DNA from: Stenomitos rutilans HA7619-LM2
Lineage (GTDB): Bacteria; Cyanobacteriota; Cyanobacteriia; Leptolyngbyales; Leptolyngbyaceae
Direction: 5' to 3'
Assembly (NCBI GenBank): GCA_019358945.1
Contig: JAHHIE010000016.1
Location: forward strand, 1 to 64,000
Length of the DNA stretch: 64,000 bases
In this document: positions 1-64,000 of the stretch, in pieces
Position numbering within the stretch: the first letter of the stretch is position 1
How the letters are laid out: every line of letters begins with the position of its first letter
The notes under the pieces: model-generated
What the model saw: only the letters and a program-made list of their open reading frames with translations
Told to the model about the DNA's origin: nothing
Databases searched by the model: none
Position numbers and translations under genes: made by a program

Positions 1-2
1 AA

Positions 3-104
3 TCAGCGAAGGGCGGCACCCGTGCTAAGCGCCTCAAGGCAGGTTGGGATGACCACTATCTGATGAAGGTGTTGTCTCAATCTAATCCAGTTACTAAAAA
101 ATGA
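3..104 (+). CDS. C-terminal end of an unidentified protein (partial)
   Basis: An open frame enters from the left edge and ends at the TGA at 102-104. The visible 33 residues are basic at first (SAKGGTRAKRLKAGWDDHYL) and end in NPVTKK. I do not recognise the family. The frame is the only one open to the edge on this strand, and the next gene is convergent, which fits a real gene end. The function cannot be judged from this piece. Confidence 0.45.
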   Translation, partial: SAKGGTRAKRLKAGWDDHYLMKVLSQSNPVTKK

Positions 105-145
105 AGAAACGTGTGCGTTTGCCCTAGTCACAGTTGCATCAAGAC

Positions 146-187
146 GGGTCTTGGGCTTAGGGTCTTGGGCTTAGGGTCTTGGGTGTG
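146..187. repeat. Heptanucleotide tandem repeat
   Basis: Six consecutive 7-mers alternate GGGTCTT and GGGCTTA and end in GGGTGTG. The array lies in the spacer between the convergent partial gene and the coiled-coil gene. It is of the short heptamer type seen repeatedly in other spacers of this window. Confidence 0.8.
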
Positions 188-263
188 GTGAATTGATGAT
201 TAAGCTGCCCATTCAGCAGGCAGAAGCATGGATGTGGTAGAGGTTTGCTCTTGGCAACTGGGA

Positions 264-1739
264 TTACGATCGCCGCGTTTTGTGGTTGCGACGGCGGAGC
301 AGAAAGTCTGGTAAATCGACTTTGGGTTCACGGATGAGAGAAGCTTTGGACGGTAGCCCTGGGCCACCAGGTTCGATGGTTTCCTCAACGGCTATTAATA
401 GAGCCGCTAGTGCCGCTGATAACTCAGCCGGGGGATCTGGTAAAGCTTTTTCCAGGAGAACTTTCAGGTTGAGCACACCACTTTGACCACTGAAGCAACG
501 GTCTTTCCAATGTTGAATCGCGGTTTCATACTCACTGGCTTGCTGCGCCTGCCGTAAGATTTGCTCTTGCATATCATTGGTCTGGCTTTCCAGTTCTGCA
601 ATGCGAGCCTGTTGGCGATCGCGCTCTTCTTCAAGTTCCTGGCACGCATGTCTAAGCATGGCTTGAGCGGTCGTCTGCTTAGCGGCCTGTGCTTCCAGTG
701 CCGCAATTTTGGCATGGGCAGTCGCTAAATCCGGTGTCACGGCTGAAGCATCTCCCGCAGCCGCATTGACTGGAGCCGCGATCGTACCTGTTGTGCGGTT
801 GTGTGCAGGAGCCTGTTGCAGACGAACCAGCAATGTCTGCTGCTCTTGTAAGGTTAGCTGCGCCTGCTGTAGCTCACCCTCAAGTTGCCTGAGCGCCATC
901 TGGCGATCGTTGAGAATGAGAGAGAGTTCGTTCACTTGAGCGTGCGCCTCTGCCAACCGCGCGGTTAACCCTTCAGACAATGCCTGAGTTTCAAGCCGTT
1001 GTGATTCGGTGCGCGACGACGGTGTGTGTATCGTTGCTTGCACCAACACCAACCGTTCCTCCAGTTGGTGTTGGTGCGCCTCCACCTCTGTACGATCGCT
1101 CACAAGCTGGGTCTGCAACTGCTCTAGTGCCTGCTGTTGCATCTGGTTGAGCGCTTCCATCGTGTGCAAAAGCGCCTGCAAAGATCGATCGCGCGTTTGC
1201 ATCTCAATCAACTGCACGCTCAATGCCTGCTGCTGTTGCGCCAACTGTAGCTTTAAGCGCCCGATCGCCTGCTGCTGAATGTTAGAGATTTCTTCCGTCG
1301 AGGCAAGCTGAGCTTCGAGGAGGTGCTGATCAACGACTTGCAGCCGCATTTCGCGTAACGTACTGACCGACTGGTCAAGCGCTTGTTCTAGATGGCGAAT
1401 GCGTTCAATTTGCTCATGGGAGAGCGATCGCGACTGCCCCAATTCTGTCTGTAGCGCAGCTTGCTCTTGCTCCCATTGTTGGCGCTGAGACTCCAGCGCA
1501 GCAGCAGCGTATTGGGTGAGGGTCGAGATAAACCCAGGATCGATGGCGGTAATTTCTTGATGAGCGGCAACCCAGGTCTCTAAGTAGCATTTCAACAACT
1601 CTGTGCTCTGAACGCAGTCTGCTCCGCCGATCGCACGGGTGGCTCCGGCATTGAGCGCGACAGTATCCAGCAGGCTCTTATCGTCAGAGTGTCTACCCTC
1701 CGACAGCAAAGAACTACAGGCTAGATTCGGTTCAGACAC
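264..1739 (-). CDS. Long coiled-coil protein of unknown function
   Basis: A 491-residue protein. About residues 75-420 are rich in Gln, Glu, Leu and Ala with heptad-like spacing (for example LQQQALEQLQTQL and LEGELQQAQLTLQEQQ), so a long coiled coil is likely. The N-terminus and the C-terminal 60 residues (ending in basic RRRNHKTRRS) are not coiled. No signal peptide, membrane segment or enzymatic motif is visible. The start is GTG at 1739; a GGGAGG Shine-Dalgarno lies about 7 bases upstream, which supports it. A structural or scaffolding role is only an inference. It stands alone, convergent with the gene at the left edge. Confidence 0.8.
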   Translation of the reverse strand: MSEPNLACSSLLSEGRHSDDKSLLDTVALNAGATRAIGGADCVQSTELLKCYLETWVAAHQEITAIDPGFISTLTQYAAAALESQRQQWEQEQAALQTELGQSRSLSHEQIERIRHLEQALDQSVSTLREMRLQVVDQHLLEAQLASTEEISNIQQQAIGRLKLQLAQQQQALSVQLIEMQTRDRSLQALLHTMEALNQMQQQALEQLQTQLVSDRTEVEAHQHQLEERLVLVQATIHTPSSRTESQRLETQALSEGLTARLAEAHAQVNELSLILNDRQMALRQLEGELQQAQLTLQEQQTLLVRLQQAPAHNRTTGTIAAPVNAAAGDASAVTPDLATAHAKIAALEAQAAKQTTAQAMLRHACQELEEERDRQQARIAELESQTNDMQEQILRQAQQASEYETAIQHWKDRCFSGQSGVLNLKVLLEKALPDPPAELSAALAALLIAVEETIEPGGPGLPSKASLIREPKVDLPDFLLRRRNHKTRRS

Positions 1740-2049
1740 ACAGGACCTCCCGAAAACGATGAGCCGGGTTCAGGCTCCACGATTCAACACTTTAAGCGCC
1801 TTCTTGAGCAACTTCAGACGTAGCTGTTTGAGAACAAGCCCTGAAGCCAGCGTTGATCATCCATCACCTCAAAGGCACCAGACCGACGCTAGATTGAATC
1901 TAAAGTAATGGATTAAGTGCATAATCGCCACCGTAAGTGATACCGTTTGCAACAATTTGCGGATGCACGATCGCACCCTGTCCTTGCTTCCGTCAACAGC
2001 CAAAGCGCTGGCAACGTATATAGCCCTGAAGCGTTCTGTCGCTCAGGCG
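1740..2049. other. Spacer without recognised features
   Basis: About 310 bases between the coiled-coil gene and the DUF5340-type gene. It must contain the promoter of the coiled-coil gene, but I see no clear motif, hairpin or repeat. Confidence 0.5.
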
Positions 2050-2322
2050 CTACTCTTTTTGTAGACTAAGGATTGCTTCAGACAGGGCTTGCTCAGTCGT
2101 GAGGTTGTTGAGCGACCAGCGGTATTCGATCGGTAAGTGATGGCGCTCGCAGTCTTCTTCTAGTTGCTTCTGAAGCGCCAGTGCTTTACGAAGCGTGATG
2201 ATGAGTTGGTGTACTTGAGCCTGAGAAGGCGATTGACGACCCACAGCAGCCATTGTCTGTCGCTCTAGAAGCTGAAGCAGAAGCTCGTAGTGAATATGAG
2301 ATGGAAGAGGAATGGGTTCCAT
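2050..2322 (-). CDS. DUF5340-like small cyanobacterial protein
   Basis: A 90-residue soluble protein starting MEPIPLPSHIHYELLLQLLERQ, predicted to be mostly helical, with a Cys-containing segment (EEDCERHHLP) in the middle. It resembles the conserved small cyanobacterial family DUF5340, for which no function is known; the assignment is from memory of the N-terminal pattern. It lies 110 bases upstream of nothing obvious on its strand and just downstream (minus strand) of trpC, so co-transcription with trpC is possible. Confidence 0.65.
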   Translation of the reverse strand: MEPIPLPSHIHYELLLQLLERQTMAAVGRQSPSQAQVHQLIITLRKALALQKQLEEDCERHHLPIEYRWSLNNLTTEQALSEAILSLQKE

Positions 2323-2432
2323 GAAACCTGATTACCTTATAGCGTGAATCAACCGAGCAAAAGGCTCGAGGCCAGCGTTAGAGCGGTTATGCAAGCAGGC
2401 TGTACACTCGCCTGACATCCGATGACGCCCTG

Positions 2433-3350
2433 CTAAGAAACGTCAGTTGTGTCTGAAGCACTGGCTGCTCCAGAGACAAGTTGTGTAAGTGCCAAGCCTG
2501 GGTCAGGTTGGCGCATCAGCGCTTCGCCCACCAGTACCGCACTTGCACCAGCCGTTGCAGCAAACTGTAAATCGTCAGCCGTGTAAAGACCAGATTCACT
2601 GACAACCAGAATATCGCGCGATCGCAACTGTTCTCGACGATCGCCCAGCAAGCGGCGCGTGGTTTGTAAATCGACCGAAAAATCCTCTAGATTGCGGTTG
2701 TTGATCCCAATCAGGTTAACGCCATCCAGCGCCAGTACGCGATCAAGTTCAGCTAGCGTATGTACCTCAATCAGAGCTGTCATCTCTAGCGCTGCGGCAA
2801 TCTTCAGAAAATACTGGAGGTCTTTATCCGACAAAATCGCCGCAATGAGCAGCACTGCGTCAGCCCCGTTGACCCGTGCCAGATACATCTGATAAGGGTA
2901 AATGACAAATTCTTTGCACAGCAGCGGCAACTGGGTCACGGCGCGGATCTGGGCAAGATAATCAAAACTACCCTGAAAGAATTTTTGATCCGTTAAGACC
3001 GAGAGGCAGGTTGCACCCCCTTGCTCGTAGGAACGGGCGATCGCAACGGGATCAAAGTCTTCTCGGATAATCCCCTTGCTAGGAGATGCTTTCTTCACCT
3101 CAGCGATGACAGCGGGACGGGTTTTACTCTCCTGAAGCGCCTGCAAGAATGAGCGGGGCGGCGACAAATCTTTGACTTGTTTTTGCAGCTCTAATAGAGG
3201 CACGCGATCGCGCAGTTGGGCAACTTCTGCCTCTTTCTGCCAAACAATTTCCTCCAAAATATGGCGAGGGGCCGCATCAGGAACTTTTACCTGGTAGCGT
3301 AACTCCTGCACGGAAACCGCAGGATTCGGTGGGCGACGACGGATCTGCAT
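2433..3350 (-). CDS. trpC: Indole-3-glycerol-phosphate synthase
   Basis: A 305-residue TIM-barrel enzyme that closes 1-(2-carboxyphenylamino)-1-deoxyribulose 5-phosphate to indole-3-glycerol phosphate in tryptophan synthesis. The motifs [12 protein letters not shown] (catalytic Lys region), [27 protein letters not shown] and VSESGL are present in the expected order. The first ~45 residues ([14 protein letters not shown]...) are the N-terminal extension typical of cyanobacterial TrpC. No other trp genes lie nearby, in keeping with the scattered trp genes of cyanobacteria. Confidence 0.97.
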
Positions 3351-3651
3351 CGGTGGCTTGAACGCGAAGGGAACAGGATGGGCGATCGAAACAATGCTTG
3401 ACCATTGCTCGATAGAGGGAATAGATAATGCTCTTGATAGCGTAACCTAAGTCTGGAAAGGTACGGGGAAGAAATGTGCCAAGCCGCACAAAATTGACAC
3501 GATTTTTAAGGGGCAGGGAAGAGGGCTTTGAATTAAGCGTCTAACTTCTCACGCCCAATTGCATCTTGAGCGACCCACATCTATTCGCTAACCGCTACAG
3601 ACGATGCCTGCATCACCCGACCGCTCTCAACGGTCAGGAGGTCTGTCAAAG

Positions 3652-4200
3652 CTATGCAAAATTTAACCACCTAGCAACTTCGTACACAATTTCATTTGAA
3701 TTGTAGTCATCTTCCAAATAACCGCAGTAGTGGTCAATGACCATTCCAAACTCAAATTGGCATCCAACAACAGCGATAAAATCATCGGCGATCGACCACA
3801 GATAACTAAATACGCTCTGTGCCCAACCAGCTTCGACAACGAATGCTGGATATTTACCAACCGTACCAATGGACAAATAGGAGAGTGTGTTGGGAGCTAC
3901 ACCATCAATCTGTTGAACGAAAGTGAGCGCCTTTTGGGAGCAAGCAACCTTAGTAAAGCTGTAATAAACTGGACAGTAATGAACAGAGCGAGTTTGAGTG
4001 CCGCTCCTAATACCTAATGCAGAAATGGGTAAGAAGCCTGCAATCACCAGGTCGGATTCAGGAGTATAAACACATCGAGCAGTACGCAGTGTCGCCGAGA
4101 TCGATGGGGAAAGCGATTCGAGCAGCAGGGCGCGATTACGGCGCTGCCGATTAGCAGAAGCTTTAATAGAAATCAGTCTGCGACGCTCACGGGAATCCAT
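3652..4200 (-). CDS. Hypothetical protein
   Basis: A 182-residue protein with a very basic first 25 residues (MDSRERRRLISIKASANRQRRNRALLL written here in part as DSRERRRLISIK) followed by a mixed alpha/beta body with three cysteines and an acidic, aromatic C-terminus (HYCGYLEDDYNSNE). No signal peptide or membrane helix is evident. I do not recognise a family. It lies in the same direction as lpdA, 85 bases downstream of the lpdA stop. The reading frame uses normal cyanobacterial codons, which supports it as real. Confidence 0.6.
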   Translation of the reverse strand: MDSRERRRLISIKASANRQRRNRALLLESLSPSISATLRTARCVYTPESDLVIAGFLPISALGIRSGTQTRSVHYCPVYYSFTKVACSQKALTFVQQIDGVAPNTLSYLSIGTVGKYPAFVVEAGWAQSVFSYLWSIADDFIAVVGCQFEFGMVIDHYCGYLEDDYNSNEIVYEVARWLNFA

Positions 4201-4285
4201 ACATCACCCGAATCTGCTGCACGAAGTTGTTTTGGCTTGCAGCTTCCCCCCACTCTCTACTCCCCATTCCCCACTCCCTTCTTCC

Positions 4286-5719
4286 CTAATGCACCGTCAC
4301 CGCCCGCTTGTACGCTTCATCCAGCACTTCCGACAGCGTGGGATGGGCATGCACCAGGAACGCGAGGTCTTGCACGGTTTGCCGTTGGGCGATCGCGTTT
4401 GCCGCTTCCTGGATGAGGTCAGAGGCATGTAGCCCAAAGATGTGAACACCCAGCACTTCGCCCGTATCCTGACGGTAAATCACTTTTGCCACGCCTTCGG
4501 TTTCGCCTTCCGCGATCGCTTTTGCGTTGCCCTTAAAGTAGGTGCGAACAGCGGTAATTTCAAAGCCCTCTGCTTTACCTTTTTCCTTCGCGGCGGGTTC
4601 CGTCAAGCCCACGAAACCAATTTCGGGATGGGTGAATGCGGCTGCGGGAATGCTGTGGTAGTCAACCGCACGGGGACGAGCGCAGATATTTTCTACCGCT
4701 GCTACGCCCTGAGCAGAGGCCGCATGAGCCAGCATGAGTTTGCCCGTTGCATCGCCGATCGCCCAGAGATGGGGAACAGGTTCACCACCTACAAGAACAG
4801 CCATGTGGTCGTTGATGGGGATATAGCCCGGCCGCACGGTTTCTACGCCGACTGAATCTAGCCCCAGCTCTTTGGTCAGCGGTACTCGTCCAGTGGCAAC
4901 CAGGCAAGCATCGACTTCCAGGACTTCCACAGTCTCCTTGGCTTTGACATCTGCCAGTTCAATCACGACTGGCGAACCGGGTGTAATGCGTTTTGCCAGC
5001 ACACCGACTTTCGTTTCGATGTCGCGGGGGGTGATGAGCACGCGTTGGGCAAGTTTGGCAATATCGGGGTCGAATCCCGGCATGAGTTGGTCGAGCGCTT
5101 CGATGAGGGTAATTTCGCAGCCCAGTGCCGAGTATACGTCGGCAAACTCCAGGCCAATGTAGCCACTGCCCACGATCGCAATCCAGGACGGCAAGGATTC
5201 TAACCGTACAGCATCGTCACTGGTAAAGACCGTCTTGCCGTCTATTTCAATACCCGGTGGCACAAAGGGTACAGAACCCGGTGCCAGCATAATATCTTTC
5301 GCGGTGATGGTCTTTTCGCCGTCTTTCGTAGCAACCGACACCTTTTGCACTCCGGCAATTTTGCCCCAGCCGTGAATCGTGTCTACGCCCAACCGCTTGA
5401 GGCTACCGATGAGCGCTTCTCGCTGTTTGGTGACAATGCTGTTGGCGTGGTCTGCGATCGCTTGTCGATCGAACGCCACATCGCCTAATTGAATGCCCAG
5501 TGCTTTGAGGTGAGGTGCGTCTTGTAACTCGCGCACCCGTCCCGATGCTGCCAGAAGCGCTTTAGAGGGAATACAGCCTCGATTGACACAGGTGCCACCC
5601 ATATCGGCAGCTTCGATAACGGCTGTTTTCAGCCCGCAGCTTACCGCGTGGATGGCCGCTCCGTGCCCACCAACTCCAGCTCCAATGATGACCAAATCGT
5701 AATCGAATGACTGACTCAC
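4286..5719 (-). CDS. lpdA: Dihydrolipoyl dehydrogenase (E3)
   Basis: FAD-dependent E3 that reoxidises dihydrolipoamide with NAD+ in the pyruvate dehydrogenase and glycine cleavage complexes. From the chosen start: FAD-binding GAGVGG at 13-18; redox-active disulfide CVNRGC at 44-49; NAD-binding VGSGYIGLE; second FAD motif ending AIGDA; C-terminal HAHPTLSE with the active-site His-Glu pair. The open frame reaches back to 5881, but the GTG at 5719 is preceded by AGGAGAGAG at good spacing and gives 477 residues, the usual length. The upstream frame only translates the 21-bp repeat array ([11 protein letters not shown]) and is not family sequence. Confidence 0.96.
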
Positions 5720-5830
5720 ATCTCTCTCCTGTTCATTACCTTCCATTGTCGGTTGGAGAGGGGCGATCGGACAAGGGAGGGATGTAGCTTGCTTCCGCTT
5801 TGCAGTGGGATGAGAAATGAAAAAAGTGGC

Positions 5831-6251
5831 TCCAGCACATTCCGAATTGGGTCGAGCCATCTTTTTAACTGGTCGAGCCATCTTTGCAGTGAGTCGAGTT
5901 ATCTTGAAGCTGAGTTAAGCCATCTCTGCACTCAGTCGATCGAGCTTTTTGCCGGGTCGAGCTATCCCGGCACTCAGTCGAGTCAGCTTTTTATTAGCTT
6001 GAGCCATCCCAGCACTCAGTCGAGCAAGCTTTGGGCTGAGTCAGGCCAGTTCTATACCTGGTCGAGCCAGCTTTTTGCTCAGTTGAGCTATCCATGCACT
6101 CAGTCGAGCCATCTTTTTACCTGATCGAGCAGTCCCAAAACTGAGTTGAGCAGTCTTTGAGCTAAGTCCCGTAGTTTCTGCACTCGGTCGAGCGATCTTT
6201 TGGCTAGCTGAAGCGGTCTCGATCATTGGATCAAGCCATTTTGATGCGGAG
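5831..6251. repeat. 21-bp tandem repeat array, about 19 units
   Basis: Unit starts fall exactly every 21 bases at 5852, 5873, 5894, 5915, 5936, 5957, 5978, 5999, 6020, 6041, 6062, 6083, 6104, 6125, 6146, 6167, 6188 and 6209, then shift by one base to 6231. A diverged unit also begins at 5831. The plus-strand unit opens with TCGAGCCATCTTTTT and closes with a variable GCACTCAG/AACTGG half. Units differ by several bases each, so the array is old or under relaxed selection. On the minus strand each unit encodes a heptad of the pattern L-S-x-K-M-A-R; two in-frame stops interrupt it. Confidence 0.9.
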
Positions 6252-6608
6252 TGTGGACTGGTATGCTTGACCAGGCACAGGCTGGTGCTGCTCTGGTCGA
6301 TCGCTGTGCCACCAGTTCCTCGTAGCATCCGGTAAGTTGACAGCGTAAAGGGTAATGATGATCGGTTCCTGCAAGCCCTGTCCTAAAATCTCGACGCTGT
6401 AGGAGGGATGCTTTTTAGTCGCCAGATCTACAATGAAGCGTTTGCCAATCCGCCGCCAGCTTGGTTCTTTGCCGCGCCACTGAAGGCGACAGCAAGGCCA
6501 GGGTAGCTGTTCACGATCGAACAGGCGACAGCAAGGCCCAATGACGCGGTAGCTGAAGTGGCAACCGGGGCTAAAGAAAACCTGCCCATGCTGAAGTGGG
6601 TGAGACAT
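6231..6608 (-). CDS. Hypothetical protein with frameshifted heptad tail
   Basis: A 125-residue frame starting MSHPLQHGQVFFSPGCHF, directly downstream of argH (11 bases from its stop). The middle contains two CCRL repeats, a basic stretch (SWRRIGKRFIVDLATKKH) and a beta-rich stretch. I do not recognise the family. The frame ends ...LRIKMA-TGA exactly in the first unit of the 21-bp array. Removing one base at the stop would continue into the heptad-repeat frame for about 60 more residues (to 6041), so this may be a frameshifted gene that once had a repeat tail. The open frame extends upstream into argH, but the ATG at 6608 is the natural start. Confidence 0.55.
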   Translation of the reverse strand: MSHPLQHGQVFFSPGCHFSYRVIGPCCRLFDREQLPWPCCRLQWRGKEPSWRRIGKRFIVDLATKKHPSYSVEILGQGLQEPIIITLYAVNLPDATRNWWHSDRPEQHQPVPGQAYQSTLRIKMA

Positions 6609-6618
6609 TGCGCTAGAA

Positions 6619-8031
6619 TCACGAACCGAGCGTTGCTTTAGCGTTTTGCAGCGCCTGCCGTACCTGAGCGAATCCTGTGCCCCCGTAGCTGTTGCGGGCA
6701 GAGACGACCTGTGCAGGCGCGATCGCAGCGTAGATATCTGATTCAAACGCAGGATGGATGGCTTTCCATTCCTCTAGCGTCAGATCTTTCAGCAGTTTGC
6801 CTTGAGACAGAGAGGTCTTCACAACTTTACCAACCAGATTGTAGGCTTCCCGGAAGGGCACGCTTTTGCCTGCCAGGTAATCTGCCACATCCGTTGCGTT
6901 AGAAAAGTCCTCATTCACTGCTTCTTGTAGCCGGGTCACGCGAAACTCCAGCCCTTCTCCCAGCAGAATGGTCATGGCTTCCAGACACCCTTGCACCGTG
7001 ACAACCGCATCAAAGAGGGCTTCTTTGTCTTCCTGTAAATCTTTGTTGTAGGCAAGAGGCAAGCCTTTCATCAGCACCAACAAGCCTTGAAGGTGCCCAA
7101 ACACTCTACCCGTTTTGCCACGTACCAGTTCCGGCACATCTGGATTCTTCTTCTGCGGCATGATGCTAGAGCCTGTAGAGCAGCTATCTTTGAGGGTGAC
7201 AAAGCCAAACTCTTCCGATGCCCACAGGATCACTTCTTCGGACAGGCGACTGAGATGCACCATGATGAGGCTGGCTGCACAAAGAAATTCGATCGCAAAG
7301 TCACGATCGCTCACTCCATCCAGGCTATTCGCGTAGACCCCGCCAAAGTTGAGTAGTTCAGCCGTGTAGTGGCGATCGATGGGAAAGGTCGTCCCAGCTA
7401 GCGCACCCGAACCGAGCGGCGAGATGTTCACTCGCTGATAGATTTCGCCGAGCCGTTCCCAGTCGCGCTGGCTCATTTCAAAATAGGCCAACAGATGATG
7501 AGCCAGACTAAGCGGCTGTGCCCGTTGCAGGTGGGTATAGCCAGGGATCAGCGTTTCGACGTGCTGGTCTGCCAGCGTCACTAAGATCGACTGGAACGAT
7601 CGCACCCGCTGACGAATCTGTTGGATCTGGTCGCGCAGATACAGGCGCGTATCTGTGCCTACCTGGTCATTGCGCGATCGAGCCGTGTGGAGCTTTTTGC
7701 CCACATCCCCCACAATTTCGGTGAGACGACGTTCCACCGCAAAATGCACATCTTCCGCCTCCACACCGGGAATAAACAACCCCTGGCGGTACTCTTGCCG
7801 TACCTGTTCCAGCCCGTTCACCAACTGCTCTCCTTCAGCCGCTGGAATGATGCCTGTGTGCGCCAGCATCCGTGCATGCGCTTGCGAACCCGTCAGGTCG
7901 TATTCAATGAGTTGGATGTCGAACCGAATGCTGGCGTTAAAGACAGCGATCGCGGGGTGTAGCGCCGTCTCAAAGCGCTGGCTCCAGGTGGAAGGGGGAT
8001 TTGCGGCTGTCTGAGAGAGGTCTTGGTTCAA
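6619..8031 (-). CDS. argH: Argininosuccinate lyase
   Basis: Splits argininosuccinate into arginine and fumarate, the last step of arginine synthesis. Family signature [11 protein letters not shown] is at about residues 287-297 and the conserved THLQRAQP (catalytic His) at 166-173; HTARSRNDQ is also intact. The open frame reaches to 8112, but that extension does not look like ArgH. A TTG at 8031 preceded by GAGG six bases upstream gives 470 residues, near the usual 460; an alternative is CTG at 8043. It is followed closely by the hypothetical gene ending at 6231, with which it may be co-transcribed. Confidence 0.95.
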
Positions 8032-8113
8032 GGCAATCCTCAGGGTGATGAAAAAGATGGATTTTGGGCGTTTGGATGCATGAACATCACAACACGTTGA
8101 CGATGAGGTCAAA

Positions 8114-8193
8114 AGGACTGACGCAAACCTCGGAGGTTTGGCTCAGGAATCAAGCATCGTCATTCAATGTCGTCGCTAAACCTCCGAGGTTTT
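8114..8193. repeat. Pair of inverted odd palindromes
   Basis: AAACCTCGGAGGTTT at 8125-8139 and AAACCTCCGAGGTTT at 8178-8192 are exact reverse complements of each other, and each is itself a palindrome around one central base. The left copy is preceded by AGGACTGACGCA (8114-8125), nearly the same as the end of the small element at 14377. It lies in the spacer between the membrane protein gene (stop 8278) and argH, so it may act as a terminator or be a decayed miniature element. Confidence 0.7.
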
Positions 8194-8277
8194 GGTCTGA
8201 CGAACGTTACCCAGATAACGATTACAAAAGCGCTTTATGCCTCTGCCGAAGACGTGCTTCTAAAATAAATGAGTTGC

Positions 8278-8559
8278 TTAGCCAAAAGACGTAAACGTTT
8301 TGACAAAATAGCCAAAAATAATACCAATCAGAAAAGCCCAGACCTGCCCTGTTTTGACAAAGTTATTGAAGGCTTTTTGCACATCACCTGCTAGATCAAC
8401 CTGTATTTGTTTGTCGCCCATCGCTGCCAGGTCGATCGGCAAGTGCCAGTGGGCTGGTTGTAAGACATTAAGCCAGGATGCGTCAACCCAGGATGTATCA
8501 AGCCAGTAGGTTGGTTCCACAAACCAAGTCACGACATCGGGTATCAAGCTAATGACCAT
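8278..8559 (-). CDS. Small membrane protein of unknown function
   Basis: A 93-residue protein. The first two thirds are Trp-rich (WFVEPTYWLDTSWVDASWL) and the C-terminus has one hydrophobic helix (WAFLIGIIFGYFVKTF). A GAGAGGGG ribosome-binding site precedes the ATG. It is probably a single-pass thylakoid or plasma membrane protein; I cannot name a family. It stands between the adenosine deaminase gene and argH on the same strand. Confidence 0.65.
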   Translation of the reverse strand: MVISLIPDVVTWFVEPTYWLDTSWVDASWLNVLQPAHWHLPIDLAAMGDKQIQVDLAGDVQKAFNNFVKTGQVWAFLIGIIFGYFVKTFTSFG

Positions 8560-8693
8560 TGCCCCTCTCTCCCCTTTCTAATAAATGCAAACCAGCGTGC
8601 ACGTTTATCTTACAAGACTGAAAGGATACCAGAAAACAATCCTGGCGATCGGACACGCGAATACACATCAGTCTGGCAGCATCCCTACTGACG

Positions 8694-9722
<1,029 letters not shown>

Positions 9723-9960
9723 TTACTCTCCATTGCAGCAAGTAGCGGTCAGCGATCAGCCGTCAGCTTGCACCTCATGTCGATCGCTGGTTCAGCCGTT
9801 TGGTCTGGTTAGCATCGCCCATCCCGATCGTTGCATGTCGTATCACCGCGAACAAACGACATGAAAAGTTGGTAGGGGCGATCGTCCGAACCCGCTCACG
9901 ATCGCTATGTGCCCCCTTTGAACTGATCAACAGCATCAGAGAAACGCTGACCGCTAACTG

Positions 9961-11493
9961 CTAATCTGCCTCACCTTTGACCTTCATCACGATCAGCGTC
10001 ATATCATCCACATTGCGGTTCGCCGTGCCCGTAAATTTTTGCACCTGGCTGAACAGGTACTCCAGGATGGCTTGTGGGTGTTCGCAGTGTTGGCATGCCC
10101 ATTGGAAGGCTTGTGTCAGGTTCTCCTCATCAAACCGCTCACCGCTCTGGTTGGCGGCATCGGTAAATCCATCGGTGTAATAGATCAGCGTGTCGCCGGC
10201 CTGAAGCTGAACCTGGGCATCTTGATAGTGGGTATCGGCATCTAGTCCGATCAACATGCCAAGGGTATCCAACCGTCGGATTGTTTTCGTAGCCGCTTGC
10301 CACAGTAGCGGTGGGTTATGCGCGGCATTGCTGTAAGATAGCAGCCGGGTCTGGGGGTTGTATTCCGAATAAAACAGCGTGACGAAACGATTGGAGTTTT
10401 CCAGATCGGCGTACATGACGCGGTTTAAGTGTTGCAGAATACGAGCAGGTGAGTGTCCGTTCAGGACTTCTGCTCGCAGCATACCCCGTGTCATGGTCAT
10501 GATGAGACCCGCAGGCACGCCTTTGCCCATCACATCCCCGATCGCCACACTCCATCGTCCGCCTTCACTGCCACCATCTTTTTTAGACCGAATCTGGTCG
10601 TAGCTAGCAGGAATAAAGTCGTAAAAATCGCCCCCAACTCGATTGGCAGATTGGCACCGGGCGGCCAGTTCAACGCCCTGAATTTTAGGACACGATCGCG
10701 GCAGGAGACGCAGTTGAATCTCGGCTCCAATTTCAAGCTCACGATCGAGACGTTCTTTCTTGCGGAGTTCAACGGTAAGCTCATCGTTTTCGATCGCCAC
10801 TGCCGTCTGATCAGCCACCAATCGCACAAGCTTCTGTCGGGTTTCAGTCCAGTTATATTGCGGGTCGCGGCTAAAGACATACAGCCGTCCGCGCTCAGTG
10901 TTCTTTACGAGAATGGCTGTGCCAAACAGCTGCACCCCAGCGCCCAAATAATGACTAACCTGATGATCGAGCGTAGCAATCGTACTGGGTGTAAGCGCGA
11001 TCGCCTCTCCAGCAGCCGTGGGAGGCAGGGAAGACGTAACCTGTCGCGTTGCCGTTTCCAGCGCCTTGCGAATGTCCTGACACCAACGGCTATCTTGACA
11101 ATGCAGTCGTTCTAAACGCACCTGTCCGTTCGGTTTAAACAGCAACAGTGCGCCTCCATCACTGTCAGTGACCCGGCTCGCCATCAGGGGAATCAGCTCT
11201 AAAAACTGATTGAGGTTGTTGAAGCTCCGGAGTGCAAAGCCCAGCGAACTGAGCAAATCTTGAATTTTGTGCTGCTCACGGTTAAGTCGCGCCACCAATT
11301 CTTTCAGCGCAAAAACTGGCGTAATTTCAGGCGTGCTACCTCCTGCACCTGCGCCAACGGTACCGCCACTAGGAGAACGTGCAGGCAGTCGATCGCGCGC
11401 ACCTTCCGTGGCAGGCAGATTCGTTACTGAAGGCGGAGTCGTTCCAGCATCCGGTCGTTGTGATGGCTGTCGAGGAAGAGGCACAGCAGTCAT
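9961..11493 (-). CDS. GAF-domain PP2C (SpoIIE/RsbU-type) serine phosphatase
   Basis: A 510-residue soluble regulator. After a Pro/Gly-rich N-terminus of about 60 residues come a short coiled coil (LKELVARLNREQHKIQDLL), a GAF-like domain (about 85-240) and a PP2C-type phosphatase domain (about 270-505). The metal-binding motifs GGDFYDF and VAIGDVMGKGVPAGL, the later YSNAAHNPPLL and YYTDGFTDA are all present, so the enzyme should be active. Members dephosphorylate anti-anti-sigma factors or similar partners; no such partner lies next to it. It ends in a basic MKVKGEAD tail. Confidence 0.92.
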   Translation of the reverse strand: MTAVPLPRQPSQRPDAGTTPPSVTNLPATEGARDRLPARSPSGGTVGAGAGGSTPEITPVFALKELVARLNREQHKIQDLLSSLGFALRSFNNLNQFLELIPLMASRVTDSDGGALLLFKPNGQVRLERLHCQDSRWCQDIRKALETATRQVTSSLPPTAAGEAIALTPSTIATLDHQVSHYLGAGVQLFGTAILVKNTERGRLYVFSRDPQYNWTETRQKLVRLVADQTAVAIENDELTVELRKKERLDRELEIGAEIQLRLLPRSCPKIQGVELAARCQSANRVGGDFYDFIPASYDQIRSKKDGGSEGGRWSVAIGDVMGKGVPAGLIMTMTRGMLRAEVLNGHSPARILQHLNRVMYADLENSNRFVTLFYSEYNPQTRLLSYSNAAHNPPLLWQAATKTIRRLDTLGMLIGLDADTHYQDAQVQLQAGDTLIYYTDGFTDAANQSGERFDEENLTQAFQWACQHCEHPQAILEYLFSQVQKFTGTANRNVDDMTLIVMKVKGEAD

Positions 11494-11853
11494 TTGAGAT
11501 CAAGGTGAACAAACGATCACCGCGAGAGCAGGCTGTTGCATTGTGCAGATGATTCTAGCGATAAGTCTCTAGAACCGTCGGTAGGTGTCCTAGCGTTTGA
11601 ATGGGTGCCCAAACCTGCGCATAGTTTACCAACGTTAGCAGATAAGCTCTCAATTGATAACGTGATTTTGACTTACTCTAGTGAATTGTTGGGAAGGGTG
11701 AGGGGTGAGGGAGAGAGTTTTGAGTTTTGAGTTCCGATTCCTGCCTTTTGCTATCAGCGGTCAGCCATTAGCTTTCAAGGCTCATCTGTCCAGCTTGCCT
11801 CTAATAACCAACGACTAGCAACCAACAACTTCTGCCTTCTGCCTTTTACCCTC
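11494..11853. other. Spacer with heptamer repeats
   Basis: About 360 bases upstream of the phosphatase gene and downstream of ftsY. It holds short heptamer runs: GAGTTTTGAGTTTTGAGTT around 11718-11738 and a TCAGCGGTCAGCCATTAGC type run around 11754-11775, followed by pyrimidine-rich filler. No gene or RNA is recognised. Confidence 0.55.
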
Positions 11854-13365
11854 TTATCCATTCAACAGCGCTTCAACAAACTCATAGCTAGAAAACGGTC
11901 GTAGGTCTTCGATACCTTCTCCAGCACCAATGAAGCGGATGGGTAGACCAAGTTGTTGAACGATCGCCAGCGCAATGCCACCTTTGGCAGTACCGTCGAG
12001 CTTGGTCAGAATGACTCCGCTAAGCTGGGCGGCTTCGGAAAAGACTTCAGCCTGACGCAGACCGTTTTGCCCAAGCGTAGCATCCAACACCAGCAGGGAC
12101 TCAACGACCGCATTTTCTGATTTTTTGTCGATGATGCGGCGAATCTTGCTAAGTTCGTCCATCAGGTTTTTCTTATTTTGCAACCGCCCTGCTGTGTCCA
12201 CCAGCAGTAAGTTGGTATCGCGTGATTGGGCAGCCGCGATCGCATCAAAGACTACAGCAGCGGGATCGGTATTTTGCCCCGGATTGGCGATCACTTCGAC
12301 ACCGCTACGACTGCCCCACACTTTGACTTGTTCCACTGCGGCCGCCCTGAAGGTGTCAGCGGCGGCGATCAAACAGTTGTAACCAGACTTTTGGGCAATG
12401 TGAGCGAGTTTGCCGATCGTCGTGGTTTTGCCCGCACCGTTGACTCCCGTAATCAGCCAGATGTTGAGGGTGTCATCTTCGGGTGCAAAGAAGCGGCTTT
12501 TAGCGTTTTCTAGCGGGGCATCCAGCATATCGCGCAGAATTTGCTTCAGGTAAGTAAGAGCCGCATCTGGCGGTAAGGTTTCCTGTCGTAGCTTGCTTTG
12601 CAGTGCCTCAATAATGGCATCGGTTGCCGCCACGCCCACGTCCGCTTGCAGCAGGACGGATTCGATCTCCATCACGGCATCTTCGTTGAGCGGCCCCTGC
12701 CCGACGATCGCCCGCAGTTGGTTGATCAGCCCTCGTCGCGTTTTGTCTAAGCCTTGCCGTAGCCGCTTCAGCCAGGTGATTTCTTCGAGCGACACCTGAT
12801 CGGGTCGCCGCCCCTGCGCTGCCAGCACCTCCGATGACCAGAGAAAGCCTTCGTCTAAGACAAACTCAGGCTCAGCAGGGGTCTCAGCAGGGGCGGGGGT
12901 TGGGGTGGTGTCTGGAGAAGCGATCGCGGCTTCTGGCTCTGGTGCGACAATCGCGGTTTCTTTGAGCCGTTCTAATCGCTCCAGCCGCTCGGCTTCTGCT
13001 TGCGCCCAGAAAGGCAGAGGTGCCGTTGAGACGGTCTCAGACGTGGTTTCTGAGACAATCGGTTCGACTTCAGAGACGACGGCTTCTGTTGTCAGAGGTT
13101 CTACAGCAACGATCGCCTCATCAACCGTTGCTACCTCAGTAATTTCTGGCTCGATCGCCTCAGTAGATTCGTCTACAGCCTCTACTGGCTCTGTTTGCTG
13201 CCGCTTCTGGATATTTTGATACGCCGCTTTTGCCCAGTTCAGGTAAGCTTCAGCAACAACTGGCTCCTCTTCATTAGCCGCTTCTGGCTGCACTGGCTCT
13301 GGTTCTGCGGCTTGAGTATCCTCAGTTTTAGGGTCGTATTGCCGACGAAACCAGTCAAACGTCAT
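11854..13365 (-). CDS. ftsY: Signal recognition particle receptor FtsY
   Basis: SRP-receptor GTPase that docks ribosome-SRP complexes at the membrane. The first ~200 residues are acidic (many EPE, TEAV, VSE repeats), the usual A domain that contacts membrane. The NG domain follows: G1 GVNGAGKTTT, DTFRAAAVEQ, G3 DTAGR, G4 TKLDGTAKGG and the closing GAGEGIEDLRPF. All GTPase residues are intact. At 503 residues it is in the normal range for cyanobacteria. It lies downstream of nusB on the same strand with 330 bases between them, so it probably has its own promoter. Confidence 0.97.
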   Translation of the reverse strand: MTFDWFRRQYDPKTEDTQAAEPEPVQPEAANEEEPVVAEAYLNWAKAAYQNIQKRQQTEPVEAVDESTEAIEPEITEVATVDEAIVAVEPLTTEAVVSEVEPIVSETTSETVSTAPLPFWAQAEAERLERLERLKETAIVAPEPEAAIASPDTTPTPAPAETPAEPEFVLDEGFLWSSEVLAAQGRRPDQVSLEEITWLKRLRQGLDKTRRGLINQLRAIVGQGPLNEDAVMEIESVLLQADVGVAATDAIIEALQSKLRQETLPPDAALTYLKQILRDMLDAPLENAKSRFFAPEDDTLNIWLITGVNGAGKTTTIGKLAHIAQKSGYNCLIAAADTFRAAAVEQVKVWGSRSGVEVIANPGQNTDPAAVVFDAIAAAQSRDTNLLLVDTAGRLQNKKNLMDELSKIRRIIDKKSENAVVESLLVLDATLGQNGLRQAEVFSEAAQLSGVILTKLDGTAKGGIALAIVQQLGLPIRFIGAGEGIEDLRPFSSYEFVEALLNG

Positions 13366-13695
13366 TGCCTTTACCTGAATATGATGCGAGTTGGAACGAC
13401 AGCGTTGAGCTTACAGACTTGAGTTGAAATCGATCTTAGTGCGATTGACTCCGATCGCCTGACCGCGATCGCTGACAACAAATGACCACACCGATCGCCA
13501 GATCGACTCTACTCAACCGTGCTGATTCAACTGTAGGGAAAAATGGTTGAAAAGCCCATAGCTAAAACGACAAAGCTTTTCCTTGCTGCGTTTCGCAACA
13601 TTGGTCAGCCGTCAACCGTCAGCCTTTGAGTTTATGAAGCGGTCAGCTATCAGCTTTTAGCCCTTATCCTTCATCCCTCATTCTTCCCCCACTCC
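13366..13695. other. Spacer with dispersed repeats
   Basis: About 330 bases between nusB and ftsY. It includes runs of TCAGC-type heptamers (around 13607-13625 and 13640-13660) and pyrimidine-rich filler. No gene is recognised; the ftsY promoter should lie here. Confidence 0.5.
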
Positions 13696-14325
13696 CTACA
13701 TCGGTTGCTTCGTCGACTTAAGCTGATCCATCACTCGGCGCAGCACACCGTTAATAAAACGATGCCCGTCGTCGCCGCTGTACCGCTTGGCTAGCTCTAC
13801 CGCTTCGTTGACGGCAACCCGATCGGGCACGCCCAAAAAGAGAATCTCGGTCACTGCGATCCGAAGAATATCCCGATCGATCCAGGCAAGGCGTGAAAGC
13901 TGCCAATCGACCAGGGCTGTAGACAAAATTTGATCAATCTCGTCTCGATTGGCTTTCAGCTTGCCAATAATTTCAAGCGTGTAATGACGCACATCCTGCT
14001 GGTTTGCCAGTTGAATGAACTCAGGCACCTCCATTGAGACGCCCAGACGGTTGATGGCTGTCTGAGTGAGCGCGATCGCCTCATTGACCATTGCTCTAGC
14101 ACTCTCAACATCCGCTGCACGGGTTTCGCTGGTCAACAAACGAGCGCTTCCCTGTTGCAGTTCAGCCGACGCGGTTTCTAGAGCATCTTGCGCTTCAGTG
14201 GTGAGCGTCCGTACTGCTGCCACCACCACATTTTGAAGCTGCTGCAACTCCAAACGTTCTTGCTTAGCAGGAAGCTGGCTAATACTCAGCAGCGCTAGTT
14301 CACGGGCAATTCGACGGGCTTGCAT
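13696..14325 (-). CDS. nusB: Transcription antitermination factor NusB
   Basis: A 209-residue all-helical RNA-binding protein that, with NusE, joins the rRNA antitermination complex. The N-terminal [13 protein letters not shown] and the C-terminal [19 protein letters not shown] and FINGVLRRV match NusB well. A long insert between helix 2 and 3 (about residues 30-90) is usual in cyanobacterial homologues. The open frame continues upstream to 14439, but that part translates the small repeat element; the ATG at 14325 opens the family sequence. The upstream gene on this strand is a DUF502 protein. Confidence 0.93.
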
Positions 14326-14376
14326 AGGGAAGGATAAAGGATGAAGGCTTAAGGATAAAGTGAATGCTTTAAAGCC

Positions 14377-14452
14377 AGGACTTACGCAAGAGCGGTCATC
14401 TTTCGCCCCCAAGTCCCCATTCTGGGGGCTTGGGGGCAAATGCGTGAGTCCT
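14377..14452. mobile_element. 76-bp miniature inverted-repeat element
   Basis: The ends AGGACTTACGCA (14377-14388) and TGCGTGAGTCCT (14441-14452) are inverted repeats with one mismatch. Inside, GCCCCCAAG (14405-14413) and CTTGGGGGC (14429-14437) form a second perfect stem. It has no coding capacity and lies 50 bases upstream of nusB. Elements with these ends are common in cyanobacterial spacers and look like non-autonomous transposon (MITE) remnants; the element type is inferred. Confidence 0.7.
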
Positions 14453-14567
14453 AAAAGCGTAGAAAGCGAATGGGCGGGCTGGCCCGTCCTGTCGCAAGCT
14501 AAATTTGTTTAGAACATGGCATGGTTGCACTCGTTATCCTTCATACTTTAGCCTTCATCCTTTCTTC

Positions 14568-15299
14568 TTAACTTTCCCACAGGTCTTCTTCTAGCGCGAT
14601 CGCCTGCCGCCCCTGGTCAGGAAAGAGGTCTAACGTACGCTTACTAGAAGCCGGTAGCGACGACATGGCTGACGACTCAGGGGAAACAATGCCGCCTGAA
14701 ATCACGACTTTGAACGCTTCTTCGATCGGCATAGAAAGATTGATCACGGCTTCCTCTGGCACAACGGCATACCAACCTGTCGTCGGGTTCGGGGTTGTGG
14801 GAATAAACACGCCCAGCATCGGGCTGGTAAAGCGTGACTGAAATTCGCCGCTTAAAACGCCTGTAACGAACCCTAACGACCAAACGCCCTCTCGTGGGTA
14901 TTCCACCAAAACCACCCGTCGAAATTTGCCACTAGTGTCTTTCAGGAGAGTTTCTAAAAGCTGCTTCAAGGTTTTGTACACCGAACCTGCCAACGGAATG
15001 GCTTGCAGCACCCGTTCACCAAAGTCCAACAGCCAACGTCCGGCAATGTTCCGCGCCATCAAGCCGATGATCAAAATGGACAGCAACGGCACGGTCAAGC
15101 CCACCAACAGATTCAGGAGATTCACCAGAATCGGGTTGAGACCGTCAAAGGGATTGAGCTGCTTGGGAATGCGGGTCAAAAAGTTGACGACCCAACTGGC
15201 GATTGTAATCGTCAGCCAGATCGTGGTTGCTAGAGGAATCACGACCAGCAACCCTGCAATCAGGTCGTTTTTAAGGTCTTGCTTGAGGCGTTGGATCAC
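14568..15299 (-). CDS. DUF502 membrane protein
   Basis: A 243-residue protein with two N-terminal membrane helices (about residues 12-37 and 55-83) and a soluble beta-rich domain with the motif VVLVEYPREGVWSLGFVTG, typical of DUF502. Plant homologues (LIKE-COV) are Golgi/vascular proteins; the bacterial role is unknown. Start is GTG at 15299 with AGGAG about 12 bases upstream. The acidic C-terminus ends LEEDLWES. It is followed by nusB, and they may share a transcript, although the miniature element lies between them. Confidence 0.88.
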   Translation of the reverse strand: MIQRLKQDLKNDLIAGLLVVIPLATTIWLTITIASWVVNFLTRIPKQLNPFDGLNPILVNLLNLLVGLTVPLLSILIIGLMARNIAGRWLLDFGERVLQAIPLAGSVYKTLKQLLETLLKDTSGKFRRVVLVEYPREGVWSLGFVTGVLSGEFQSRFTSPMLGVFIPTTPNPTTGWYAVVPEEAVINLSMPIEEAFKVVISGGIVSPESSAMSSLPASSKRTLDLFPDQGRQAIALEEDLWES

Positions 15300-15838
15300 G
15301 GGTCACCCACTCTCCTGTAGTTGGCGGCGGAAACTGTAATAACGCTGACGATTCAAAAAGACCAAAATTGGTGTGGCGATCAGCCTGAAACGCTAGTTGA
15401 ATCTATCTAATGAATAATCAGAAACGGTTAGCGACAAGCGCTAAGAAACATTTCTTTAAGTCAACCTCTGATTGAAATTGTAACAACTATGTAAAGGAAT
15501 ATTGCTGGAAAAAGACGATCGACGTAACCGTGCTGAAGAGCTGTAATTGCTCTCAAGGAGCAATCTATCTATGGTGCCGCTGCCTATCGGTTGCGAACCC
15601 GTGCAACGACCAGATAGGACGACCACATCAGGACGATCGACAGAGATGGTGCTGATCACCAGAATACCCTACGGCGATTCGGTATCGCACGCGACGATTA
15701 ATTTTGTCATGACTGCGCACTCCAAACAGCTCATATATCTAAGGATGAGCTGACTTCATTAATCAAACCCATCCCTCTTCGCCATGACCTCTTACCATTT
15801 GATGTTTGATCAACCAGCACCGATCAAAGCAAAGGCCG
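15300..15838. other. Spacer without recognised features
   Basis: About 540 bases between the HpsJ-like gene and the DUF502 gene. I see no conserved reading frame, repeat array, tRNA fold or terminator that I can support. Confidence 0.5.
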
Positions 15839-16615
15839 TTAGGTCGAGGGGACGTTACGTTGATTCTGAGCTGATAACAGATACCGCAATCCAGTCCAAC
15901 CGATGATGGCATACCCGATCGCCAGTATGAGGCTGGCAATACCGCTGCGCATGCCCGATCGCAGCTTGTTATCGTTTACCTGCGTTTCGAGCTTCCGCTT
16001 ATTATCACGAATCTGCGTCAATTTCTGATCACGCTCAGGGGCAATCTGTGCCTCCAGTGCCTTGGGGTCAGATTTGAACTTCTGAAGCTGATCCAGTTTT
16101 TGCTTCGCTTGTGCCAACTGTGCCCCTTGAAGCTGACCACTTTGAATTAACTGATCGATCTGGCTAGACTGAGCATCAATCTGCGCATTCAGTTGCTGCA
16201 CCTGACTGTCGATCTGGCTTTCTGCTCTGCTGGCATCCTGAGTAATTTGCTTTAACTGATCGTCTGCCGCTGTATTGGTGGCACTGACGCTGAGGGGAAT
16301 GAGTAATAGGAACACTAACCCAAGCAGGCTCGCTAGCAACGCTGCCCCTAGCTTTAGCCCGCGTGAACGTTCCACACTGCTAGGTGTCTCCAGGGCATTT
16401 TCTACCCAAAAGCCGATGAACAAGAAGCCGAAGCCCATCATGGGAACAAAGCCGCGATCGATCAACTGCGTCGTCGTCGTAAATAGCCATTGGCTATCTT
16501 GAAACTTTGCAGCCGAAAGTACGATGACGCAATCCAGCAGGTAGAGCACAATCAGCACCATACCAACAATTTTAAGAATGAGGGCAGTCAGGGGCGAGGC
16601 GTTAAATGTTTTCAT
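15839..16615 (-). CDS. HpsJ-like membrane protein
   Basis: A 258-residue protein with three N-terminal hydrophobic helices (about 10-35, 55-70 and 88-112), a long coiled-coil region (about 118-215; QLNAQIDAQSSQIDQLIQSG) and a final helix (about 225-248). This layout matches the cyanobacterial HpsJ family, first linked to hormogonium polysaccharide secretion in Nostoc. No other hps genes are near, so the role here is uncertain. The ATG at 16615 directly opens the hydrophobic N-terminus. Confidence 0.6.
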   Translation of the reverse strand: MKTFNASPLTALILKIVGMVLIVLYLLDCVIVLSAAKFQDSQWLFTTTTQLIDRGFVPMMGFGFLFIGFWVENALETPSSVERSRGLKLGAALLASLLGLVFLLLIPLSVSATNTAADDQLKQITQDASRAESQIDSQVQQLNAQIDAQSSQIDQLIQSGQLQGAQLAQAKQKLDQLQKFKSDPKALEAQIAPERDQKLTQIRDNKRKLETQVNDNKLRSGMRSGIASLILAIGYAIIGWTGLRYLLSAQNQRNVPST

Positions 16616-16720
16616 CAGCTTCTATATAGATTTGATGGGCAGTTAACTGAAACTGCTTCAGCAACCTCCTATAGTAGACTACGGAGTTGAATCTCTCGAC
16701 GGAATTGAGTAGCTGAAACT

Positions 16721-17446
16721 ATGAATAAAATTGTCGAAGTGCTGCCCGATAAAGATGCCTTAATTCAGCGAGGGTTGACGATCGTGGTGGATAAGCTACA
16801 GGCTGCGATCGCAGCACGGGGGCGTTGCACGATCGCTCTTGCAGGCGGCAGCACTCCCAACCCTCTGTATAAGCAACTCGCCACGCAATCCCTACCGTGG
16901 GATCATATCCACGTCTTTTGGGGTGACGAACGGTATGTGCCAGCCACCCATCCCGACAGCAACGAAGGCATGGCCCGTCATGCCTGGCTAGATAAAGTGG
17001 CTTTTCCGCCTGAGAATATTCACCCCATGCCTACAGCAAATGCTGATCCAGCGGTGTCTGCCAGTCAGCATGAGCGCGAACTGCAACAATTTTTTCAGCT
17101 TCAACCAGGAGAGTTTCCCCGTTTTGACCTCATTTTGCTGGGGATTGGGGATGATGGGCATACCGCATCGTTGTTTCCGCATACAGAAGCACTGCAAGTG
17201 CATGACCACCTTATTACCGTTGGCAATAAAGATGGACAGCCGCGCGTGACCTTTACAGCCCCACTCATTAATCACGCCCACAATGTCCTCTTTCTCGTTT
17301 CGGGGGCCAGCAAACGCCCTGCCCTGGATCAAATCTTTGCACCCATCGCGGATGAGACCACCTATCCTGCGCGCCTCATTCAACCACAAGGCGAACTCTG
17401 GTGGCTGCTTGATCACGCCGCTGGGCAAGATTTGGCAGTGAGATGA
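16721..17446 (+). CDS. pgl: 6-phosphogluconolactonase
   Basis: A 241-residue enzyme hydrolysing 6-phosphogluconolactone in the oxidative pentose phosphate pathway. Family motifs are ALAGGSTPNPLY (phosphate loop), FWGDERYVPATHPDSN and LLGIGDDGHTASLFPHT. The complete length and cytosolic character fit. It is divergent from the HpsJ-like gene with a 105-base spacer containing both promoters; no other pathway gene is adjacent. Confidence 0.95.
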   Translation: MNKIVEVLPDKDALIQRGLTIVVDKLQAAIAARGRCTIALAGGSTPNPLYKQLATQSLPWDHIHVFWGDERYVPATHPDSNEGMARHAWLDKVAFPPENIHPMPTANADPAVSASQHERELQQFFQLQPGEFPRFDLILLGIGDDGHTASLFPHTEALQVHDHLITVGNKDGQPRVTFTAPLINHAHNVLFLVSGASKRPALDQIFAPIADETTYPARLIQPQGELWWLLDHAAGQDLAVR

Positions 17447-17469
17447 CAGCGAACCCAATTCCAAAGTAG

Positions 17470-17534
17470 AACTGGAGTAGTGAGTAGAACTGGAGTAGTG
17501 AGGAAAACTGGAGTAGTGAGGAAAACTGGAGCAG
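17470..17534. repeat. 18-bp tandem repeat, 3.6 copies
   Basis: Units begin at 17470, 17488, 17506 and 17524 (partial). Each reads AACTGGAGTAGTGAG followed by TAG or GAA. The array begins 24 bases after the pgl stop and is outside any gene. Confidence 0.85.
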
Positions 17535-17708
17535 AAACCATTTGCTTAAACGGCAGACCATTTCGATCGAGTGTTTATTGGCAACCAGTGTTTGAAAAGG
17601 GGATGTGCTCTTAACAGCGCACTCCTCCTTTGTCAACAGATCTTTTAATGTCAATGGGTTATGTCGGCTGTGATCTTATATTGACAGTGATATAGAGGTA
17701 AAACGTCC

Positions 17709-18500
17709 ATGATTGTTTGTCCGAATTGCAATCATCAAAATCCTGATGGCGCAGTTCAATGTGAAGCCTGTTATACACCCTTGCCTGCAACCATGAGCTG
17801 CCCAAACTGCGGAACTGCGGTTCAGACCGATGCGAGCTTTTGCGGACAATGTGGGTACAATCTCCGCACGGCTGCTGGTGCACAACCAGCCGCGAACGCT
17901 TTCAGTCAAGCGCTAGAGCCTTCTGCGGCCTCACCCGCAGTACCAGACTTACTACCGCTTGATCCCCTTGTGCCACCTGATCCGTTAATTGCTCCCCCGG
18001 TTTCTGTTTCTAGCCCGCCTGCTGTGCTTGAGGCTCCCTCATCCATATTAGTGCCCATAGCGACACCGCCCCCTATACCTGACCAACCTGCTGCTGTGGC
18101 AGAGGTAAATCGATTGCCAGCCCCAGGGCAATCAGCTCCAGAACAAGGTAGCTCAACAACCCAGCTACAACAGCAAACAGCACGTCTGTTACATCTTCAA
18201 ACCAGTGCGTCGTTAGAATTGCCGCAGAGTTTGACAGTCATTCACATTGGCAAACCGAACGATCGCATCCCACCAGATATTGATGTCTCTGGTTTTCCAG
18301 ATTCAGAGATTGTGTCTCGTATCCATGCGGATATTCGACTTGAAGGCGACGCTTACTATTTGGAAGATGTGGGAAGTTCTAACGGCACCTATATCAACAA
18401 TGTGCCACTGCCAATGGGTAATCGGCATCGCTTGCGACCGGGAGACCGCATTGCCTTAGGCAAAGGCGACAAGGTGACGTTTTTGTTCCAGCTTTCTTGA
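17709..18500 (+). CDS. Zinc-ribbon and FHA domain protein
   Basis: A 263-residue soluble protein. The N-terminus has two zinc ribbons (CPNC...CEAC at about 4-22 and CPNC...CGQC at 30-47). A Pro/Ala-rich linker (about 60-150) leads to an FHA domain (about 175-262) with the phosphothreonine-binding signatures HIGK, SRIHADI and SSNGTYIN. It should read Thr-phosphorylated partners. It is followed 244 bases later by a second FHA/zinc-ribbon gene on the same strand, so the two probably work together in Ser/Thr phosphorylation signalling. Confidence 0.9.
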   Translation: MIVCPNCNHQNPDGAVQCEACYTPLPATMSCPNCGTAVQTDASFCGQCGYNLRTAAGAQPAANAFSQALEPSAASPAVPDLLPLDPLVPPDPLIAPPVSVSSPPAVLEAPSSILVPIATPPPIPDQPAAVAEVNRLPAPGQSAPEQGSSTTQLQQQTARLLHLQTSASLELPQSLTVIHIGKPNDRIPPDIDVSGFPDSEIVSRIHADIRLEGDAYYLEDVGSSNGTYINNVPLPMGNRHRLRPGDRIALGKGDKVTFLFQLS

Positions 18501-18743
18501 GCCAACAGCGAGGGGTGTGGCGATGGCGCAGCCAACTGGATACGCCTGCTATGCTTACCAGGGGAAGACTCAACCGTTTGCCCCACACGCAACGCCAAAT
18601 AGTCGTGTATCGTTAGGAGACTTACCGCGATCGAGGACAAAGATTTCGGTTCCATAGCAGCGAAAGCAACATAGGATCGAAACACGTTTTCAGACGGTAG
18701 CCGTCCTTGCCACAGGTCATTACTCAGACTCTATACCGCCAGT

Positions 18744-20150
18744 GTGATTACTCTGACTCTTTTGCATCCGATTCAGTCGATTCCGGTTCAAAGCTGGACG
18801 TTTGAACACGAACCTGTCATTCGGATTGGACGATCGACTGATAATCACGTCATTCTTTACAGCGCAGTGGTTTCCCGCCATCATGTTGAATTGCGCTGCC
18901 ACGATTCACAATGGGAAGTTGTCAGCCTGGGAGCCAATGGGACTTATGTCGAGGGCAAACGGATTACCCAGATACCCCTGGTCGATAGTCTGGTGATTCG
19001 TCTAGCGCGATCGGGGCCAAACATTCAGATTCACCTTGGCTCTTTGCCTGCTGGCGGGGGCAAGACGACGCAAAGCGATCAACCACCTCAGCCGCTTAAA
19101 CCCAGATTAAGTGGTATTCCCAATGCCGATTCTGGTGACCCCACTCAGTCGGGCGATACCCCCTTTGCCAAACTGACAGCACCTGTCACCAAACAGCCAG
19201 AAGAGGCGCAGGAAAGCTCTATACCGCCATCTGGAGAGCTAACGCAGCGATCGACGGCAATGGATGTGGAGCATGAAGCCGCAGCGCCTGCCGTGACTGG
19301 AGTGAGTTGCACCCATCCACGTGCGCAGGGCAATGTATTATTCTGCCCCGATTGTGGGCAACCTTTGCAAGTCATCCAGACGATCGGCGACTACCAAGTG
19401 GTTAAAACGGTGCGCCAGGACACGATTGGGCTGACTCAACTAGTCTGGCGGAACGGTCAGAGCCTCGTGCTCAGAACTCTGAAACCTGAATGGCAGCAGC
19501 CAGAGCTTTTAGACGCATTCACCCAGCAGGCTAAGCAACTCCTGACACTTGAACATCCAGGCTTACCGCACTTTATTGATTTTTTCACCCTTGAAGGCAA
19601 ACCTCATTTAGTGCGGCGGCGGATGTACGGGCAAAGCCTACAGCAACGAGTCAGCCAGTATGGGCCGTTGACATCCGCTGAGGCGATCGCGGCGATCGTG
19701 CAGGTTTGTGATACCTTAGACTATCTGCACCAGCAGTCTCCACCGCTCATTCACGAAGATCTCAAGCCCGAAAATCTCATCCAGCAACCTCCGACAGCCG
19801 CAGGGAATATCACCGTTGTGGGGTTTGCTTCCCTTGTCTCTTTTGCTGCCACGAAGCAAACGGCGACACCAGCCTATCTTGCGCCAGAACAGATTCAGGG
19901 ACAAAAGGCAACCGTTGCCGATCTGTTTGCATTAGGGCCAATCCTGGTCTACCTGCTGACAGGGCAAGCGCCAAACGCCTTTTATGCCCAACGAGAGCAA
20001 GGGTTCCGCCTTTACCCAGAGTATGTGCCTGGTCTGACGACAGACTTGGTATCGATCGTCCGTCGCTTGACCAACCCACAGCCCGAAGAGCGTTACGCCA
20101 CTGCTAAAGACTTAGCCGACGCGCTTTTGAGTGTGTCTATCCCTACTTAA
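18744..20150 (+). CDS. FHA, zinc-ribbon and degenerate protein kinase fusion
   Basis: A 468-residue protein starting with GTG. Order: FHA domain (about 5-98; RIGRSTDNHV, SRHHVEL, GANGTYVEG), linker, zinc-binding CPDC at 201-204 with an upstream C/H pair, and a Hanks-type kinase fold (about 215-465). Several kinase residues are altered: no glycine-rich loop, the beta3 Lys is Arg244, HRD is HED (337-339), and DFG reads VGF (about 359-361). The catalytic-loop DLKPEN (339-344) and TPAYLAPEQ (375-383) remain. It is therefore probably a pseudokinase or weak kinase. It follows another zinc-ribbon/FHA gene. Confidence 0.88.
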   Translation: MITLTLLHPIQSIPVQSWTFEHEPVIRIGRSTDNHVILYSAVVSRHHVELRCHDSQWEVVSLGANGTYVEGKRITQIPLVDSLVIRLARSGPNIQIHLGSLPAGGGKTTQSDQPPQPLKPRLSGIPNADSGDPTQSGDTPFAKLTAPVTKQPEEAQESSIPPSGELTQRSTAMDVEHEAAAPAVTGVSCTHPRAQGNVLFCPDCGQPLQVIQTIGDYQVVKTVRQDTIGLTQLVWRNGQSLVLRTLKPEWQQPELLDAFTQQAKQLLTLEHPGLPHFIDFFTLEGKPHLVRRRMYGQSLQQRVSQYGPLTSAEAIAAIVQVCDTLDYLHQQSPPLIHEDLKPENLIQQPPTAAGNITVVGFASLVSFAATKQTATPAYLAPEQIQGQKATVADLFALGPILVYLLTGQAPNAFYAQREQGFRLYPEYVPGLTTDLVSIVRRLTNPQPEERYATAKDLADALLSVSIPT

Positions 20151-20181
20151 GGGTTCTACCTCAGCACCGCTACATAGTGCA

Positions 20182-20976
20182 TTAACACCGAGCGATCGAC
20201 AACGTGAATGAGAAGCAACTGCCTTCACCATGCGTCGATTCAACGTGCAACTGTCCACCCTGGTTTTCGACCAACAGCTTGCAGAGGGATAGCCCTAAAC
20301 CAGTGCCTTTAATAGTAGAGCGATCACGATGCTGCACTCGATAAAATCGCTCAAACAGATGAGGCTGATCTGCGGCTGGAATACCCAACCCGTGATCACG
20401 CACCCAAACGTTAACCCACCCCGCTTGATGCACCTCTGCACCCAACTCAACTGGCGCATCCTTTGGAGAATACTTGATTGCATTCGAGAGTAAGTTGACC
20501 AACACCTGCGAGACCTGCCAGCGATCGCCCCAAACCAGAGGCAACTCTGGACTAAAAACGCAGGTAACCTGGGTTGTCTGAAGATCTGCCAGAACCTCTC
20601 TGACAAGAGTTGACAGGCAAAGGCCCGTATGATGAGTTGCTAAAGCACCCGTTTCTAAATTGCGTAACGCCATCAGATCTTGCAACAACCGCTTGAGACG
20701 GGATACCTGCTGTTGCACGACTGTCAAAAATTCCTGCTGATGCGCGGTCTCTAACTCTGGTTCTGCTAGCAGCGAGATCGATCCTCCCAAAGCCGTTAGC
20801 GGAGTTGCCAATTGATGAGTGAGCAGTTGCATGAGCTGCGTCTGCTGAGCAATTTGTTCTTTGAGCGATTGGTTTTCTAGCAATGCCTGCATCAAAGTCC
20901 CATCTATTGAGTTAGCTGTAGGGACAGTCCGACTCAACGAAGCAGCGTAAAACTCATCGTTTGAGGGCGAAGACAT
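20182..20976 (-). CDS. Sensor histidine kinase (cytosolic)
   Basis: A 264-residue kinase with no membrane helix or sensor domain. The dimerisation helix carries HQLATPLTAL (phospho-acceptor His), followed by N box NLLSNAIKYSP, G1 DHGLGIP, F box FERFYRV and G2 GTGLGLSLCKLL, all intact. A short N-terminus with a coiled coil (LENQSLKEQIAQQTQLMQ) precedes it. The frame extends upstream to 21081, but ATG at 20976 is the better start. It is convergent with the pseudokinase gene; no response regulator is adjacent, so it is an orphan. Confidence 0.88.
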   Translation of the reverse strand: MSSPSNDEFYAASLSRTVPTANSIDGTLMQALLENQSLKEQIAQQTQLMQLLTHQLATPLTALGGSISLLAEPELETAHQQEFLTVVQQQVSRLKRLLQDLMALRNLETGALATHHTGLCLSTLVREVLADLQTTQVTCVFSPELPLVWGDRWQVSQVLVNLLSNAIKYSPKDAPVELGAEVHQAGWVNVWVRDHGLGIPAADQPHLFERFYRVQHRDRSTIKGTGLGLSLCKLLVENQGGQLHVESTHGEGSCFSFTLSIARC

Positions 20977-21351
20977 AAAGCAATCAAAAAACGGGGTAGC
21001 GCCTAATGGATGAATGAGCCGCGATCGCGCAACGCACTTATACCTTAACACTATGTTACAAATGTCGCCCATGTGCTGCACAACTAGTTAATGGAACTGA
21101 GGCTATCCGTAAGGAGTCAACAGCAGAAGGGGCGATCGTGATCAGCTAGTTTCAAGCATTCTCAGGAAATTTGAAGAGTCTTCACACAGTTATCAGAATG
21201 CTGCAAAAAGGTGATTAAATAAACCCGGACATACTGAGGGACAGGCTGTAGCGCAACGAAGCGTCCTGATCGTTTTGCTTCCGCTGTGTAGGCAAAAGCA
21301 TTGGGTGTCAGTCGTTTCAGCTCAGTTGATTGAGCCTTTAGGTATATCAAG

Positions 21352-23037
21352 ATGGTCAGCTCAGTTCATAAGATTAAAAAGAAGTTGGTGAGCATCCCTG
21401 TGATGACGACGGAGCATGAGCGCATTCTAGCCGCGATTGATGTGGGTACAAATTCCATCCATATGGTCGTGGTACGGATTCAGCCTGCGCTCCCTGCTTT
21501 TACGATTATTGCGAGAGAAAAAACGACGGTGCGGCTGGGCGATCGCGCTCGACAGAACGGCAATCTCACCGATGCAGCAATGGAACGGGCGATCGATGCT
21601 CTCAAACGCTGCCAGGAAATTGCTAAAAGCTTGAACGCTGAGCAAACGATCGCCGTTGCCACCAGCGCGATGCGAGAAGCGCCCAACGGACGGGACTTTC
21701 TCCAACATATCGAAGCCGAGTTGGGGCTATGGATTAATCTGATTTCTGGACCTGAAGAAGCTCGTCGCATCTATTTAGGCGTACTGTCGGGAATGGAACT
21801 CAACAGCCAACCTCATATCATCATCGACATTGGTGGCGGTTCTACCGAACTCGTGCTAGGCGATGGGCACGAACCTCGCAGCCTGAGCAGTACAAAAATT
21901 GGCGCAGTGCGTCTGACCGTCGAGCAGATTACGACCGATCCCATCAGCCCGATCGAATTTCAGACCCTTCAAGCCTATATTCGGGGCATGTTAGAGCGTC
22001 CCGTTGATGAGCTAAAGGCCGCCCTGCAACCGGATGAAGTCCCCCGATTGGTCGGCACCTCTGGCACGATCGAAACGCTAGCCATGATTCATGCACGGGA
22101 AAAAACAGGCACAGTGCCTTCGCCTCTAAATGGCTACGAATTTAGCCTGAAAGATTTACGGGAAACAGTGGCTCGTCTTCGTCGCTTGACGATCGCGGAA
22201 CGTGCCGAAATTTCTGGCATTAACGATCGCCGCGCTGAGATCATTCTAGCGGGTGCGCTCATTCTTCAAGAAGCGATGACGCTGCTAGGTATGGACGCGA
22301 TCGTCATTTGTGAACGCTCCTTGCGCGAAGGCGTGATTGTTGATTGGATGCTGACCCACGGCTTGATCGAAGATCGTCTCCGCTATCAAGGCTCTGTCCG
22401 GCAGCGCAGTGTCCTCGATACGGCACACAAATACCGCGTCAAGCTAGATTACAGCGAACAGGTAGCCACCTTTGCCCTCAGCCTGTTTAATCAAACGCAG
22501 GGCATTCTGCATAACTGGGGCGAAGAAGAGCGGGAACTACTGTGGGCAGCCGCCATCCTGCATAACTGCGGACACCACGTCAGCCACTCCTCTCATCACA
22601 AGCACTCCTACTATCTCATTCGCAATAGTGATTTACTGGGCTACACCGAAACTGAAATTGAAACGATCGCCAACCTCGCTCGCTATCACCGCAAGAGTGC
22701 TCCCAAGAAAAAGCACGACAGTTACCGGAACCTCACCAGCAAGCGTCATCGCCGTGTGGTGGATCAACTGAGTGCCCTCTTGCGTCTCGCCGTTGCCCTC
22801 GATCGCCGTCAAATTGGCACCATTAAAGACATTACCTGCGAACCACATCCCGAATCCCAAACTTTTCGGCTTCTCATTCAGCCAGCCAATCCTGACGATG
22901 ATTGCGCTCTGGAACTTTGGAGTCTTAACTACAAAAAAGCCAGCTTTGAAACCGAATTTGGCTTAAAGCTAGAACCTGTTTTAGATACGGTAGAAACGCT
23001 AAAGGTAACGCCTCTACCAACAAAACAACCTGTTTAA
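21352..23037 (+). CDS. ppx: Ppx/GppA phosphatase with HD-type C-terminus
   Basis: A 561-residue exopolyphosphatase / guanosine pentaphosphatase-type enzyme. ASKHA-fold motifs AIDVGTNSIHMVVV (near 28) and IDIGGGSTELVLG (near 160) are intact. The C-terminal half is the HD-like helical domain found in long Ppx proteins (AAILHNCGHHVSHSSHHKHS). It degrades polyphosphate or converts pppGpp to ppGpp. The ATG at 21352 has AGG upstream; a second ATG at 21403 (MTTEHERIL) would remove 17 residues that are outside the family core. Confidence 0.9.
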   Translation: MVSSVHKIKKKLVSIPVMTTEHERILAAIDVGTNSIHMVVVRIQPALPAFTIIAREKTTVRLGDRARQNGNLTDAAMERAIDALKRCQEIAKSLNAEQTIAVATSAMREAPNGRDFLQHIEAELGLWINLISGPEEARRIYLGVLSGMELNSQPHIIIDIGGGSTELVLGDGHEPRSLSSTKIGAVRLTVEQITTDPISPIEFQTLQAYIRGMLERPVDELKAALQPDEVPRLVGTSGTIETLAMIHAREKTGTVPSPLNGYEFSLKDLRETVARLRRLTIAERAEISGINDRRAEIILAGALILQEAMTLLGMDAIVICERSLREGVIVDWMLTHGLIEDRLRYQGSVRQRSVLDTAHKYRVKLDYSEQVATFALSLFNQTQGILHNWGEEERELLWAAAILHNCGHHVSHSSHHKHSYYLIRNSDLLGYTETEIETIANLARYHRKSAPKKKHDSYRNLTSKRHRRVVDQLSALLRLAVALDRRQIGTIKDITCEPHPESQTFRLLIQPANPDDDCALELWSLNYKKASFETEFGLKLEPVLDTVETLKVTPLPTKQPV

Positions 23038-23047
23038 GCCCTTCTCT

Positions 23048-23707
23048 TCAACCAACACCAACAAACAACTCATCAAAACTCTTAGTGGGCGCATTTGGCT
23101 TCGCAACAATTTCGACAATCTTGTTACGGGCTGAGGGTGAGAACAGTGCCTCAACGCTAGTCTGCGCTACTTTCGTGCGGGGAATACTACCGTCAAACAG
23201 CGTATCGGCAGACGACATCACCACAGCATCGGTATTGTCTTCGTTCTTCAGTCCGCCAGGACGAACGATCGTATACGTCAGCCCACTCTTCTGAAGATAT
23301 TCTTCCGCCTGCTTCTTCCACACCAGAATGAGGAAGAAGAGATTCAAGGGATGAAATAACCGCGAGGTGCAAAGGGACGAAACAAACACAAATTGCTCAA
23401 TACCCTTTGCTTTTGCCGCATCGACAAGATTTTTGGTACCTTCATAATCAACCTTGTAGGGCGCAGTGGGGTCGAAGCCCGGTTTAGCACCCGTCGCACA
23501 AAGGACAACCGTGCTCTCTGCCAAAGCGGTTGGAAGGCTTGTTGGATCTAACACATCACCTACGACCAGTTCTGCTTCTGGCGGCAAGATTGATTGTGCC
23601 TTTGACAAATCGCGCACCATCGCCCGGACAGGAATGCCTCGTGCGACAAGTTCCCTGACAATACGTTGACCTGTTTGCCCCGTGGCCCCGGCTACCAATG
23701 CTTTCAT
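23048..23707 (-). CDS. NAD(P)-binding SDR-like protein (NmrA/Ycf39 type)
   Basis: A 219-residue atypical short-chain dehydrogenase. The N-terminal dinucleotide motif is GATGQTGQ (residues 7-14); GDVLDPTSL and VFVSSLCTSR follow, and the Tyr-Lys pair is not in the classical spacing (VWKKQAEEYL occupies that place). The C-terminal part has TIVRPGGLKNE. Such proteins bind NADP and often act as chaperones or reductases; the substrate is unknown. A strong AGGAG site precedes the ATG. It is convergent with ppx (10 bases between stops). Confidence 0.88.
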   Translation of the reverse strand: MKALVAGATGQTGQRIVRELVARGIPVRAMVRDLSKAQSILPPEAELVVGDVLDPTSLPTALAESTVVLCATGAKPGFDPTAPYKVDYEGTKNLVDAAKAKGIEQFVFVSSLCTSRLFHPLNLFFLILVWKKQAEEYLQKSGLTYTIVRPGGLKNEDNTDAVVMSSADTLFDGSIPRTKVAQTSVEALFSPSARNKIVEIVAKPNAPTKSFDELFVGVG

Positions 23708-24093
23708 AACTTTGCTCCTAAGCAGGAAATTAAGAACCTTAAACCAGCGATCGCAGGATTATCCTCCAAACAATCGTCTTTACCTAGACTTTATCGAATT
23801 CTTCGTGCGAACAAACCTACCGTATGGCTAGCCCTGATCTTTTGGATCGGGTTGTGGCTCAGTCGTATAGTAGTGATATGTTAATGAATGTTAAGACTGA
23901 ATCTGGCGGTGACAGTACTCTTTAAGCGATAGACTTAACGCCTTTGGCGGGTGGCTCGGTTGATTAAAGTGAAGGATTCAATGCTTGTCAATCACGATGT
24001 AGATATAGCGATTTGCTCAAAAATCCGTGAAACCCCGGTGAGTTCGTGAAGAGCTAAAGAGGCAGTATAGATCTAAGCAACTAGCCATGAACG
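23708..24093. other. Divergent promoter spacer
   Basis: About 385 bases between the divergent SDR gene and the DUF1997 gene. It must hold both promoters; the ribosome-binding site of the SDR gene (AGGAG at about 23716) is visible. I see no repeat, riboswitch or small gene. Confidence 0.5.
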
Positions 24094-24105
24094 TTGAGCC
24101 GCTTT

Positions 24106-24840
24106 ATGCAGTCCCATTCCACTGAGTCTAATCCTGTTGAGCGTCCTAAAGGTTTGCTGCACACCGCATCGGTCATTCCAGATATGAACCACTTGATGAC
24201 AGACGACTCTAGCCAAGATTTGATTGAGCCAACTCAGTTCCGCAGCCACTTTGTAGACTGCATGGAAATGTCTTCGGACATGCATACCGTGGCTGAGTAT
24301 CTGGATGCTCACTCTGTTTGGTTTCGGAGTTGCGCCCAGCCGATGGTGGTTGAGCCTCTTGGGGATAACGGCTACGCACTGGTCATTGGTCGCTTTGGCT
24401 CACATGGCTATCAGATTGAGCCGAAAATTGGCTTACACCTGCTGCCTCAAGATCAGGGAGTGTATCGCATTGAAACCATTCCTGTCCCTGGCTATGTCAC
24501 TCCTGGCTATGACGTTGACTTCCGAGCGGCAATGGAGCTAGTCGAAATCGGTACGGGCGCACTGCCAACTAAAACAACACGAGTCGAGTGGCAGCTAGAC
24601 CTAACGGTGTCGATTCAGTTTCCACGCTTTATTCATGCGCTGCCCAAAAACCTGGTGCAAAGTACGGGCGATCGTCTCCTTCGCCAAATTGTCCGCCAGG
24701 TATCCAACCGCCTCACCCGCAAAGTGCTGGAAGATTTTCACAAAACGCACGGATTACCCATTCCCAAGCCTGCCAAGCGCTGGTTCTTCCAAAAGCAAGA
24801 CAGCCTGGATGAACCTTTGGACGGGTCGATCGCTGAATAG
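24106..24840 (+). CDS. DUF1997 protein
   Basis: A 244-residue soluble protein. After a polar N-terminus of about 45 residues comes the DUF1997 domain, with FRSHFVDCMEM, YQIEPKIGLHLLP, and the C-terminal LPKNLVQSTGDRLL and QVSNRLTRKVLEDFH patterns typical of the cyanobacterial and plastid family. The function is unknown; the fold is believed to be lipid-binding-like. The frame also opens with a TTG at 24094, but the ATG at 24106 is preferred. Confidence 0.85.
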   Translation: MQSHSTESNPVERPKGLLHTASVIPDMNHLMTDDSSQDLIEPTQFRSHFVDCMEMSSDMHTVAEYLDAHSVWFRSCAQPMVVEPLGDNGYALVIGRFGSHGYQIEPKIGLHLLPQDQGVYRIETIPVPGYVTPGYDVDFRAAMELVEIGTGALPTKTTRVEWQLDLTVSIQFPRFIHALPKNLVQSTGDRLLRQIVRQVSNRLTRKVLEDFHKTHGLPIPKPAKRWFFQKQDSLDEPLDGSIAE

Positions 24841-24884
24841 GGCGTATTGATGATAAGAGTGAGATAGGGGCGGCAGAGATTTAG

Positions 24885-24974
24885 TACCGAGAGCGTGCAA
24901 TTCGGCAACTGCAACGCAAAGCGAAACAGTTGGGCGTTGCTCTTATTGTTAAACCTGCTCCACAATCTGTGTAA
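24885..24974 (+). pseudogene. Possible transposase C-terminal remnant
   Basis: After an in-frame stop at 24882-24884, 29 codons read YRERAIRQLQRKAKQLG followed by VALIVKPAPQSV and a stop at 24972-24974. Basic helical tails of this style with a loose end are common in cyanobacterial insertion-sequence transposases. There is no start codon and no flanking inverted repeat that I can see, so the identification is weak. Confidence 0.3.
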
Positions 24975-25029
24975 GTTTCTTCTGAAACATCTCATCAAGG
25001 CTAAGTCTCTCATTAGGCATCAAAGCAGT

Positions 25030-25671
25030 ATGGTCGAAGACCCTATGGAAACAGAGGAAACAGAGAAGAAGCAAAAGAGTTCGATCCGACAACGTGCGGC
25101 AGAGATAAAGCCTTACAGGTGCAAGAACTTAATCAATGTTATCGAAGACCCAAGTGATATTAAGAATATCGGTACGGTGATCAGAAACGTTAACGCCTTG
25201 GGGGTGGAAAAGGTTTACGTCGTAGACCCAAGAGGAGCCTTGCCTGACGATTGGCTGGAAATGCGAGAGAGAAAATCACTTGCGAAGATCTCTGTATCGG
25301 CGATCAAATGGAGCTTTGTCAAAAGATTCGATAGCACCGAAGCCTGCCTTGAGCACTTAGAGAAAAATCGATTTGTGTCGATCGTCACATCGCCACACGT
25401 CAAGGGCATGAAAAATGTCGTTCTTGATAAAGCCGATTACACCATCTATACCAAGTTGGCTGTATGGTTTGGCAATGAGGCAAGGGGCATAAGCGATTTA
25501 GCCGTACAGCGTAGCGAGATGTGTGTGAGCATTCCTATGTTCGGTATGATCGAGAGTCTGAATTTGGGCACAACTTCGGGAATCGTTTTGTACGAAGTCA
25601 CGAAACAGCGCCGTGAGTATCAGAGCAAATATAGATGGCGAAAAAAGCGAGGCAAAAAGATTGATGCCTAA
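25030..25671 (+). CDS. SpoU/TrmH-family RNA 2'-O-methyltransferase
   Basis: A 213-residue SPOUT methyltransferase using S-adenosylmethionine. Motif 1 (NIGTVIRNVNALGVEKVYVVD), motif 2 (WFGNEARGISD) and motif 3 (IPMFGMIESLNLGTTSGIVLYE) form the trefoil-knot cofactor site. The N-terminus is Lys/Glu-rich and the C-terminus strongly basic (KYRWRKKRGKKIDA), which fits RNA binding. The substrate (tRNA or rRNA position) cannot be told. The start may be ATG 25030 or 25045. The gene sits just after a possible transposase remnant, so lateral gain is possible. Confidence 0.85.
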   Translation: MVEDPMETEETEKKQKSSIRQRAAEIKPYRCKNLINVIEDPSDIKNIGTVIRNVNALGVEKVYVVDPRGALPDDWLEMRERKSLAKISVSAIKWSFVKRFDSTEACLEHLEKNRFVSIVTSPHVKGMKNVVLDKADYTIYTKLAVWFGNEARGISDLAVQRSEMCVSIPMFGMIESLNLGTTSGIVLYEVTKQRREYQSKYRWRKKRGKKIDA

Positions 25672-25783
25672 CAAACCGCTTTTTACCGAAACGTCTCGCC
25701 ATGATTGCTAATTTGCAAAGGTTCTTTGCGTGCGATGAACACAAAAGTTAAACCTGCCTGTACAAATATTTTGTTGGTTGAAC

Positions 25784-26686
25784 TTAATTCTCTTTTACGG
25801 TCAGTCGTTCAACGCTGAGCCGCAACACTGACAGTCCCAGAATGATGAGAAACATCACCAGCCCGATCGTGCAGGCGTAGCTCATTTCCAGGTCTTGAAA
25901 GGCTTGCTCATAAACGTAGTAGACGATCGTCTTGGAGCTATTGCGTGGGCCACCCTGGGTCATGATGTAGACTTCTTCAAACACCTTGGTGGCTGAGATG
26001 GCAGAAATGACTGCAACCAGCAAGATATAAGGCTGCATCAAGGGAACCGTAATATCCCAATGCTTCTTGATGCCGTCGGAACCGTCGATCGCCGCTGCTT
26101 CGTACAAATCGCCTGGAATGGCCTGTAAGCCTGCGAGGTAAATCACCATGTAGTAGCCCAAACCTTTCCAGATGGTGACAATCATGACGCTGAAAATCGA
26201 CCAATTAGGACTGGTGAGCCAGGGAACGCCTTCTGAAATGCCTACCAGTTTTAGAAGTTGATTGAGCAAGCCGTTATCTGCATAGAGCCACTTCCACGCG
26301 ATGCCCGCAACCACCATTGAAATGACGACCGGGGTGTAGTACGCGACGCGAAACCAGCGAATGCCGCGCAGCTTTTGGTTCACCAGAATTGCCATCCCCA
26401 ACGGTAGCGCTACTAGAATCGGGACAACCCCAACGAGGTACAGAACCGTATTGCGGAAGGTTTCCCAAAAAACGCGATCGCCCCACAGGCGACGAAAATT
26501 CTTCAGCCCAATCCATACAGGCGGTTGCGTCAGGTCAAAGTCGTAACGCGTAAAGCTCAGATAGAATGCCTGTAGTGCCGGGTAAAACACCGTCAAGCTA
26601 AGGACAACCAGAGCAGGCAACAAAAAAAGGTAAGGCGTAAGCCGCTGTAACAACAGGCTCCGATCCTTCAGCATCCATTTGGGCAT
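25784..26686 (-). CDS. Sugar ABC transporter permease (MalF/UgpA type)
   Basis: A 300-residue inner-membrane permease with six predicted helices. The EAA loop YEAAAIDGSDGIKKHWDITVPL (abridged: EAAAIDGSDG) that contacts the ATPase is intact. Family members import sugars or glycerol phosphate together with a second permease, a binding protein and a MalK-type ATPase. None of these partners lies in the window, so it is an orphan at the end of the minus-strand cluster 25.8-33.3 kb. Confidence 0.9.
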   Translation of the reverse strand: MPKWMLKDRSLLLQRLTPYLFLLPALVVLSLTVFYPALQAFYLSFTRYDFDLTQPPVWIGLKNFRRLWGDRVFWETFRNTVLYLVGVVPILVALPLGMAILVNQKLRGIRWFRVAYYTPVVISMVVAGIAWKWLYADNGLLNQLLKLVGISEGVPWLTSPNWSIFSVMIVTIWKGLGYYMVIYLAGLQAIPGDLYEAAAIDGSDGIKKHWDITVPLMQPYILLVAVISAISATKVFEEVYIMTQGGPRNSSKTIVYYVYEQAFQDLEMSYACTIGLVMFLIILGLSVLRLSVERLTVKEN

Positions 26687-26847
26687 TTTGACGTGAGCGG
26701 CAAACGATAAGCAGGTCTAGCTCATCATAAAGGGAATGGGGAAGAGAGAGGAGAGGAAGCGGGGGAAGCAAGGGGAGTAGGGGGGTGAGTTTTGAGTTTT
26801 GAGTTTTGAGCTTTGAGTTACGGCTGACGGTTGATAGCTGACCGCCG

Positions 26848-27540
26848 CTAAACCAATGCTTTCGCTGGCTTCCAGGCTTCCAACCCTTTGAGCACGTCAG
26901 CAGCAGTTGCCGTCCAGCCGACGATGCCGCTTTGGGCACGCACCATTTCTAGGGTAGATTGTTTGAATTCTGGAAAGTAGCTTTCGGTGCAGTCTTCGAC
27001 CATAACGCATTCGTAGCCACGATCGTTCGCTTCGCGCATGGTGGTTTGCACACACACTTCAGTCGTTACGCCTGTAATAAACAGGTGCGTAATATTTTTT
27101 GCTTTTAGAATTGATTCTAATTCAGTCGCATAAAAAGCACCTTTTCCAGGCTTATAAATGACCGTTTCATTGGGTAAAGGAGTCAATTCAGGAATGATGC
27201 CGTTGCCCGGTTCGCCCTTAACTAAAATGCGTCCCATTGGGCCTTCACTACCGATCGTCAACTCACCTTTGCCCCGCTTAATTTTGGAAGGAGGACAATC
27301 GGAGAGATCGGGTTGATGACATTCGATCGTATGAAAGATCGGCAGTTCTAAGGCACGAAACCCTTCAATTAATTGCTTGAGGGTAGGCACGATCGCCCGT
27401 AGCAGGCTAACATTATTTCCCAAAATATCGCCGAAGCCACCCAATTCCATAAAATCTCGTTGCATATCAATCACGATTAAGGCAACGTTACTAGTAGTGG
27501 GCAGTTCGTAATCGTAAGGTTGGGCAGAGATGGAGACCAT
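26848..27540 (-). CDS. Isochorismatase-family cysteine hydrolase
   Basis: A 230-residue soluble amidohydrolase. The catalytic triad of the family is visible: Asp25 in VIDMQRDF, Lys133 in KPGKGAF and Cys163 in TTEVCVQTTMREANDRG. The fold and the long substrate loop (about 75-115) resemble ureidoacrylate, biuret or N-carbamoyl amidohydrolases. It lies downstream of the nucleoside-type ABC transporter genes on the same strand, suggesting a job in breakdown of an imported nitrogen compound. The exact substrate is unknown. Confidence 0.88.
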   Translation of the reverse strand: MVSISAQPYDYELPTTSNVALIVIDMQRDFMELGGFGDILGNNVSLLRAIVPTLKQLIEGFRALELPIFHTIECHQPDLSDCPPSKIKRGKGELTIGSEGPMGRILVKGEPGNGIIPELTPLPNETVIYKPGKGAFYATELESILKAKNITHLFITGVTTEVCVQTTMREANDRGYECVMVEDCTESYFPEFKQSTLEMVRAQSGIVGWTATAADVLKGLEAWKPAKALV

Positions 27541-27569
27541 AGGGATGAGGGATGGGGGATGAGGGATGA
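27541..27569. repeat. GGGATGA heptamer run (left flank)
   Basis: Four imperfect copies of the heptamer AGGGATG/GGGATGA immediately upstream of the cysteine hydrolase start. An inverted counterpart lies at 28051-28074; together they bracket the four-helix-bundle gene. Confidence 0.8.
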
Positions 27570-27608
27570 AAGGGGGAAAAGTAAGAAGAGATCTGGGTAA
27601 TATGATAG

Positions 27609-27986
27609 ATGAGAACGGATTTAAAGAAAAAGACTAAAGAGCTTGCACTGAGAATTATCAAACTGTATGTAGCGTTGCCCAAAACGACAGAAGCCCAAAT
27701 TCTAGGCAAGCAGGTTTTACGGTCTGGGACATCGGTGGGTGCTCACTATCATGAAGCATTCCGAAGTCGATCAAATGCTGAGTTTATTAGCAAAATTGAA
27801 GGTGGGCTTCAGGAATTAGAAGAGACTATCTACTGGCTAGAGCTTTTAGTTGAAGCTGGAATTATTCAAGCTACTCAGATCAGCGGATTGATAGCAGAAG
27901 CGAACGAGCTAATTGCTATTTTTGTTGCCTGCGTCAAAAAAACGAAGGATTCTAGATCACGGAAGCAGGATGAGGTTGGAAAATGA
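27609..27986 (+). CDS. Four-helix bundle protein (S23 / intervening-sequence type)
   Basis: A 125-residue, all-helical protein of the family first found in 23S rRNA intervening sequences. Typical features are the N-terminal DLKKKTKELALRIIKLY, LGKQVLRSGTSVGAHYHEA and the C-terminal LQELEETIYWLELLVEAG. Such proteins are pentameric and probably RNA- or nucleic-acid-binding; the role is unknown. It runs opposite to the surrounding ABC operon and splits it, and it is bracketed by inverted heptamer repeats, which suggests insertion as a unit. Confidence 0.88.
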   Translation: MRTDLKKKTKELALRIIKLYVALPKTTEAQILGKQVLRSGTSVGAHYHEAFRSRSNAEFISKIEGGLQELEETIYWLELLVEAGIIQATQISGLIAEANELIAIFVACVKKTKDSRSRKQDEVGK

Positions 27987-28050
27987 GAAATGAAGATAAC
28001 AGAGAAAGTCAGAGGGTTAAAAAGCCTATAGCTCAAGAACACACAATAAC

Positions 28051-28074
28051 TTCATCCCTCATCCCTCATCCCTT
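28051..28074. repeat. TCATCCC heptamer run (right flank)
   Basis: Three copies of TCATCCC-type heptamers, the reverse complement of the run at 27541-27569. It abuts the stop of the ABC ATPase gene. Confidence 0.8.
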
Positions 28075-29639
28075 TAGTGCCCCGCCATGCTTTGACCGAT
28101 CGCGGCAAAGTCTGCATCTTCAATGTTGCTTTCGTAGGCAAAAGTGCCACCGCTGATGACGAAGATGCGATCGGAGAGCTTGAGCAACTCATCCAGATCT
28201 TCGCTGACTAGCAGCACGGCAACGCCTCGATTGCGGGCTTCAAGAATTTGACCGTGAATGTAGTCCACCATTGCAAAGTCCAGACCAAAGCACGGGTTGG
28301 CTGCAATAAGGAGTTTGATGTGGTCTTCGGACAGTTCCCGTGCCAGAACGGTGCGCTGGACGTTACCGCCAGAGAGATTGCCGACGGGCGTATCGGGCGA
28401 GGGGGTTTTGATTTTGAAGGAACTAATCAAGCCTACGGCCATTTCGCGGATGGCTTTGAAGATGAGCAGAATGCCTTTTGCCTGGGGAGGGCGATCGAAG
28501 GTTCTGAGCGCCAGGTTTTCAGCCACACTCATATGTGCGACACACGCATTACGGAGTGGCTCCTCTGGGAGTACAAACACACGGTTTTTAAACATTTCAG
28601 CGCGAGTCATTTTGTAGACTTCACCGTTGACCATCACTTCGCCTGCGGTTGCCGGACGCTGACCTGCCAGCACTTCCACCAATTCGCGTTGACCGTTGCC
28701 AGAAATGCCCGCGATGCCAACTACTTCGCCACTGTGAACTGTGAGATCCACGCCACCCACTGCTTCCAGACCATTATCTTTGTTGGCGTGAATGCCTTTA
28801 ATTTGCAAGATGGGTTTGGGTTCGTCGTGGAGAGTTTTCTCAACCTTCTGGGGTTCCCGTTTTTCACCCATCATCATTTCTGCCATCGCAGAAACGGTCA
28901 TGTCTTTCACCGTGCCGCTGCCCGCAAACTGCCCCTTGCGAAGGACGGTAATTTCGTCCGTAAAGGCGGTGATTTCACGAAACTTATGGCTGATCATCAA
29001 CACGCTCAGCTTGCCATCCGTCACCTGCTCTCGAATTAAGCCCAGCACCTCATCGGCCTCGGCAGGCGTGAGCACCGAGGTTGGCTCATCCAGGATGAGG
29101 ATTTTGCTTTGGAGATAAAGCTGCTTGAGAATTTCCAGCTTTTGCTTTTGTCCAGCGGCCAGTTGCCCAATCAGCAGATCGAGCGGCACTTTGAACGGTG
29201 CGGTCTCCATGAAGGCTGAAAGCTCTTCAAACTCCTTCTTCCAGTTGATAAGGTTGGTGTTGTCAAAGCGGGAGAGCACCAGATTTTCGGCAACCGTCAT
29301 CGCTGGCACAGAGGTAAAGTGCTGGTAAACCATGCCAATCCCATAGGTATGAGCATCACGCGGGCTGGCGATCGCTCTTACCTGTCCATCAATGAGCACC
29401 TCTCCCGATGTCGGGGTATAAAAGCCCATGATGCATTTCACCAGGGTGCTTTTACCCGCACCGTTTTCCCCCAGCAAGGCATGAAAGGTGCCAGGCTTAA
29501 GCTTCATGGAAACATTTTCTAGAGCGGTGAAAGAGCCAAACCGCTTAGTCATGTTGACCACTTCAAGCTCTGGTGGTCCTGTAAGCGCATGAGCATTATT
29601 GGTTGAACTGTGGGTGAGTGGATTTGCAACTTCTGTCAT
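28074..29639 (-). CDS. Nucleoside-type ABC transporter, double ATPase subunit
   Basis: A 521-residue protein with two nucleotide-binding domains, as in sugar/nucleoside importers. NBD1 has Walker A GENGAGKST, signature AAGQKQKLEIL and Walker B ILILDEPTSVLTP. NBD2 has the degenerate Walker A GISGNGQREL and signature LSGGNVQRTV with LLIAANPCFGLD, as is normal for this class. The ATG at 29639 is preceded by AGGAGG, so the 54-residue upstream extension of the frame is rejected. It belongs with the two permeases and BMP binding protein upstream (minus strand). Confidence 0.93.
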   Translation of the reverse strand: MTEVANPLTHSSTNNAHALTGPPELEVVNMTKRFGSFTALENVSMKLKPGTFHALLGENGAGKSTLVKCIMGFYTPTSGEVLIDGQVRAIASPRDAHTYGIGMVYQHFTSVPAMTVAENLVLSRFDNTNLINWKKEFEELSAFMETAPFKVPLDLLIGQLAAGQKQKLEILKQLYLQSKILILDEPTSVLTPAEADEVLGLIREQVTDGKLSVLMISHKFREITAFTDEITVLRKGQFAGSGTVKDMTVSAMAEMMMGEKREPQKVEKTLHDEPKPILQIKGIHANKDNGLEAVGGVDLTVHSGEVVGIAGISGNGQRELVEVLAGQRPATAGEVMVNGEVYKMTRAEMFKNRVFVLPEEPLRNACVAHMSVAENLALRTFDRPPQAKGILLIFKAIREMAVGLISSFKIKTPSPDTPVGNLSGGNVQRTVLARELSEDHIKLLIAANPCFGLDFAMVDYIHGQILEARNRGVAVLLVSEDLDELLKLSDRIFVISGGTFAYESNIEDADFAAIGQSMAGH

Positions 29640-29884
29640 GCTGCCTCCTGAGGGGACATTTAAATGAATGCGTAGAGCGATACGTTTAGAGACGTGAGCG
29701 TTGGTGGATGCGTTAGAGGATTGCGAAAGGCTAGGCTTCAGAGCGAACGAGATAAGACGGCTATTGGGGCGCGGCTCCTTTGAAGAGCATCTGCTTGGCA
29801 AGCGCGTCTAGATAGAGTGAGGCGATCGTGATCTAGGAATCCCATTTAGACAATCCCAATCTCTTAATCAATCGTCAACTTCAA

Positions 29885-30835
29885 TTAACCACTAATTGTT
29901 CCGAGTGCACCCGGAGCACCAGAAAGCGTTTTCTTCGGTGAGCAAGTGATGATCATAATGAGCAGCGTCAACACGTATGGAGCGGCGTTGAACAAATAGC
30001 GGCCTTGCTCAATGCCAACCGATTGCAGAGCAGGGCCAACCGCCTGCGCGCCACCAAAGAAGAGTGAGGCCCACAAACACTGAATCGGGTTCCAACGAGC
30101 AAAAATAACCAGCGCGACCGCCATCAAACCCTGACCACTAGAGATGCTCTCAGACCACAGACCCGGATAGTAGAGGGATAAACAAGCGCCTCCGATGCCA
30201 GCCAGAAAGCTACCCGCAATGATGCAGAGCATTCTCACTCTGGAAATGGAAACGCCCATTGCAAGCGCCGCATCAGGACTATCGCCCACTGCGCGGATAA
30301 ACAAACCCCAGCGGGTCGATTTGAAGAACCAGAACATCAGCGGCGCGATCGCCACACCGAGAATAAACAAGGGGCTAATCTTAAGGGCCGACTGTACAGC
30401 CGGAATGGAGCTCCAACCGCCCAGATCGATTGTGGGTAACGGGGGAGCCTTCGGTTGAATGAAGGGTTTTCCTAAAAAGAACGCAATGCCACTACCAAAA
30501 ATAATCATGGCAATACCAACGGCAATGTCATTCACCTTTGGTTGCTGTGAAAGCCATGCGTGAATAAAGCCCAGCGCCATACCAGCGATGCCTGCGACTA
30601 AAACTCCAATCCACGGAGAGATAGCTGGCCCTACCTTTTCTTGCAGCAGGTATGACACCGCGTAGGCACTCATTGCCCCGGTCAGCAAGGTGCCTTCTAG
30701 CCCCAGGTTGATTTTGCCGCTTTTTTCGGTCAAACATTCACCCAGGCTAACGAATAGAAAGGGCGCACTTCCGCGCAGCGTTCCCGCAAAAATGCCGAGT
30801 ACGACACCCCATGCACCTAACGCTTCTGTTGCCAT
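29885..30835 (-). CDS. Nucleoside-type ABC transporter permease
   Basis: A 316-residue membrane protein with eight or more hydrophobic helices. The pattern SLGECLTEKSGKINLGLEGTLLTGA near residues 28-52 (abridged SLGECLTEKSGKINLGLEG) is the hallmark of the second permease of BMP-family (NupQ/YufQ-like) importers. The start ATG has GGAGAA upstream. It lies 128 bases downstream of the other permease, with a short heptamer-rich spacer between them. Confidence 0.92.
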   Translation of the reverse strand: MATEALGAWGVVLGIFAGTLRGSAPFLFVSLGECLTEKSGKINLGLEGTLLTGAMSAYAVSYLLQEKVGPAISPWIGVLVAGIAGMALGFIHAWLSQQPKVNDIAVGIAMIIFGSGIAFFLGKPFIQPKAPPLPTIDLGGWSSIPAVQSALKISPLFILGVAIAPLMFWFFKSTRWGLFIRAVGDSPDAALAMGVSISRVRMLCIIAGSFLAGIGGACLSLYYPGLWSESISSGQGLMAVALVIFARWNPIQCLWASLFFGGAQAVGPALQSVGIEQGRYLFNAAPYVLTLLIMIITCSPKKTLSGAPGALGTISG

Positions 30836-30963
30836 GACAGTTCTCCAAACAAGTGTTAACGGATGAAAGGCTAAAGGATAAGAGCTAAAGGCTAAAGAGT
30901 TCTCCTTAGCCTCTATCCTTTAGCATTCAGACTTTCTTCTTTAGTAGCATTCAGACTTTCTCC

Positions 30964-32109
30964 CTAAACGGTTGCAGTTGCCGTCACCGAAGCAGGTGGA
31001 GTGCCTTTCAATTCAGGCTCCTTGAAGATCTTTAAGCGTCCGTAGAGCGATTCGCTATACAGAACGACGATGAAGACAATGCCCTGAAACACCAGCACAG
31101 TTGCATCAGGCATGTTAAAAGAGCGTTGGAGTGCCCCACCACTGGCAATAATGCCACCCAGCAAGACCGCCACAAGAGCCGCCGCGAGAGGATTGTAACG
31201 GGCGACAAAGGCAACCAGGATGCCTGCATAGCCGTAGCCTGCCACGATCGACGCATTCGCCTGTCCTTGTACTGCCGCAACTTCTACCATGCCTGCTAAG
31301 CCAGCACAGGAACCCGCCAGGAAGCAGATGATAATGGTGAGCTTGCCGACAGGTAGCCCCGCAATACGCGCTGCTTTGATATTGCCCCCTGCGGTGCGAG
31401 CCGCAAACCCAAAGGTGGTGTGCTGAATTAAGAAGTAGGCAATAACGCAGGCAATGATGCCGTAAATCAACCCGTAGTGAATCCGCGTCGACAAGATATT
31501 GCCGATCCTGTAAACATCTGGAATGGGAAAGCTCGACGGCTTATTGAGGGACGCCGGGTCTTTCATCGGGCCTTCAACCAGGTGGTTTAGAAGAGCGATC
31601 GCAATGTAGTTCATTAGCAAGCTACTAATGGTTTCGTTGACCGCCCGATAGTGCCGCAGCGCACCGACGATCGCAATCCACACACCACCAAATAAAATGC
31701 CGCCCAGTGCCATACCAAGCTGCACCACTAGCGGTGGCAAGCCCAAAAGACTTTGCACCTGATCCGGCGACGGAAGCAGGCTACCGTAAGACAGCAAAAG
31801 CCCAAAAATTGCTGCACCAATGCCACCCATGACCAGTGCACCCTCGTTGCCAATGATCATCAATCCCAAACGAGCTGGGAGGGCCGTACAAAGGGCCGTC
31901 AACATCAACGGTGCCGCGCGTAATAGGGTGCCCTGGAACGATCGCCAATTACCAAAGGCAGATTTGTAAATGGCTCCATAGATGTCAAATGGATTTTTAC
32001 CGCAGATGGCGCAGAAGATGCCAAAGATGACCAGCGCAACAATAAGTGCCCCCAGCGGGATACAAATGGCTTCAGCGGTCGATCGCCAGTTAGAACGATT
32101 TAGTACCAT
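30964..32109 (-). CDS. Nucleoside-type ABC transporter permease
   Basis: A 381-residue membrane protein with about ten hydrophobic helices. It carries the first-permease (NupP/YufP-like) features RAAPLMLTALCTALPARLG and MIIGNEGALVMGG, and the coupling segment RIAGLPVGKL. It begins 2 bases after the BMP protein stop, so the two are translated together. The C-terminal tail (LKGTPPASVTATATV) is cytosolic. Confidence 0.93.
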   Translation of the reverse strand: MVLNRSNWRSTAEAICIPLGALIVALVIFGIFCAICGKNPFDIYGAIYKSAFGNWRSFQGTLLRAAPLMLTALCTALPARLGLMIIGNEGALVMGGIGAAIFGLLLSYGSLLPSPDQVQSLLGLPPLVVQLGMALGGILFGGVWIAIVGALRHYRAVNETISSLLMNYIAIALLNHLVEGPMKDPASLNKPSSFPIPDVYRIGNILSTRIHYGLIYGIIACVIAYFLIQHTTFGFAARTAGGNIKAARIAGLPVGKLTIIICFLAGSCAGLAGMVEVAAVQGQANASIVAGYGYAGILVAFVARYNPLAAALVAVLLGGIIASGGALQRSFNMPDATVLVFQGIVFIVVLYSESLYGRLKIFKEPELKGTPPASVTATATV

Positions 32110-32111
32110 GA

Positions 32112-33305
32112 TTAGCTTGCCTTCCCAATAACGCCTTCAGCCAACCAGTTAATCTGGGTCGGTTCCGCATCCGTCACTTTGTAGCTGGTGCCAGCCGGAA
32201 TTTTCACCGCACCTGTGTTGTCTTTAATCGCGCCTTTGTAAACCGCTACCGAACCGTCAACAATCTTAGCCTTGGTCGCTTCCTCGTCTTTCTTAGTAGC
32301 GTCCGATACGGCTGGACCAAAGGTTGCCAGACTGATGTAATCCTCCTTGAGGCCGCCAATCACCTGATGAGGAATACCACCATTCATTAACGTTTTACCG
32401 GCCTTGAGCAACTCAACATACTGCTTGTGAATCGTCGCCCAGTTGTACATAGTGCCTGTCAAGTAGCCTTTTGGCGCCAGTGCTGACTGGTCTGAGTGAA
32501 GACCGCTTGAAAAGATGCCGCGTTTTTCAGCCGTCTCAATCACTACTTTGGGGCTATCTACATGGACACCAACTACATCAATGCCTTGGTCTGCCAAGGA
32601 ATTGGTGGCTTCCGCCTCTTTCACAGGCAACGACCAATCGCCAGTAAAGATCACCTGCACCTTAATGTCAGGCTTGACGCTGCGTGCACCCAGGATGAAG
32701 CTATTAATATTTCGTAAAACGGGGTTAATAGGTTTAGCTCCGACAAAGCCGAGTTTCCCAGTCTTACTGGTCTGAGCCGCAATGCGTCCCGCTAGATACT
32801 GACCCTCATCAATCAGCGCAAAATAGCTGCCGACGTTTTTGGGCAAGCCTTCTTTCCAGAGGGTGCCAGAGTGGAAGAACTGCACGTCTGGGTAGTCTTT
32901 GGCAACTGCCAGCACGTGTGGGTCGAAATAGCCAAACGAGGTAGGAACGACAACAGTGGCACCGTTCTGGTCAATCATGTTGCGCATGACTTCCTGAACT
33001 TCTTTGGTTTCAGGCACGCTTTCTTGCTCAACAATTTTGATGCCAGGGATGGAGGCGATCGCGGCGGCACCTTTTGCCTGTGCCTGGTTCCAGCCGTAGT
33101 CATCCTTGGGTGCGTTGTAGATAAACCCAATCACAATGGGCTTATCTGAAACAGGGCTAGCACCACCACCGCTACTTGCCTGCGTTTCAGGAGGTGCAGA
33201 AGAACAGCCCGTCCACAGCTTAGATGTTGCCCCAAACGCAGCGGTTGCCATCAGCCCCCGAATAATTTGGCGACGGGGAATATAGAGAGGTCTTCTCGTA
33301 CTCAC
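32112..33305 (-). CDS. BMP-family ABC transporter substrate-binding protein
   Basis: A 397-residue periplasmic lipoprotein. The N-terminus has a twin-arginine-like motif (PRRQIIRGLM) and a lipobox ending in Cys (LWTGCSS), so Tat export and lipid attachment are likely. The mature part fits the BMP/PnrA fold: VIGFIYNAPKDDYGWNQAQ at the start, DQGIDVVGVHVDSPKVV later. Family members bind purine nucleosides or related molecules. Start is GTG at 33305 with AGGAG upstream. It is the first gene of the operon with two permeases and the ATPase. Confidence 0.93.
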   Translation of the reverse strand: MSTRRPLYIPRRQIIRGLMATAAFGATSKLWTGCSSAPPETQASSGGGASPVSDKPIVIGFIYNAPKDDYGWNQAQAKGAAAIASIPGIKIVEQESVPETKEVQEVMRNMIDQNGATVVVPTSFGYFDPHVLAVAKDYPDVQFFHSGTLWKEGLPKNVGSYFALIDEGQYLAGRIAAQTSKTGKLGFVGAKPINPVLRNINSFILGARSVKPDIKVQVIFTGDWSLPVKEAEATNSLADQGIDVVGVHVDSPKVVIETAEKRGIFSSGLHSDQSALAPKGYLTGTMYNWATIHKQYVELLKAGKTLMNGGIPHQVIGGLKEDYISLATFGPAVSDATKKDEEATKAKIVDGSVAVYKGAIKDNTGAVKIPAGTSYKVTDAEPTQINWLAEGVIGKAS

Positions 33306-33817
33306 GTTTTAATTCTCCTGAGAAACTAAAGATGAAGAGGATTAATCAAAGATGGGCAGTGGGCAATGTGAAGCGAAGTGGGGAGATGAGGAAAGGCAAC
33401 ACCACTAAGTGATTAACGACAACTAGCGGTAGCAAGATGTCTGTCAGCCTATGAGAAAAAAAAAACTCAAAATGTGCCAGATGTGACATTTAGTCGTTTC
33501 AGCGAGGTGCGTCAGAGGTGCGTACAAAGTGAGAAGAATGTCACGAGCATGACAGAGCCTCTGGTAAAGAGCTCATAAGATAAACGGCTAAACAACGTTA
33601 GATCAAACCTCTAGATTAGGTTTCAACATCTTGTACCAGTACTTTAGCAGCCAAAATCATCTCTAAAGGTAAATCATCTTAAACGGTTTCAGACCCGTCT
33701 CTAACGTATGATTGTGGCGTCTTACATACCAAATACGAACTTTAGCTTTAGCTGAGGCTCTCACAGTAAGACAGCGATCAATCGTTTACTTTTGTAGCGT
33801 TTGCTTACCTTCTACGT
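33306..33817. other. Divergent promoter spacer
   Basis: About 510 bases between the BMP operon and the STAND/WD40 gene. It contains a run of ten A residues near 33461-33470 and an A/T-rich zone near 33560-33700. No perfect NtcA box (GTA-N8-TAC), riboswitch or repeat was found by eye. Confidence 0.5.
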
Positions 33818-36800
33818 ATGGATGCTGATGCAGCACTCAAAATTGTTGAAAAAGCGTTGAGCGACAAGCGTTTAGGGCGATTGCAGGTGATCGTGTTTCG
33901 GCAAGCATGGGATGACTTGTCGTATCAAGAGATTGCGAAACAGTCGGGCTACGAAGTGGGCTACATCAAACAAACAGGTTCGCAACTCTGGCAGGTTCTC
34001 TCAGAAGTGGTGGGCGAACGGGTAACGAAAAATAATTTGCAGGTTGCCTTAAAGCGGTACGCCAATCGGGAGGGGATTGGGAGTCAGGAGTCGGGAGTCG
34101 GAAGGCAGGAGTTGGGAGTCGGAAGGCAGGGGACAGGAGACAGGGGACAGGGGGCAGAGGATAGGGGGCAAGAACTCAGAACTCAGAACTCAGAACTTAA
34201 AACTCAGAACTCTCCACACTCTATACCCCACCAAGACTGGGGCGAAGCCAGCGATGTTTCGGTTTTTTATGGTCGATCGGCTGAACTCACCACCCTGGAG
34301 CACTGGGTACTGGACGATCGCTGTCGCCTGATTGGCCTTTTTGGCATGGGTGGCATTGGCAAGACGGCGCTCTCGGTTCGGCTGGCAAAACACATTCAAG
34401 ACCATTTTCAATACGTCATCTGGCGATCGCTCCGCAATGCCCCACCCATTCACACGCTGCTGCATGATTTGATTCACTTCGTTGCCAATCAGCAGGCGCA
34501 GGCACTTTTGTCAGACATGGACACGCTAGACAAGCAGATCTTGCGGTTGCTGCACTATCTACGCGCTCACCGCTGTTTGCTGATTTTGGATAACGCCGAA
34601 ACTGTGATGCAACCGGGCGATCGTGACGGGGGCTACCTACCAGGCTACGAGGGGTATGGTCAGCTCTTGCGGTGCCTCAGCGAAACCCCACACCAAAGTT
34701 GCTTGCTCATGACCAGTCGTGAAAAGCCCAAAGGGCTTGCGCCCAGAGAGGGCGACAACTTGCCTGTGCGATCACTCCAATTGACGGGCATACCAGCCGC
34801 GATCGGACGGGAAATCTTGAGCATCAAAGGCACCTTCTCTGGTTCGGCAGCAGAATGGCAACAGCTCGTTGACCACTATGCTGGCAATCCTCTCGCGCTG
34901 AAAATTGTCGCTACAGCGATCGCTGATTTCTTTGACGGCAGCCTGACGCAGTTTTTAGACTTTTCCCAGCAAGGTAGCTCGGTCTTTGGGGACATTCGGG
35001 ACTTGCTGGCACGCCAAATGGGTCGCCTATCTGATCTCGAACAACAGGTCATGTTCTGGCTGGCAATCAACCGCGAACCGCTTCGCTTTGCAGAGTTGCA
35101 GACCGACTGTTTGCCACCTGTAACCCCTACCCAACTGCTCGAAACCCTCACAGCTCTAGAACGACGCTCTCTCATTGAAAAAAACGGCACTCTTTTCACG
35201 CTGCAACCCGTCGTGATGGAGTATATGACCGAGCGGTTGATTGAGGATGTGTGTGGAGAAATTAGGGGAGTGGGGAGTGGGGAATGGCGAGTAGGGGAGG
35301 AGAAGGCAGAGGGCAGGGGAGAGGGGACGGGGAACAGGGGGCAGGGGGCAGAACTCAGAACTCAGAACTCTCTAGCAACGCGGCGCGAAGCGCTACTCAA
35401 AACTCAAAACTTAAAACTCAAAACTCAAAACTCAAAACTGCCTTCTACTCCTTTAATGCGATCGCACGCACTCATCAAAGCGCAGGCAAAAGATTATGTG
35501 CGTGAGGCGCAAATACGCTTGCTGCTGTTGCCAATTGTCGATCGCCTGTTGCACAGTGGCAGTCGAGCGGATGTTGATCGTGACCTGATGCAGCTTCTCA
35601 GTGCTCTACGTGGGCAGGCACCCCACACGATCGGATATGTGGGTGGCAATGTGATCAATTTGCTCTGTCAGCTTCAAGTCGATCGAGCTGATGACGAGCT
35701 GGCGCTGAGTGGTAGTGGGATGAGCGATCCAGGGTTGGGCAACCGCACTGTAGCTGTGTTGCGCGATCGTGACTTTTCTCACCTCACCCTCTGGCAAGCC
35801 TACCTCCAGAAAGTACACCTGCATGGAACCGATTTTTCTTACTCTGATCTCAGCAAATCGGTCTTTACCGAAACGTTTAGCCAAATTCTGGCAGTTGCCT
35901 TTAGCCCGGACGGCAAATTGCTGGCAGCAAGCGATATTAGCTACGAGGTGCACATCTGGCAGGTATCTGATAGCAAGAAGTTGCTTACCTGCAAGGCTAA
36001 GGATGGCTGGGCCTGGTCGGTTGCCTTTAGCCCCGATAAACGGCTGCTTGCCAGTAGCGCTAATGGCACCATTCACCTGTGGGATTTGCACACAGGCGAT
36101 TGTGTACAAACGCTCCAGGGCTATACCAGTCGTGTGTTCTCGCTGGCCTTTGACCCCACTGGTACGTACCTCGCCAGCGGCAACGAAGATCCCCAAGTGA
36201 GAATCTGGAACGTTGCCACAGGCGCACTCACCGCAGTCTTGACGGGTCATACCGATGAAGTGCATTCTGTCGCATTTAGCCCGGATGGACGGCTGCTAGC
36301 CAGCGGAAGTTACGATCGCACCATCAAGTTATGGGACATGTCAAATTTGGCGCAGGAGTCAGAAGTTAGAAGCCACGAGCCAGAAGTCAAAACTCAAAAC
36401 TCAAAACTCAAAACTCAAAACTTCCCCCCTCACTCCTCACTCCTCACCCTTACCGATCACGCTGATTGGGTCTGGTCGATCGCCTTTAGTCCCGATGGCA
36501 GAACGCTGGCTAGTAGCAGCAGCGATCGCACCATCAAGCTGTGGAATATGGAAACTCAGCAGTGCTACAAAACCTTGGTGGGGCATGCGGAAGCGGTGCG
36601 ATCGATTGCCTTTGCGACATCTCCAGGCAGTGGGTTGCACGGTGCGTGTCTCGTCAGTGGCAGTGATGACCACACGGTTCGGTTGTGGAACGACAGTGGC
36701 GATTGCCTGCGGGTGCTGCAAGGTCATACCAGTTGGATTTCTGCTGTTGCCTTCAGTCCGGCTGGAAGCCTGCTAGCCAGCGGTAGTGAGGATCAGTCTG

Positions 36801-38092
36801 TCCGCTTGTGGGATGCCCGCACGAATCAATGCTTACGCTTACTGCAAGGCTACAACAGCGGTGTCTGGTCGATCGCCTTCAGCCCCAATGGGCAAACCCT
36901 GGTCAGCGGCGGACAAGACCGCACCATCCGCCTGTGGCAACTTTCGCAAGACAAGCGATCGATCGATCGTCACCCCACCCCGCCCCCTGCACCCGATACC
37001 CTCACCGGGCACACTAGCTGGGTTTGGTCAGTTGCCTTCAGCCCCGATGGCCGCATGATCGCCAGCGGCAGCGAAGATGGTACTGTACGCCTGTGGAAGG
37101 TCACGGCCTACGAAAGGCAGAAGACACTCCCCACCCCACCCCCCACTCCCCACTCCCTCACCCTCACCGGACACACCCACGCCGTTTGGTCAGTTGCTTT
37201 TAGCTCAGATAGTCAACTGCTAGCCAGCGGTAGCCTGGATGGGACGATTCGCCTTTGGGAGCGATCGGGCGATGAGTCCCCATATGTGTCTAAGCAATGT
37301 TTGTATGGACACGAAAGCGGCGTTTGTGCGGTTGCCTTTACGCCTCAATCACCTTTTGCAGGACGACGGCACCTCCTCGCCAGCGGCAGCCAGGATCAAA
37401 CCATTCGATTCTGGTCGATCGTCACCCCAACTGCGCCGCTACATGCCCCCAACAGTCCGCCATCCATGAATGTGCAACCTTTAAATACGTTGCATGGTCA
37501 CATGAGTTGGATTCGCTGTATTGCCTTCAATCCCGATGGCACGCTACTGGCGAGTGGTGGGTCAGATGGCATTGTGATTGTATGGGACGTGCAAACGGGC
37601 GATCGGCTACATACGTTTCAAGCGCATTCCAGCCTGGTGCTGACTGTTACTTTTAACCCTGAGGGCACCATATTAGCCAGTAGCGGGGGGGATGGCATCA
37701 TTAAACTGTGGGATATTGCAGAAGTCAGAAGTCAGAAGTCAGAAGTCAGAAGTCAGAAGTCAGGAGCTATTCAATCCAATGCTCTCCCCTCTTCCCTTGC
37801 CTCCCTCCCCCTGCTGCAAACTCTACACGGGCATCAAAATTGGGTTCGCTTTCTGGACTACAGCCCCGATGGCACATTACTGGCAAGCTGTAGTCAGGAT
37901 GGCACCGTTAAGCTCTGGAGTCAGACTGTGGATGGCTTTGAACCATCATGCCTTGAAACATTAAGGGTGCAACGACCGTATGAGGGGGCAGAAATTACAG
38001 GGGTAACCGGACTCACGACCGCTCAAAAGAACACTCTGAAGTTACTTGGCGCGATCGAGCATCCGACAGACTGCGCCTCACCACCCACCTAG
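33818..38092 (+). CDS. STAND NTPase with VMAP-type HTH, NB-ARC and WD40 domains
   Basis: A 1424-residue signalling ATPase. Residues 1-82 resemble the N-terminal helix-turn-helix of cyanobacterial vWA-MoxR associated proteins. NB-ARC follows (about 147-470): P-loop GMGGIGKT 176-183, Walker B CLLILDNAE 253-261, MTSR 298-301 and GNPLALK 356-362. From about 686 to 1390 there are about 14 WD40 blades (AFSPDG...LLASGS...RLWD). Unusual are four low-complexity inserts at about residues 84-133, 482-545, 844-876 and 1302-1330 that are translated spacer-type heptamer repeats, plus Pro-rich linkers. STAND proteins oligomerise on ligand detection; target unknown. Confidence 0.92.
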   Translation: MDADAALKIVEKALSDKRLGRLQVIVFRQAWDDLSYQEIAKQSGYEVGYIKQTGSQLWQVLSEVVGERVTKNNLQVALKRYANREGIGSQESGVGRQELGVGRQGTGDRGQGAEDRGQELRTQNSELKTQNSPHSIPHQDWGEASDVSVFYGRSAELTTLEHWVLDDRCRLIGLFGMGGIGKTALSVRLAKHIQDHFQYVIWRSLRNAPPIHTLLHDLIHFVANQQAQALLSDMDTLDKQILRLLHYLRAHRCLLILDNAETVMQPGDRDGGYLPGYEGYGQLLRCLSETPHQSCLLMTSREKPKGLAPREGDNLPVRSLQLTGIPAAIGREILSIKGTFSGSAAEWQQLVDHYAGNPLALKIVATAIADFFDGSLTQFLDFSQQGSSVFGDIRDLLARQMGRLSDLEQQVMFWLAINREPLRFAELQTDCLPPVTPTQLLETLTALERRSLIEKNGTLFTLQPVVMEYMTERLIEDVCGEIRGVGSGEWRVGEEKAEGRGEGTGNRGQGAELRTQNSLATRREALLKTQNLKLKTQNSKLPSTPLMRSHALIKAQAKDYVREAQIRLLLLPIVDRLLHSGSRADVDRDLMQLLSALRGQAPHTIGYVGGNVINLLCQLQVDRADDELALSGSGMSDPGLGNRTVAVLRDRDFSHLTLWQAYLQKVHLHGTDFSYSDLSKSVFTETFSQILAVAFSPDGKLLAASDISYEVHIWQVSDSKKLLTCKAKDGWAWSVAFSPDKRLLASSANGTIHLWDLHTGDCVQTLQGYTSRVFSLAFDPTGTYLASGNEDPQVRIWNVATGALTAVLTGHTDEVHSVAFSPDGRLLASGSYDRTIKLWDMSNLAQESEVRSHEPEVKTQNSKLKTQNFPPHSSLLTLTDHADWVWSIAFSPDGRTLASSSSDRTIKLWNMETQQCYKTLVGHAEAVRSIAFATSPGSGLHGACLVSGSDDHTVRLWNDSGDCLRVLQGHTSWISAVAFSPAGSLLASGSEDQSVRLWDARTNQCLRLLQGYNSGVWSIAFSPNGQTLVSGGQDRTIRLWQLSQDKRSIDRHPTPPPAPDTLTGHTSWVWSVAFSPDGRMIASGSEDGTVRLWKVTAYERQKTLPTPPPTPHSLTLTGHTHAVWSVAFSSDSQLLASGSLDGTIRLWERSGDESPYVSKQCLYGHESGVCAVAFTPQSPFAGRRHLLASGSQDQTIRFWSIVTPTAPLHAPNSPPSMNVQPLNTLHGHMSWIRCIAFNPDGTLLASGGSDGIVIVWDVQTGDRLHTFQAHSSLVLTVTFNPEGTILASSGGDGIIKLWDIAEVRSQKSEVRSQKSGAIQSNALPSSLASLPLLQTLHGHQNWVRFLDYSPDGTLLASCSQDGTVKLWSQTVDGFEPSCLETLRVQRPYEGAEITGVTGLTTAQKNTLKLLGAIEHPTDCASPPT
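34070..34212. repeat. Intragenic heptamer repeats, insert 1
   Basis: Runs of GGGAGTCGG-like and GGGGACAGG-like units are followed by AACTCAG/AACTTAA heptamers (34173-34212). They are in frame between the HTH and NB-ARC domains of the STAND gene and encode GSQESGVGRQ and ELRTQNSELKTQNS type peptides. Confidence 0.85.
35267..35445. repeat. Intragenic heptamer repeats, insert 2
   Basis: G-rich units (GGGGAGTGGGG, GGGGGCAGGGG) followed by AACTCAG and then AACTCAA heptamers (35395-35440). In frame between the NB-ARC module and the linker before the WD40 domain. Confidence 0.85.
36352..36435. repeat. Intragenic heptamer repeats, insert 3
   Basis: CAGGAGTCAGAAGTTAGAAG and AACTCAA heptamers followed by CTCACTCCTCACTC. 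They are placed between two WD40 blades and encode EVKTQNSKLKTQN. Confidence 0.85.
37720..37768. repeat. Intragenic heptamer repeats, insert 4
   Basis: Six and a half copies of the heptamer AGAAGTC between the last two WD40 blades; three copies make the 7-residue unit EVRSQKS, which is therefore repeated twice in the protein. Confidence 0.9.
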
Positions 38093-38157
38093 CCAGTATC
38101 ATGCGCCTGATCATGTAAGCTTTAACCCAGGCATTGTTGCACCTCAGATGCCGACTA

Positions 38158-39135
38158 ATGATGCATATGAACCGAAAACTTTTTTCCACTATTATCGCGG
38201 TTGTGCTATGCCTGACGACGTTTGTGTTTGTCATTAACACCAGCCGTAGCCAGTTGACCGTTGCTCAAAGTGTCGATACACTGCGACAGCCAAACACGCC
38301 TTTAGCGAAGCCAGACCCGGCCTCTACCACTTGTGCCTTACAGCCCGATCGCGGCAGCGTCCAAGCACGTACTCAGGCGATGTTAAAGCGCCGTGCCCAG
38401 TTGCTTGCCAGCGGTTCTTTTGACCGTTCGCGCTTCCGGCAAGAACCTAAGCTCGCGTTACCAACGGGCGATAAGGCAACGCCAGGAACCACATCACCAG
38501 CGTTCGGTGATGTACCAAGGGAGCAGATCGCGTTTGTCGATCCCACAAACTACGGCGATCGCTTTCTCAATGACATCAACGGCAAACCTGCCAACTTAGA
38601 ACCGCTGATTGTGCTGCACGAAACTGTTGGGTCTGCCAGCAGCGCGATCGGCATGTTTCAAACCTTTCATCGCAGTGATGACGATCAGGTCAGCTATCAC
38701 ACGCTGGTGAAACGAGATGGCACACTGGTCTATTTAGTACCGCCGGACAAACGCGCGTTTGGGGCAGGCAATTCTGTCTTTGTGGGTGCTAATGGTGATG
38801 AAACAGTGAAAACCCATCCCACGTTTCCAGGATCGGTAAACAATTTTGCCTACCACATTTCGCTAGAAACACCTTACGACGGCAATCACAACGGCTATAC
38901 CCACAGCGGCTACACCCAAGCTCAATACAAATCCCTTGCGTGGCTGGTGGCAAAAACAGGCGTTGCCGATGAGCGCATTACAACGCACAAAGCCGTCGAT
39001 CGCTCCCGATCGCGCATCGACCCCCGCAGCTTCAGCAACCCAACGTTCTTTTCACTCCTCAGAGCGCAGCCCAAAACTGCTGAGATTGCCATTCGCTGTA
39101 CCAATCCTTTCCAGGCATCGGCTCAACCACAGTGA
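38158..39135 (+). CDS. Exported N-acetylmuramoyl-L-alanine amidase
   Basis: A 325-residue protein with a signal or anchor helix (about residues 8-26; STIIAVVLCLTTFVFV) and an amidase_2 (T7-lysozyme-like) domain from about 150. Zinc-binding positions appear in IVLHETVG and ITTHKAVDRSR; YHTLVKRDGT is the conserved core. It cleaves the peptide stem from peptidoglycan sugar. Several start codons cluster (38158, 38161, 38167); any of them gives the signal helix. Its 3' end overlaps the convergent Uma2 gene by 13 bases. Confidence 0.88.
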   Translation: MMHMNRKLFSTIIAVVLCLTTFVFVINTSRSQLTVAQSVDTLRQPNTPLAKPDPASTTCALQPDRGSVQARTQAMLKRRAQLLASGSFDRSRFRQEPKLALPTGDKATPGTTSPAFGDVPREQIAFVDPTNYGDRFLNDINGKPANLEPLIVLHETVGSASSAIGMFQTFHRSDDDQVSYHTLVKRDGTLVYLVPPDKRAFGAGNSVFVGANGDETVKTHPTFPGSVNNFAYHISLETPYDGNHNGYTHSGYTQAQYKSLAWLVAKTGVADERITTHKAVDRSRSRIDPRSFSNPTFFSLLRAQPKTAEIAIRCTNPFQASAQPQ

Positions 39136-39716
39136 CGCAGCGCTTGCAAAAATGCTTTAATAGCTTGTGGCTGCTCTTGCGGACGAACGTACTGTGCGAA
39201 TAAAGGCAAATCTAAATCTGGAAAAAATTGGCTCCTGACGATTTCTTGATAGCTGTCTCCACGAAGGTCATAAAGCGTGAGTTGATTACTTTGCCAGATG
39301 AGCACCTCTGGAACTTCTAGCCCTTTATAAACCGCGAGTTTATCAACTCCCCCACTGGTCAAATCAACCCCGATCGCAAGATCAGGTAACGCTTTCAACG
39401 TATGGACGCAGTAGCACTCATCAGGCTCCAAGCCTCGTGCTTTGGCTTCACGTCGAAAAGTGGTTGAGCCATAGCCATGTAGGGGAATATCAACTTCTTC
39501 GGCATATCGTTCTAACAGTCTTGCCATGATCTTTTTAATCATTTCATGCTCTGGAGAAGGCATAAAGATTTCTAGCGTTCCCTCCAGATAAATGAGTCGC
39601 AAGCCTGGATAGTCCCCCAACGTTGCTAGCAGACTTTCATACTGTTGCCACGTCACGCTAGGCAAAACAATCCGCTGTTCTTCGCTAGAAGCCGATGGGT
39701 AAAGCAGAGTGGTCAT
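39123..39716 (-). CDS. Uma2-family endonuclease-like protein
   Basis: A 197-residue PD-(D/E)XK-fold protein of the Uma2 (DUF820) family, very expanded in cyanobacteria. The characteristic LIYLEGTLEIFMPSPEHE, RGLEPDECYCV and VDLTSGGVDKLAVY segments (the last with the usual acidic residues altered to LTSGG) are present. The biological role is unclear. It overlaps the convergent amidase gene by 13 bases. Confidence 0.9.
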   Translation of the reverse strand: MTTLLYPSASSEEQRIVLPSVTWQQYESLLATLGDYPGLRLIYLEGTLEIFMPSPEHEMIKKIMARLLERYAEEVDIPLHGYGSTTFRREAKARGLEPDECYCVHTLKALPDLAIGVDLTSGGVDKLAVYKGLEVPEVLIWQSNQLTLYDLRGDSYQEIVRSQFFPDLDLPLFAQYVRPQEQPQAIKAFLQALRHCG

Positions 39717-39944
39717 TGTAGTGAGATGACAAGGCCAATGGTTGGGCTAATTGTAGCGAATCCATCTGCGTTGATCCTAGTTAGGGGCGTGTGCGTTTGT
39801 GAGCTAGTAGAACGTCAACTTTGAGTTGAGAGGTCGATGAGTCGATGTGCTGGCTTACTGATCAACGCATCCACCCTTTCACACTCTACCCATTCACTCC
39901 TAGCCCATCCACTCCTAACCCATCCTTTCAACCTTGACAGACCA

Positions 39945-40742
39945 CTAGGTTCGCTGCGCGATCGCCACCACTCTGTCTAAAACCGTTGCCTTGTACTGCT
40001 CGTCTGAATATTGATCGAGATGCTGGAAGAGCGCGACGGGTGGCACAACGCGACAGCTAAAAAACTCGATCGCGGCCTTACCATCAGGAAACAGCAGCAC
40101 TTTGGGTGAGAGATCTTTAGGCGTTTCAACCTTCCACTGCCATTGCACCTGAGCCGGTAACGCTTCAATCAACCGATGGTGCGACCAGCTACAGGCTTTA
40201 CCAAGTCGTCCAAATTCCCCTAACTCTCGCCGCAAAAGAGACGCAATGATAAAGGAAGCCGGAGAACGATCGCCCTCGATCGCCTCTATGGCATTGGGTA
40301 AAGCGCCCTCTGGTTGGGGTGGCCGGGTACGATCGCCACTGGCAGCAAGCGCATTCTCCAGTTGAGCCGTGGTGCTGAGCACTTCTGGTACCGCCCAAAT
40401 GGCACCAATCCCTTCATCTGTCTGTCGATGCAGATAAGCAACCAACCGCATGTCTTGCTTGAGTTTGAGTCCAGGAAGTTTCGTTAACACCGCACCTGGA
40501 TTGGCCGCGCTAATAAACCATTCCCCACGCGTATTAGGAGCATGCGTTGCTTCTTCAAGCGAACCACCAAAATTAAAGAGATCGCTCAGATCACTCAGCG
40601 AATCGGGTTCTGGAACCTCTGTTTCAGCAGTAAACGAAACCCACGATCGGGGATGGTTTTCAGATTCAGGCAACGCAAAGCCATGCTGTATGTGCTGCCG
40701 AATTTTTTGTAGGACTTCAAGCTGAATTTTTTGCACAGGCAT
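39945..40742 (-). CDS. Hypothetical cyanobacterial protein
   Basis: A 265-residue soluble protein. The N-terminal half has a long polar, acidic stretch (PEPDSLSDLSDLFNFGG) and the C-terminal half a conserved-looking beta core (WKVETPKDLSPKVLLFPDGKAAIEFFS). No motifs known to me. It lies between the Uma2 gene and znuA on the same strand, 200 bases or more from each. I cannot propose a function. Confidence 0.7.
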   Translation of the reverse strand: MPVQKIQLEVLQKIRQHIQHGFALPESENHPRSWVSFTAETEVPEPDSLSDLSDLFNFGGSLEEATHAPNTRGEWFISAANPGAVLTKLPGLKLKQDMRLVAYLHRQTDEGIGAIWAVPEVLSTTAQLENALAASGDRTRPPQPEGALPNAIEAIEGDRSPASFIIASLLRRELGEFGRLGKACSWSHHRLIEALPAQVQWQWKVETPKDLSPKVLLFPDGKAAIEFFSCRVVPPVALFQHLDQYSDEQYKATVLDRVVAIAQRT

Positions 40743-40972
40743 AGCGTATGGTGCGTCTCAAGGCTGAATTGAGCAAGCAGCCAAGCATGAGCCCAGCCTG
40801 CTTTAATGCCTAGTGTGCCCAACAACAACGGGATCATCGATAAGTTCTGAGTTTTGAGTTGGAAGAGAGAGGCGTGAGGCGTAAGAGGTTTGAGTTTTCC
40901 CACTCCTTACGCCCACTGCCTCCCTGCCCCCTTGCCTCCTCTGGCTCCCCTGCCCTCTGCCTTCTACTCCAT

Positions 40973-41968
40973 TCACTTCACCTGAAACGGTGTATATCTA
41001 CCGCCCAACCCCTCAACGATCGTTTTGGTATTGGCAAGCAAAAGCTTTTCGTAGCTATCACCGTCACTGCCCTTTTCGCCCAACCCATCCGCAAACAGGG
41101 CGCGATCGGCAATTTTGACACGGGCTTCTTTTGCCACCGCTTCAAGCAGTTGTGGGTTAATCGTCGTTTCAGCAAAAATGGTTGGCACCCTGGCTCGCGT
41201 AATCTCTTGAACCAGCACCTTTACCCGTGTAGGGGTGGCTTTTTCTTCAGTGCTCAAACCTTGCAAGGCACCAACAACAGGAATACCATACGCCTTGGAG
41301 TAATACCCGAAGGCGTCGTGGGTTGTCACCAGTTTGCGCTGCTGAGACGGTATGGTGGCAATTGCAGCTTTGATCCAGGCGTGGATTTGAGTCAGCTCGT
41401 TCGTCACTTTCTGAGTATTGGCAGCGTAGAGCGTGGCTTGCTGTGGCTGTAGTTGCGACAGGTTTTTGTTGATCACGGCTGCTAGTTGAGCACCATTGGC
41501 AGCATTGTGAAACACATGGGGATCAGGCTCTATTTGGCCGTCTTCTTCAAACGATTGAGGCGTGGGCACCGCGACTTCATCCACCGCAATTTTGGCCGCA
41601 GGATTAGTGTTTGCTTTGATCAGACGAATGATTTCAGGCTCAAAGTTGTAGCCACCGTAGAGAATGAGCTTTGCCCGTTCGATCGCTTTGAGGTCATCTG
41701 GCTTCGGCCTGTACTCATGAGGGTCAGAGCCAGCGTCAATCAGGCACTTGAGGTCTATGGTATCAGCCGCAATCTGTTGCGTCAGATCACACAAAACGGT
41801 ATTGGTAGCCACAACGAGCGGACGATCGCTCTGTGCCGCTGGACTCACTGATTGAGTGGTCGGTTTCGAGGCACATCCACTTAACCCAAGCAGTAGCGAC
41901 ACTGTCGCCACCCCAACGACGTAATTCCGTTGACTCAACCATTGATCCAACATCGGTTTACACAGCAT
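40973..41968 (-). CDS. znuA: Metal ABC transporter binding lipoprotein (ZnuA/MntC type)
   Basis: A 331-residue cluster A-I binding protein. The signal peptide ends in the lipobox LSGCAS. Expected metal ligands are in GSDPHEYRP (His), EPDPHVFHN (His), FAETTINP (Glu) and the last in DRALFADGLG (Asp). There is no His-rich loop, which is commoner in Mn than in Zn binding proteins. A Zur-like box just upstream, shared with the divergent ATPase/permease genes, favours zinc. Confident as a transition-metal carrier; zinc versus manganese is not settled. Confidence 0.85.
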   Translation of the reverse strand: MLCKPMLDQWLSQRNYVVGVATVSLLLGLSGCASKPTTQSVSPAAQSDRPLVVATNTVLCDLTQQIAADTIDLKCLIDAGSDPHEYRPKPDDLKAIERAKLILYGGYNFEPEIIRLIKANTNPAAKIAVDEVAVPTPQSFEEDGQIEPDPHVFHNAANGAQLAAVINKNLSQLQPQQATLYAANTQKVTNELTQIHAWIKAAIATIPSQQRKLVTTHDAFGYYSKAYGIPVVGALQGLSTEEKATPTRVKVLVQEITRARVPTIFAETTINPQLLEAVAKEARVKIADRALFADGLGEKGSDGDSYEKLLLANTKTIVEGLGGRYTPFQVK

Positions 41969-41987
41969 AAAGCTTCCTGTATATTTG

Positions 41988-42002
41988 TGATAATGATTCT
42001 CA
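41988..42002. promoter_or_regulatory. Zur/Fur-type operator in divergent promoter
   Basis: TGATAATGATTCTCA is a 7-1-7 inverted repeat with one mismatched pair, very close to the cyanobacterial Zur consensus TGATAATNATTATCA. It sits 19 bases from the binding-protein start and 16 from the ATPase start, so one bound repressor could shut both transcripts. That makes zinc-responsive control likely. Confidence 0.75.
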
Positions 42003-42018
42003 TTCCAATTAAGTCGTT

Positions 42019-42768
42019 ATGCTACAGGTTCAGCACCTTAGTGTCAATTACCGTCATTTGCAGGCGCTGGAGAATATTGGCTTCGACTTGCCTGATGGCT
42101 CGCTGGTGGGGTTAATTGGCCCTAATGGTGCAGGTAAAAGCACGCTGATTAAAGCGCTAGTGGGTCTGCTGCCAGTCACGCAAGGGCAGGTGTTGTATCA
42201 AGGCGAACTGCTAAAACGGCAGCGTCAGCGAGTGGCCTATGTTCCCCAGCGATCGCAGATCGATTGGGATTACCCCATCACAGTTTGGGGCGTTGTCATG
42301 ATGGCGCGAACTACCCATGCGGGTTGGCTGCGATCGTACAGTCGCCAATCCCAAGAAGTTGTCAAAGCGGCTTTGGAGCAAGTAGAGTTACTGCCTTTAC
42401 GCGATCGTCCCATTGGAGCACTTTCGGGCGGGCAGCAGCAGCGGGTGTTTTTGGCGAGAGCGATCGCTCAACAAGCCGATCTGCTTCTGCTAGATGAACC
42501 TCTCGCTGCCGTAGACAAAAAAACCGAAGCGCTCATTTTTCAGATTTACGATGAATTGAAAGCCCAAGGCAAAACCCTCTTAATCAGTTGCCACGAATGG
42601 GGTGGTATCTTAGATCGCTACGACCAGTTGTTGCTGCTTAACCAACGTCTGATCGCCCACGGTGCCCCTAAAGAGGTCATGACCCAGCAAAACATCCAAA
42701 CCGCCTACGGCATTCCCCCACAGCTACCGCACTTTCATGACTCATTAGAAAGTAACTTCTTTTGTTGA
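42019..42768 (+). CDS. znuC: Metal ABC transporter ATPase
   Basis: A 249-residue ATPase. Walker A GPNGAGKST, Q-loop VPQRSQ, signature LSGGQQQRVFLARA and Walker B LLLLDEPLAAVD are intact, followed by ISCHEWG (H-loop). It resembles the ATPases of Zn/Mn cluster A-I importers. It is divergent from the binding protein gene over a Zur-like box and precedes the permease gene by 172 bases. Confidence 0.9.
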   Translation: MLQVQHLSVNYRHLQALENIGFDLPDGSLVGLIGPNGAGKSTLIKALVGLLPVTQGQVLYQGELLKRQRQRVAYVPQRSQIDWDYPITVWGVVMMARTTHAGWLRSYSRQSQEVVKAALEQVELLPLRDRPIGALSGGQQQRVFLARAIAQQADLLLLDEPLAAVDKKTEALIFQIYDELKAQGKTLLISCHEWGGILDRYDQLLLLNQRLIAHGAPKEVMTQQNIQTAYGIPPQLPHFHDSLESNFFC

Positions 42769-42940
42769 TGGCAGATGGCAGAAGGTAGAAGGTAAAAGAA
42801 GGTAGAGGCTAGAGAAGTTGTTGGTTGTCAGTTGTTAGTTTTTAGAAGAACGCTGACCGCTGATAGCAAAAGGCAAAAGGCGGAAGGCTAGAATCGGAAC
42901 TCAGAACTCAAAACTTAAAACTCTCCTTCCCCCTCCCCTC

Positions 42941-43801
42941 ATGCTCGACTGGTTACTTGAGCCACTTAGCTCTGAATTTATGCGAAACGCACTGTCAGTC
43001 GGTATGCTAATCGGGATTTTATGCCCTGTGATTGGTACCTACTTAATTGTGCAGCGGATGTCGTTGCTGGGAGACGTGATGGCCCACTCGGTCTTGCCGG
43101 GGCTGGCGATCGCCTTCTTTTTGCGGATTAATATTTTGATTGGTGCCTTTGTTTCGGGCATTGTTAGTGCCTTTGTCATTGCCTGGATACGATCGCAAAC
43201 GCGCATTAAAGTGGATGCGGCAATGGCGATCGTGTTTAGCAGCTTTTTTGCGCTGGGAATTTTACTCATTACACTGTTACGGAACAAGCTCGATCTAGAT
43301 GGCTTTTTGTTTGGCGATATTCTGGGCGTAACACAGCAAGATGTTGTGCGAACTGCGTTAATTACCATTACAGTGTTGTTGCTTGTACGGCTTTTTTATA
43401 AAGAACTGCTGTTTTACACCTTCGATCGGTTGGGCGCACAGGCGATCGGCCTGCCTGTAGAACGCCTTTACCTTGGCCTTATGGCAGCTGTAACGCTGAC
43501 GATTATCGCCAGTATGCAAACCGTCGGCGTGGTGCTAGTGGTAGCCATGTTAGTATGTCCAGGGACGGCGGCTTACTTGCTGGTAAAGGACCTCCACCAC
43601 ATGATGGGAGTCGGTGCTCTGATGGGTGTGCTTGCCAATGTTGGTGGCATGTATGCCAGTTATTATTTAAATGTGCCGTCAGGCCCCTGCATTGTGTTGC
43701 TCAGTTTTGGTCTATTGGTGCTGACGCTTTTGTTTAGCCCTTCCCAAGGTTTATTAACCCGCGATCGAGACCGTAACCAACGCTCAGAGCAGAAGCACTG
43801 A
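42941..43801 (+). CDS. znuB: Metal ABC transporter permease
   Basis: A 286-residue membrane protein of the ABC-3 family with about eight hydrophobic helices. The conserved segments QRMSLLGDVMAHSVLPGLA and QTVGVVLVVAMLVCPGTAAYLL match zinc/manganese permeases. The spacer to the ATPase gene (42769-42940) is filled with heptamer-type repeats, so the two may still be one transcript. The C-terminus is short and basic. Confidence 0.92.
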   Translation: MLDWLLEPLSSEFMRNALSVGMLIGILCPVIGTYLIVQRMSLLGDVMAHSVLPGLAIAFFLRINILIGAFVSGIVSAFVIAWIRSQTRIKVDAAMAIVFSSFFALGILLITLLRNKLDLDGFLFGDILGVTQQDVVRTALITITVLLLVRLFYKELLFYTFDRLGAQAIGLPVERLYLGLMAAVTLTIIASMQTVGVVLVVAMLVCPGTAAYLLVKDLHHMMGVGALMGVLANVGGMYASYYLNVPSGPCIVLLSFGLLVLTLLFSPSQGLLTRDRDRNQRSEQKH

Positions 43802-44377
43802 CTGATGCAGCATCATTCGATCTTTAAAGGTAATCAGCGGTAAAAAGGCACAAGCACAAGCCAGAACTCAAAACTTTTGTGCTGAGGTCGATCGCCCATA
43901 ACTGAGTTGTTCAGAGACAAGCTGAAGGCGTTTTCAAGTGCCTTTCAAGCAGCCCCGAAACAGATTAAGACTAAAATGTACCACACGGTATACAGCCACA
44001 ATGTTTGCAAATATTCTGTAATGAGATTGGGCATCCTAGAGAGTAGTTCGTTAATCTAATGAGGTGCGTTTACCCTCTTACGTTAGTAGTATTGATGGCA
44101 GCGTGAAGCAGCTTTTGTTGTCAAACAACTGAACAGCAAAAGTGCAATAGAACGTAGCCAGATTTTTCTCCGGCAAAGGTCAAGTACCTGACGGCTTGTT
44201 TATTCAACTCAGCGATCGAGTCGCCGTGCAATGCGTGTGCTGGAGTACTTGAATCGCAATGTCTTAAGAAATTTGCTTAACGAAGGGCTGCACACCACTA
44301 CCGCTGTTATGCTCATGCACGCTTGAAGCAACCGGATGAGCGCTTGAGGGCTCACAACTGTAAAACAGAAGGCAATA
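43802..44377. other. Spacer without recognised features
   Basis: About 575 bases between the metal permease gene and the hybrid kinase. No conserved frame, repeat array or RNA fold was recognised; the kinase promoter should lie here. Confidence 0.5.
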
Positions 44378-47300
44378 ATGCTGGAACTGCTCCAAAACCT
44401 GCTTGCGCCCGATCGGTATATGCCGCATGGGCAATGCTATCTTTGGCAAACACCGCTGATTGGGCTACATGTTGTGAGCGATGCGCTGATTGCGATCGCC
44501 TACTTCTCGATCCCAGCCATGCTCATCTACTTCATCCGCAAGCGCAAAGATATTCCCTTCTCTCATATCTTTGTCATGTTTGGGGCGTTCATCGTACTGT
44601 GCGGTACCGGGCATTTGTTGGATATCTGGACGTTGTGGTATCCCGCTTATTGGCTATCAGGTGGGGTACGTGCGCTGACGGCTCTGGTTTCTTGCTATAC
44701 AGCACTGCAACTTGTGAACTTGTTGCCGCAGTTTCTCGCGCTCAAAACACCAGACGAACTCGAAACCATTAATCAGCAGTTGCAGCAAGAAATTGTCGAA
44801 CGACGACGGGCAGAAGATGCCCTGCAAAACATTGTGGCTGGCACCGCCTCCGTCACGGGCAGCGATTTTTTTCCAGCGCTAGTGCAGCATCTAGCGATCG
44901 GGCTGCATCTACACTACGCCATCGTGTCAGAAATCTTGATCGATCGTCCTGGTGAAATTACAACGCTGGCGTTTTGGGCCAACGAGGCTTTAGTTCCAAA
45001 TCTGACGATCGTGCTTGCAGGTAACCCTTGCCAGGTGGTGATTCAAGAAGGTCAGTTGCGTCATTACCCAGATGCCTTGCAGGAGCGCTTTCCTAACTCT
45101 GCCGTTGCCAAAGAGCTGCAAGCGGAAAGCTACTTGGGGGTGCCTTTAGTCAATGCGGCAGGGCTTGTCATTGGACATTTATGTCTGATGCATACGCAGC
45201 CACTTCCGCTAGACGAAAACCAACACGCAATTATCCGGGTGTTTGCAGCCCGTGCCGCAGCCGAGCTTGAGCGGCAGTGGGCCGAGCAAGGTCGCAGGCG
45301 AGCCTATGAAGCGCTGGAATTTCGGGTAGACGAGCGGACGGCTGAATTGCTTACCATTAACACCACCCTCGAAACAGAAATTCAAGAACGCATTGCAGCA
45401 GAAGTCGAATTGCAGCGGATGGCAGAGCGTGAGCGTGCAACCACGCGGGTCATTCTACGGATGCGGCAGAGCTTAGACCTGGATGACATCTTTAACACCA
45501 CGACGGTGGAACTACGGCAGGCCATTCGCTGCGATCGCGCCCTCATCTATCGCTTTAACCCGGATTGGAGCGGCCATGTGGTCTCTGAGTCGGTTTCGCC
45601 AACCTGGACTGCGATCGTGCCCTCTCGCTATGACGATCCAGCGCTCATCAAAGTTGCGGTCGATCGGCCAGATTGCATCATCAAGCGGCTTGATGGCAAG
45701 GAAATCGTCATTCAAGACACCTACCTGCAAGCCAATGAAGGCAGGCCTTATCACACAGGAAACAATCATTGCTGTGTACCTGACATCTATACCGCAGGGT
45801 TTGATGACTGCTATATCGAACTGCTCGAAGCACTGCAAGCACGGGCTTATGTCATCGTTCCCATTTTTTGCGGCAGTCAACTGTGGGGCTTGCTAGCCGC
45901 CTACCAGAACGACGCACCACGACAATGGCAGGAGGCTGAAATTCGGGTGGTCTCTCAAATCAGTGGGCAGCTCGGAGTGGCTGTACAACAAGCCGAATTG
46001 TTTGCCCAAACCCAACAGCAAGCCGCCGCTTTGCAAGAAGCCAAAGAGCTTGCAGATGCCGCCAACCGTGCTAAGAGTGAGTTCCTGGCTAATATGAGCC
46101 ATGAGTTGCGCACCCCCTTAAATGCAGTGCTGGGCTTTACTCAACTCATGTCATGCGATGGGTCATTAACGCCGTCCCACCACGAATATCTTGATATCAT
46201 CAACCGCAGCGGTGAGCACCTGCTCAAGCTGATTAACGATGTGTTGGAGATGTCCAAAATTGAGGCCGGACAAATTGCCTTGGATGTCGATCACTTTGAT
46301 CTTCACAATTTGCTGCACAACATCGAAGAAATGCTGCACCTGCGCGCCAAGGCGAAAAACTTGCAGTTCTTCATTGTGTGTGCACAAGACGTACCCCAAT
46401 TTGTCATCGCCGACGAAAGCAAGCTTCAACAGATTCTGATTAACCTCTTAGGCAATGCCATCAAATTTACGCAACGCGGTGGCGTGACGCTAAGGGTCTC
46501 TCAGAGTGCTATGCTTCCGCCGACAGACAACCCACGACTACTCAATGAATCACAGACTGCGCTGCCGATCAAACTGCACTTTGCGGTAGAAGATACGGGC
46601 GTGGGCATGTCACTAGAAGAGCGCCAAAATCTCTTTAAACCGTTTGAACAAACCCGTAGTGGCTTAGCCGCTTCAGAAGGAACCGGGTTGGGGCTTGCCA
46701 TCAGCCAAAAATTTGTACAACTCATGGATGGCAATATCACCGTCACGAGCCAGCGCGATCGTGGCAGTATCTTTTCCTTTGCCGTTCCCGTTCGTTATAC
46801 AACCTCGATCAACGCTCCTACCCTACGTCCCATTACTCAAACTGTGATTGGATTAGCCCCCAACCAACCCACATATCGGATTTTGATTGCCGAAGACAAT
46901 GCCACCAACCGCTATTTACTTTCACAAATGCTGCGGATCCCAGGGTTTGCATTGAAGGAAGTGGACAATGGGCTAGAGGCGATCGCGGTCTGCAAGCAAT
47001 GGCAACCACACTTGATTTTGATGGATATGCGTATGCCTGTCATGGACGGTGTTGAAGCCACCCGGCAAATTAAAGCTAACGCCGAGACACAAGACACGAT
47101 CGTGATCGCGCTCACCGCGAGTGCCTTTGAAGAGCAGCGGCAAGCCTTTCTCGCCGTTGGGTGTAACGACTTTCTCAGCAAACCCTTTCAACGACTATCC
47201 CTCTTTACCAAAATTAGCCAGCATTTGAACGTGCGCTATCTCTATGAAACCGCTGGCTCTATCCAAACCCCTCAGCCTGCTCCTCACGATCAAGCCTCCC

Positions 47301-47548
47301 TACAGTTGTCTGACCGTGATCTAAAAACCAGCTTAGCCAGGCAACCCGAAGCCTGGAGGGCACAACTCTACCGTGCCGCCTTAGAAGGCAGCGACACCCG
47401 CGTCTTTGATCTGCTAGAACGCATTCCAGTAGCACAAGCGTCCCTAAAAGAGGTCATTAGCGTGCTAGCTGAAGGCTTTCAGTTTGACCAAATTCTCATT
47501 CTGCTCTCCAGTCCAGAAACCGCCACGATCGAGGACGATCGCGCTTGA
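44378..47548 (+). CDS. Ethylene-receptor/phytochrome-type hybrid histidine kinase
   Basis: A 1056-residue membrane kinase. Residues 20-118 form three helices of the ETR1 ethylene-binding domain; D35, Y42, I45, P46, C75 and H79 match ETR1 D25, Y32, I35, P36, C65 and H69 with a constant offset of ten. A GAF (about 160-300), a coiled coil and a second GAF (about 362-540) follow. The second has DCYIELLEALQARA, with C478 at the bilin-attachment position. HisKA (H575), N box NLLGNAIKFT, EDTGVGM, EGTGLGLAIS and a receiver with D883 complete it. It resembles Synechocystis UirS/SynEtr1 fused to its own receiver. Confidence 0.92.
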   Translation: MLELLQNLLAPDRYMPHGQCYLWQTPLIGLHVVSDALIAIAYFSIPAMLIYFIRKRKDIPFSHIFVMFGAFIVLCGTGHLLDIWTLWYPAYWLSGGVRALTALVSCYTALQLVNLLPQFLALKTPDELETINQQLQQEIVERRRAEDALQNIVAGTASVTGSDFFPALVQHLAIGLHLHYAIVSEILIDRPGEITTLAFWANEALVPNLTIVLAGNPCQVVIQEGQLRHYPDALQERFPNSAVAKELQAESYLGVPLVNAAGLVIGHLCLMHTQPLPLDENQHAIIRVFAARAAAELERQWAEQGRRRAYEALEFRVDERTAELLTINTTLETEIQERIAAEVELQRMAERERATTRVILRMRQSLDLDDIFNTTTVELRQAIRCDRALIYRFNPDWSGHVVSESVSPTWTAIVPSRYDDPALIKVAVDRPDCIIKRLDGKEIVIQDTYLQANEGRPYHTGNNHCCVPDIYTAGFDDCYIELLEALQARAYVIVPIFCGSQLWGLLAAYQNDAPRQWQEAEIRVVSQISGQLGVAVQQAELFAQTQQQAAALQEAKELADAANRAKSEFLANMSHELRTPLNAVLGFTQLMSCDGSLTPSHHEYLDIINRSGEHLLKLINDVLEMSKIEAGQIALDVDHFDLHNLLHNIEEMLHLRAKAKNLQFFIVCAQDVPQFVIADESKLQQILINLLGNAIKFTQRGGVTLRVSQSAMLPPTDNPRLLNESQTALPIKLHFAVEDTGVGMSLEERQNLFKPFEQTRSGLAASEGTGLGLAISQKFVQLMDGNITVTSQRDRGSIFSFAVPVRYTTSINAPTLRPITQTVIGLAPNQPTYRILIAEDNATNRYLLSQMLRIPGFALKEVDNGLEAIAVCKQWQPHLILMDMRMPVMDGVEATRQIKANAETQDTIVIALTASAFEEQRQAFLAVGCNDFLSKPFQRLSLFTKISQHLNVRYLYETAGSIQTPQPAPHDQASLQLSDRDLKTSLARQPEAWRAQLYRAALEGSDTRVFDLLERIPVAQASLKEVISVLAEGFQFDQILILLSSPETATIEDDRA

Positions 47549-47686
47549 TCAGCATGATCTTACGGTTCGCCAAAAGGCAGGCCCAATTCGGTAGCATTTG
47601 CTAGTAAGAGAGCCGTTTAGGGCACTATAACGATTAAAGATACGCTTAAACCTGGATAGAAATGCCAAGCAGAAGGAGGCTCAGGG

Positions 47687-47920
47687 ATGTCTATTGAAAG
47701 TGCAAATCGGTTTCTAGAAGCGGTTGCTTACGATGAAACATTGCGCGATCGCTTTGAAGGGGTTACAAATCCAGATGATTTCTTGAAAATCACAGAGCAA
47801 CTGGGCTATAGCTTTACAACAGACGAACTGATGGCGATTGCCAAAGAACAAAGCCAGGGCGTGATAGTCAGACGCAGTACAGGCGTGTGGAAATGGCTGC
47901 GCAACGTTAGCTGGGTCTAG
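47687..47920 (+). CDS. Nif11-family small protein
   Basis: A 77-residue protein of the Nif11 fold (SIESANRFLEAVAYDETLRD and the GYSFTTDELMAIAKE segment). Nif11 domains serve as leader peptides of ribosomal natural products in some cyanobacteria, but here there is no double-Gly cleavage site and no cyclase or protease gene nearby; the C-terminus (VIVRRSTGVWKWLRNVSWV) is short, basic and Trp-rich. A strong AGGAGG site precedes the ATG. It stands alone downstream of the hybrid kinase. Confidence 0.85.
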   Translation: MSIESANRFLEAVAYDETLRDRFEGVTNPDDFLKITEQLGYSFTTDELMAIAKEQSQGVIVRRSTGVWKWLRNVSWV

Positions 47921-48213
47921 CGGATAGAGACGGTTCTGGCAAGAAGCTTGTAGAGAGAATAAAGACTACAAGGAGACTAGATGAGGCACCTGTGCAACCC
48001 TCGTGGTTCATGTAGGATAAATGGTTTCACAGGGTACGGCAGTTGCCAAGAAAGGCACGACATTATCTAGCCTCAGCCCATGATCTTAGGGGCGAACGGC
48101 TGTGCCCCCCTACTTTGGTAGCAACCATTCTTTAAAGCCTGTGAGCCACCGATCGCGTTTTCAGTGCTGATAGGGCAGACTGTGGTTGCACCGCTCGTTT
48201 TGGATGCTTGCCC

Positions 48214-51200
48214 ATGCGCTGCCGCATTGATTGGAAAGTCCGCGTTGCTCTCTTCGTTTTAACGCTGATTCTCTCTGTAGGGTTTGCTCCTACCAGCGGC
48301 AGCGTGCTGCGATCGTCCGCCGTTGCCCAAGTTCCCAATATCCGTTTATCTGACACACCTAAAGCCGAAGCAGACAAGCTCTTGCAGCAAGGCATTGCTG
48401 AGTTTGATGCGGGTCACTATGAAGCGGCAGCTACGCTCTATCAGCAAGCACTGGCACTGTATCAAGCCATTCCTGATCAAACGGGTATTGGGGGTGCGCT
48501 CACAGAATTGGGGCTGACCTACGCCACCCTGGGGGACTACGATCGCGCCGTTGATTCTTACCAAAAGAGCTTAGCGATCGCGCGAGCCATCCCAGACCAA
48601 AACCTGGAAGCCACCACGCTGAATAGTCTGGGCTTTGTTTACGAAGACCGGGGAGATTACCCGCAAGCGCTGACGCTGTATGAGCAAAGTTTGACGATCG
48701 CGCGGGCACTCAAGAACCGCTTTCTGGAAGGTCGGGTGTTGGGCAATGTGGGCAACGCCTATGCTGGATTGTCCGACTACGCTAAAGCCGTGGAGGTGTA
48801 CCAACAGCGGCTCACCATTGCGCGGGAACTCAACGACAAACAGGGCTTAGGCGCAGCACTCGGCAACTTGGGCAGCACCTATAAATCGTTGGGGGAATTT
48901 GCCCAGGCAATGGAGCATTACCAGCAAAGCCTGACGATCGCCCGCGCTTTGAACGATCGCATGGGCGAAGGCATTGGGTTGAGCAAACTAGGGAGCATTG
49001 CCTTTGCTGAAGGCGACTACCCCAGGGCGATCGACGACTATCAGCAAAGTCTCAAACTGGCTCAAGACACCAAATTTCTGTATGGGCAGGGGACGGTGCT
49101 AGAGCAGTTGGGCAATGTGTATCAGGCACAGCAGGACTACCGCAAGGCGATTGCGCTTTATGAGCAAAGTTTGACGATCGCTCAACAAATTAAAAACTAC
49201 GGTATGGTACGACGGTTGCTCAAGAGAGAGGGCGAAATCTACCGCGATCAAGGCAAGACAGCTCAGGCTCTAGCGCTCTATCAGCAAAATTTGACGTTGG
49301 CGCAACAGGTGAAAGACCCTGCTGGAGCAGCCGCTTCCTGGGAAGATTTAGCTACGTTTTATTACCAGACCAGCCAGTTTCCCAAAGCCAACGAAGCTGC
49401 TCAGCAGAGCCTGACGATCGCCCGTAAACACAAAAACCGACGACGAGAAGGCGCGGCACTACGGATGCTGGGCACCATTTCGTTTGCAGAGGGCAATTAT
49501 GACCTGGCAATCGCCACCCTCCAGCAAAGCCTGGCACTTGCTAGAGCCAACACCGATGCGATCGAAGAGGGCGGCGTACTCAACAATCTAGGCGTGGTGT
49601 ATCGCGAGATGGGCGCTTACGACAAAGCCCTTGAAAGCGCCGAACAAAGTTTTACGATCGCCCGCGCTCGTAAAAATCGTACCCTGGAGCAAGCAGCTCT
49701 CAGCAGCCTTGGTTCTGCCTATGCCAGTCTGGGCGTTTATGGCAAGGCAATCAAAATTCATGAGCAAAGTCTTGCGTTGGCAAAGCAGGTGGGCGATCGC
49801 ACGCGTGAACACGTCTCGTTGGGCAACCTCGGCATTGCGTATCTTGCCGTCAACAACCCGCGCAAAGGCGAGGCATACATCCAGGCAAAACTCAAAATCA
49901 CGCGAGAAATTGCCGATCGAGTGGGCGAAAGCGGAGCCTTAAGCAATCTCGGTCTCGTTTACGACGATCAGAGCGACTATCTCAAAGCCATTGCAGCCTA
50001 CCAGCAGTCCCTTGCCATCTCACAAGCCATCGGCAATCGGTTGGGTGAATCGATCACGCTGGGCAATTTGGGCTTGATTTACGATACGCTGGGCGACCAT
50101 CCTAAAGCCATCACCTACCAGCAAAAGCGCTTAACGCTAACACGATCGCTCAAAGACCGACAGGGCGAAGCACAAGCATTGCTCAACCTGGGCAAGATCT
50201 ATGCCGCACAACGGCAACTGAAGCCCGCGATCGCCGCCTATAACCAAAGCCTGACCATTGCCAGAGCCATTCACGATCGACGAGATGAAGGCTTAGCGCT
50301 GAACAATCTTGGTAGCGTTTGGTTTGAAGCAGGCAATCTACCAGTTGCCGAGCAGCACTTGCGCCAAAGCATTGATGTGTGGGAATCGCTTCGGGCAGGT
50401 TTGGGCAGCGATGATGCCAGTAAGGTCTCGTTGTTTGACGTGCAAGCCCTCACCTATCGCACCCTGCAAAAAGTTTTGATTGCCCAACAGCAACCCGAAG
50501 CCGCGCTTGAAATTGCTGAACGCGGTCGTGCCCGTGCCTTTGTAGAACTGCTAGCCGCACGAGTGGCAGACCAACACACCAATCCGGCAAACGATCGTCC
50601 TGGGCAAAATCCTTCAAACACGAATGAAGCGCTTTTACCAGAAAAGCTCAACGATGCGGTGCGATCGCCCACCGTGCCACAAATTAAACAAATTGCCCAG
50701 CAGCAAAACGCCACCCTGGTTGAGTATTCCCTCCTTTACGACCATGTGAAGGTGAATGGTCAAGACACCGCTCAAGAATCTCAACTGCTTATTTGGGTCG
50801 TGCAGCCTACAGGCAAAATTACGCTCCGTCAGGTTGACCTGCGTTCGTTATGGTCACAAAAGACGGAGTTAGCGCAGCAGTCCTTTCTCACCAGTCTCGT
50901 CAGCAGTAGCCGCAGTATCATCGGTGCAGGTGGGCGGGGTGCCAGTCCAACAGAAGGAGTCTCCCTGACGAGAGAGGAGCGCCGTCAGCAAAAGCGGAAC
51001 AAATACCTTCAGCGACTCCATCAACTGCTCATTCAACCGATCGCCGATCTGCTCCCCCCCGACCCCAACGCGCACGTCATTTTCATTCCACAAGCCTCCC
51101 TCTATCTGGTGCCGTTTCCTGCACTTGCCGATGCTCAGGGGCAATACTTAATTCAACAGCACACCCTTTCGGTGGCTCCCTCCATTCAAGTGCTGGACTT

Positions 51201-51870
51201 TACCCATCGCCTGGAAGCAGAAGACATTCCATCTCCAAGCGCCAGTGATCGCCCATCTGCCGTCGTCGTTGGCAATCCCACCATGCCATCGATCGCGGTT
51301 GAGGTCGGACAACCCCCCGAACAATTGGCAAATCTCCCCGGTGCAGAGAAAGAAGCTACCGCGATCGCCACCATTCTTCAAACTCAACCCCTTACAGGCA
51401 ACCAAGCCACTAAAGCAACGGTGTTGCCGCAAATGGCGCGTGCCCGCATTGTGCATCTTGCTACGCATGGATTGCTGGATGACTTTAAGGGCTTGGGTGT
51501 TCCCGGTGCGATCGCTCTGGCTCCAGCGGGTACCGATAACGGACTCCTCACATCCAGCGAAATTCTGGCGCTGAAGCTTAAAGCGCAACTGGTGGTTCTG
51601 AGTGCCTGCGATACGGGACGCGGCTCCATTACGGGCGATGGGGTGATTGGGCTATCGCGCTCCGTCATCTTGGCAGGCGTACCCAGTGTGATCGTCACTC
51701 TCTGGAGCATTCCCGATGCGCCTACCGCTGCTCTGATGACCGAGTTTTATCGCCACCTGCCGCTTCAATCTGGCAAAGCGCAGGCACTCCGACAGGCAAT
51801 GTTAGCAACGCTCAAGGAGTATCCCAACCCGATCGATTGGGCGGCCTTCACCCTCGTGGGCGAACCTTAA
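48214..51870 (+). CDS. Exported TPR protein with CHAT protease domain
   Basis: A 1218-residue protein. A signal peptide (about residues 9-28; ALFVLTLILSVGFAP) is followed by about 17 tetratricopeptide units of 40 residues from 50 to 780, of the kinesin-light-chain style (YQQSLTIARAL, LGNLGxxY). The C-terminal CHAT domain (about 880-1215) has the caspase-like His in HLATHG (near 1085) and Cys in SACDTG (near 1132), so it may be a working cysteine protease. Such proteins are frequent in cyanobacteria. The ATG at 48214 is preferred over TTG 48208. The TPR substrate or partner is unknown. Confidence 0.93.
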   Translation: MRCRIDWKVRVALFVLTLILSVGFAPTSGSVLRSSAVAQVPNIRLSDTPKAEADKLLQQGIAEFDAGHYEAAATLYQQALALYQAIPDQTGIGGALTELGLTYATLGDYDRAVDSYQKSLAIARAIPDQNLEATTLNSLGFVYEDRGDYPQALTLYEQSLTIARALKNRFLEGRVLGNVGNAYAGLSDYAKAVEVYQQRLTIARELNDKQGLGAALGNLGSTYKSLGEFAQAMEHYQQSLTIARALNDRMGEGIGLSKLGSIAFAEGDYPRAIDDYQQSLKLAQDTKFLYGQGTVLEQLGNVYQAQQDYRKAIALYEQSLTIAQQIKNYGMVRRLLKREGEIYRDQGKTAQALALYQQNLTLAQQVKDPAGAAASWEDLATFYYQTSQFPKANEAAQQSLTIARKHKNRRREGAALRMLGTISFAEGNYDLAIATLQQSLALARANTDAIEEGGVLNNLGVVYREMGAYDKALESAEQSFTIARARKNRTLEQAALSSLGSAYASLGVYGKAIKIHEQSLALAKQVGDRTREHVSLGNLGIAYLAVNNPRKGEAYIQAKLKITREIADRVGESGALSNLGLVYDDQSDYLKAIAAYQQSLAISQAIGNRLGESITLGNLGLIYDTLGDHPKAITYQQKRLTLTRSLKDRQGEAQALLNLGKIYAAQRQLKPAIAAYNQSLTIARAIHDRRDEGLALNNLGSVWFEAGNLPVAEQHLRQSIDVWESLRAGLGSDDASKVSLFDVQALTYRTLQKVLIAQQQPEAALEIAERGRARAFVELLAARVADQHTNPANDRPGQNPSNTNEALLPEKLNDAVRSPTVPQIKQIAQQQNATLVEYSLLYDHVKVNGQDTAQESQLLIWVVQPTGKITLRQVDLRSLWSQKTELAQQSFLTSLVSSSRSIIGAGGRGASPTEGVSLTREERRQQKRNKYLQRLHQLLIQPIADLLPPDPNAHVIFIPQASLYLVPFPALADAQGQYLIQQHTLSVAPSIQVLDFTHRLEAEDIPSPSASDRPSAVVVGNPTMPSIAVEVGQPPEQLANLPGAEKEATAIATILQTQPLTGNQATKATVLPQMARARIVHLATHGLLDDFKGLGVPGAIALAPAGTDNGLLTSSEILALKLKAQLVVLSACDTGRGSITGDGVIGLSRSVILAGVPSVIVTLWSIPDAPTAALMTEFYRHLPLQSGKAQALRQAMLATLKEYPNPIDWAAFTLVGEP

Positions 51871-51904
51871 AACGGTTGCGATCGATGTGCCATAAAGCAA
51901 ATTC

Positions 51905-51965
51905 AGTGATTTGCCAACGTTGGCAAAACTCAGCAATCTGTTCGATCGGCAACTCGATCATCGGC
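51905..51965 (-). pseudogene. MNT-type nucleotidyltransferase N-terminal fragment
   Basis: On the minus strand a frame reads MIELPIEQIAEFCQRWQITE then FAL, the N-terminus of small MNT-family nucleotidyltransferases (whose next residues are normally FGSVLRDDF). Here it runs into unrelated codons (WHIDRN) and the end of the TPR-CHAT gene. The rest of the gene is absent, so it is a truncated remnant. Confidence 0.55.
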
Positions 51966-52185
51966 ATCACAAGTTCACCTCATAAAAGGGTGACGACTCA
52001 GGCATTCAAGCATCCTCGTTGTTTGACTCTCGGTGTTCTCCAACCTACTCTTGTACTGAATTCCCATTACATTGCAAACAAGATCACTTTGGCTTTAACG
52101 ACCAAGATAAGCGGCGGCAGATCACCTTTGCATCACCACCAAGATCCCTCAACCGTCCACTTCATCGACTTGGTAGCTGGCGCTT

Positions 52186-52455
52186 CTACAACTGATCAAG
52201 CAGCATATCGTACTCTGTTTGAGAACCAACCCAGAACTAAATCACCGTGTCATCTTCCAACTGCCCGACAGCACGATAGTCTCTGTTGATGCGTGCAGAA
52301 TAGATGGGCAATTTGGGATGTACTTTCTTGAATCGCAAGCTGGGATAGCCCGGATCTTGCTTGAATTGCCGATAGGCTTTGCGAGTCTGCTCTTGAATCG
52401 GTTTCGGGAGATCACCAAACATTTCACGGAAACCAGCAGTGGTACGAGACTTCAC
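52186..52455 (-). pseudogene. RelE/ParE-type toxin, interrupted by a stop codon
   Basis: The frame MKSRTTAGFREMFGDLPKPI starts inside the antitoxin end (ATGA overlap at 52452-52455) and has the RelE-superfamily core KKVHPKLPIYSARINRDYRAVG. It stops at TAG 52237-52239 after DDTVI. Reading on in the same frame gives FWVGSQTEYDMLLDQL and a natural stop at 52186-52188, the standard family C-terminus (usually VIWFWIGSH...). A single TGG-to-TAG change (Trp) therefore explains the break. The toxin is inactive unless the stop is suppressed, or the base is a sequencing error. Confidence 0.8.
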
Positions 52456-52670
52456 AACGTTTCTGGGTCTAATTCTTGAGTCTTGCCCGATCGATATTCT
52501 GCCATTGCTTCGGCTGCTAGTTTAGCCAACAGGTCTGGAGATCGAGCAAAAGAATCATCCCAGCGTTGCTCTTCTTCGAGTTCTTCTAAAATTAGGGTTG
52601 CGATCGCATCCTGCTTGTCAGTGGGCAGAGTTTTTAATTGTGCGATCGCTTGTTCAAGTCGTTCAGTCAT
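52452..52670 (-). CDS. Antitoxin of the RelE-type pair
   Basis: A 72-residue acidic, helical protein (MTERLEQAIAQLKTLPTDKQ, then DAIATLILEELEEEQRWDD). This pattern is typical of antitoxins that precede the RelE-type toxins of cyanobacteria. It overlaps the toxin start by four bases. A 16-bp perfect palindrome sits 11 bases upstream of its start, a good candidate for its own operator. It appears intact although its partner is broken. Confidence 0.8.
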   Translation of the reverse strand: MTERLEQAIAQLKTLPTDKQDAIATLILEELEEEQRWDDSFARSPDLLAKLAAEAMAEYRSGKTQELDPETL

Positions 52671-52680
52671 GATTAAAATT

Positions 52681-52696
52681 TAACTTCTAGAAGTTA
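52681..52696. promoter_or_regulatory. Palindromic operator of the toxin-antitoxin operon
   Basis: TAACTTCTAGAAGTTA is a perfect 16-base palindrome located between -11 and -26 relative to the antitoxin ATG (52670, minus strand). Toxin-antitoxin operons are generally repressed by the antitoxin at such a site; that is inference. Confidence 0.65.
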
Positions 52697-52774
52697 CATT
52701 CTTCATTATCGCTTACCCAACCATATCAAAACATTACTTCGCTACTCGACTCTAGCAATATTTTATCTGGATGT

Positions 52775-53284
52775 TTATTCAATATTTTCCGCAGACTTCC
52801 ACTGAGAAATAAAAAGTCTCCCTTTCTCTGTCGATTCATACCACATAAATTCTCGTCCTCTAGACGATGCTGTAATTGGTCGCTTATCAGGTAGATCAAT
52901 TAGTAACCCATCTCGAAGTAGGTACATCAACAAGATTTCTGTATTCTGCCCAAAAGGTAGATTGATATATTCGGCTTCAGGGTTATCAATGAAATACTGC
53001 AAAATCCGTTGTTCATAGTCACCATACCTGCTATTTAAAACAGAAAGATTTTGCTTGTACATCTCTATTGATTTCTTGTCTATATCCCCCCTATCGAATC
53101 TTGTATGGCAAGTTGGGCATAGAGCAATAAGATTTTCAAACTCGTGCTTTTGGCATTTTGCCCAAGGAATAATGTGAGCAAGTTCCACAGGGGTTTGTCG
53201 GCAAGCTGGAATCGCGCACCTATGCCCTGCCTCAACCAAAACGTGCCTCCTTAGAGGCGCTGGTATATCTGGTCTATCACCCAT
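52775..53284 (-). CDS. HNH endonuclease domain protein
   Basis: A 169-residue protein. The N-terminal HNH nuclease (about 8-65) has two zinc-binding CxxC-type pairs (CAIPAC, CPTC) around VELAHIIPWAK (HNH His) and NLIALCPTCHTRFD. The C-terminal ~80 residues form a winged-helix-like tail (EILLMYLLRDGLLIDLP). This type occurs in restriction and mobile-element contexts. It lies on the same strand as the HEPN-like gene, separated by the attC-like site. Confidence 0.85.
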   Translation of the reverse strand: MGDRPDIPAPLRRHVLVEAGHRCAIPACRQTPVELAHIIPWAKCQKHEFENLIALCPTCHTRFDRGDIDKKSIEMYKQNLSVLNSRYGDYEQRILQYFIDNPEAEYINLPFGQNTEILLMYLLRDGLLIDLPDKRPITASSRGREFMWYESTEKGRLFISQWKSAENIE

Positions 53285-53339
53285 AATTCTTGACTTTCAC
53301 AGATAACCTTAAAAAACGCCACTACCTGAAATTAAAGCC

Positions 53340-53427
53340 AGCTAACGTTCGCGCTCACCGGACGCAGACAAACTTGGCAACTTAGCCGACTATGTTGGGG
53401 CGTTCCGGTGCAGCGCGGTTGTTAGGT
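53340..53427 (-). other. Integron attC-like recombination site
   Basis: Read on the minus strand, 88 bases begin with ACCTAAC (53427-53421, matching RYYYAAC) and end with GTTAGCT (53346-53340, close to GTTRRRY). Between them CGCGCTGCACCGGAACGC pairs with GCGTCCGGTGAGCGCG except for two unpaired bases in one arm, with a ~35-base unpaired centre. This is the fold of an integron attC with extrahelical bases. The stop codon of the HEPN-like gene (53424-53422) lies in the first box, as cassette genes usually end in attC. No integrase gene is seen in the window. Confidence 0.6.
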
Positions 53428-53997
53428 AGCTGCACGCTTTGACGATATTAAACCTAGCTCAAATGCGAAATCCTTACGGAGTAAGTCAGCAAACTGCTTA
53501 GAATTCTCATCCTCAGCAAGAATAGAAACAAACTTAGCTAAAGCTTGCTTTACTTCTTCCAACAGTTTCGCAGGATTGACTCTTGTGACTGGTCCAAGGC
53601 GCAAAAGGGTTTCATCTTGCTTTAAATCAAATTCAGCACCCTCTTTTAAACGAGCTTCATGAACCAACCCATTCCGGTATTTATCGTACAAATCATCAGC
53701 ATTTTTCTCTGAACTAAAACTTTGCAATTCTGCTTTGACAAAAGATTTAAATTCTTTTCCTACCTCTCTTCTCCCTATGCGACGTTGAGCAGCTTCATAA
53801 CGGCTCATTGCATCGATTGCACTTAAAATGAGTAAACCAGAGGCAAATGCATAATTCATGCATATTAAGGCAGAAGCTGGCTCTATGTAAAAACCTCTAA
53901 CGCGCTGCTCCCATGCAGCACCTAAATCAGAGTTGTCTAAATCTAAATCAGAGAATTGAAGTTTTGGTGCAAAGTACAAGAAGTCGCCAATTCGCAT
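53422..53997 (-). CDS. HEPN-like protein (candidate RNase), cassette-type gene
   Basis: A 191-residue mostly helical protein. It has YRNGLVHEARL near residue 110, an R-N-x3-H arrangement that matches the RX4-6H active-site motif of HEPN-domain ribonucleases. The remainder (SDLDLDNSDLG, LLILSAIDAMSRYEA) shows no other motif. HEPN proteins often act as toxins beside MNT nucleotidyltransferases; MNT fragments lie 1.5 kb on either side, but no intact partner. Its stop falls within the attC-like site. Confidence 0.6.
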   Translation of the reverse strand: MRIGDFLYFAPKLQFSDLDLDNSDLGAAWEQRVRGFYIEPASALICMNYAFASGLLILSAIDAMSRYEAAQRRIGRREVGKEFKSFVKAELQSFSSEKNADDLYDKYRNGLVHEARLKEGAEFDLKQDETLLRLGPVTRVNPAKLLEEVKQALAKFVSILAEDENSKQFADLLRKDFAFELGLISSKRAAT

Positions 53998-54084
53998 TTC
54001 TTTTAACCGCTCACTAATAGAACTAACTTAAGCATTGAATTCTCAACCGATAACCTTGATGTACCGTCCTAGACGGGGACTAAA

Positions 54085-54172
54085 GCTACCTAACTATTAT
54101 TAGGCTGAAACTTTCCGTATAACACCCCAAATTGGCTGGATAGGCAGAATCTTTCTGTATAACAGCCTGCTT
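54085..54172 (+). repeat. ~80-bp dispersed repeat, copy 1
   Basis: Begins ACCTAACTATTATTAG, then GCTGAAACTTTCCGTATAA and, after a spacer, a second internal ATCTTTCTGTATAAC. It matches the copy at 55932-56020 in sequence and layout. It lies upstream of the DUF2167 gene. Confidence 0.75.
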
Positions 54173-54460
54173 TAGTTTATCCCTGCTTCAGCACTGAGTC
54201 ACTAGCGAACGATTTAATCCAAACGCTTGAGGATTTGAACCGCCGATCGCAGCCTCGTAATTTAAGTTAGAGAGCGATTCCTACTCATTCTGCGAGTTCT
54301 CAGAGTTACGGGCATTCTGGCAATCAGCCAGAGTCTTTGTTCTTAGCCAAATATTTACCTTTATGAAGGCATAACAGGCTGAGCGATCGCTTTTGGGAAT
54401 GATGATTGGAATTGCTGAAGGTCAACGCAGCCAATCCATCATGCCTGAGAGAAGCCACTT
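54173..54460. other. Spacer upstream of the DUF2167 gene
   Basis: About 290 bases between the repeat copy and the gene start. No further feature is recognised. Confidence 0.5.
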
Positions 54461-55399
54461 ATGAGTACAGCCATTCGTTCACCGTTTCGCATCTGCCTTT
54501 TCTTCATCGTTGGATTGCTCATTACACTCAATCTCACGCCCGTTTTTGCCGCTGCCACACCGCCCAAAGTGAACTGGACAGCGGGGCCAAAAGCCGTCTC
54601 TTTGGGTGACAATCTGGCTCAATTAAAGGTACCCAAAGGCTATCTCTTTGCGAATGCTGACGATACTCGTAAATTGATGACCTATCTGGGAAACCCCACC
54701 TCCAATGACGATATTGGGATGGTGGTACCGAATGACAATCAGCAAGATTGGCTGGTAGTCTTTAGCTACAACCCGATCGGCTATGTCAAAGATGATGACT
54801 CGCAGTCGATCGACAAAGATGCCATTCTGCAAAGCATTAAAAACGGCACCGAAGAAGACAACAAAAAGCGACAAGCGCAGGGCGGAGCACCCATCCTCAT
54901 TACGGGTTGGCAAGAACCGCCCCACTACGACCCAGCCTCTCACGATCTGGTATGGTCGATCGCCGCTACCGAAGATGGTAAGCCTCTGATCAACTACAAC
55001 ACGCGCAAACTGGGCCGGAATGGTGTGACAGCGATTAACCTCGTCACATCTCCTGCCAACTTACCCAAAATCAAACCAGAGCTAAACGTCTTAATTGCCA
55101 ACTACGCCTACATTCCCGGTAAGCAATATAGCGATTTCGTCTCTGGGCAAGACAAAGTGGCTGAAATTGGTCTGACCGCGCTCATTGCAGGGGGAGCCGG
55201 AGCCGCTGCGGCCAAAACGGGGCTACTTGCTAAACTGCTGCTGATTTTAGGCGTGGTAGCGAAAAAACTTTGGTTTCTTATTATTCTGGCTTTAGCGGGA
55301 CTTAAGCAGTTGTTTGGCGGCAAGAAAACCCAGCCATCGTCCGACACAGCAACCAAAGCATCGGTTGAAGATCAGTCAGCCGATAAAGCTGGCGATTGA
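54461..55399 (+). CDS. DUF2167 membrane protein
   Basis: A 312-residue envelope protein. A signal peptide or helix (about 10-28) is followed by a periplasmic DUF2167 domain with VPKGYLFANADDTRKLM and GMVVPNDNQQDWLVVFSY, then two C-terminal membrane helices (about 228-275; LLLILGVVAKKLWFLIILAL) and a basic tail. The function is unknown. It lies between the two copies of the ~80-bp repeat. Confidence 0.9.
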   Translation: MSTAIRSPFRICLFFIVGLLITLNLTPVFAAATPPKVNWTAGPKAVSLGDNLAQLKVPKGYLFANADDTRKLMTYLGNPTSNDDIGMVVPNDNQQDWLVVFSYNPIGYVKDDDSQSIDKDAILQSIKNGTEEDNKKRQAQGGAPILITGWQEPPHYDPASHDLVWSIAATEDGKPLINYNTRKLGRNGVTAINLVTSPANLPKIKPELNVLIANYAYIPGKQYSDFVSGQDKVAEIGLTALIAGGAGAAAAKTGLLAKLLLILGVVAKKLWFLIILALAGLKQLFGGKKTQPSSDTATKASVEDQSADKAGD

Positions 55400-55417
55400 A
55401 CGATCGCGCATGGTTGC

Positions 55418-55475
55418 CAAAACTCAATAATCTGTTCGATGGAAGTTCGAGCCTATTCATCATGAGTTTACCTGT
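55418..55475 (-). pseudogene. MNT-type nucleotidyltransferase fragment, second copy
   Basis: The minus strand has a decayed form of the same N-terminus as at 51905-51965: with one frameshift it reads ELP-EQIIEFWQPC. The shared DNA includes AATCTGTTCGAT and AAAACTCA. It lies just after the DUF2167 gene stop, as the other copy lies just after the TPR-CHAT stop. Confidence 0.45.
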
Positions 55476-55521
55476 GCAGAACTTGCGGCTCGTAGAGTTA
55501 AGTTGGTGTGCATGAGCGTGG

Positions 55522-55905
55522 TTAGGCACCGAGACCAGACGATGAAAGCGGACAGACGTCCATCGCTTGAATTAAGCCATGCTCAACGGTGAAACGGTGG
55601 CCGACGTGCTCATCGGCAAGCACAGTTCCGGTTAGATCGCGCACGACCTGATGCACCTCGACCAAAACCTGCCCTACATCCTCCGGGTGAAAGGCAATCG
55701 GCTCAACGTGTGGATTGATCTCGCTCCACTGCTCTGTCCAGTAAGCACGAACTTCTTCAGGCCCACGAACAAAACCACCTTTAAAGGCTCTCGGCCAAGC
55801 CACATCGGGAGTCATGAGTGCGAGGGCGGCATCAATATTACGCGCGTTGAAGGCCGCATACGCTGCACGTAGCAGCTCGATTTTTGGTGCAGGTTGATCC
55901 GACAT
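55522..55905 (-). CDS. SnoaL/NTF2-like protein
   Basis: A 127-residue protein of the NTF2 fold (PKIELLRAAYAAFNARNIDA, ALALMTPDVAWPRAFKGG). Members are small cone-shaped proteins with hydrolase, isomerase or ligand-binding roles. No catalytic assignment can be made from sequence alone. It is on the strand opposite to rbcL and the DUF2167 gene. Confidence 0.88.
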   Translation of the reverse strand: MSDQPAPKIELLRAAYAAFNARNIDAALALMTPDVAWPRAFKGGFVRGPEEVRAYWTEQWSEINPHVEPIAFHPEDVGQVLVEVHQVVRDLTGTVLADEHVGHRFTVEHGLIQAMDVCPLSSSGLGA

Positions 55906-55931
55906 AAGCGATAGGTGAAAGAGATGAGCTG

Positions 55932-56020
55932 GAGCCTAACTAAAGAGATGAGCTGAAACTTTCTGTATAACACCCGCTTTGGATTCAGTAGGCAAACCTT
56001 TATGTATAACGATCCGCTAG
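55932..56020 (+). repeat. ~80-bp dispersed repeat, copy 2
   Basis: Begins GAGCCTAACTAAAG, then GCTGAAACTTTCTGTATAA and a second internal CTTTATGTATAACGATCC. Same orientation and layout as 54085-54172; the two copies bracket the DUF2167 and SnoaL-like genes. Confidence 0.75.
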
Positions 56021-56536
56021 AAATGTGAAGCAATTGTTGCGAAGTGTAACAAAGAGGTGAGAACGGTTTTTGTGAGGGTTTGTTCCTCTCGGACGGCTCT
56101 TGAAAATTCGATCGTATGCTTGCAGCGAGGAACATGCCGATTGGCTGAAACGCCTGTTTTGATGCGTCTGTGCCGATTTTGCGATCGCGCACTCGGTGGC
56201 GAATTATGCAAAAAATGGCATTCTTGTCCACCATTCAATACAACTTTATACGTGGACTCAATTCATAACCTATTGTTATCAAACGATACAGAATGTTTGA
56301 AGCTTAGCTTATTGCTGGTACTCCAATAGCTGATACTATGAGAGCAATCTGAAGGAATTGGGTGAGCAACTCGTTCATTGCACCCAACCTCCCAGATTGC
56401 AAAGATTGGGACACCAACGAATTCTCCATTAGCAGAAGGTGGTTGCTGACTTTCGGATGCGCTCAGGTGAAAGCTTGGCTTGCTTCCGACGATTGCGATC
56501 GGGAAATTTTGTAGAGTTATACAGGAAGGGAGATTT
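56021..56536. other. rbcL upstream region
   Basis: About 515 bases between the repeat copy and the rbcL start. It holds the putative rbcL promoter and a ~190-base leader. No other gene or RNA was recognised. Confidence 0.55.
56312..56339 (+). promoter_or_regulatory. Putative rbcL promoter
   Basis: TTGCTG (56312-56317) and TACTAT (56334-56339), 16 bases apart, fit a sigma-70 type promoter. Transcription would start near 56346, giving a leader of about 190 bases, a plausible length for cyanobacterial rbcL. It was found by eye only. Confidence 0.35.
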
Positions 56537-57967
56537 ATGTCTTACGCGCAAACAAGAACCCAGGCGAAGTCTGGGTACGAGGCTGGTGTTAAGGAGTACA
56601 AATTAACGTACTACACGCCGGACTACACTCCAAAAGACACCGACCTTTTGGCCGCCTTTCGTGTGACCCCACAGCCAGGCGTTCCGTTTGAAGAAGCAGG
56701 TGCTGCGGTTGCCGCCGAATCTTCTACAGGTACCTGGACGACTGTTTGGACTGACCTTTTAACCGACCTCGATCGCTACAAAGGTCGCTGCTATGACATC
56801 GAACCCGTTCCCGGTGAAGACAACCAGTTCATTGCATACATTGCCTATCCTTTGGACTTGTTTGAGGAAGGGTCTGTCACCAACGTCTTTACCTCGATCG
56901 TGGGTAACGTGTTTGGCTTCAAAGCTCTGAAAGCGCTGCGTTTAGAAGATTTGCGGATTCCCGTTGCGTATCTAAAGACCTTCCAAGGGCCTCCTCATGG
57001 TATTCAGGTTGAGCGCGACAAAATCAACAAGTATGGTCGTCCGTTGCTCGGTTGCACCATTAAGCCCAAGCTCGGTTTGTCTGCAAAGAATTACGGTCGT
57101 GCCGTGTATGAGTGTCTGCGCGGTGGTTTGGACTTCACCAAAGATGATGAAAACATCAACTCGGCACCCTTTCAGCGCTGGCGCGATCGCTTCTCCTTCG
57201 TGGCTGAAGCTATCTACAAAGCTCAGGCTGAAACGGGCGAAATCAAGGGTCACTACCTGAACGTTACAGCTCCTACCTGCGAAGAAATGCTGAAGCGGGC
57301 TGAGTACGCGAAAGAACTCGAAATGCCCATCATCATGCATGACTACCTGACCGCAGGTTTCACTGCTAACACTACACTGGCCCACTGGTGCCGTGATAAC
57401 GGTGTCTTGCTCCACATTCACCGAGCCATGCACGCGGTCATCGATCGCCAGAAGAACCACGGGATTCACTTCCGCGTGTTGGCGAAAGCACTCCGCATGT
57501 CCGGTGGTGACCACATCCACACAGGTACCGTTGTGGGTAAACTCGAAGGCGACAAAGCCATCACCCTTGGTTTCATCGACCTACTGCGCGAAAACTACAT
57601 CGAGAAAGATCGCTCTCGCGGGATCTACTTCACTCAGGACTGGGCTTCCATGCCCGGAGTCATGGCTGTAGCCTCCGGTGGTATCCACGTATGGCACATG
57701 CCTGCGCTTGTGGAAATCTTCGGCGATGACTCCGTGCTGCAATTTGGTGGTGGCACCCTGGGTCATCCCTGGGGTAACGCTCCGGGTGCAACCGCTAACC
57801 GCGTTGCGCTAGAAGCTTGCGTTCAGGCTCGTAACGAAGGTCGCGACTTGATGCGTGAAGGTGGCGACATCATCCGTGCTGCTTGCAAGTGGTCGCCTGA
57901 ACTGGCAGTTGCTTGCGAACTGTGGAAAGAGATCAAGTTTGAGTTTGACGCAATGGATACCATTTAA
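56537..57967 (+). CDS. rbcL: Rubisco large subunit, form IB
   Basis: The 476-residue catalytic subunit that fixes CO2 onto ribulose bisphosphate inside carboxysomes. It contains [13 protein letters not shown] (carbamylated Lys and metal ligands), [15 protein letters not shown] and the loop-6 surroundings GKLEGDK. The sequence and the neighbouring rbcX and rbcS show form IB. The ATG at 56537 has GGAAGGGAG upstream; 19 further in-frame codons upstream are not family sequence. First gene of the rbcL-rbcX-rbcS operon. Confidence 0.99.
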
Positions 57968-57981
57968 TCGTCACGGATGGA

Positions 57982-58029
57982 GGATGAAGGACCAATGACG
58001 CTTTGCTCGTCTGACTCCATCCTTCATCC
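57982..58029 (+). promoter_or_regulatory. Stem-loop between rbcL and rbcX
   Basis: GGATGAAGGA (57982-57991) and TCCTTCATCC (58020-58029) form a perfect 10-bp stem with a 28-base loop, starting 15 bases after the rbcL stop. It could stabilise the rbcL message or lower read-through to rbcX-rbcS. Confidence 0.5.
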
Positions 58030-58051
58030 TTCCCAACTCATCTTGTTCGCT

Positions 58052-58447
58052 ATGGATCTAAAGCAAATTGCCAAAGATACGGCCAAGACGCTGGTGAGCT
58101 ACTTGACGTATCAGTCTGTGCGAACGGTGATTGCTCAACTCAGTGAAACGGACCCGCCCCAAGCGTTCTGGTTGCAAAGCTTTTCATCACGAGAAAAGAT
58201 TCAGGATGGTGAAGCCTATCTAAAGGCTCTCTTTCAAGAGCGCCAAGATCTGGCCTTTCGCATTCTGACCGTTAGAGAGCATCTAGCAGAAGAGATTGCT
58301 GATGTATTGCCTGAAATGCTTCGCACAAGCATACAGCAGGCCAATATGGATCAGCGTCGGCGACAGTTGGAGCGGATGACGCAGTTGGATCTCTCTGTTC
58401 CTAGCGTCAATCCAGAGCAAGAGCCAAATTCTGAAGAAATCGGATGA
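58052..58447 (+). CDS. rbcX: Rubisco assembly chaperone RbcX
   Basis: A 131-residue dimeric chaperone that clamps the C-terminal tail of RbcL during octamer assembly. The start MDLKQIAKDTAKTLVSYLTY, the QLSETDPP and the LQERQDLAFRILTVREHLAE region (abridged FQERQDLAFRILTVREHLAE) are typical. ATG at 58052 is the family start; the frame opens further upstream through the stem-loop. It lies between rbcL and rbcS as in most beta-cyanobacteria. Confidence 0.95.
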   Translation: MDLKQIAKDTAKTLVSYLTYQSVRTVIAQLSETDPPQAFWLQSFSSREKIQDGEAYLKALFQERQDLAFRILTVREHLAEEIADVLPEMLRTSIQQANMDQRRRQLERMTQLDLSVPSVNPEQEPNSEEIG

Positions 58448-58532
58448 ATCTGGTTAACCGCTAGTTGTGAATTTTTCCACACGAATGGTTAACACCTGAA
58501 CAACTCGCTACTATTACCCAATCGAGAAATCT

Positions 58533-58859
58533 ATGAGAACCTTACCGTTTGAGCGTCGTTATGAGACGTTTTCCTATCTGCCCTTGATGGACAACAACCA
58601 GATCTCTCGCCAGATTCAGTACACGCTGGATCAGGGATTCTTCCCTGGCGTTGAGTTTACCAATGACCCCAGCGCTGAAGCTCATTACTGGACGTTGTGG
58701 AAGTTGCCTATGTTTGGCGCACGCTCTCCTCAAGAAGTGCTGAATGAAGTGCAGCAGTGCAAGTCTGAGTACCCCAACAGCTACATTCGTGTGGTGGCGT
58801 TTGACAACATCAAGCAGTGCCAGGTGATGAGCTTTATCGTTCAGAAGCCACGCCATTAA
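58533..58859 (+). CDS. rbcS: Rubisco small subunit
   Basis: The 108-residue small subunit that caps the L8 core. It starts [17 protein letters not shown] and has the conserved [15 protein letters not shown] and [14 protein letters not shown]. Full length for cyanobacteria. It is 85 bases after rbcX and ends the core rbc operon. Confidence 0.98.
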
Positions 58860-58888
58860 TGGGTGATGGTTCACTAATGTGATGGGAA

Positions 58889-58930
58889 GCGGGGTAGGGT
58901 AGGCAATGCCTGCTTTATCCCACTTTTTAT
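58889..58930 (+). terminator. Possible terminator after rbcS
   Basis: GTAGGCA and TGCCTGC form a short stem inside a GGG...CCC clamp, followed by ACTTTTTAT. It lies 30 bases after the rbcS stop and immediately before the hydrolase gene. The stem is short and mixed, so termination may be partial. Confidence 0.35.
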
Positions 58931-59542
58931 ATGATGACCGATCGCGATATCCGTTTCTGCTTTCTCGGTGAGTCGTTTGTCAATGGCACAGGCGATCGCA
59001 CCCATCTGGGTTGGACGGGTAGACTGTGCCAAACCCTGTCTCAACGGGGCGATCGCGTGACCTACTACAACCTGGGAATTCGGCGCGAAACCAGCACTGA
59101 GCTTCTAGGACGCTGGCAGCAAGAGTGTGATCGCCGCCTGCCTCCAAGCTGTCATCATCGCGTTGTTTTTTGCTTTGGAGCGAATGACACGACATTGAAC
59201 GATGGCGGCATGCGTGTGGAGCTGGCGCAATCGCTGGCAAATGCTCGACAGATTTTGAGTGTGGCTCAGCAGACCTATCCAGTTCTAATGATGGGCCCAG
59301 CGCCGATCGCTGATGATGACGCGCAAAACGCCAGAATTCACGAGTTATCAGGCCACTTTGCCCAACTCTGTGAAACGCTTAAGATTCCATATTTAGACAT
59401 CTTTACGCCTCTAAGCCGATCAGCTACCTGGATGCAAGAAGCAAAGGCAGGCGATGGTGCTCACCCAGATGCAGGAGGCTACACCGAACTCGCTCATATC
59501 GTTCAAGCGTGGCCTGCCTGGAACGCCTTCATCTGTTTCTAA
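58931..59542 (+). CDS. SGNH/GDSL-type hydrolase
   Basis: A 203-residue esterase-like protein. Block I reads GES (residues 13-15) instead of GDS, keeping the Ser nucleophile; the Gly/Asn oxyanion residues are in GAND (VFCFGANDT), and the catalytic Asp-His pair in GDGAHPDAGGY. The substrate is unknown. It sits between rbcS and rca on the same strand, which is unusual for a Rubisco cluster; a link to CO2 fixation is not shown. There is no signal peptide, so it is cytosolic. Confidence 0.88.
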   Translation: MMTDRDIRFCFLGESFVNGTGDRTHLGWTGRLCQTLSQRGDRVTYYNLGIRRETSTELLGRWQQECDRRLPPSCHHRVVFCFGANDTTLNDGGMRVELAQSLANARQILSVAQQTYPVLMMGPAPIADDDAQNARIHELSGHFAQLCETLKIPYLDIFTPLSRSATWMQEAKAGDGAHPDAGGYTELAHIVQAWPAWNAFICF

Positions 59543-59598
59543 CTCCCTCACTCCTGACTCCTGACTCCTCACCCCTCTCTCTCCGCCAACAAAGACCT

Positions 59599-60930
59599 AT
59601 GAGCTACTACGTTTCGCCTCGCTTTCTCGACAAACTTTCGGTTCACATTACCAAAAACTTTCTGGATATTCCCAGCGTTAAAGTGCCGCTAATTTTAGGC
59701 ATTCACGGGCGTAAGGGCGAAGGCAAATCTTTTCAGTGCGAACTCGCGTTTGAGCGCATGGGTGTCAATGTAGTTTACATGTCTGCTGGGGAACTCGAAA
59801 GCCCAGATGCAGGCGATCCCGGACGATTGGTGCGCTTGCGCTACCGCGAGGCAGCCGAACTGGTGAAGGTGCGCGGCAAAATGGCGGTGTTGATGATTAA
59901 TGACATTGACGCAGGTGCTGGACGGGTCGATCAATACACGCAATACACCGTAAACACTCAAAACGTGAACGGGACGTTGATGAATATTGCCGACAATCCC
60001 ACAAACGTCCAGCTTCCCGGTAGCTACGAACTGGAACCCAATCGACGTGTGCCGATTATTGTGACGGGGAATGACTTTTCCACACTGTATGCACCGTTAA
60101 TCCGCGATGGGCGGATGGAGAAGTTTTTCTGGGAACCCGATCGCACCGATCGCGTTGGCGTTGTGAGCGGCATTTTCGAGGCCGATGGGGTGCAGCGTGG
60201 AGCCGTCGAAACTCTGGTAGACACCTTTCTCGATCAGTCGATCGACTTTTACGGAGCCATCCGATCGCGTCTCTATGACGAACAGGTCAAAGCCTTAATT
60301 GACGAAGTAGGAATCGATCGCATCTCGCAGCGGGTGGTCAACAGCGAACAGTCCGCACCCATCTTTCGCAAACCGAACTTCAACCTGCCGCATTTGCTTG
60401 AAGTGGGTCATCAACTCGTCGCCGAACAGCGCCGCATTCAAGAGATGGGGCTGGCAGAGCAATACAACAAAGCGCTGTACTTTAACCGGAAGCTGGGCGA
60501 TGTCGATCGGGACGCTCTCAAACAACCCGCACCTGCCAACACGTCCTCGTACTACCACAAGTATGAAGATAGTCATACTGCTGGCAGTGGCAATGGCAAG
60601 AGCGAGTATCCGTCATCACCTGCGAGCTATGCGGGACAGCCCTCCAGCACCAAGCTCACTCCAGATGTGGTAACCCAGGTCAACCAGATTTTGAAGCAAG
60701 GGCTGCGGCTGGGCATTGAAACCGTGGACGAGCGACGCTTCCGCGCCAACTCCTGGAATTCCTATGGTGCTTTTCAGGGACAGGCATCAGAGGCGATCGC
60801 GGCTCTAGAGTCCTGCCTTGCTGAAAATGCCAAAAGCTACGTCCGGCTTGTAGGCATCGATCCTGAGAATCGACGCAGAGTAACAGAGACAATCATTCAA
60901 CGACCCAACGGCAAAGTCGCCTCAGCCTAG
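59599..60930 (+). CDS. rca: Rubisco activase with small-subunit-like domain
   Basis: A 443-residue AAA+ ATPase that removes sugar phosphates from Rubisco. Walker A GRKGEGKS is at 37-44 and Walker B MINDIDAG at 99-106; NDFSTLYAPLIRDGRMEKF contains the arginine-finger region. After a Ser/Pro linker (about 330-350) comes a SSUL domain (about 350-435; TVDERRFRANSWNS and SYVRLVGIDPENRRRV), which docks the enzyme to Rubisco in carboxysomes. ATG at 59599 is the family start. It lies 0.7 kb after rbcS. Confidence 0.96.
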   Translation: MSYYVSPRFLDKLSVHITKNFLDIPSVKVPLILGIHGRKGEGKSFQCELAFERMGVNVVYMSAGELESPDAGDPGRLVRLRYREAAELVKVRGKMAVLMINDIDAGAGRVDQYTQYTVNTQNVNGTLMNIADNPTNVQLPGSYELEPNRRVPIIVTGNDFSTLYAPLIRDGRMEKFFWEPDRTDRVGVVSGIFEADGVQRGAVETLVDTFLDQSIDFYGAIRSRLYDEQVKALIDEVGIDRISQRVVNSEQSAPIFRKPNFNLPHLLEVGHQLVAEQRRIQEMGLAEQYNKALYFNRKLGDVDRDALKQPAPANTSSYYHKYEDSHTAGSGNGKSEYPSSPASYAGQPSSTKLTPDVVTQVNQILKQGLRLGIETVDERRFRANSWNSYGAFQGQASEAIAALESCLAENAKSYVRLVGIDPENRRRVTETIIQRPNGKVASA

Positions 60931-60938
60931 AAACCCTT

Positions 60939-60970
60939 TTGTAGGAACGTTACATGTAACGTCCCTACAA
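60939..60970. repeat. 32-bp near-perfect palindrome
   Basis: TTGTAGGAACGTTACATG is followed by TAACGTCCCTACAA; the arms pair throughout except for one position. It falls in the 47-base spacer between the convergent rca and PEP-CTERM genes and may end transcription from both sides. Very similar palindromes are scattered in many cyanobacterial genomes. Confidence 0.75.
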
Positions 60971-60977
60971 GACAGAA

Positions 60978-62132
60978 CTAAAGCTTGACCTGCGATCGAC
61001 GTTGCCGCAACCGAGCTAACCCTAAACCACCCAAACCAAGCAGTAGGCCTGCAACCGTTGACGGTTCTGGTACAGCAGCCGTCGTCGCCACAACGCCGAT
61101 CGGACGAATCAAACCACCGCTTGTAAACAGATCGCCTGAGAAGGTATCAGCGCTACCCTGTGCACCAGCATAGGCCAGCACAGAACCGAGGTTCGCGTTT
61201 GTATAGTCAAACCCAATCACGTAAAGATCATCACTGTTGGCACCCGACCCAAAGGTAAGGCTACCAATAAAGTTACTGCTGGGTATAGTACCTGTGTAAT
61301 TAGTAGACAAAACACTGAGCAGATTGCCCTCCAGGTCATACTGCCGTACACCCGCCGCAAAGTCACTGACGTAAAGACTATCTTCTGTAGGCGATAGCGC
61401 CAGCCCCAATAAACTAATAAACCCAGGCGTTTCTGACAACAGTGCTGGTTGATCAGCAAAAACGCTGGGCGTCGTCGTTGGTGCTAAACCTGACACCTGC
61501 TCTGGGCTATAGCGCAACACCTGACTAGCATACGCAAAGGCTAAATCGCCCTTGGCATCATTGGCAGTGCCCTCAGTCGTGACGTAGAGGCTGCCATCAG
61601 GACCAAACAGCAATCCGTTAGGCCCGTTTAAGCCATTCAGCGAACCCAAGCCACCATTGTTGTCGGAAGCAAAAACACCTAGGAATGCTCCGGAGATTGA
61701 GTCATACCGCAGAATTTCGTTCGTCCGAAAACTACTGACATAAAGGCTACCATCTGGCCCAAACGCATTACCGTAAGGTCGCGTTAACCCACCACCAGAA
61801 GCGGCGACACCCAGAAACTCTCCTGTCAGGCTATAGCGAAGCACAGCGGAGTCTTGAGGGTAGGCAGCGTTGAAGAGATTCAAACCGCTATCGCCGCCAC
61901 TGCTGACGTAGACGTTACCATCAGGCCCGATCGTGAGGTCATCGGGTGCTCGTAGCCCGCCTAAACCGGGTGTCACAAAGTTACCCTGAAAGATGCCAGT
62001 GCTTTCATCAAAAACGATGATATTGTTGCTGTCGCTGTTGCCAATCAGTAAAGCTGCTTCTGCCTTGGATGCAGCCAGGCCGAGCAGCGTGAAAAGACCG
62101 AGAAGAACAGGAATAGGCAGGCGAATCTTCAT
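60978..62132 (-). CDS. PEP-CTERM beta-propeller protein
   Basis: A 384-residue exported protein. A signal peptide (about 5-26) is followed by about six NHL/SMP-30 type blades (FGPDGSLYVSS, IGPDGNVYVSSG, FGPDGSLYVTT). The end is a PEP-CTERM sorting signal: VPEPSTVAGLLLGLGGLGLA and the basic RLRQRRSQ. An exosortase should cut and attach it to the cell surface or export it. The ligand or role is unknown. Convergent with rca. Confidence 0.9.
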   Translation of the reverse strand: MKIRLPIPVLLGLFTLLGLAASKAEAALLIGNSDSNNIIVFDESTGIFQGNFVTPGLGGLRAPDDLTIGPDGNVYVSSGGDSGLNLFNAAYPQDSAVLRYSLTGEFLGVAASGGGLTRPYGNAFGPDGSLYVSSFRTNEILRYDSISGAFLGVFASDNNGGLGSLNGLNGPNGLLFGPDGSLYVTTEGTANDAKGDLAFAYASQVLRYSPEQVSGLAPTTTPSVFADQPALLSETPGFISLLGLALSPTEDSLYVSDFAAGVRQYDLEGNLLSVLSTNYTGTIPSSNFIGSLTFGSGANSDDLYVIGFDYTNANLGSVLAYAGAQGSADTFSGDLFTSGGLIRPIGVVATTAAVPEPSTVAGLLLGLGGLGLARLRQRRSQVKL

Positions 62133-62329
62133 GAAGCTTGCGTGTTAGTACGAACGGCTACACCATCTTCTGGAGGCACTCATATCAGCACAGTGTTAAT
62201 GGTTACAAATCGATCGTATGTTTACGTAAAACCGCCTTTGGTAAAGTTCCTATAAAGAAAATGGCCTACACGTTGCTTAATCACGCCTACTACCAGGTGA
62301 CCCGCTTCAGAAATCTTCCCATATTTCCT

Positions 62330-63283
62330 CTAGTGATTTTTCAACGCCTTATAGACGAGGGCCGCGACCTCTGCTCTGGCTGTTGCTTGACCAGGAGCCA
62401 GTACGTTAGGACTTGTATCGTTTAACACCAGCCCTGTCTCTGTTGCCGCAGCAATTTTGTCCAGCGCATATTTAGGAATCTGCTCCGCATCCTGATAACG
62501 GCTTAGCACTTGGCTCGGTGGTGCTTTCGCTTGCAGGTTCAACCCAGTTGCAAGTGCTAGTAGCACCTGTAAGCGAGGAATTGGAAGATTCGGCTGAAAG
62601 CTGCCATCTGGAAAGCCGCTCATAAAACGAGTTTGTGTGGCCTCATTGATGGCGGCGATCGCGGGGGAATCAGCCTTTACGTCCTTAAATGTGAGCGCTG
62701 CACGGCTTGCGGGTTGGTTGAAGGCTCGCCGCACGATCGCCGCAAACTCGACGCGTGTAATGGGCTTGTTTGGCTGAAAGCTGCCATCCGGAAAGCCATC
62801 CAGAATGCCTTGCGCGCTCAAAGCCGCGATCGGGGCACTTGCCCAGTAAGCGGCTGGCACATCGGTAAACTGCTTTGGTGTAGCAGTGGGCGCTTGAGCA
62901 GGGGCTGGGGATGCCGTAGCTGTAGCTAGTGGTGCTGCTGCAACGAAGGGGGCTGCTTGCAATGCAGGTGAAACGGGTGCTGGGCTTGCAGGCGTTATGC
63001 TTGGCGAAGGAGTCCCAGCACTCGGCTGGTTTGCGAGCGCCCCAGTGGATGGTGCCACCGATACATTTGGCTGGACAGAAGGTAAAGGGGGAGGTGATGG
63101 CGATGCCGCCGTTGGGGTGCTTAAGACCAGCGGCGACTGAAGGAAAGGTGCTTCTAACCCCTGCTTCTGACTGATTGACCAGAAAAAGATGGCTCCAATG
63201 CTGGTGAGTGCCACAAACACCGCAATAAGTTCATCGGCACTGAGCCGTCTACGATTTGACTGAGGATCAGGAGAAGGTGTCAT
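62330..63283 (-). CDS. SLH-domain envelope protein
   Basis: A 317-residue protein with one N-terminal membrane helix (about 20-40; LIAVFVALTSIGAIFFW), a Pro/Ala/Ser/Thr-rich linker (about 50-135) and three S-layer homology repeats (about 138-315; ILDGFPDGSFQPNKPITRVE, FMSGFPDGSFQPN, and a weaker third). SLH repeats bind cell-wall polymers, so the protein likely ties the membrane to peptidoglycan or the outer layer. Complete in the window. Confidence 0.9.
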   Translation of the reverse strand: MTPSPDPQSNRRRLSADELIAVFVALTSIGAIFFWSISQKQGLEAPFLQSPLVLSTPTAASPSPPPLPSVQPNVSVAPSTGALANQPSAGTPSPSITPASPAPVSPALQAAPFVAAAPLATATASPAPAQAPTATPKQFTDVPAAYWASAPIAALSAQGILDGFPDGSFQPNKPITRVEFAAIVRRAFNQPASRAALTFKDVKADSPAIAAINEATQTRFMSGFPDGSFQPNLPIPRLQVLLALATGLNLQAKAPPSQVLSRYQDAEQIPKYALDKIAAATETGLVLNDTSPNVLAPGQATARAEVAALVYKALKNH

Positions 63284-63473
63284 CTCAGGTGATTACCGAG
63301 TGATAGATACACAGCTAATCCTAAAGCAGACTGATGCATGTTGCACAACCACAACGGCTTAAACGTCTATAGCAGTCTTAAATCACTTGTGAAAAGTATG
63401 CTGTGTTTGAACCAAGCAAGCAGTCAGTGGTCAGTCGTTCTAGCGCGTTTACTGGTAGCATCGCTCCATTGGC

Positions 63474-64000
63474 TTAGTGAGCATTCACTTCCATCGCCGA
63501 TCGCACGGCTTCATTACGATCGGTTGCCCCTAACAGAGAACTGACAGGTTGCACATTGCTGGGCGATAGCGGCAGCGGTCGGGTGGAGACGGCTCCCCAC
63601 TGTTTGACAATCGCCTGTAAGAGTTGATCCTGGCGATCGCGCAAGTCGTCTAAATCCGTGCCTCGGTTAAGCATCGCAAACCACACAAACCCACGATCGC
63701 GCGTCGGCACAACCCCTGCCAGGGCGCTAACATCGTTGAGCGTGCCTGTTTTCACCACAGCAGCTTGAGGAATTTTGCGATAGTCGATCGTGCCACCATC
63801 CATCCCTGAAATGGGAAACAGGTCTGCGATCGTCAGATTGCGAAATTGCAGATAGCGCTGAATGGTGGTGAACATCGCACAAATGGCTCTAGGCGAAATT
63901 TGGTTTTCTGTTCCCAACCCAGAGCCATTTCTGAGCCGAACTTCGTCTTGAGGCACGCCTGCCGCGATCGCGGCTTGCTGGGCTACCACTGTCCCACCGC
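63474..64000 (-). CDS. dacB: D-alanyl-D-alanine carboxypeptidase (PBP4 type), C-terminal part
   Basis: The frame is open to the right edge, so only the last ~175 residues are present. They include RNGSGLGTENQISPR (the third-box region before KTG) and VKTGTLNDV (the KTG motif of serine penicillin-binding enzymes), as in the S13 family of PBP4/DacB. These enzymes trim or cut peptidoglycan peptides in the periplasm. The catalytic SxxK lies outside the window. Confidence 0.88.
   Translation of the reverse strand, partial: GGTVVAQQAAIAAGVPQDEVRLRNGSGLGTENQISPRAICAMFTTIQRYLQFRNLTIADLFPISGMDGGTIDYRKIPQAAVVKTGTLNDVSALAGVVPTRDRGFVWFAMLNRGTDLDDLRDRQDQLLQAIVKQWGAVSTRPLPLSPSNVQPVSSLLGATDRNEAVRSAMEVNAH

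Follow-up and report, generated by a model that had tools for sequence, protein, structure and literature searches.

Heptameric tandem repeats of the STRR type, which in cyanobacteria have so far been treated mainly as spacer DNA, lie within open reading frames of many genes, conserved enzymes among them, in a 7.28-Mb draft genome (G000) of a filamentous cyanobacterium of the Leptolyngbya-like group, closely related to Leptolyngbya sp. ES-bin-22, Stenomitos frigidus ULC18, Tildeniella nuda and Lyngbya sp. HA4199-MV5. The most heavily loaded carrier of the repeats in a sample of 1.264 Mb, taken by regions and covering 17% of this genome, is a STAND-type gene located in a 64-kb stretch of contig C6, hereafter the window. 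The best explanation, to which we assign a probability of roughly 0.7, is that the repeats are tolerated coding insertions, filtered for frame and rapidly turned over, which form disordered loops. The pattern is real and general, and mostly reflects such insertion and turnover rather than a sensor protein gaining adaptive linkers. It suggests that, in this cyanobacterium and its relatives, non-coding repeats have turned into disordered segments of proteins again and again.

Under this explanation, STRR-type heptamers would repeatedly enter, and grow within, protein loops able to accommodate added residues. A new array would have to lie on the right strand and bring the total indel to a length divisible by three, and selection on the downstream domain would purge arrays failing either requirement. 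The surviving segments, presumably translated and probably near-neutral in effect, would most likely be disordered loops, whose units turn over fast as they are re-seeded out of the genome's current repeat pool. The arrays themselves may originate by slippage, or by arrays recombining with one another, small palindromic elements being nested within them.

Arrays and a nested element in the STAND gene

The reading frame of the STAND gene spans 1424 amino acids without interruption. Its product contains an NB-ARC domain (E=3.8e-10, above the profile cut-off) and 13 WD40 stretches along its C-terminal half, and thus combines an NB-ARC/NACHT-type NTPase with C-terminal repeats, as a STAND NTPase with a WD40 sensor does. 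A PADLOC search for membership in a defence system matched nothing but a HEAT-ARM profile lying across the WD40 part, which is uninformative. Tandem Repeats Finder located repeats of period 7 or its multiples at 34085-34212, 35263-35298, 35395-35439, 36387-36422 and 37719-37763, and a lag-7 scan marked 284 bases of the gene. When lags 4 to 21 were scanned, marks besides those at 7 appeared only at the harmonics 14 and 21, and 300 codon-shuffled copies of the gene yielded no period-7 array. The initial annotation had listed four places for such arrays; all four were recovered by both methods, yet the list was incomplete, having missed the CCCCACT-type array of L5 and the palindromic element nested in L2 (Table 1). 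Its placement of the inserts in frame, at domain edges and in loops between WD40 repeats, was borne out; L2, for instance, separates the close of the NTPase/winged-helix part from the helical region that follows. The label “spacer-type” is apt insofar as four arrays (26782, 27540, 42766, 42894) lie in clear spacers of the window, but the spacers are not where the repeats are richest: the STAND gene alone accounts for 284 of the 451 lag-7 array bases in the window.

Table 1. Coordinates of the STAND gene, its inserts and the nested palindromic element (positions are those of the window unless a genome and contig are given)
Feature	Position	Strand	Description
STAND-type gene	33818..38092	+	HTH-like N-terminal region, NB-ARC NTPase, helical region, WD40 repeats
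Insert L1	34061..34234	+	58 aa, HTH-like region/NB-ARC junction; GGGAGTC/GGAAGGC, GGGGACA, AGAACTC heptamers; AlphaFold pLDDT ~26
Insert L2	35246..35458	+	71 aa, after NTPase/winged-helix part; GGGGAGT, G-rich, AGAACTC, AACTCAA heptamers; pLDDT ~25-35
Nested element AACTCTCTAGC-N14..-GCTACTCAAAAC	35366..35403	+	inside L2, 38 bases, not heptameric; palindromic core about 35371-35395
Insert L3	36338..36454	+	39 aa, WD40 repeat junction; AGAAGTC-like, AACTCAA, CTCCTCA heptamers; low pLDDT
Linker L4	36938..37006	+	23 aa, WD40 repeat junction; C-rich, with repeats only in degenerate form; several orthologues carry heptamer arrays at this site
Insert L5	37097..37168	+	24 aa, WD40 repeat junction; CCCCACT-type heptamers at 37129-37157
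Insert L7	37715..37828	+	38 aa, WD40 repeat junction; AGAAGTC heptamers, >6 copies; low pLDDT
Further copy of nested element	G000:C70:267961-267997		nested in AACTCAA array
Further copy of nested element	G001:C89:142861-142898		within STAND orthologue; nested in AACTCAA array

In two AlphaFold models, both of only moderate quality (mean pLDDT 52 and 68), the centres of the insert loops score about 25-45, compared to 75-93 for most WD40 strands. These low-confidence loops look disordered, as the initial annotation had expected, and are consistent with disorder of the predicted segments. Four paralogues in G000 share this architecture and, over the large part of them that was covered, contain no arrays. 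WD40 architecture was therefore rejected as the cause of the arrays. The same four paralogues indicate that tolerance alone cannot say why this particular gene is so loaded.

The inserts possess a characteristic internal order. On the coding strand, and across all STAND orthologues, they proceed from purine-rich to pyrimidine-rich (mean difference 0.27 vs. 0.00 in the core control), and intergenic AACTCAA arrays in G000 and G010, read on the AACTCAA strand, are similarly composed of a purine-rich part, then AACTCAA, then a pyrimidine-rich part. Such an order suggests copying of whole mosaics instead of single units, or strand-dependent growth of the mosaic. Simple slippage of one unit leaves it unexplained, which counts against the tolerated-insertion explanation. 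None of the inserts exhibited a special fold better than that of shuffled sequence. The nested pattern AACTCTCTAGC...GCTACTCAAAAC has 26 matches in G000 and 34 in the related genome G001, none in G010, G017 or G021, and 0 in a reversed control of this genome. Inspection by eye of its GGCGC-AAA-GCGC hairpin shows one pair switching between G-C and A-T, apart from a few exceptions, a hint that the hairpin may be conserved.

The constant order, its recurrence around intergenic arrays and a palindromic element that recurs and is nested at a single register are what would be expected if the purine-rich/AACTCAA/pyrimidine-rich mosaic and its palindromic element were copied together as a unit, a piece of selfish coding DNA spread by transposase-like or recombination machinery. 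We consider such a mobile composite possible but unlikely, given that its ends and length are not fixed and that unit content varies by site and species. It overlaps with the explanation by tolerated, frame-filtered insertions, and differs from it in the mechanism of spread.

Arrays in other genes and the filter on strand and length

The initial annotation had described the in-frame arrays for a STAND/WD40 gene. They are not specific to such genes: the 1.264-Mb sample contains 103 arrays, 39 of which fall inside 22 genes and have coding signal before and after them. Coding sequence makes up 0.81 of the sample, but only 46 of the 103 arrays lie in ORFs. The repeats are therefore of the STRR type, being tandem arrays of 7-base units present in many dispersed copies that are mainly intergenic and depleted from coding sequence. 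Extrapolated to the whole genome, of the order of 125 genes would carry internal arrays. We lean toward the broader proposition that in this Leptolyngbya-like lineage about 100 conserved genes, including those of essential enzymes, harbor frame-filtered, frame-indifferent arrays that are continually rewritten from a non-coding pool. If true, non-coding repeats would be supplying protein sequence directly, and would be doing so still.

Isoleucyl-tRNA synthetase (IleRS), squalene-hopene cyclase and arginine decarboxylase (SpeA) carry arrays, each with one strong match in the genome, as do RecJ, RsmG, an amidase, a CheA-like kinase and an ABC transporter. Solved bacterial IleRS structures have a short loop between DVWFDSGSSWAAV and YPADMYLEGSDQHRGWFQ, and so do the enzymes of G001, G004, G017 and G021; in six genomes the loop is longer, and its heptamer-coded residues differ. 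This loop is a cleaner case of insertion than the STAND gene. In squalene-hopene cyclase, the residues on either side of the insert correspond to positions 458 and 468 in the solved structure. A small second element resembling CCTTCGGGAACGCTACGCGAAC follows the heptamers inside the IleRS gene (L084:11082-14099; array at C39:312832-312868), and a similar sequence is found in linker L2 of G005.

Two candidates were set aside as in-gene cases due to the absence of coding signal before the array: ORF 59509-60930 of the window (score 1.1) and ORF C39:239746-242223 (scores 0.9 and 3.8). In both, the true start codon is probably downstream of the array. The former is Rubisco-activase-like, with an AAA domain and a RuBisCO small-chain-like domain, and its apparent start precedes a heptamer array at 59545-59579.

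How such arrays keep the frame follows from simple arithmetic. Because 7 equals 1 modulo 3, a tandem 7-mer encodes one and the same heptapeptide in all three frames, as checked by translation. The units AACTCAA, AGAAGTC and AGCGGTC contain a stop on the opposite strand, leaving one strand only stop-free. Among the internal arrays that are open on only one strand, the sense strand is open in all frames in 19 and not in 4, a bias that in part follows from how an open frame is defined. With arrays indifferent to frame and stops confined to one strand, the filter acts on strand and total length, not on unit count; the initial annotation's proposal that frame is kept by units in multiples of three does not stand.

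Linker variation among orthologues and the repeat pool

Clear STAND orthologues were identified in nine related genomes, their cores being 61-90% identical, and in all nine the linkers are expanded at corresponding sites with differing units and lengths. Two domain junctions (L1 and L2) and four WD40 junctions (L3, L4, L5 and L7) range from 2 to 91 aa across species, while most other inter-WD40 linkers measure 11 aa in practically every species. The frame is open on both sides of the inserts in every orthologue. Purifying selection on the protein core is strong, with a dN/dS of 0.04-0.08 where measurable, and linker dN is 0.5-1.0. Between-species variation in length is strong, but does not proceed in the steps of 21 bases that the initial annotation had proposed. 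Among 117 comparisons of length at a site, 15 gave a difference that is a multiple of 21 bases, against a chance expectation of 16.7; measured from the canonical 11-aa linker, the added length was a multiple of 7 aa in 3 of 27 cases. This absence of stepping fits a filter on total length.

Adaptive linkers offer another reading, in which variable, disordered linkers would tune the spacing or oligomerisation of the sensor, or vary its length among strains. The STAND gene does hold six of the 39 internal arrays in the sample, and all orthologues are expanded at the few shared sites only. However, the same repeats reside in unrelated housekeeping enzymes, neither the sequence nor the length of the linkers is conserved, paralogues of like architecture lack arrays, and lengths do not step by 21 bases. 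We therefore regard an adaptive role as doubtful.

In seven repeat-rich genomes, lag-7 identity of the linker DNA is 0.40-0.56, whereas the core shows about 0.25. The linkers of G004, G017 and G021 have a value of 0.31-0.35, and several of them are long nonetheless. Inserts in homologues whose DNA is not repeat-like, which the initial annotation had named as the observation that would speak against it, were thus encountered in part, and the order “repeat first, linker later” is left unproved for the STAND gene; in these three genomes, linker expansion may have preceded the repeats. Variable linkers at fixed sites with differing repeat signal indicate that the sites are tolerant and that repeats come and go there.

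Derivation of the inserts from each genome's own repeat pool, another claim of the initial annotation, gained support from whole-genome counts of five unit families. Units in the linkers correlate with those in the pool at a Spearman coefficient of 0.66 (P<0.0001, genome labels permuted), at 0.57 when three repeat-poor genomes are left out (P=0.0006), and at 0.55 for three enzymes taken together (P=0.0001), the P values being indicative only, as the genomes are related to each other. G002, for example, has 718 AGCNGTC matches and 5 of AACTCAA, and its linkers consist of AGCNGTC; G010 has no AGCNGTC match in its genome and none in its linkers. Exceptions occur, such as GGCAGRR, with 465 matches in G002 and none in its STAND linkers. 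Against the 718 AGCNGTC matches of G002, G004 has 0, and GGCAGRR matches number 1052 in G006 vs. 7 in G004. Such sharp differences among species of one genus indicate that the repeat pool itself turns over fast.

The pool also bears on whether low-complexity linkers might have been selected as amino acid sequence, with the DNA repeats as a by-product. The long linkers of G004, G017 and G021 with their weak DNA signal would be congruent with such convergence at the protein level. Yet a period of 7 bases is not a multiple of 3, no other unit length occurs, the same units fill spacers, and unit choice is set by the genome pool rather than by position in the protein, which together render it highly improbable. 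Misassembly of repeats into genes is more improbable still: short repeats are prone to it, and the G005 orthologue does reach a contig end within its last insert, but the sites are shared across separate assemblies, including the 3-contig G010, and the flanking frame is always open.

Relation to known repeat systems

The G-rich heptamer repeats of Nostoc are mainly intergenic and under-represented in coding regions (Rehm 2015, PMC4692102). TAACTGA heptamers are likewise mainly intergenic, and the presence of heptamers in genes is restricted by stop codons on one of the two strands (MacGregor 2015, PMC4679880). The arrays described here resemble these cyanobacterial repeats in their 7-base tandem units, many dispersed loci, multi-unit mosaics and lineage-specific repertoires. 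Unlike the Nostoc heptamers, they are far more genic, with 39 of 103 sampled arrays internal to genes, placement in conserved enzymes, and unit turnover at fixed loops. In heterocyst-forming cyanobacteria, Vioque reportedly described in 1997 STRR within the gene for RNase P RNA; this case is alike in having heptamer-type repeats within a functional gene, and unlike in that an RNA gene has no reading frame.

The closest parallel is provided by the Rickettsia palindromic elements, repetitive DNA lying in frame in many unrelated conserved genes whose products are apparently functional (PMC10969869). In-frame insertion across many unrelated conserved genes is likewise seen here, in the 22 genes of the sample. 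Those elements, however, are ~150 bp long, palindromic, and encode a conserved peptide, whereas the 7-base arrays vary in length, lack defined ends and give the same reading in every frame. Lacking also any better folding, the heptamer arrays work like Rickettsia palindromic elements but are not such elements. Phase-variation simple sequence repeats, such as Haemophilus tetranucleotides, share the in-gene tandem units of a length that is not a multiple of three; they switch genes on and off by frameshift, whereas every orthologue here is open, with one genome per species.

A microsatellite survey of Leptolyngbya-like genomes considered 1-6-base units only, which places heptamer inserts outside its scope (PMC8619395). 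The literature searched yielded no account of heptamer arrays lying in frame in many conserved proteins, a weak indication of absence since few subscription papers were covered. If general, the arrays would offer an experiment of nature in how protein arises from non-coding repeats, in which loops of essential enzymes admit foreign sequence, and in how rapidly such a segment is replaced. They would also be a warning to annotators and modellers that such linkers hold little inherited information at the protein level.

Very small mobile elements of cyanobacteria, repeated and roughly 24 bases long, are said to have been described by Elhai in 2008 in association with heptameric arrays. The nested TCTAGC...GCTA element resembles them in this association. 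A separate tandem array at 5844-6205 of the window, with a ~42/126-base period and a GTCGAGCCA motif, is unrelated to the heptamers.
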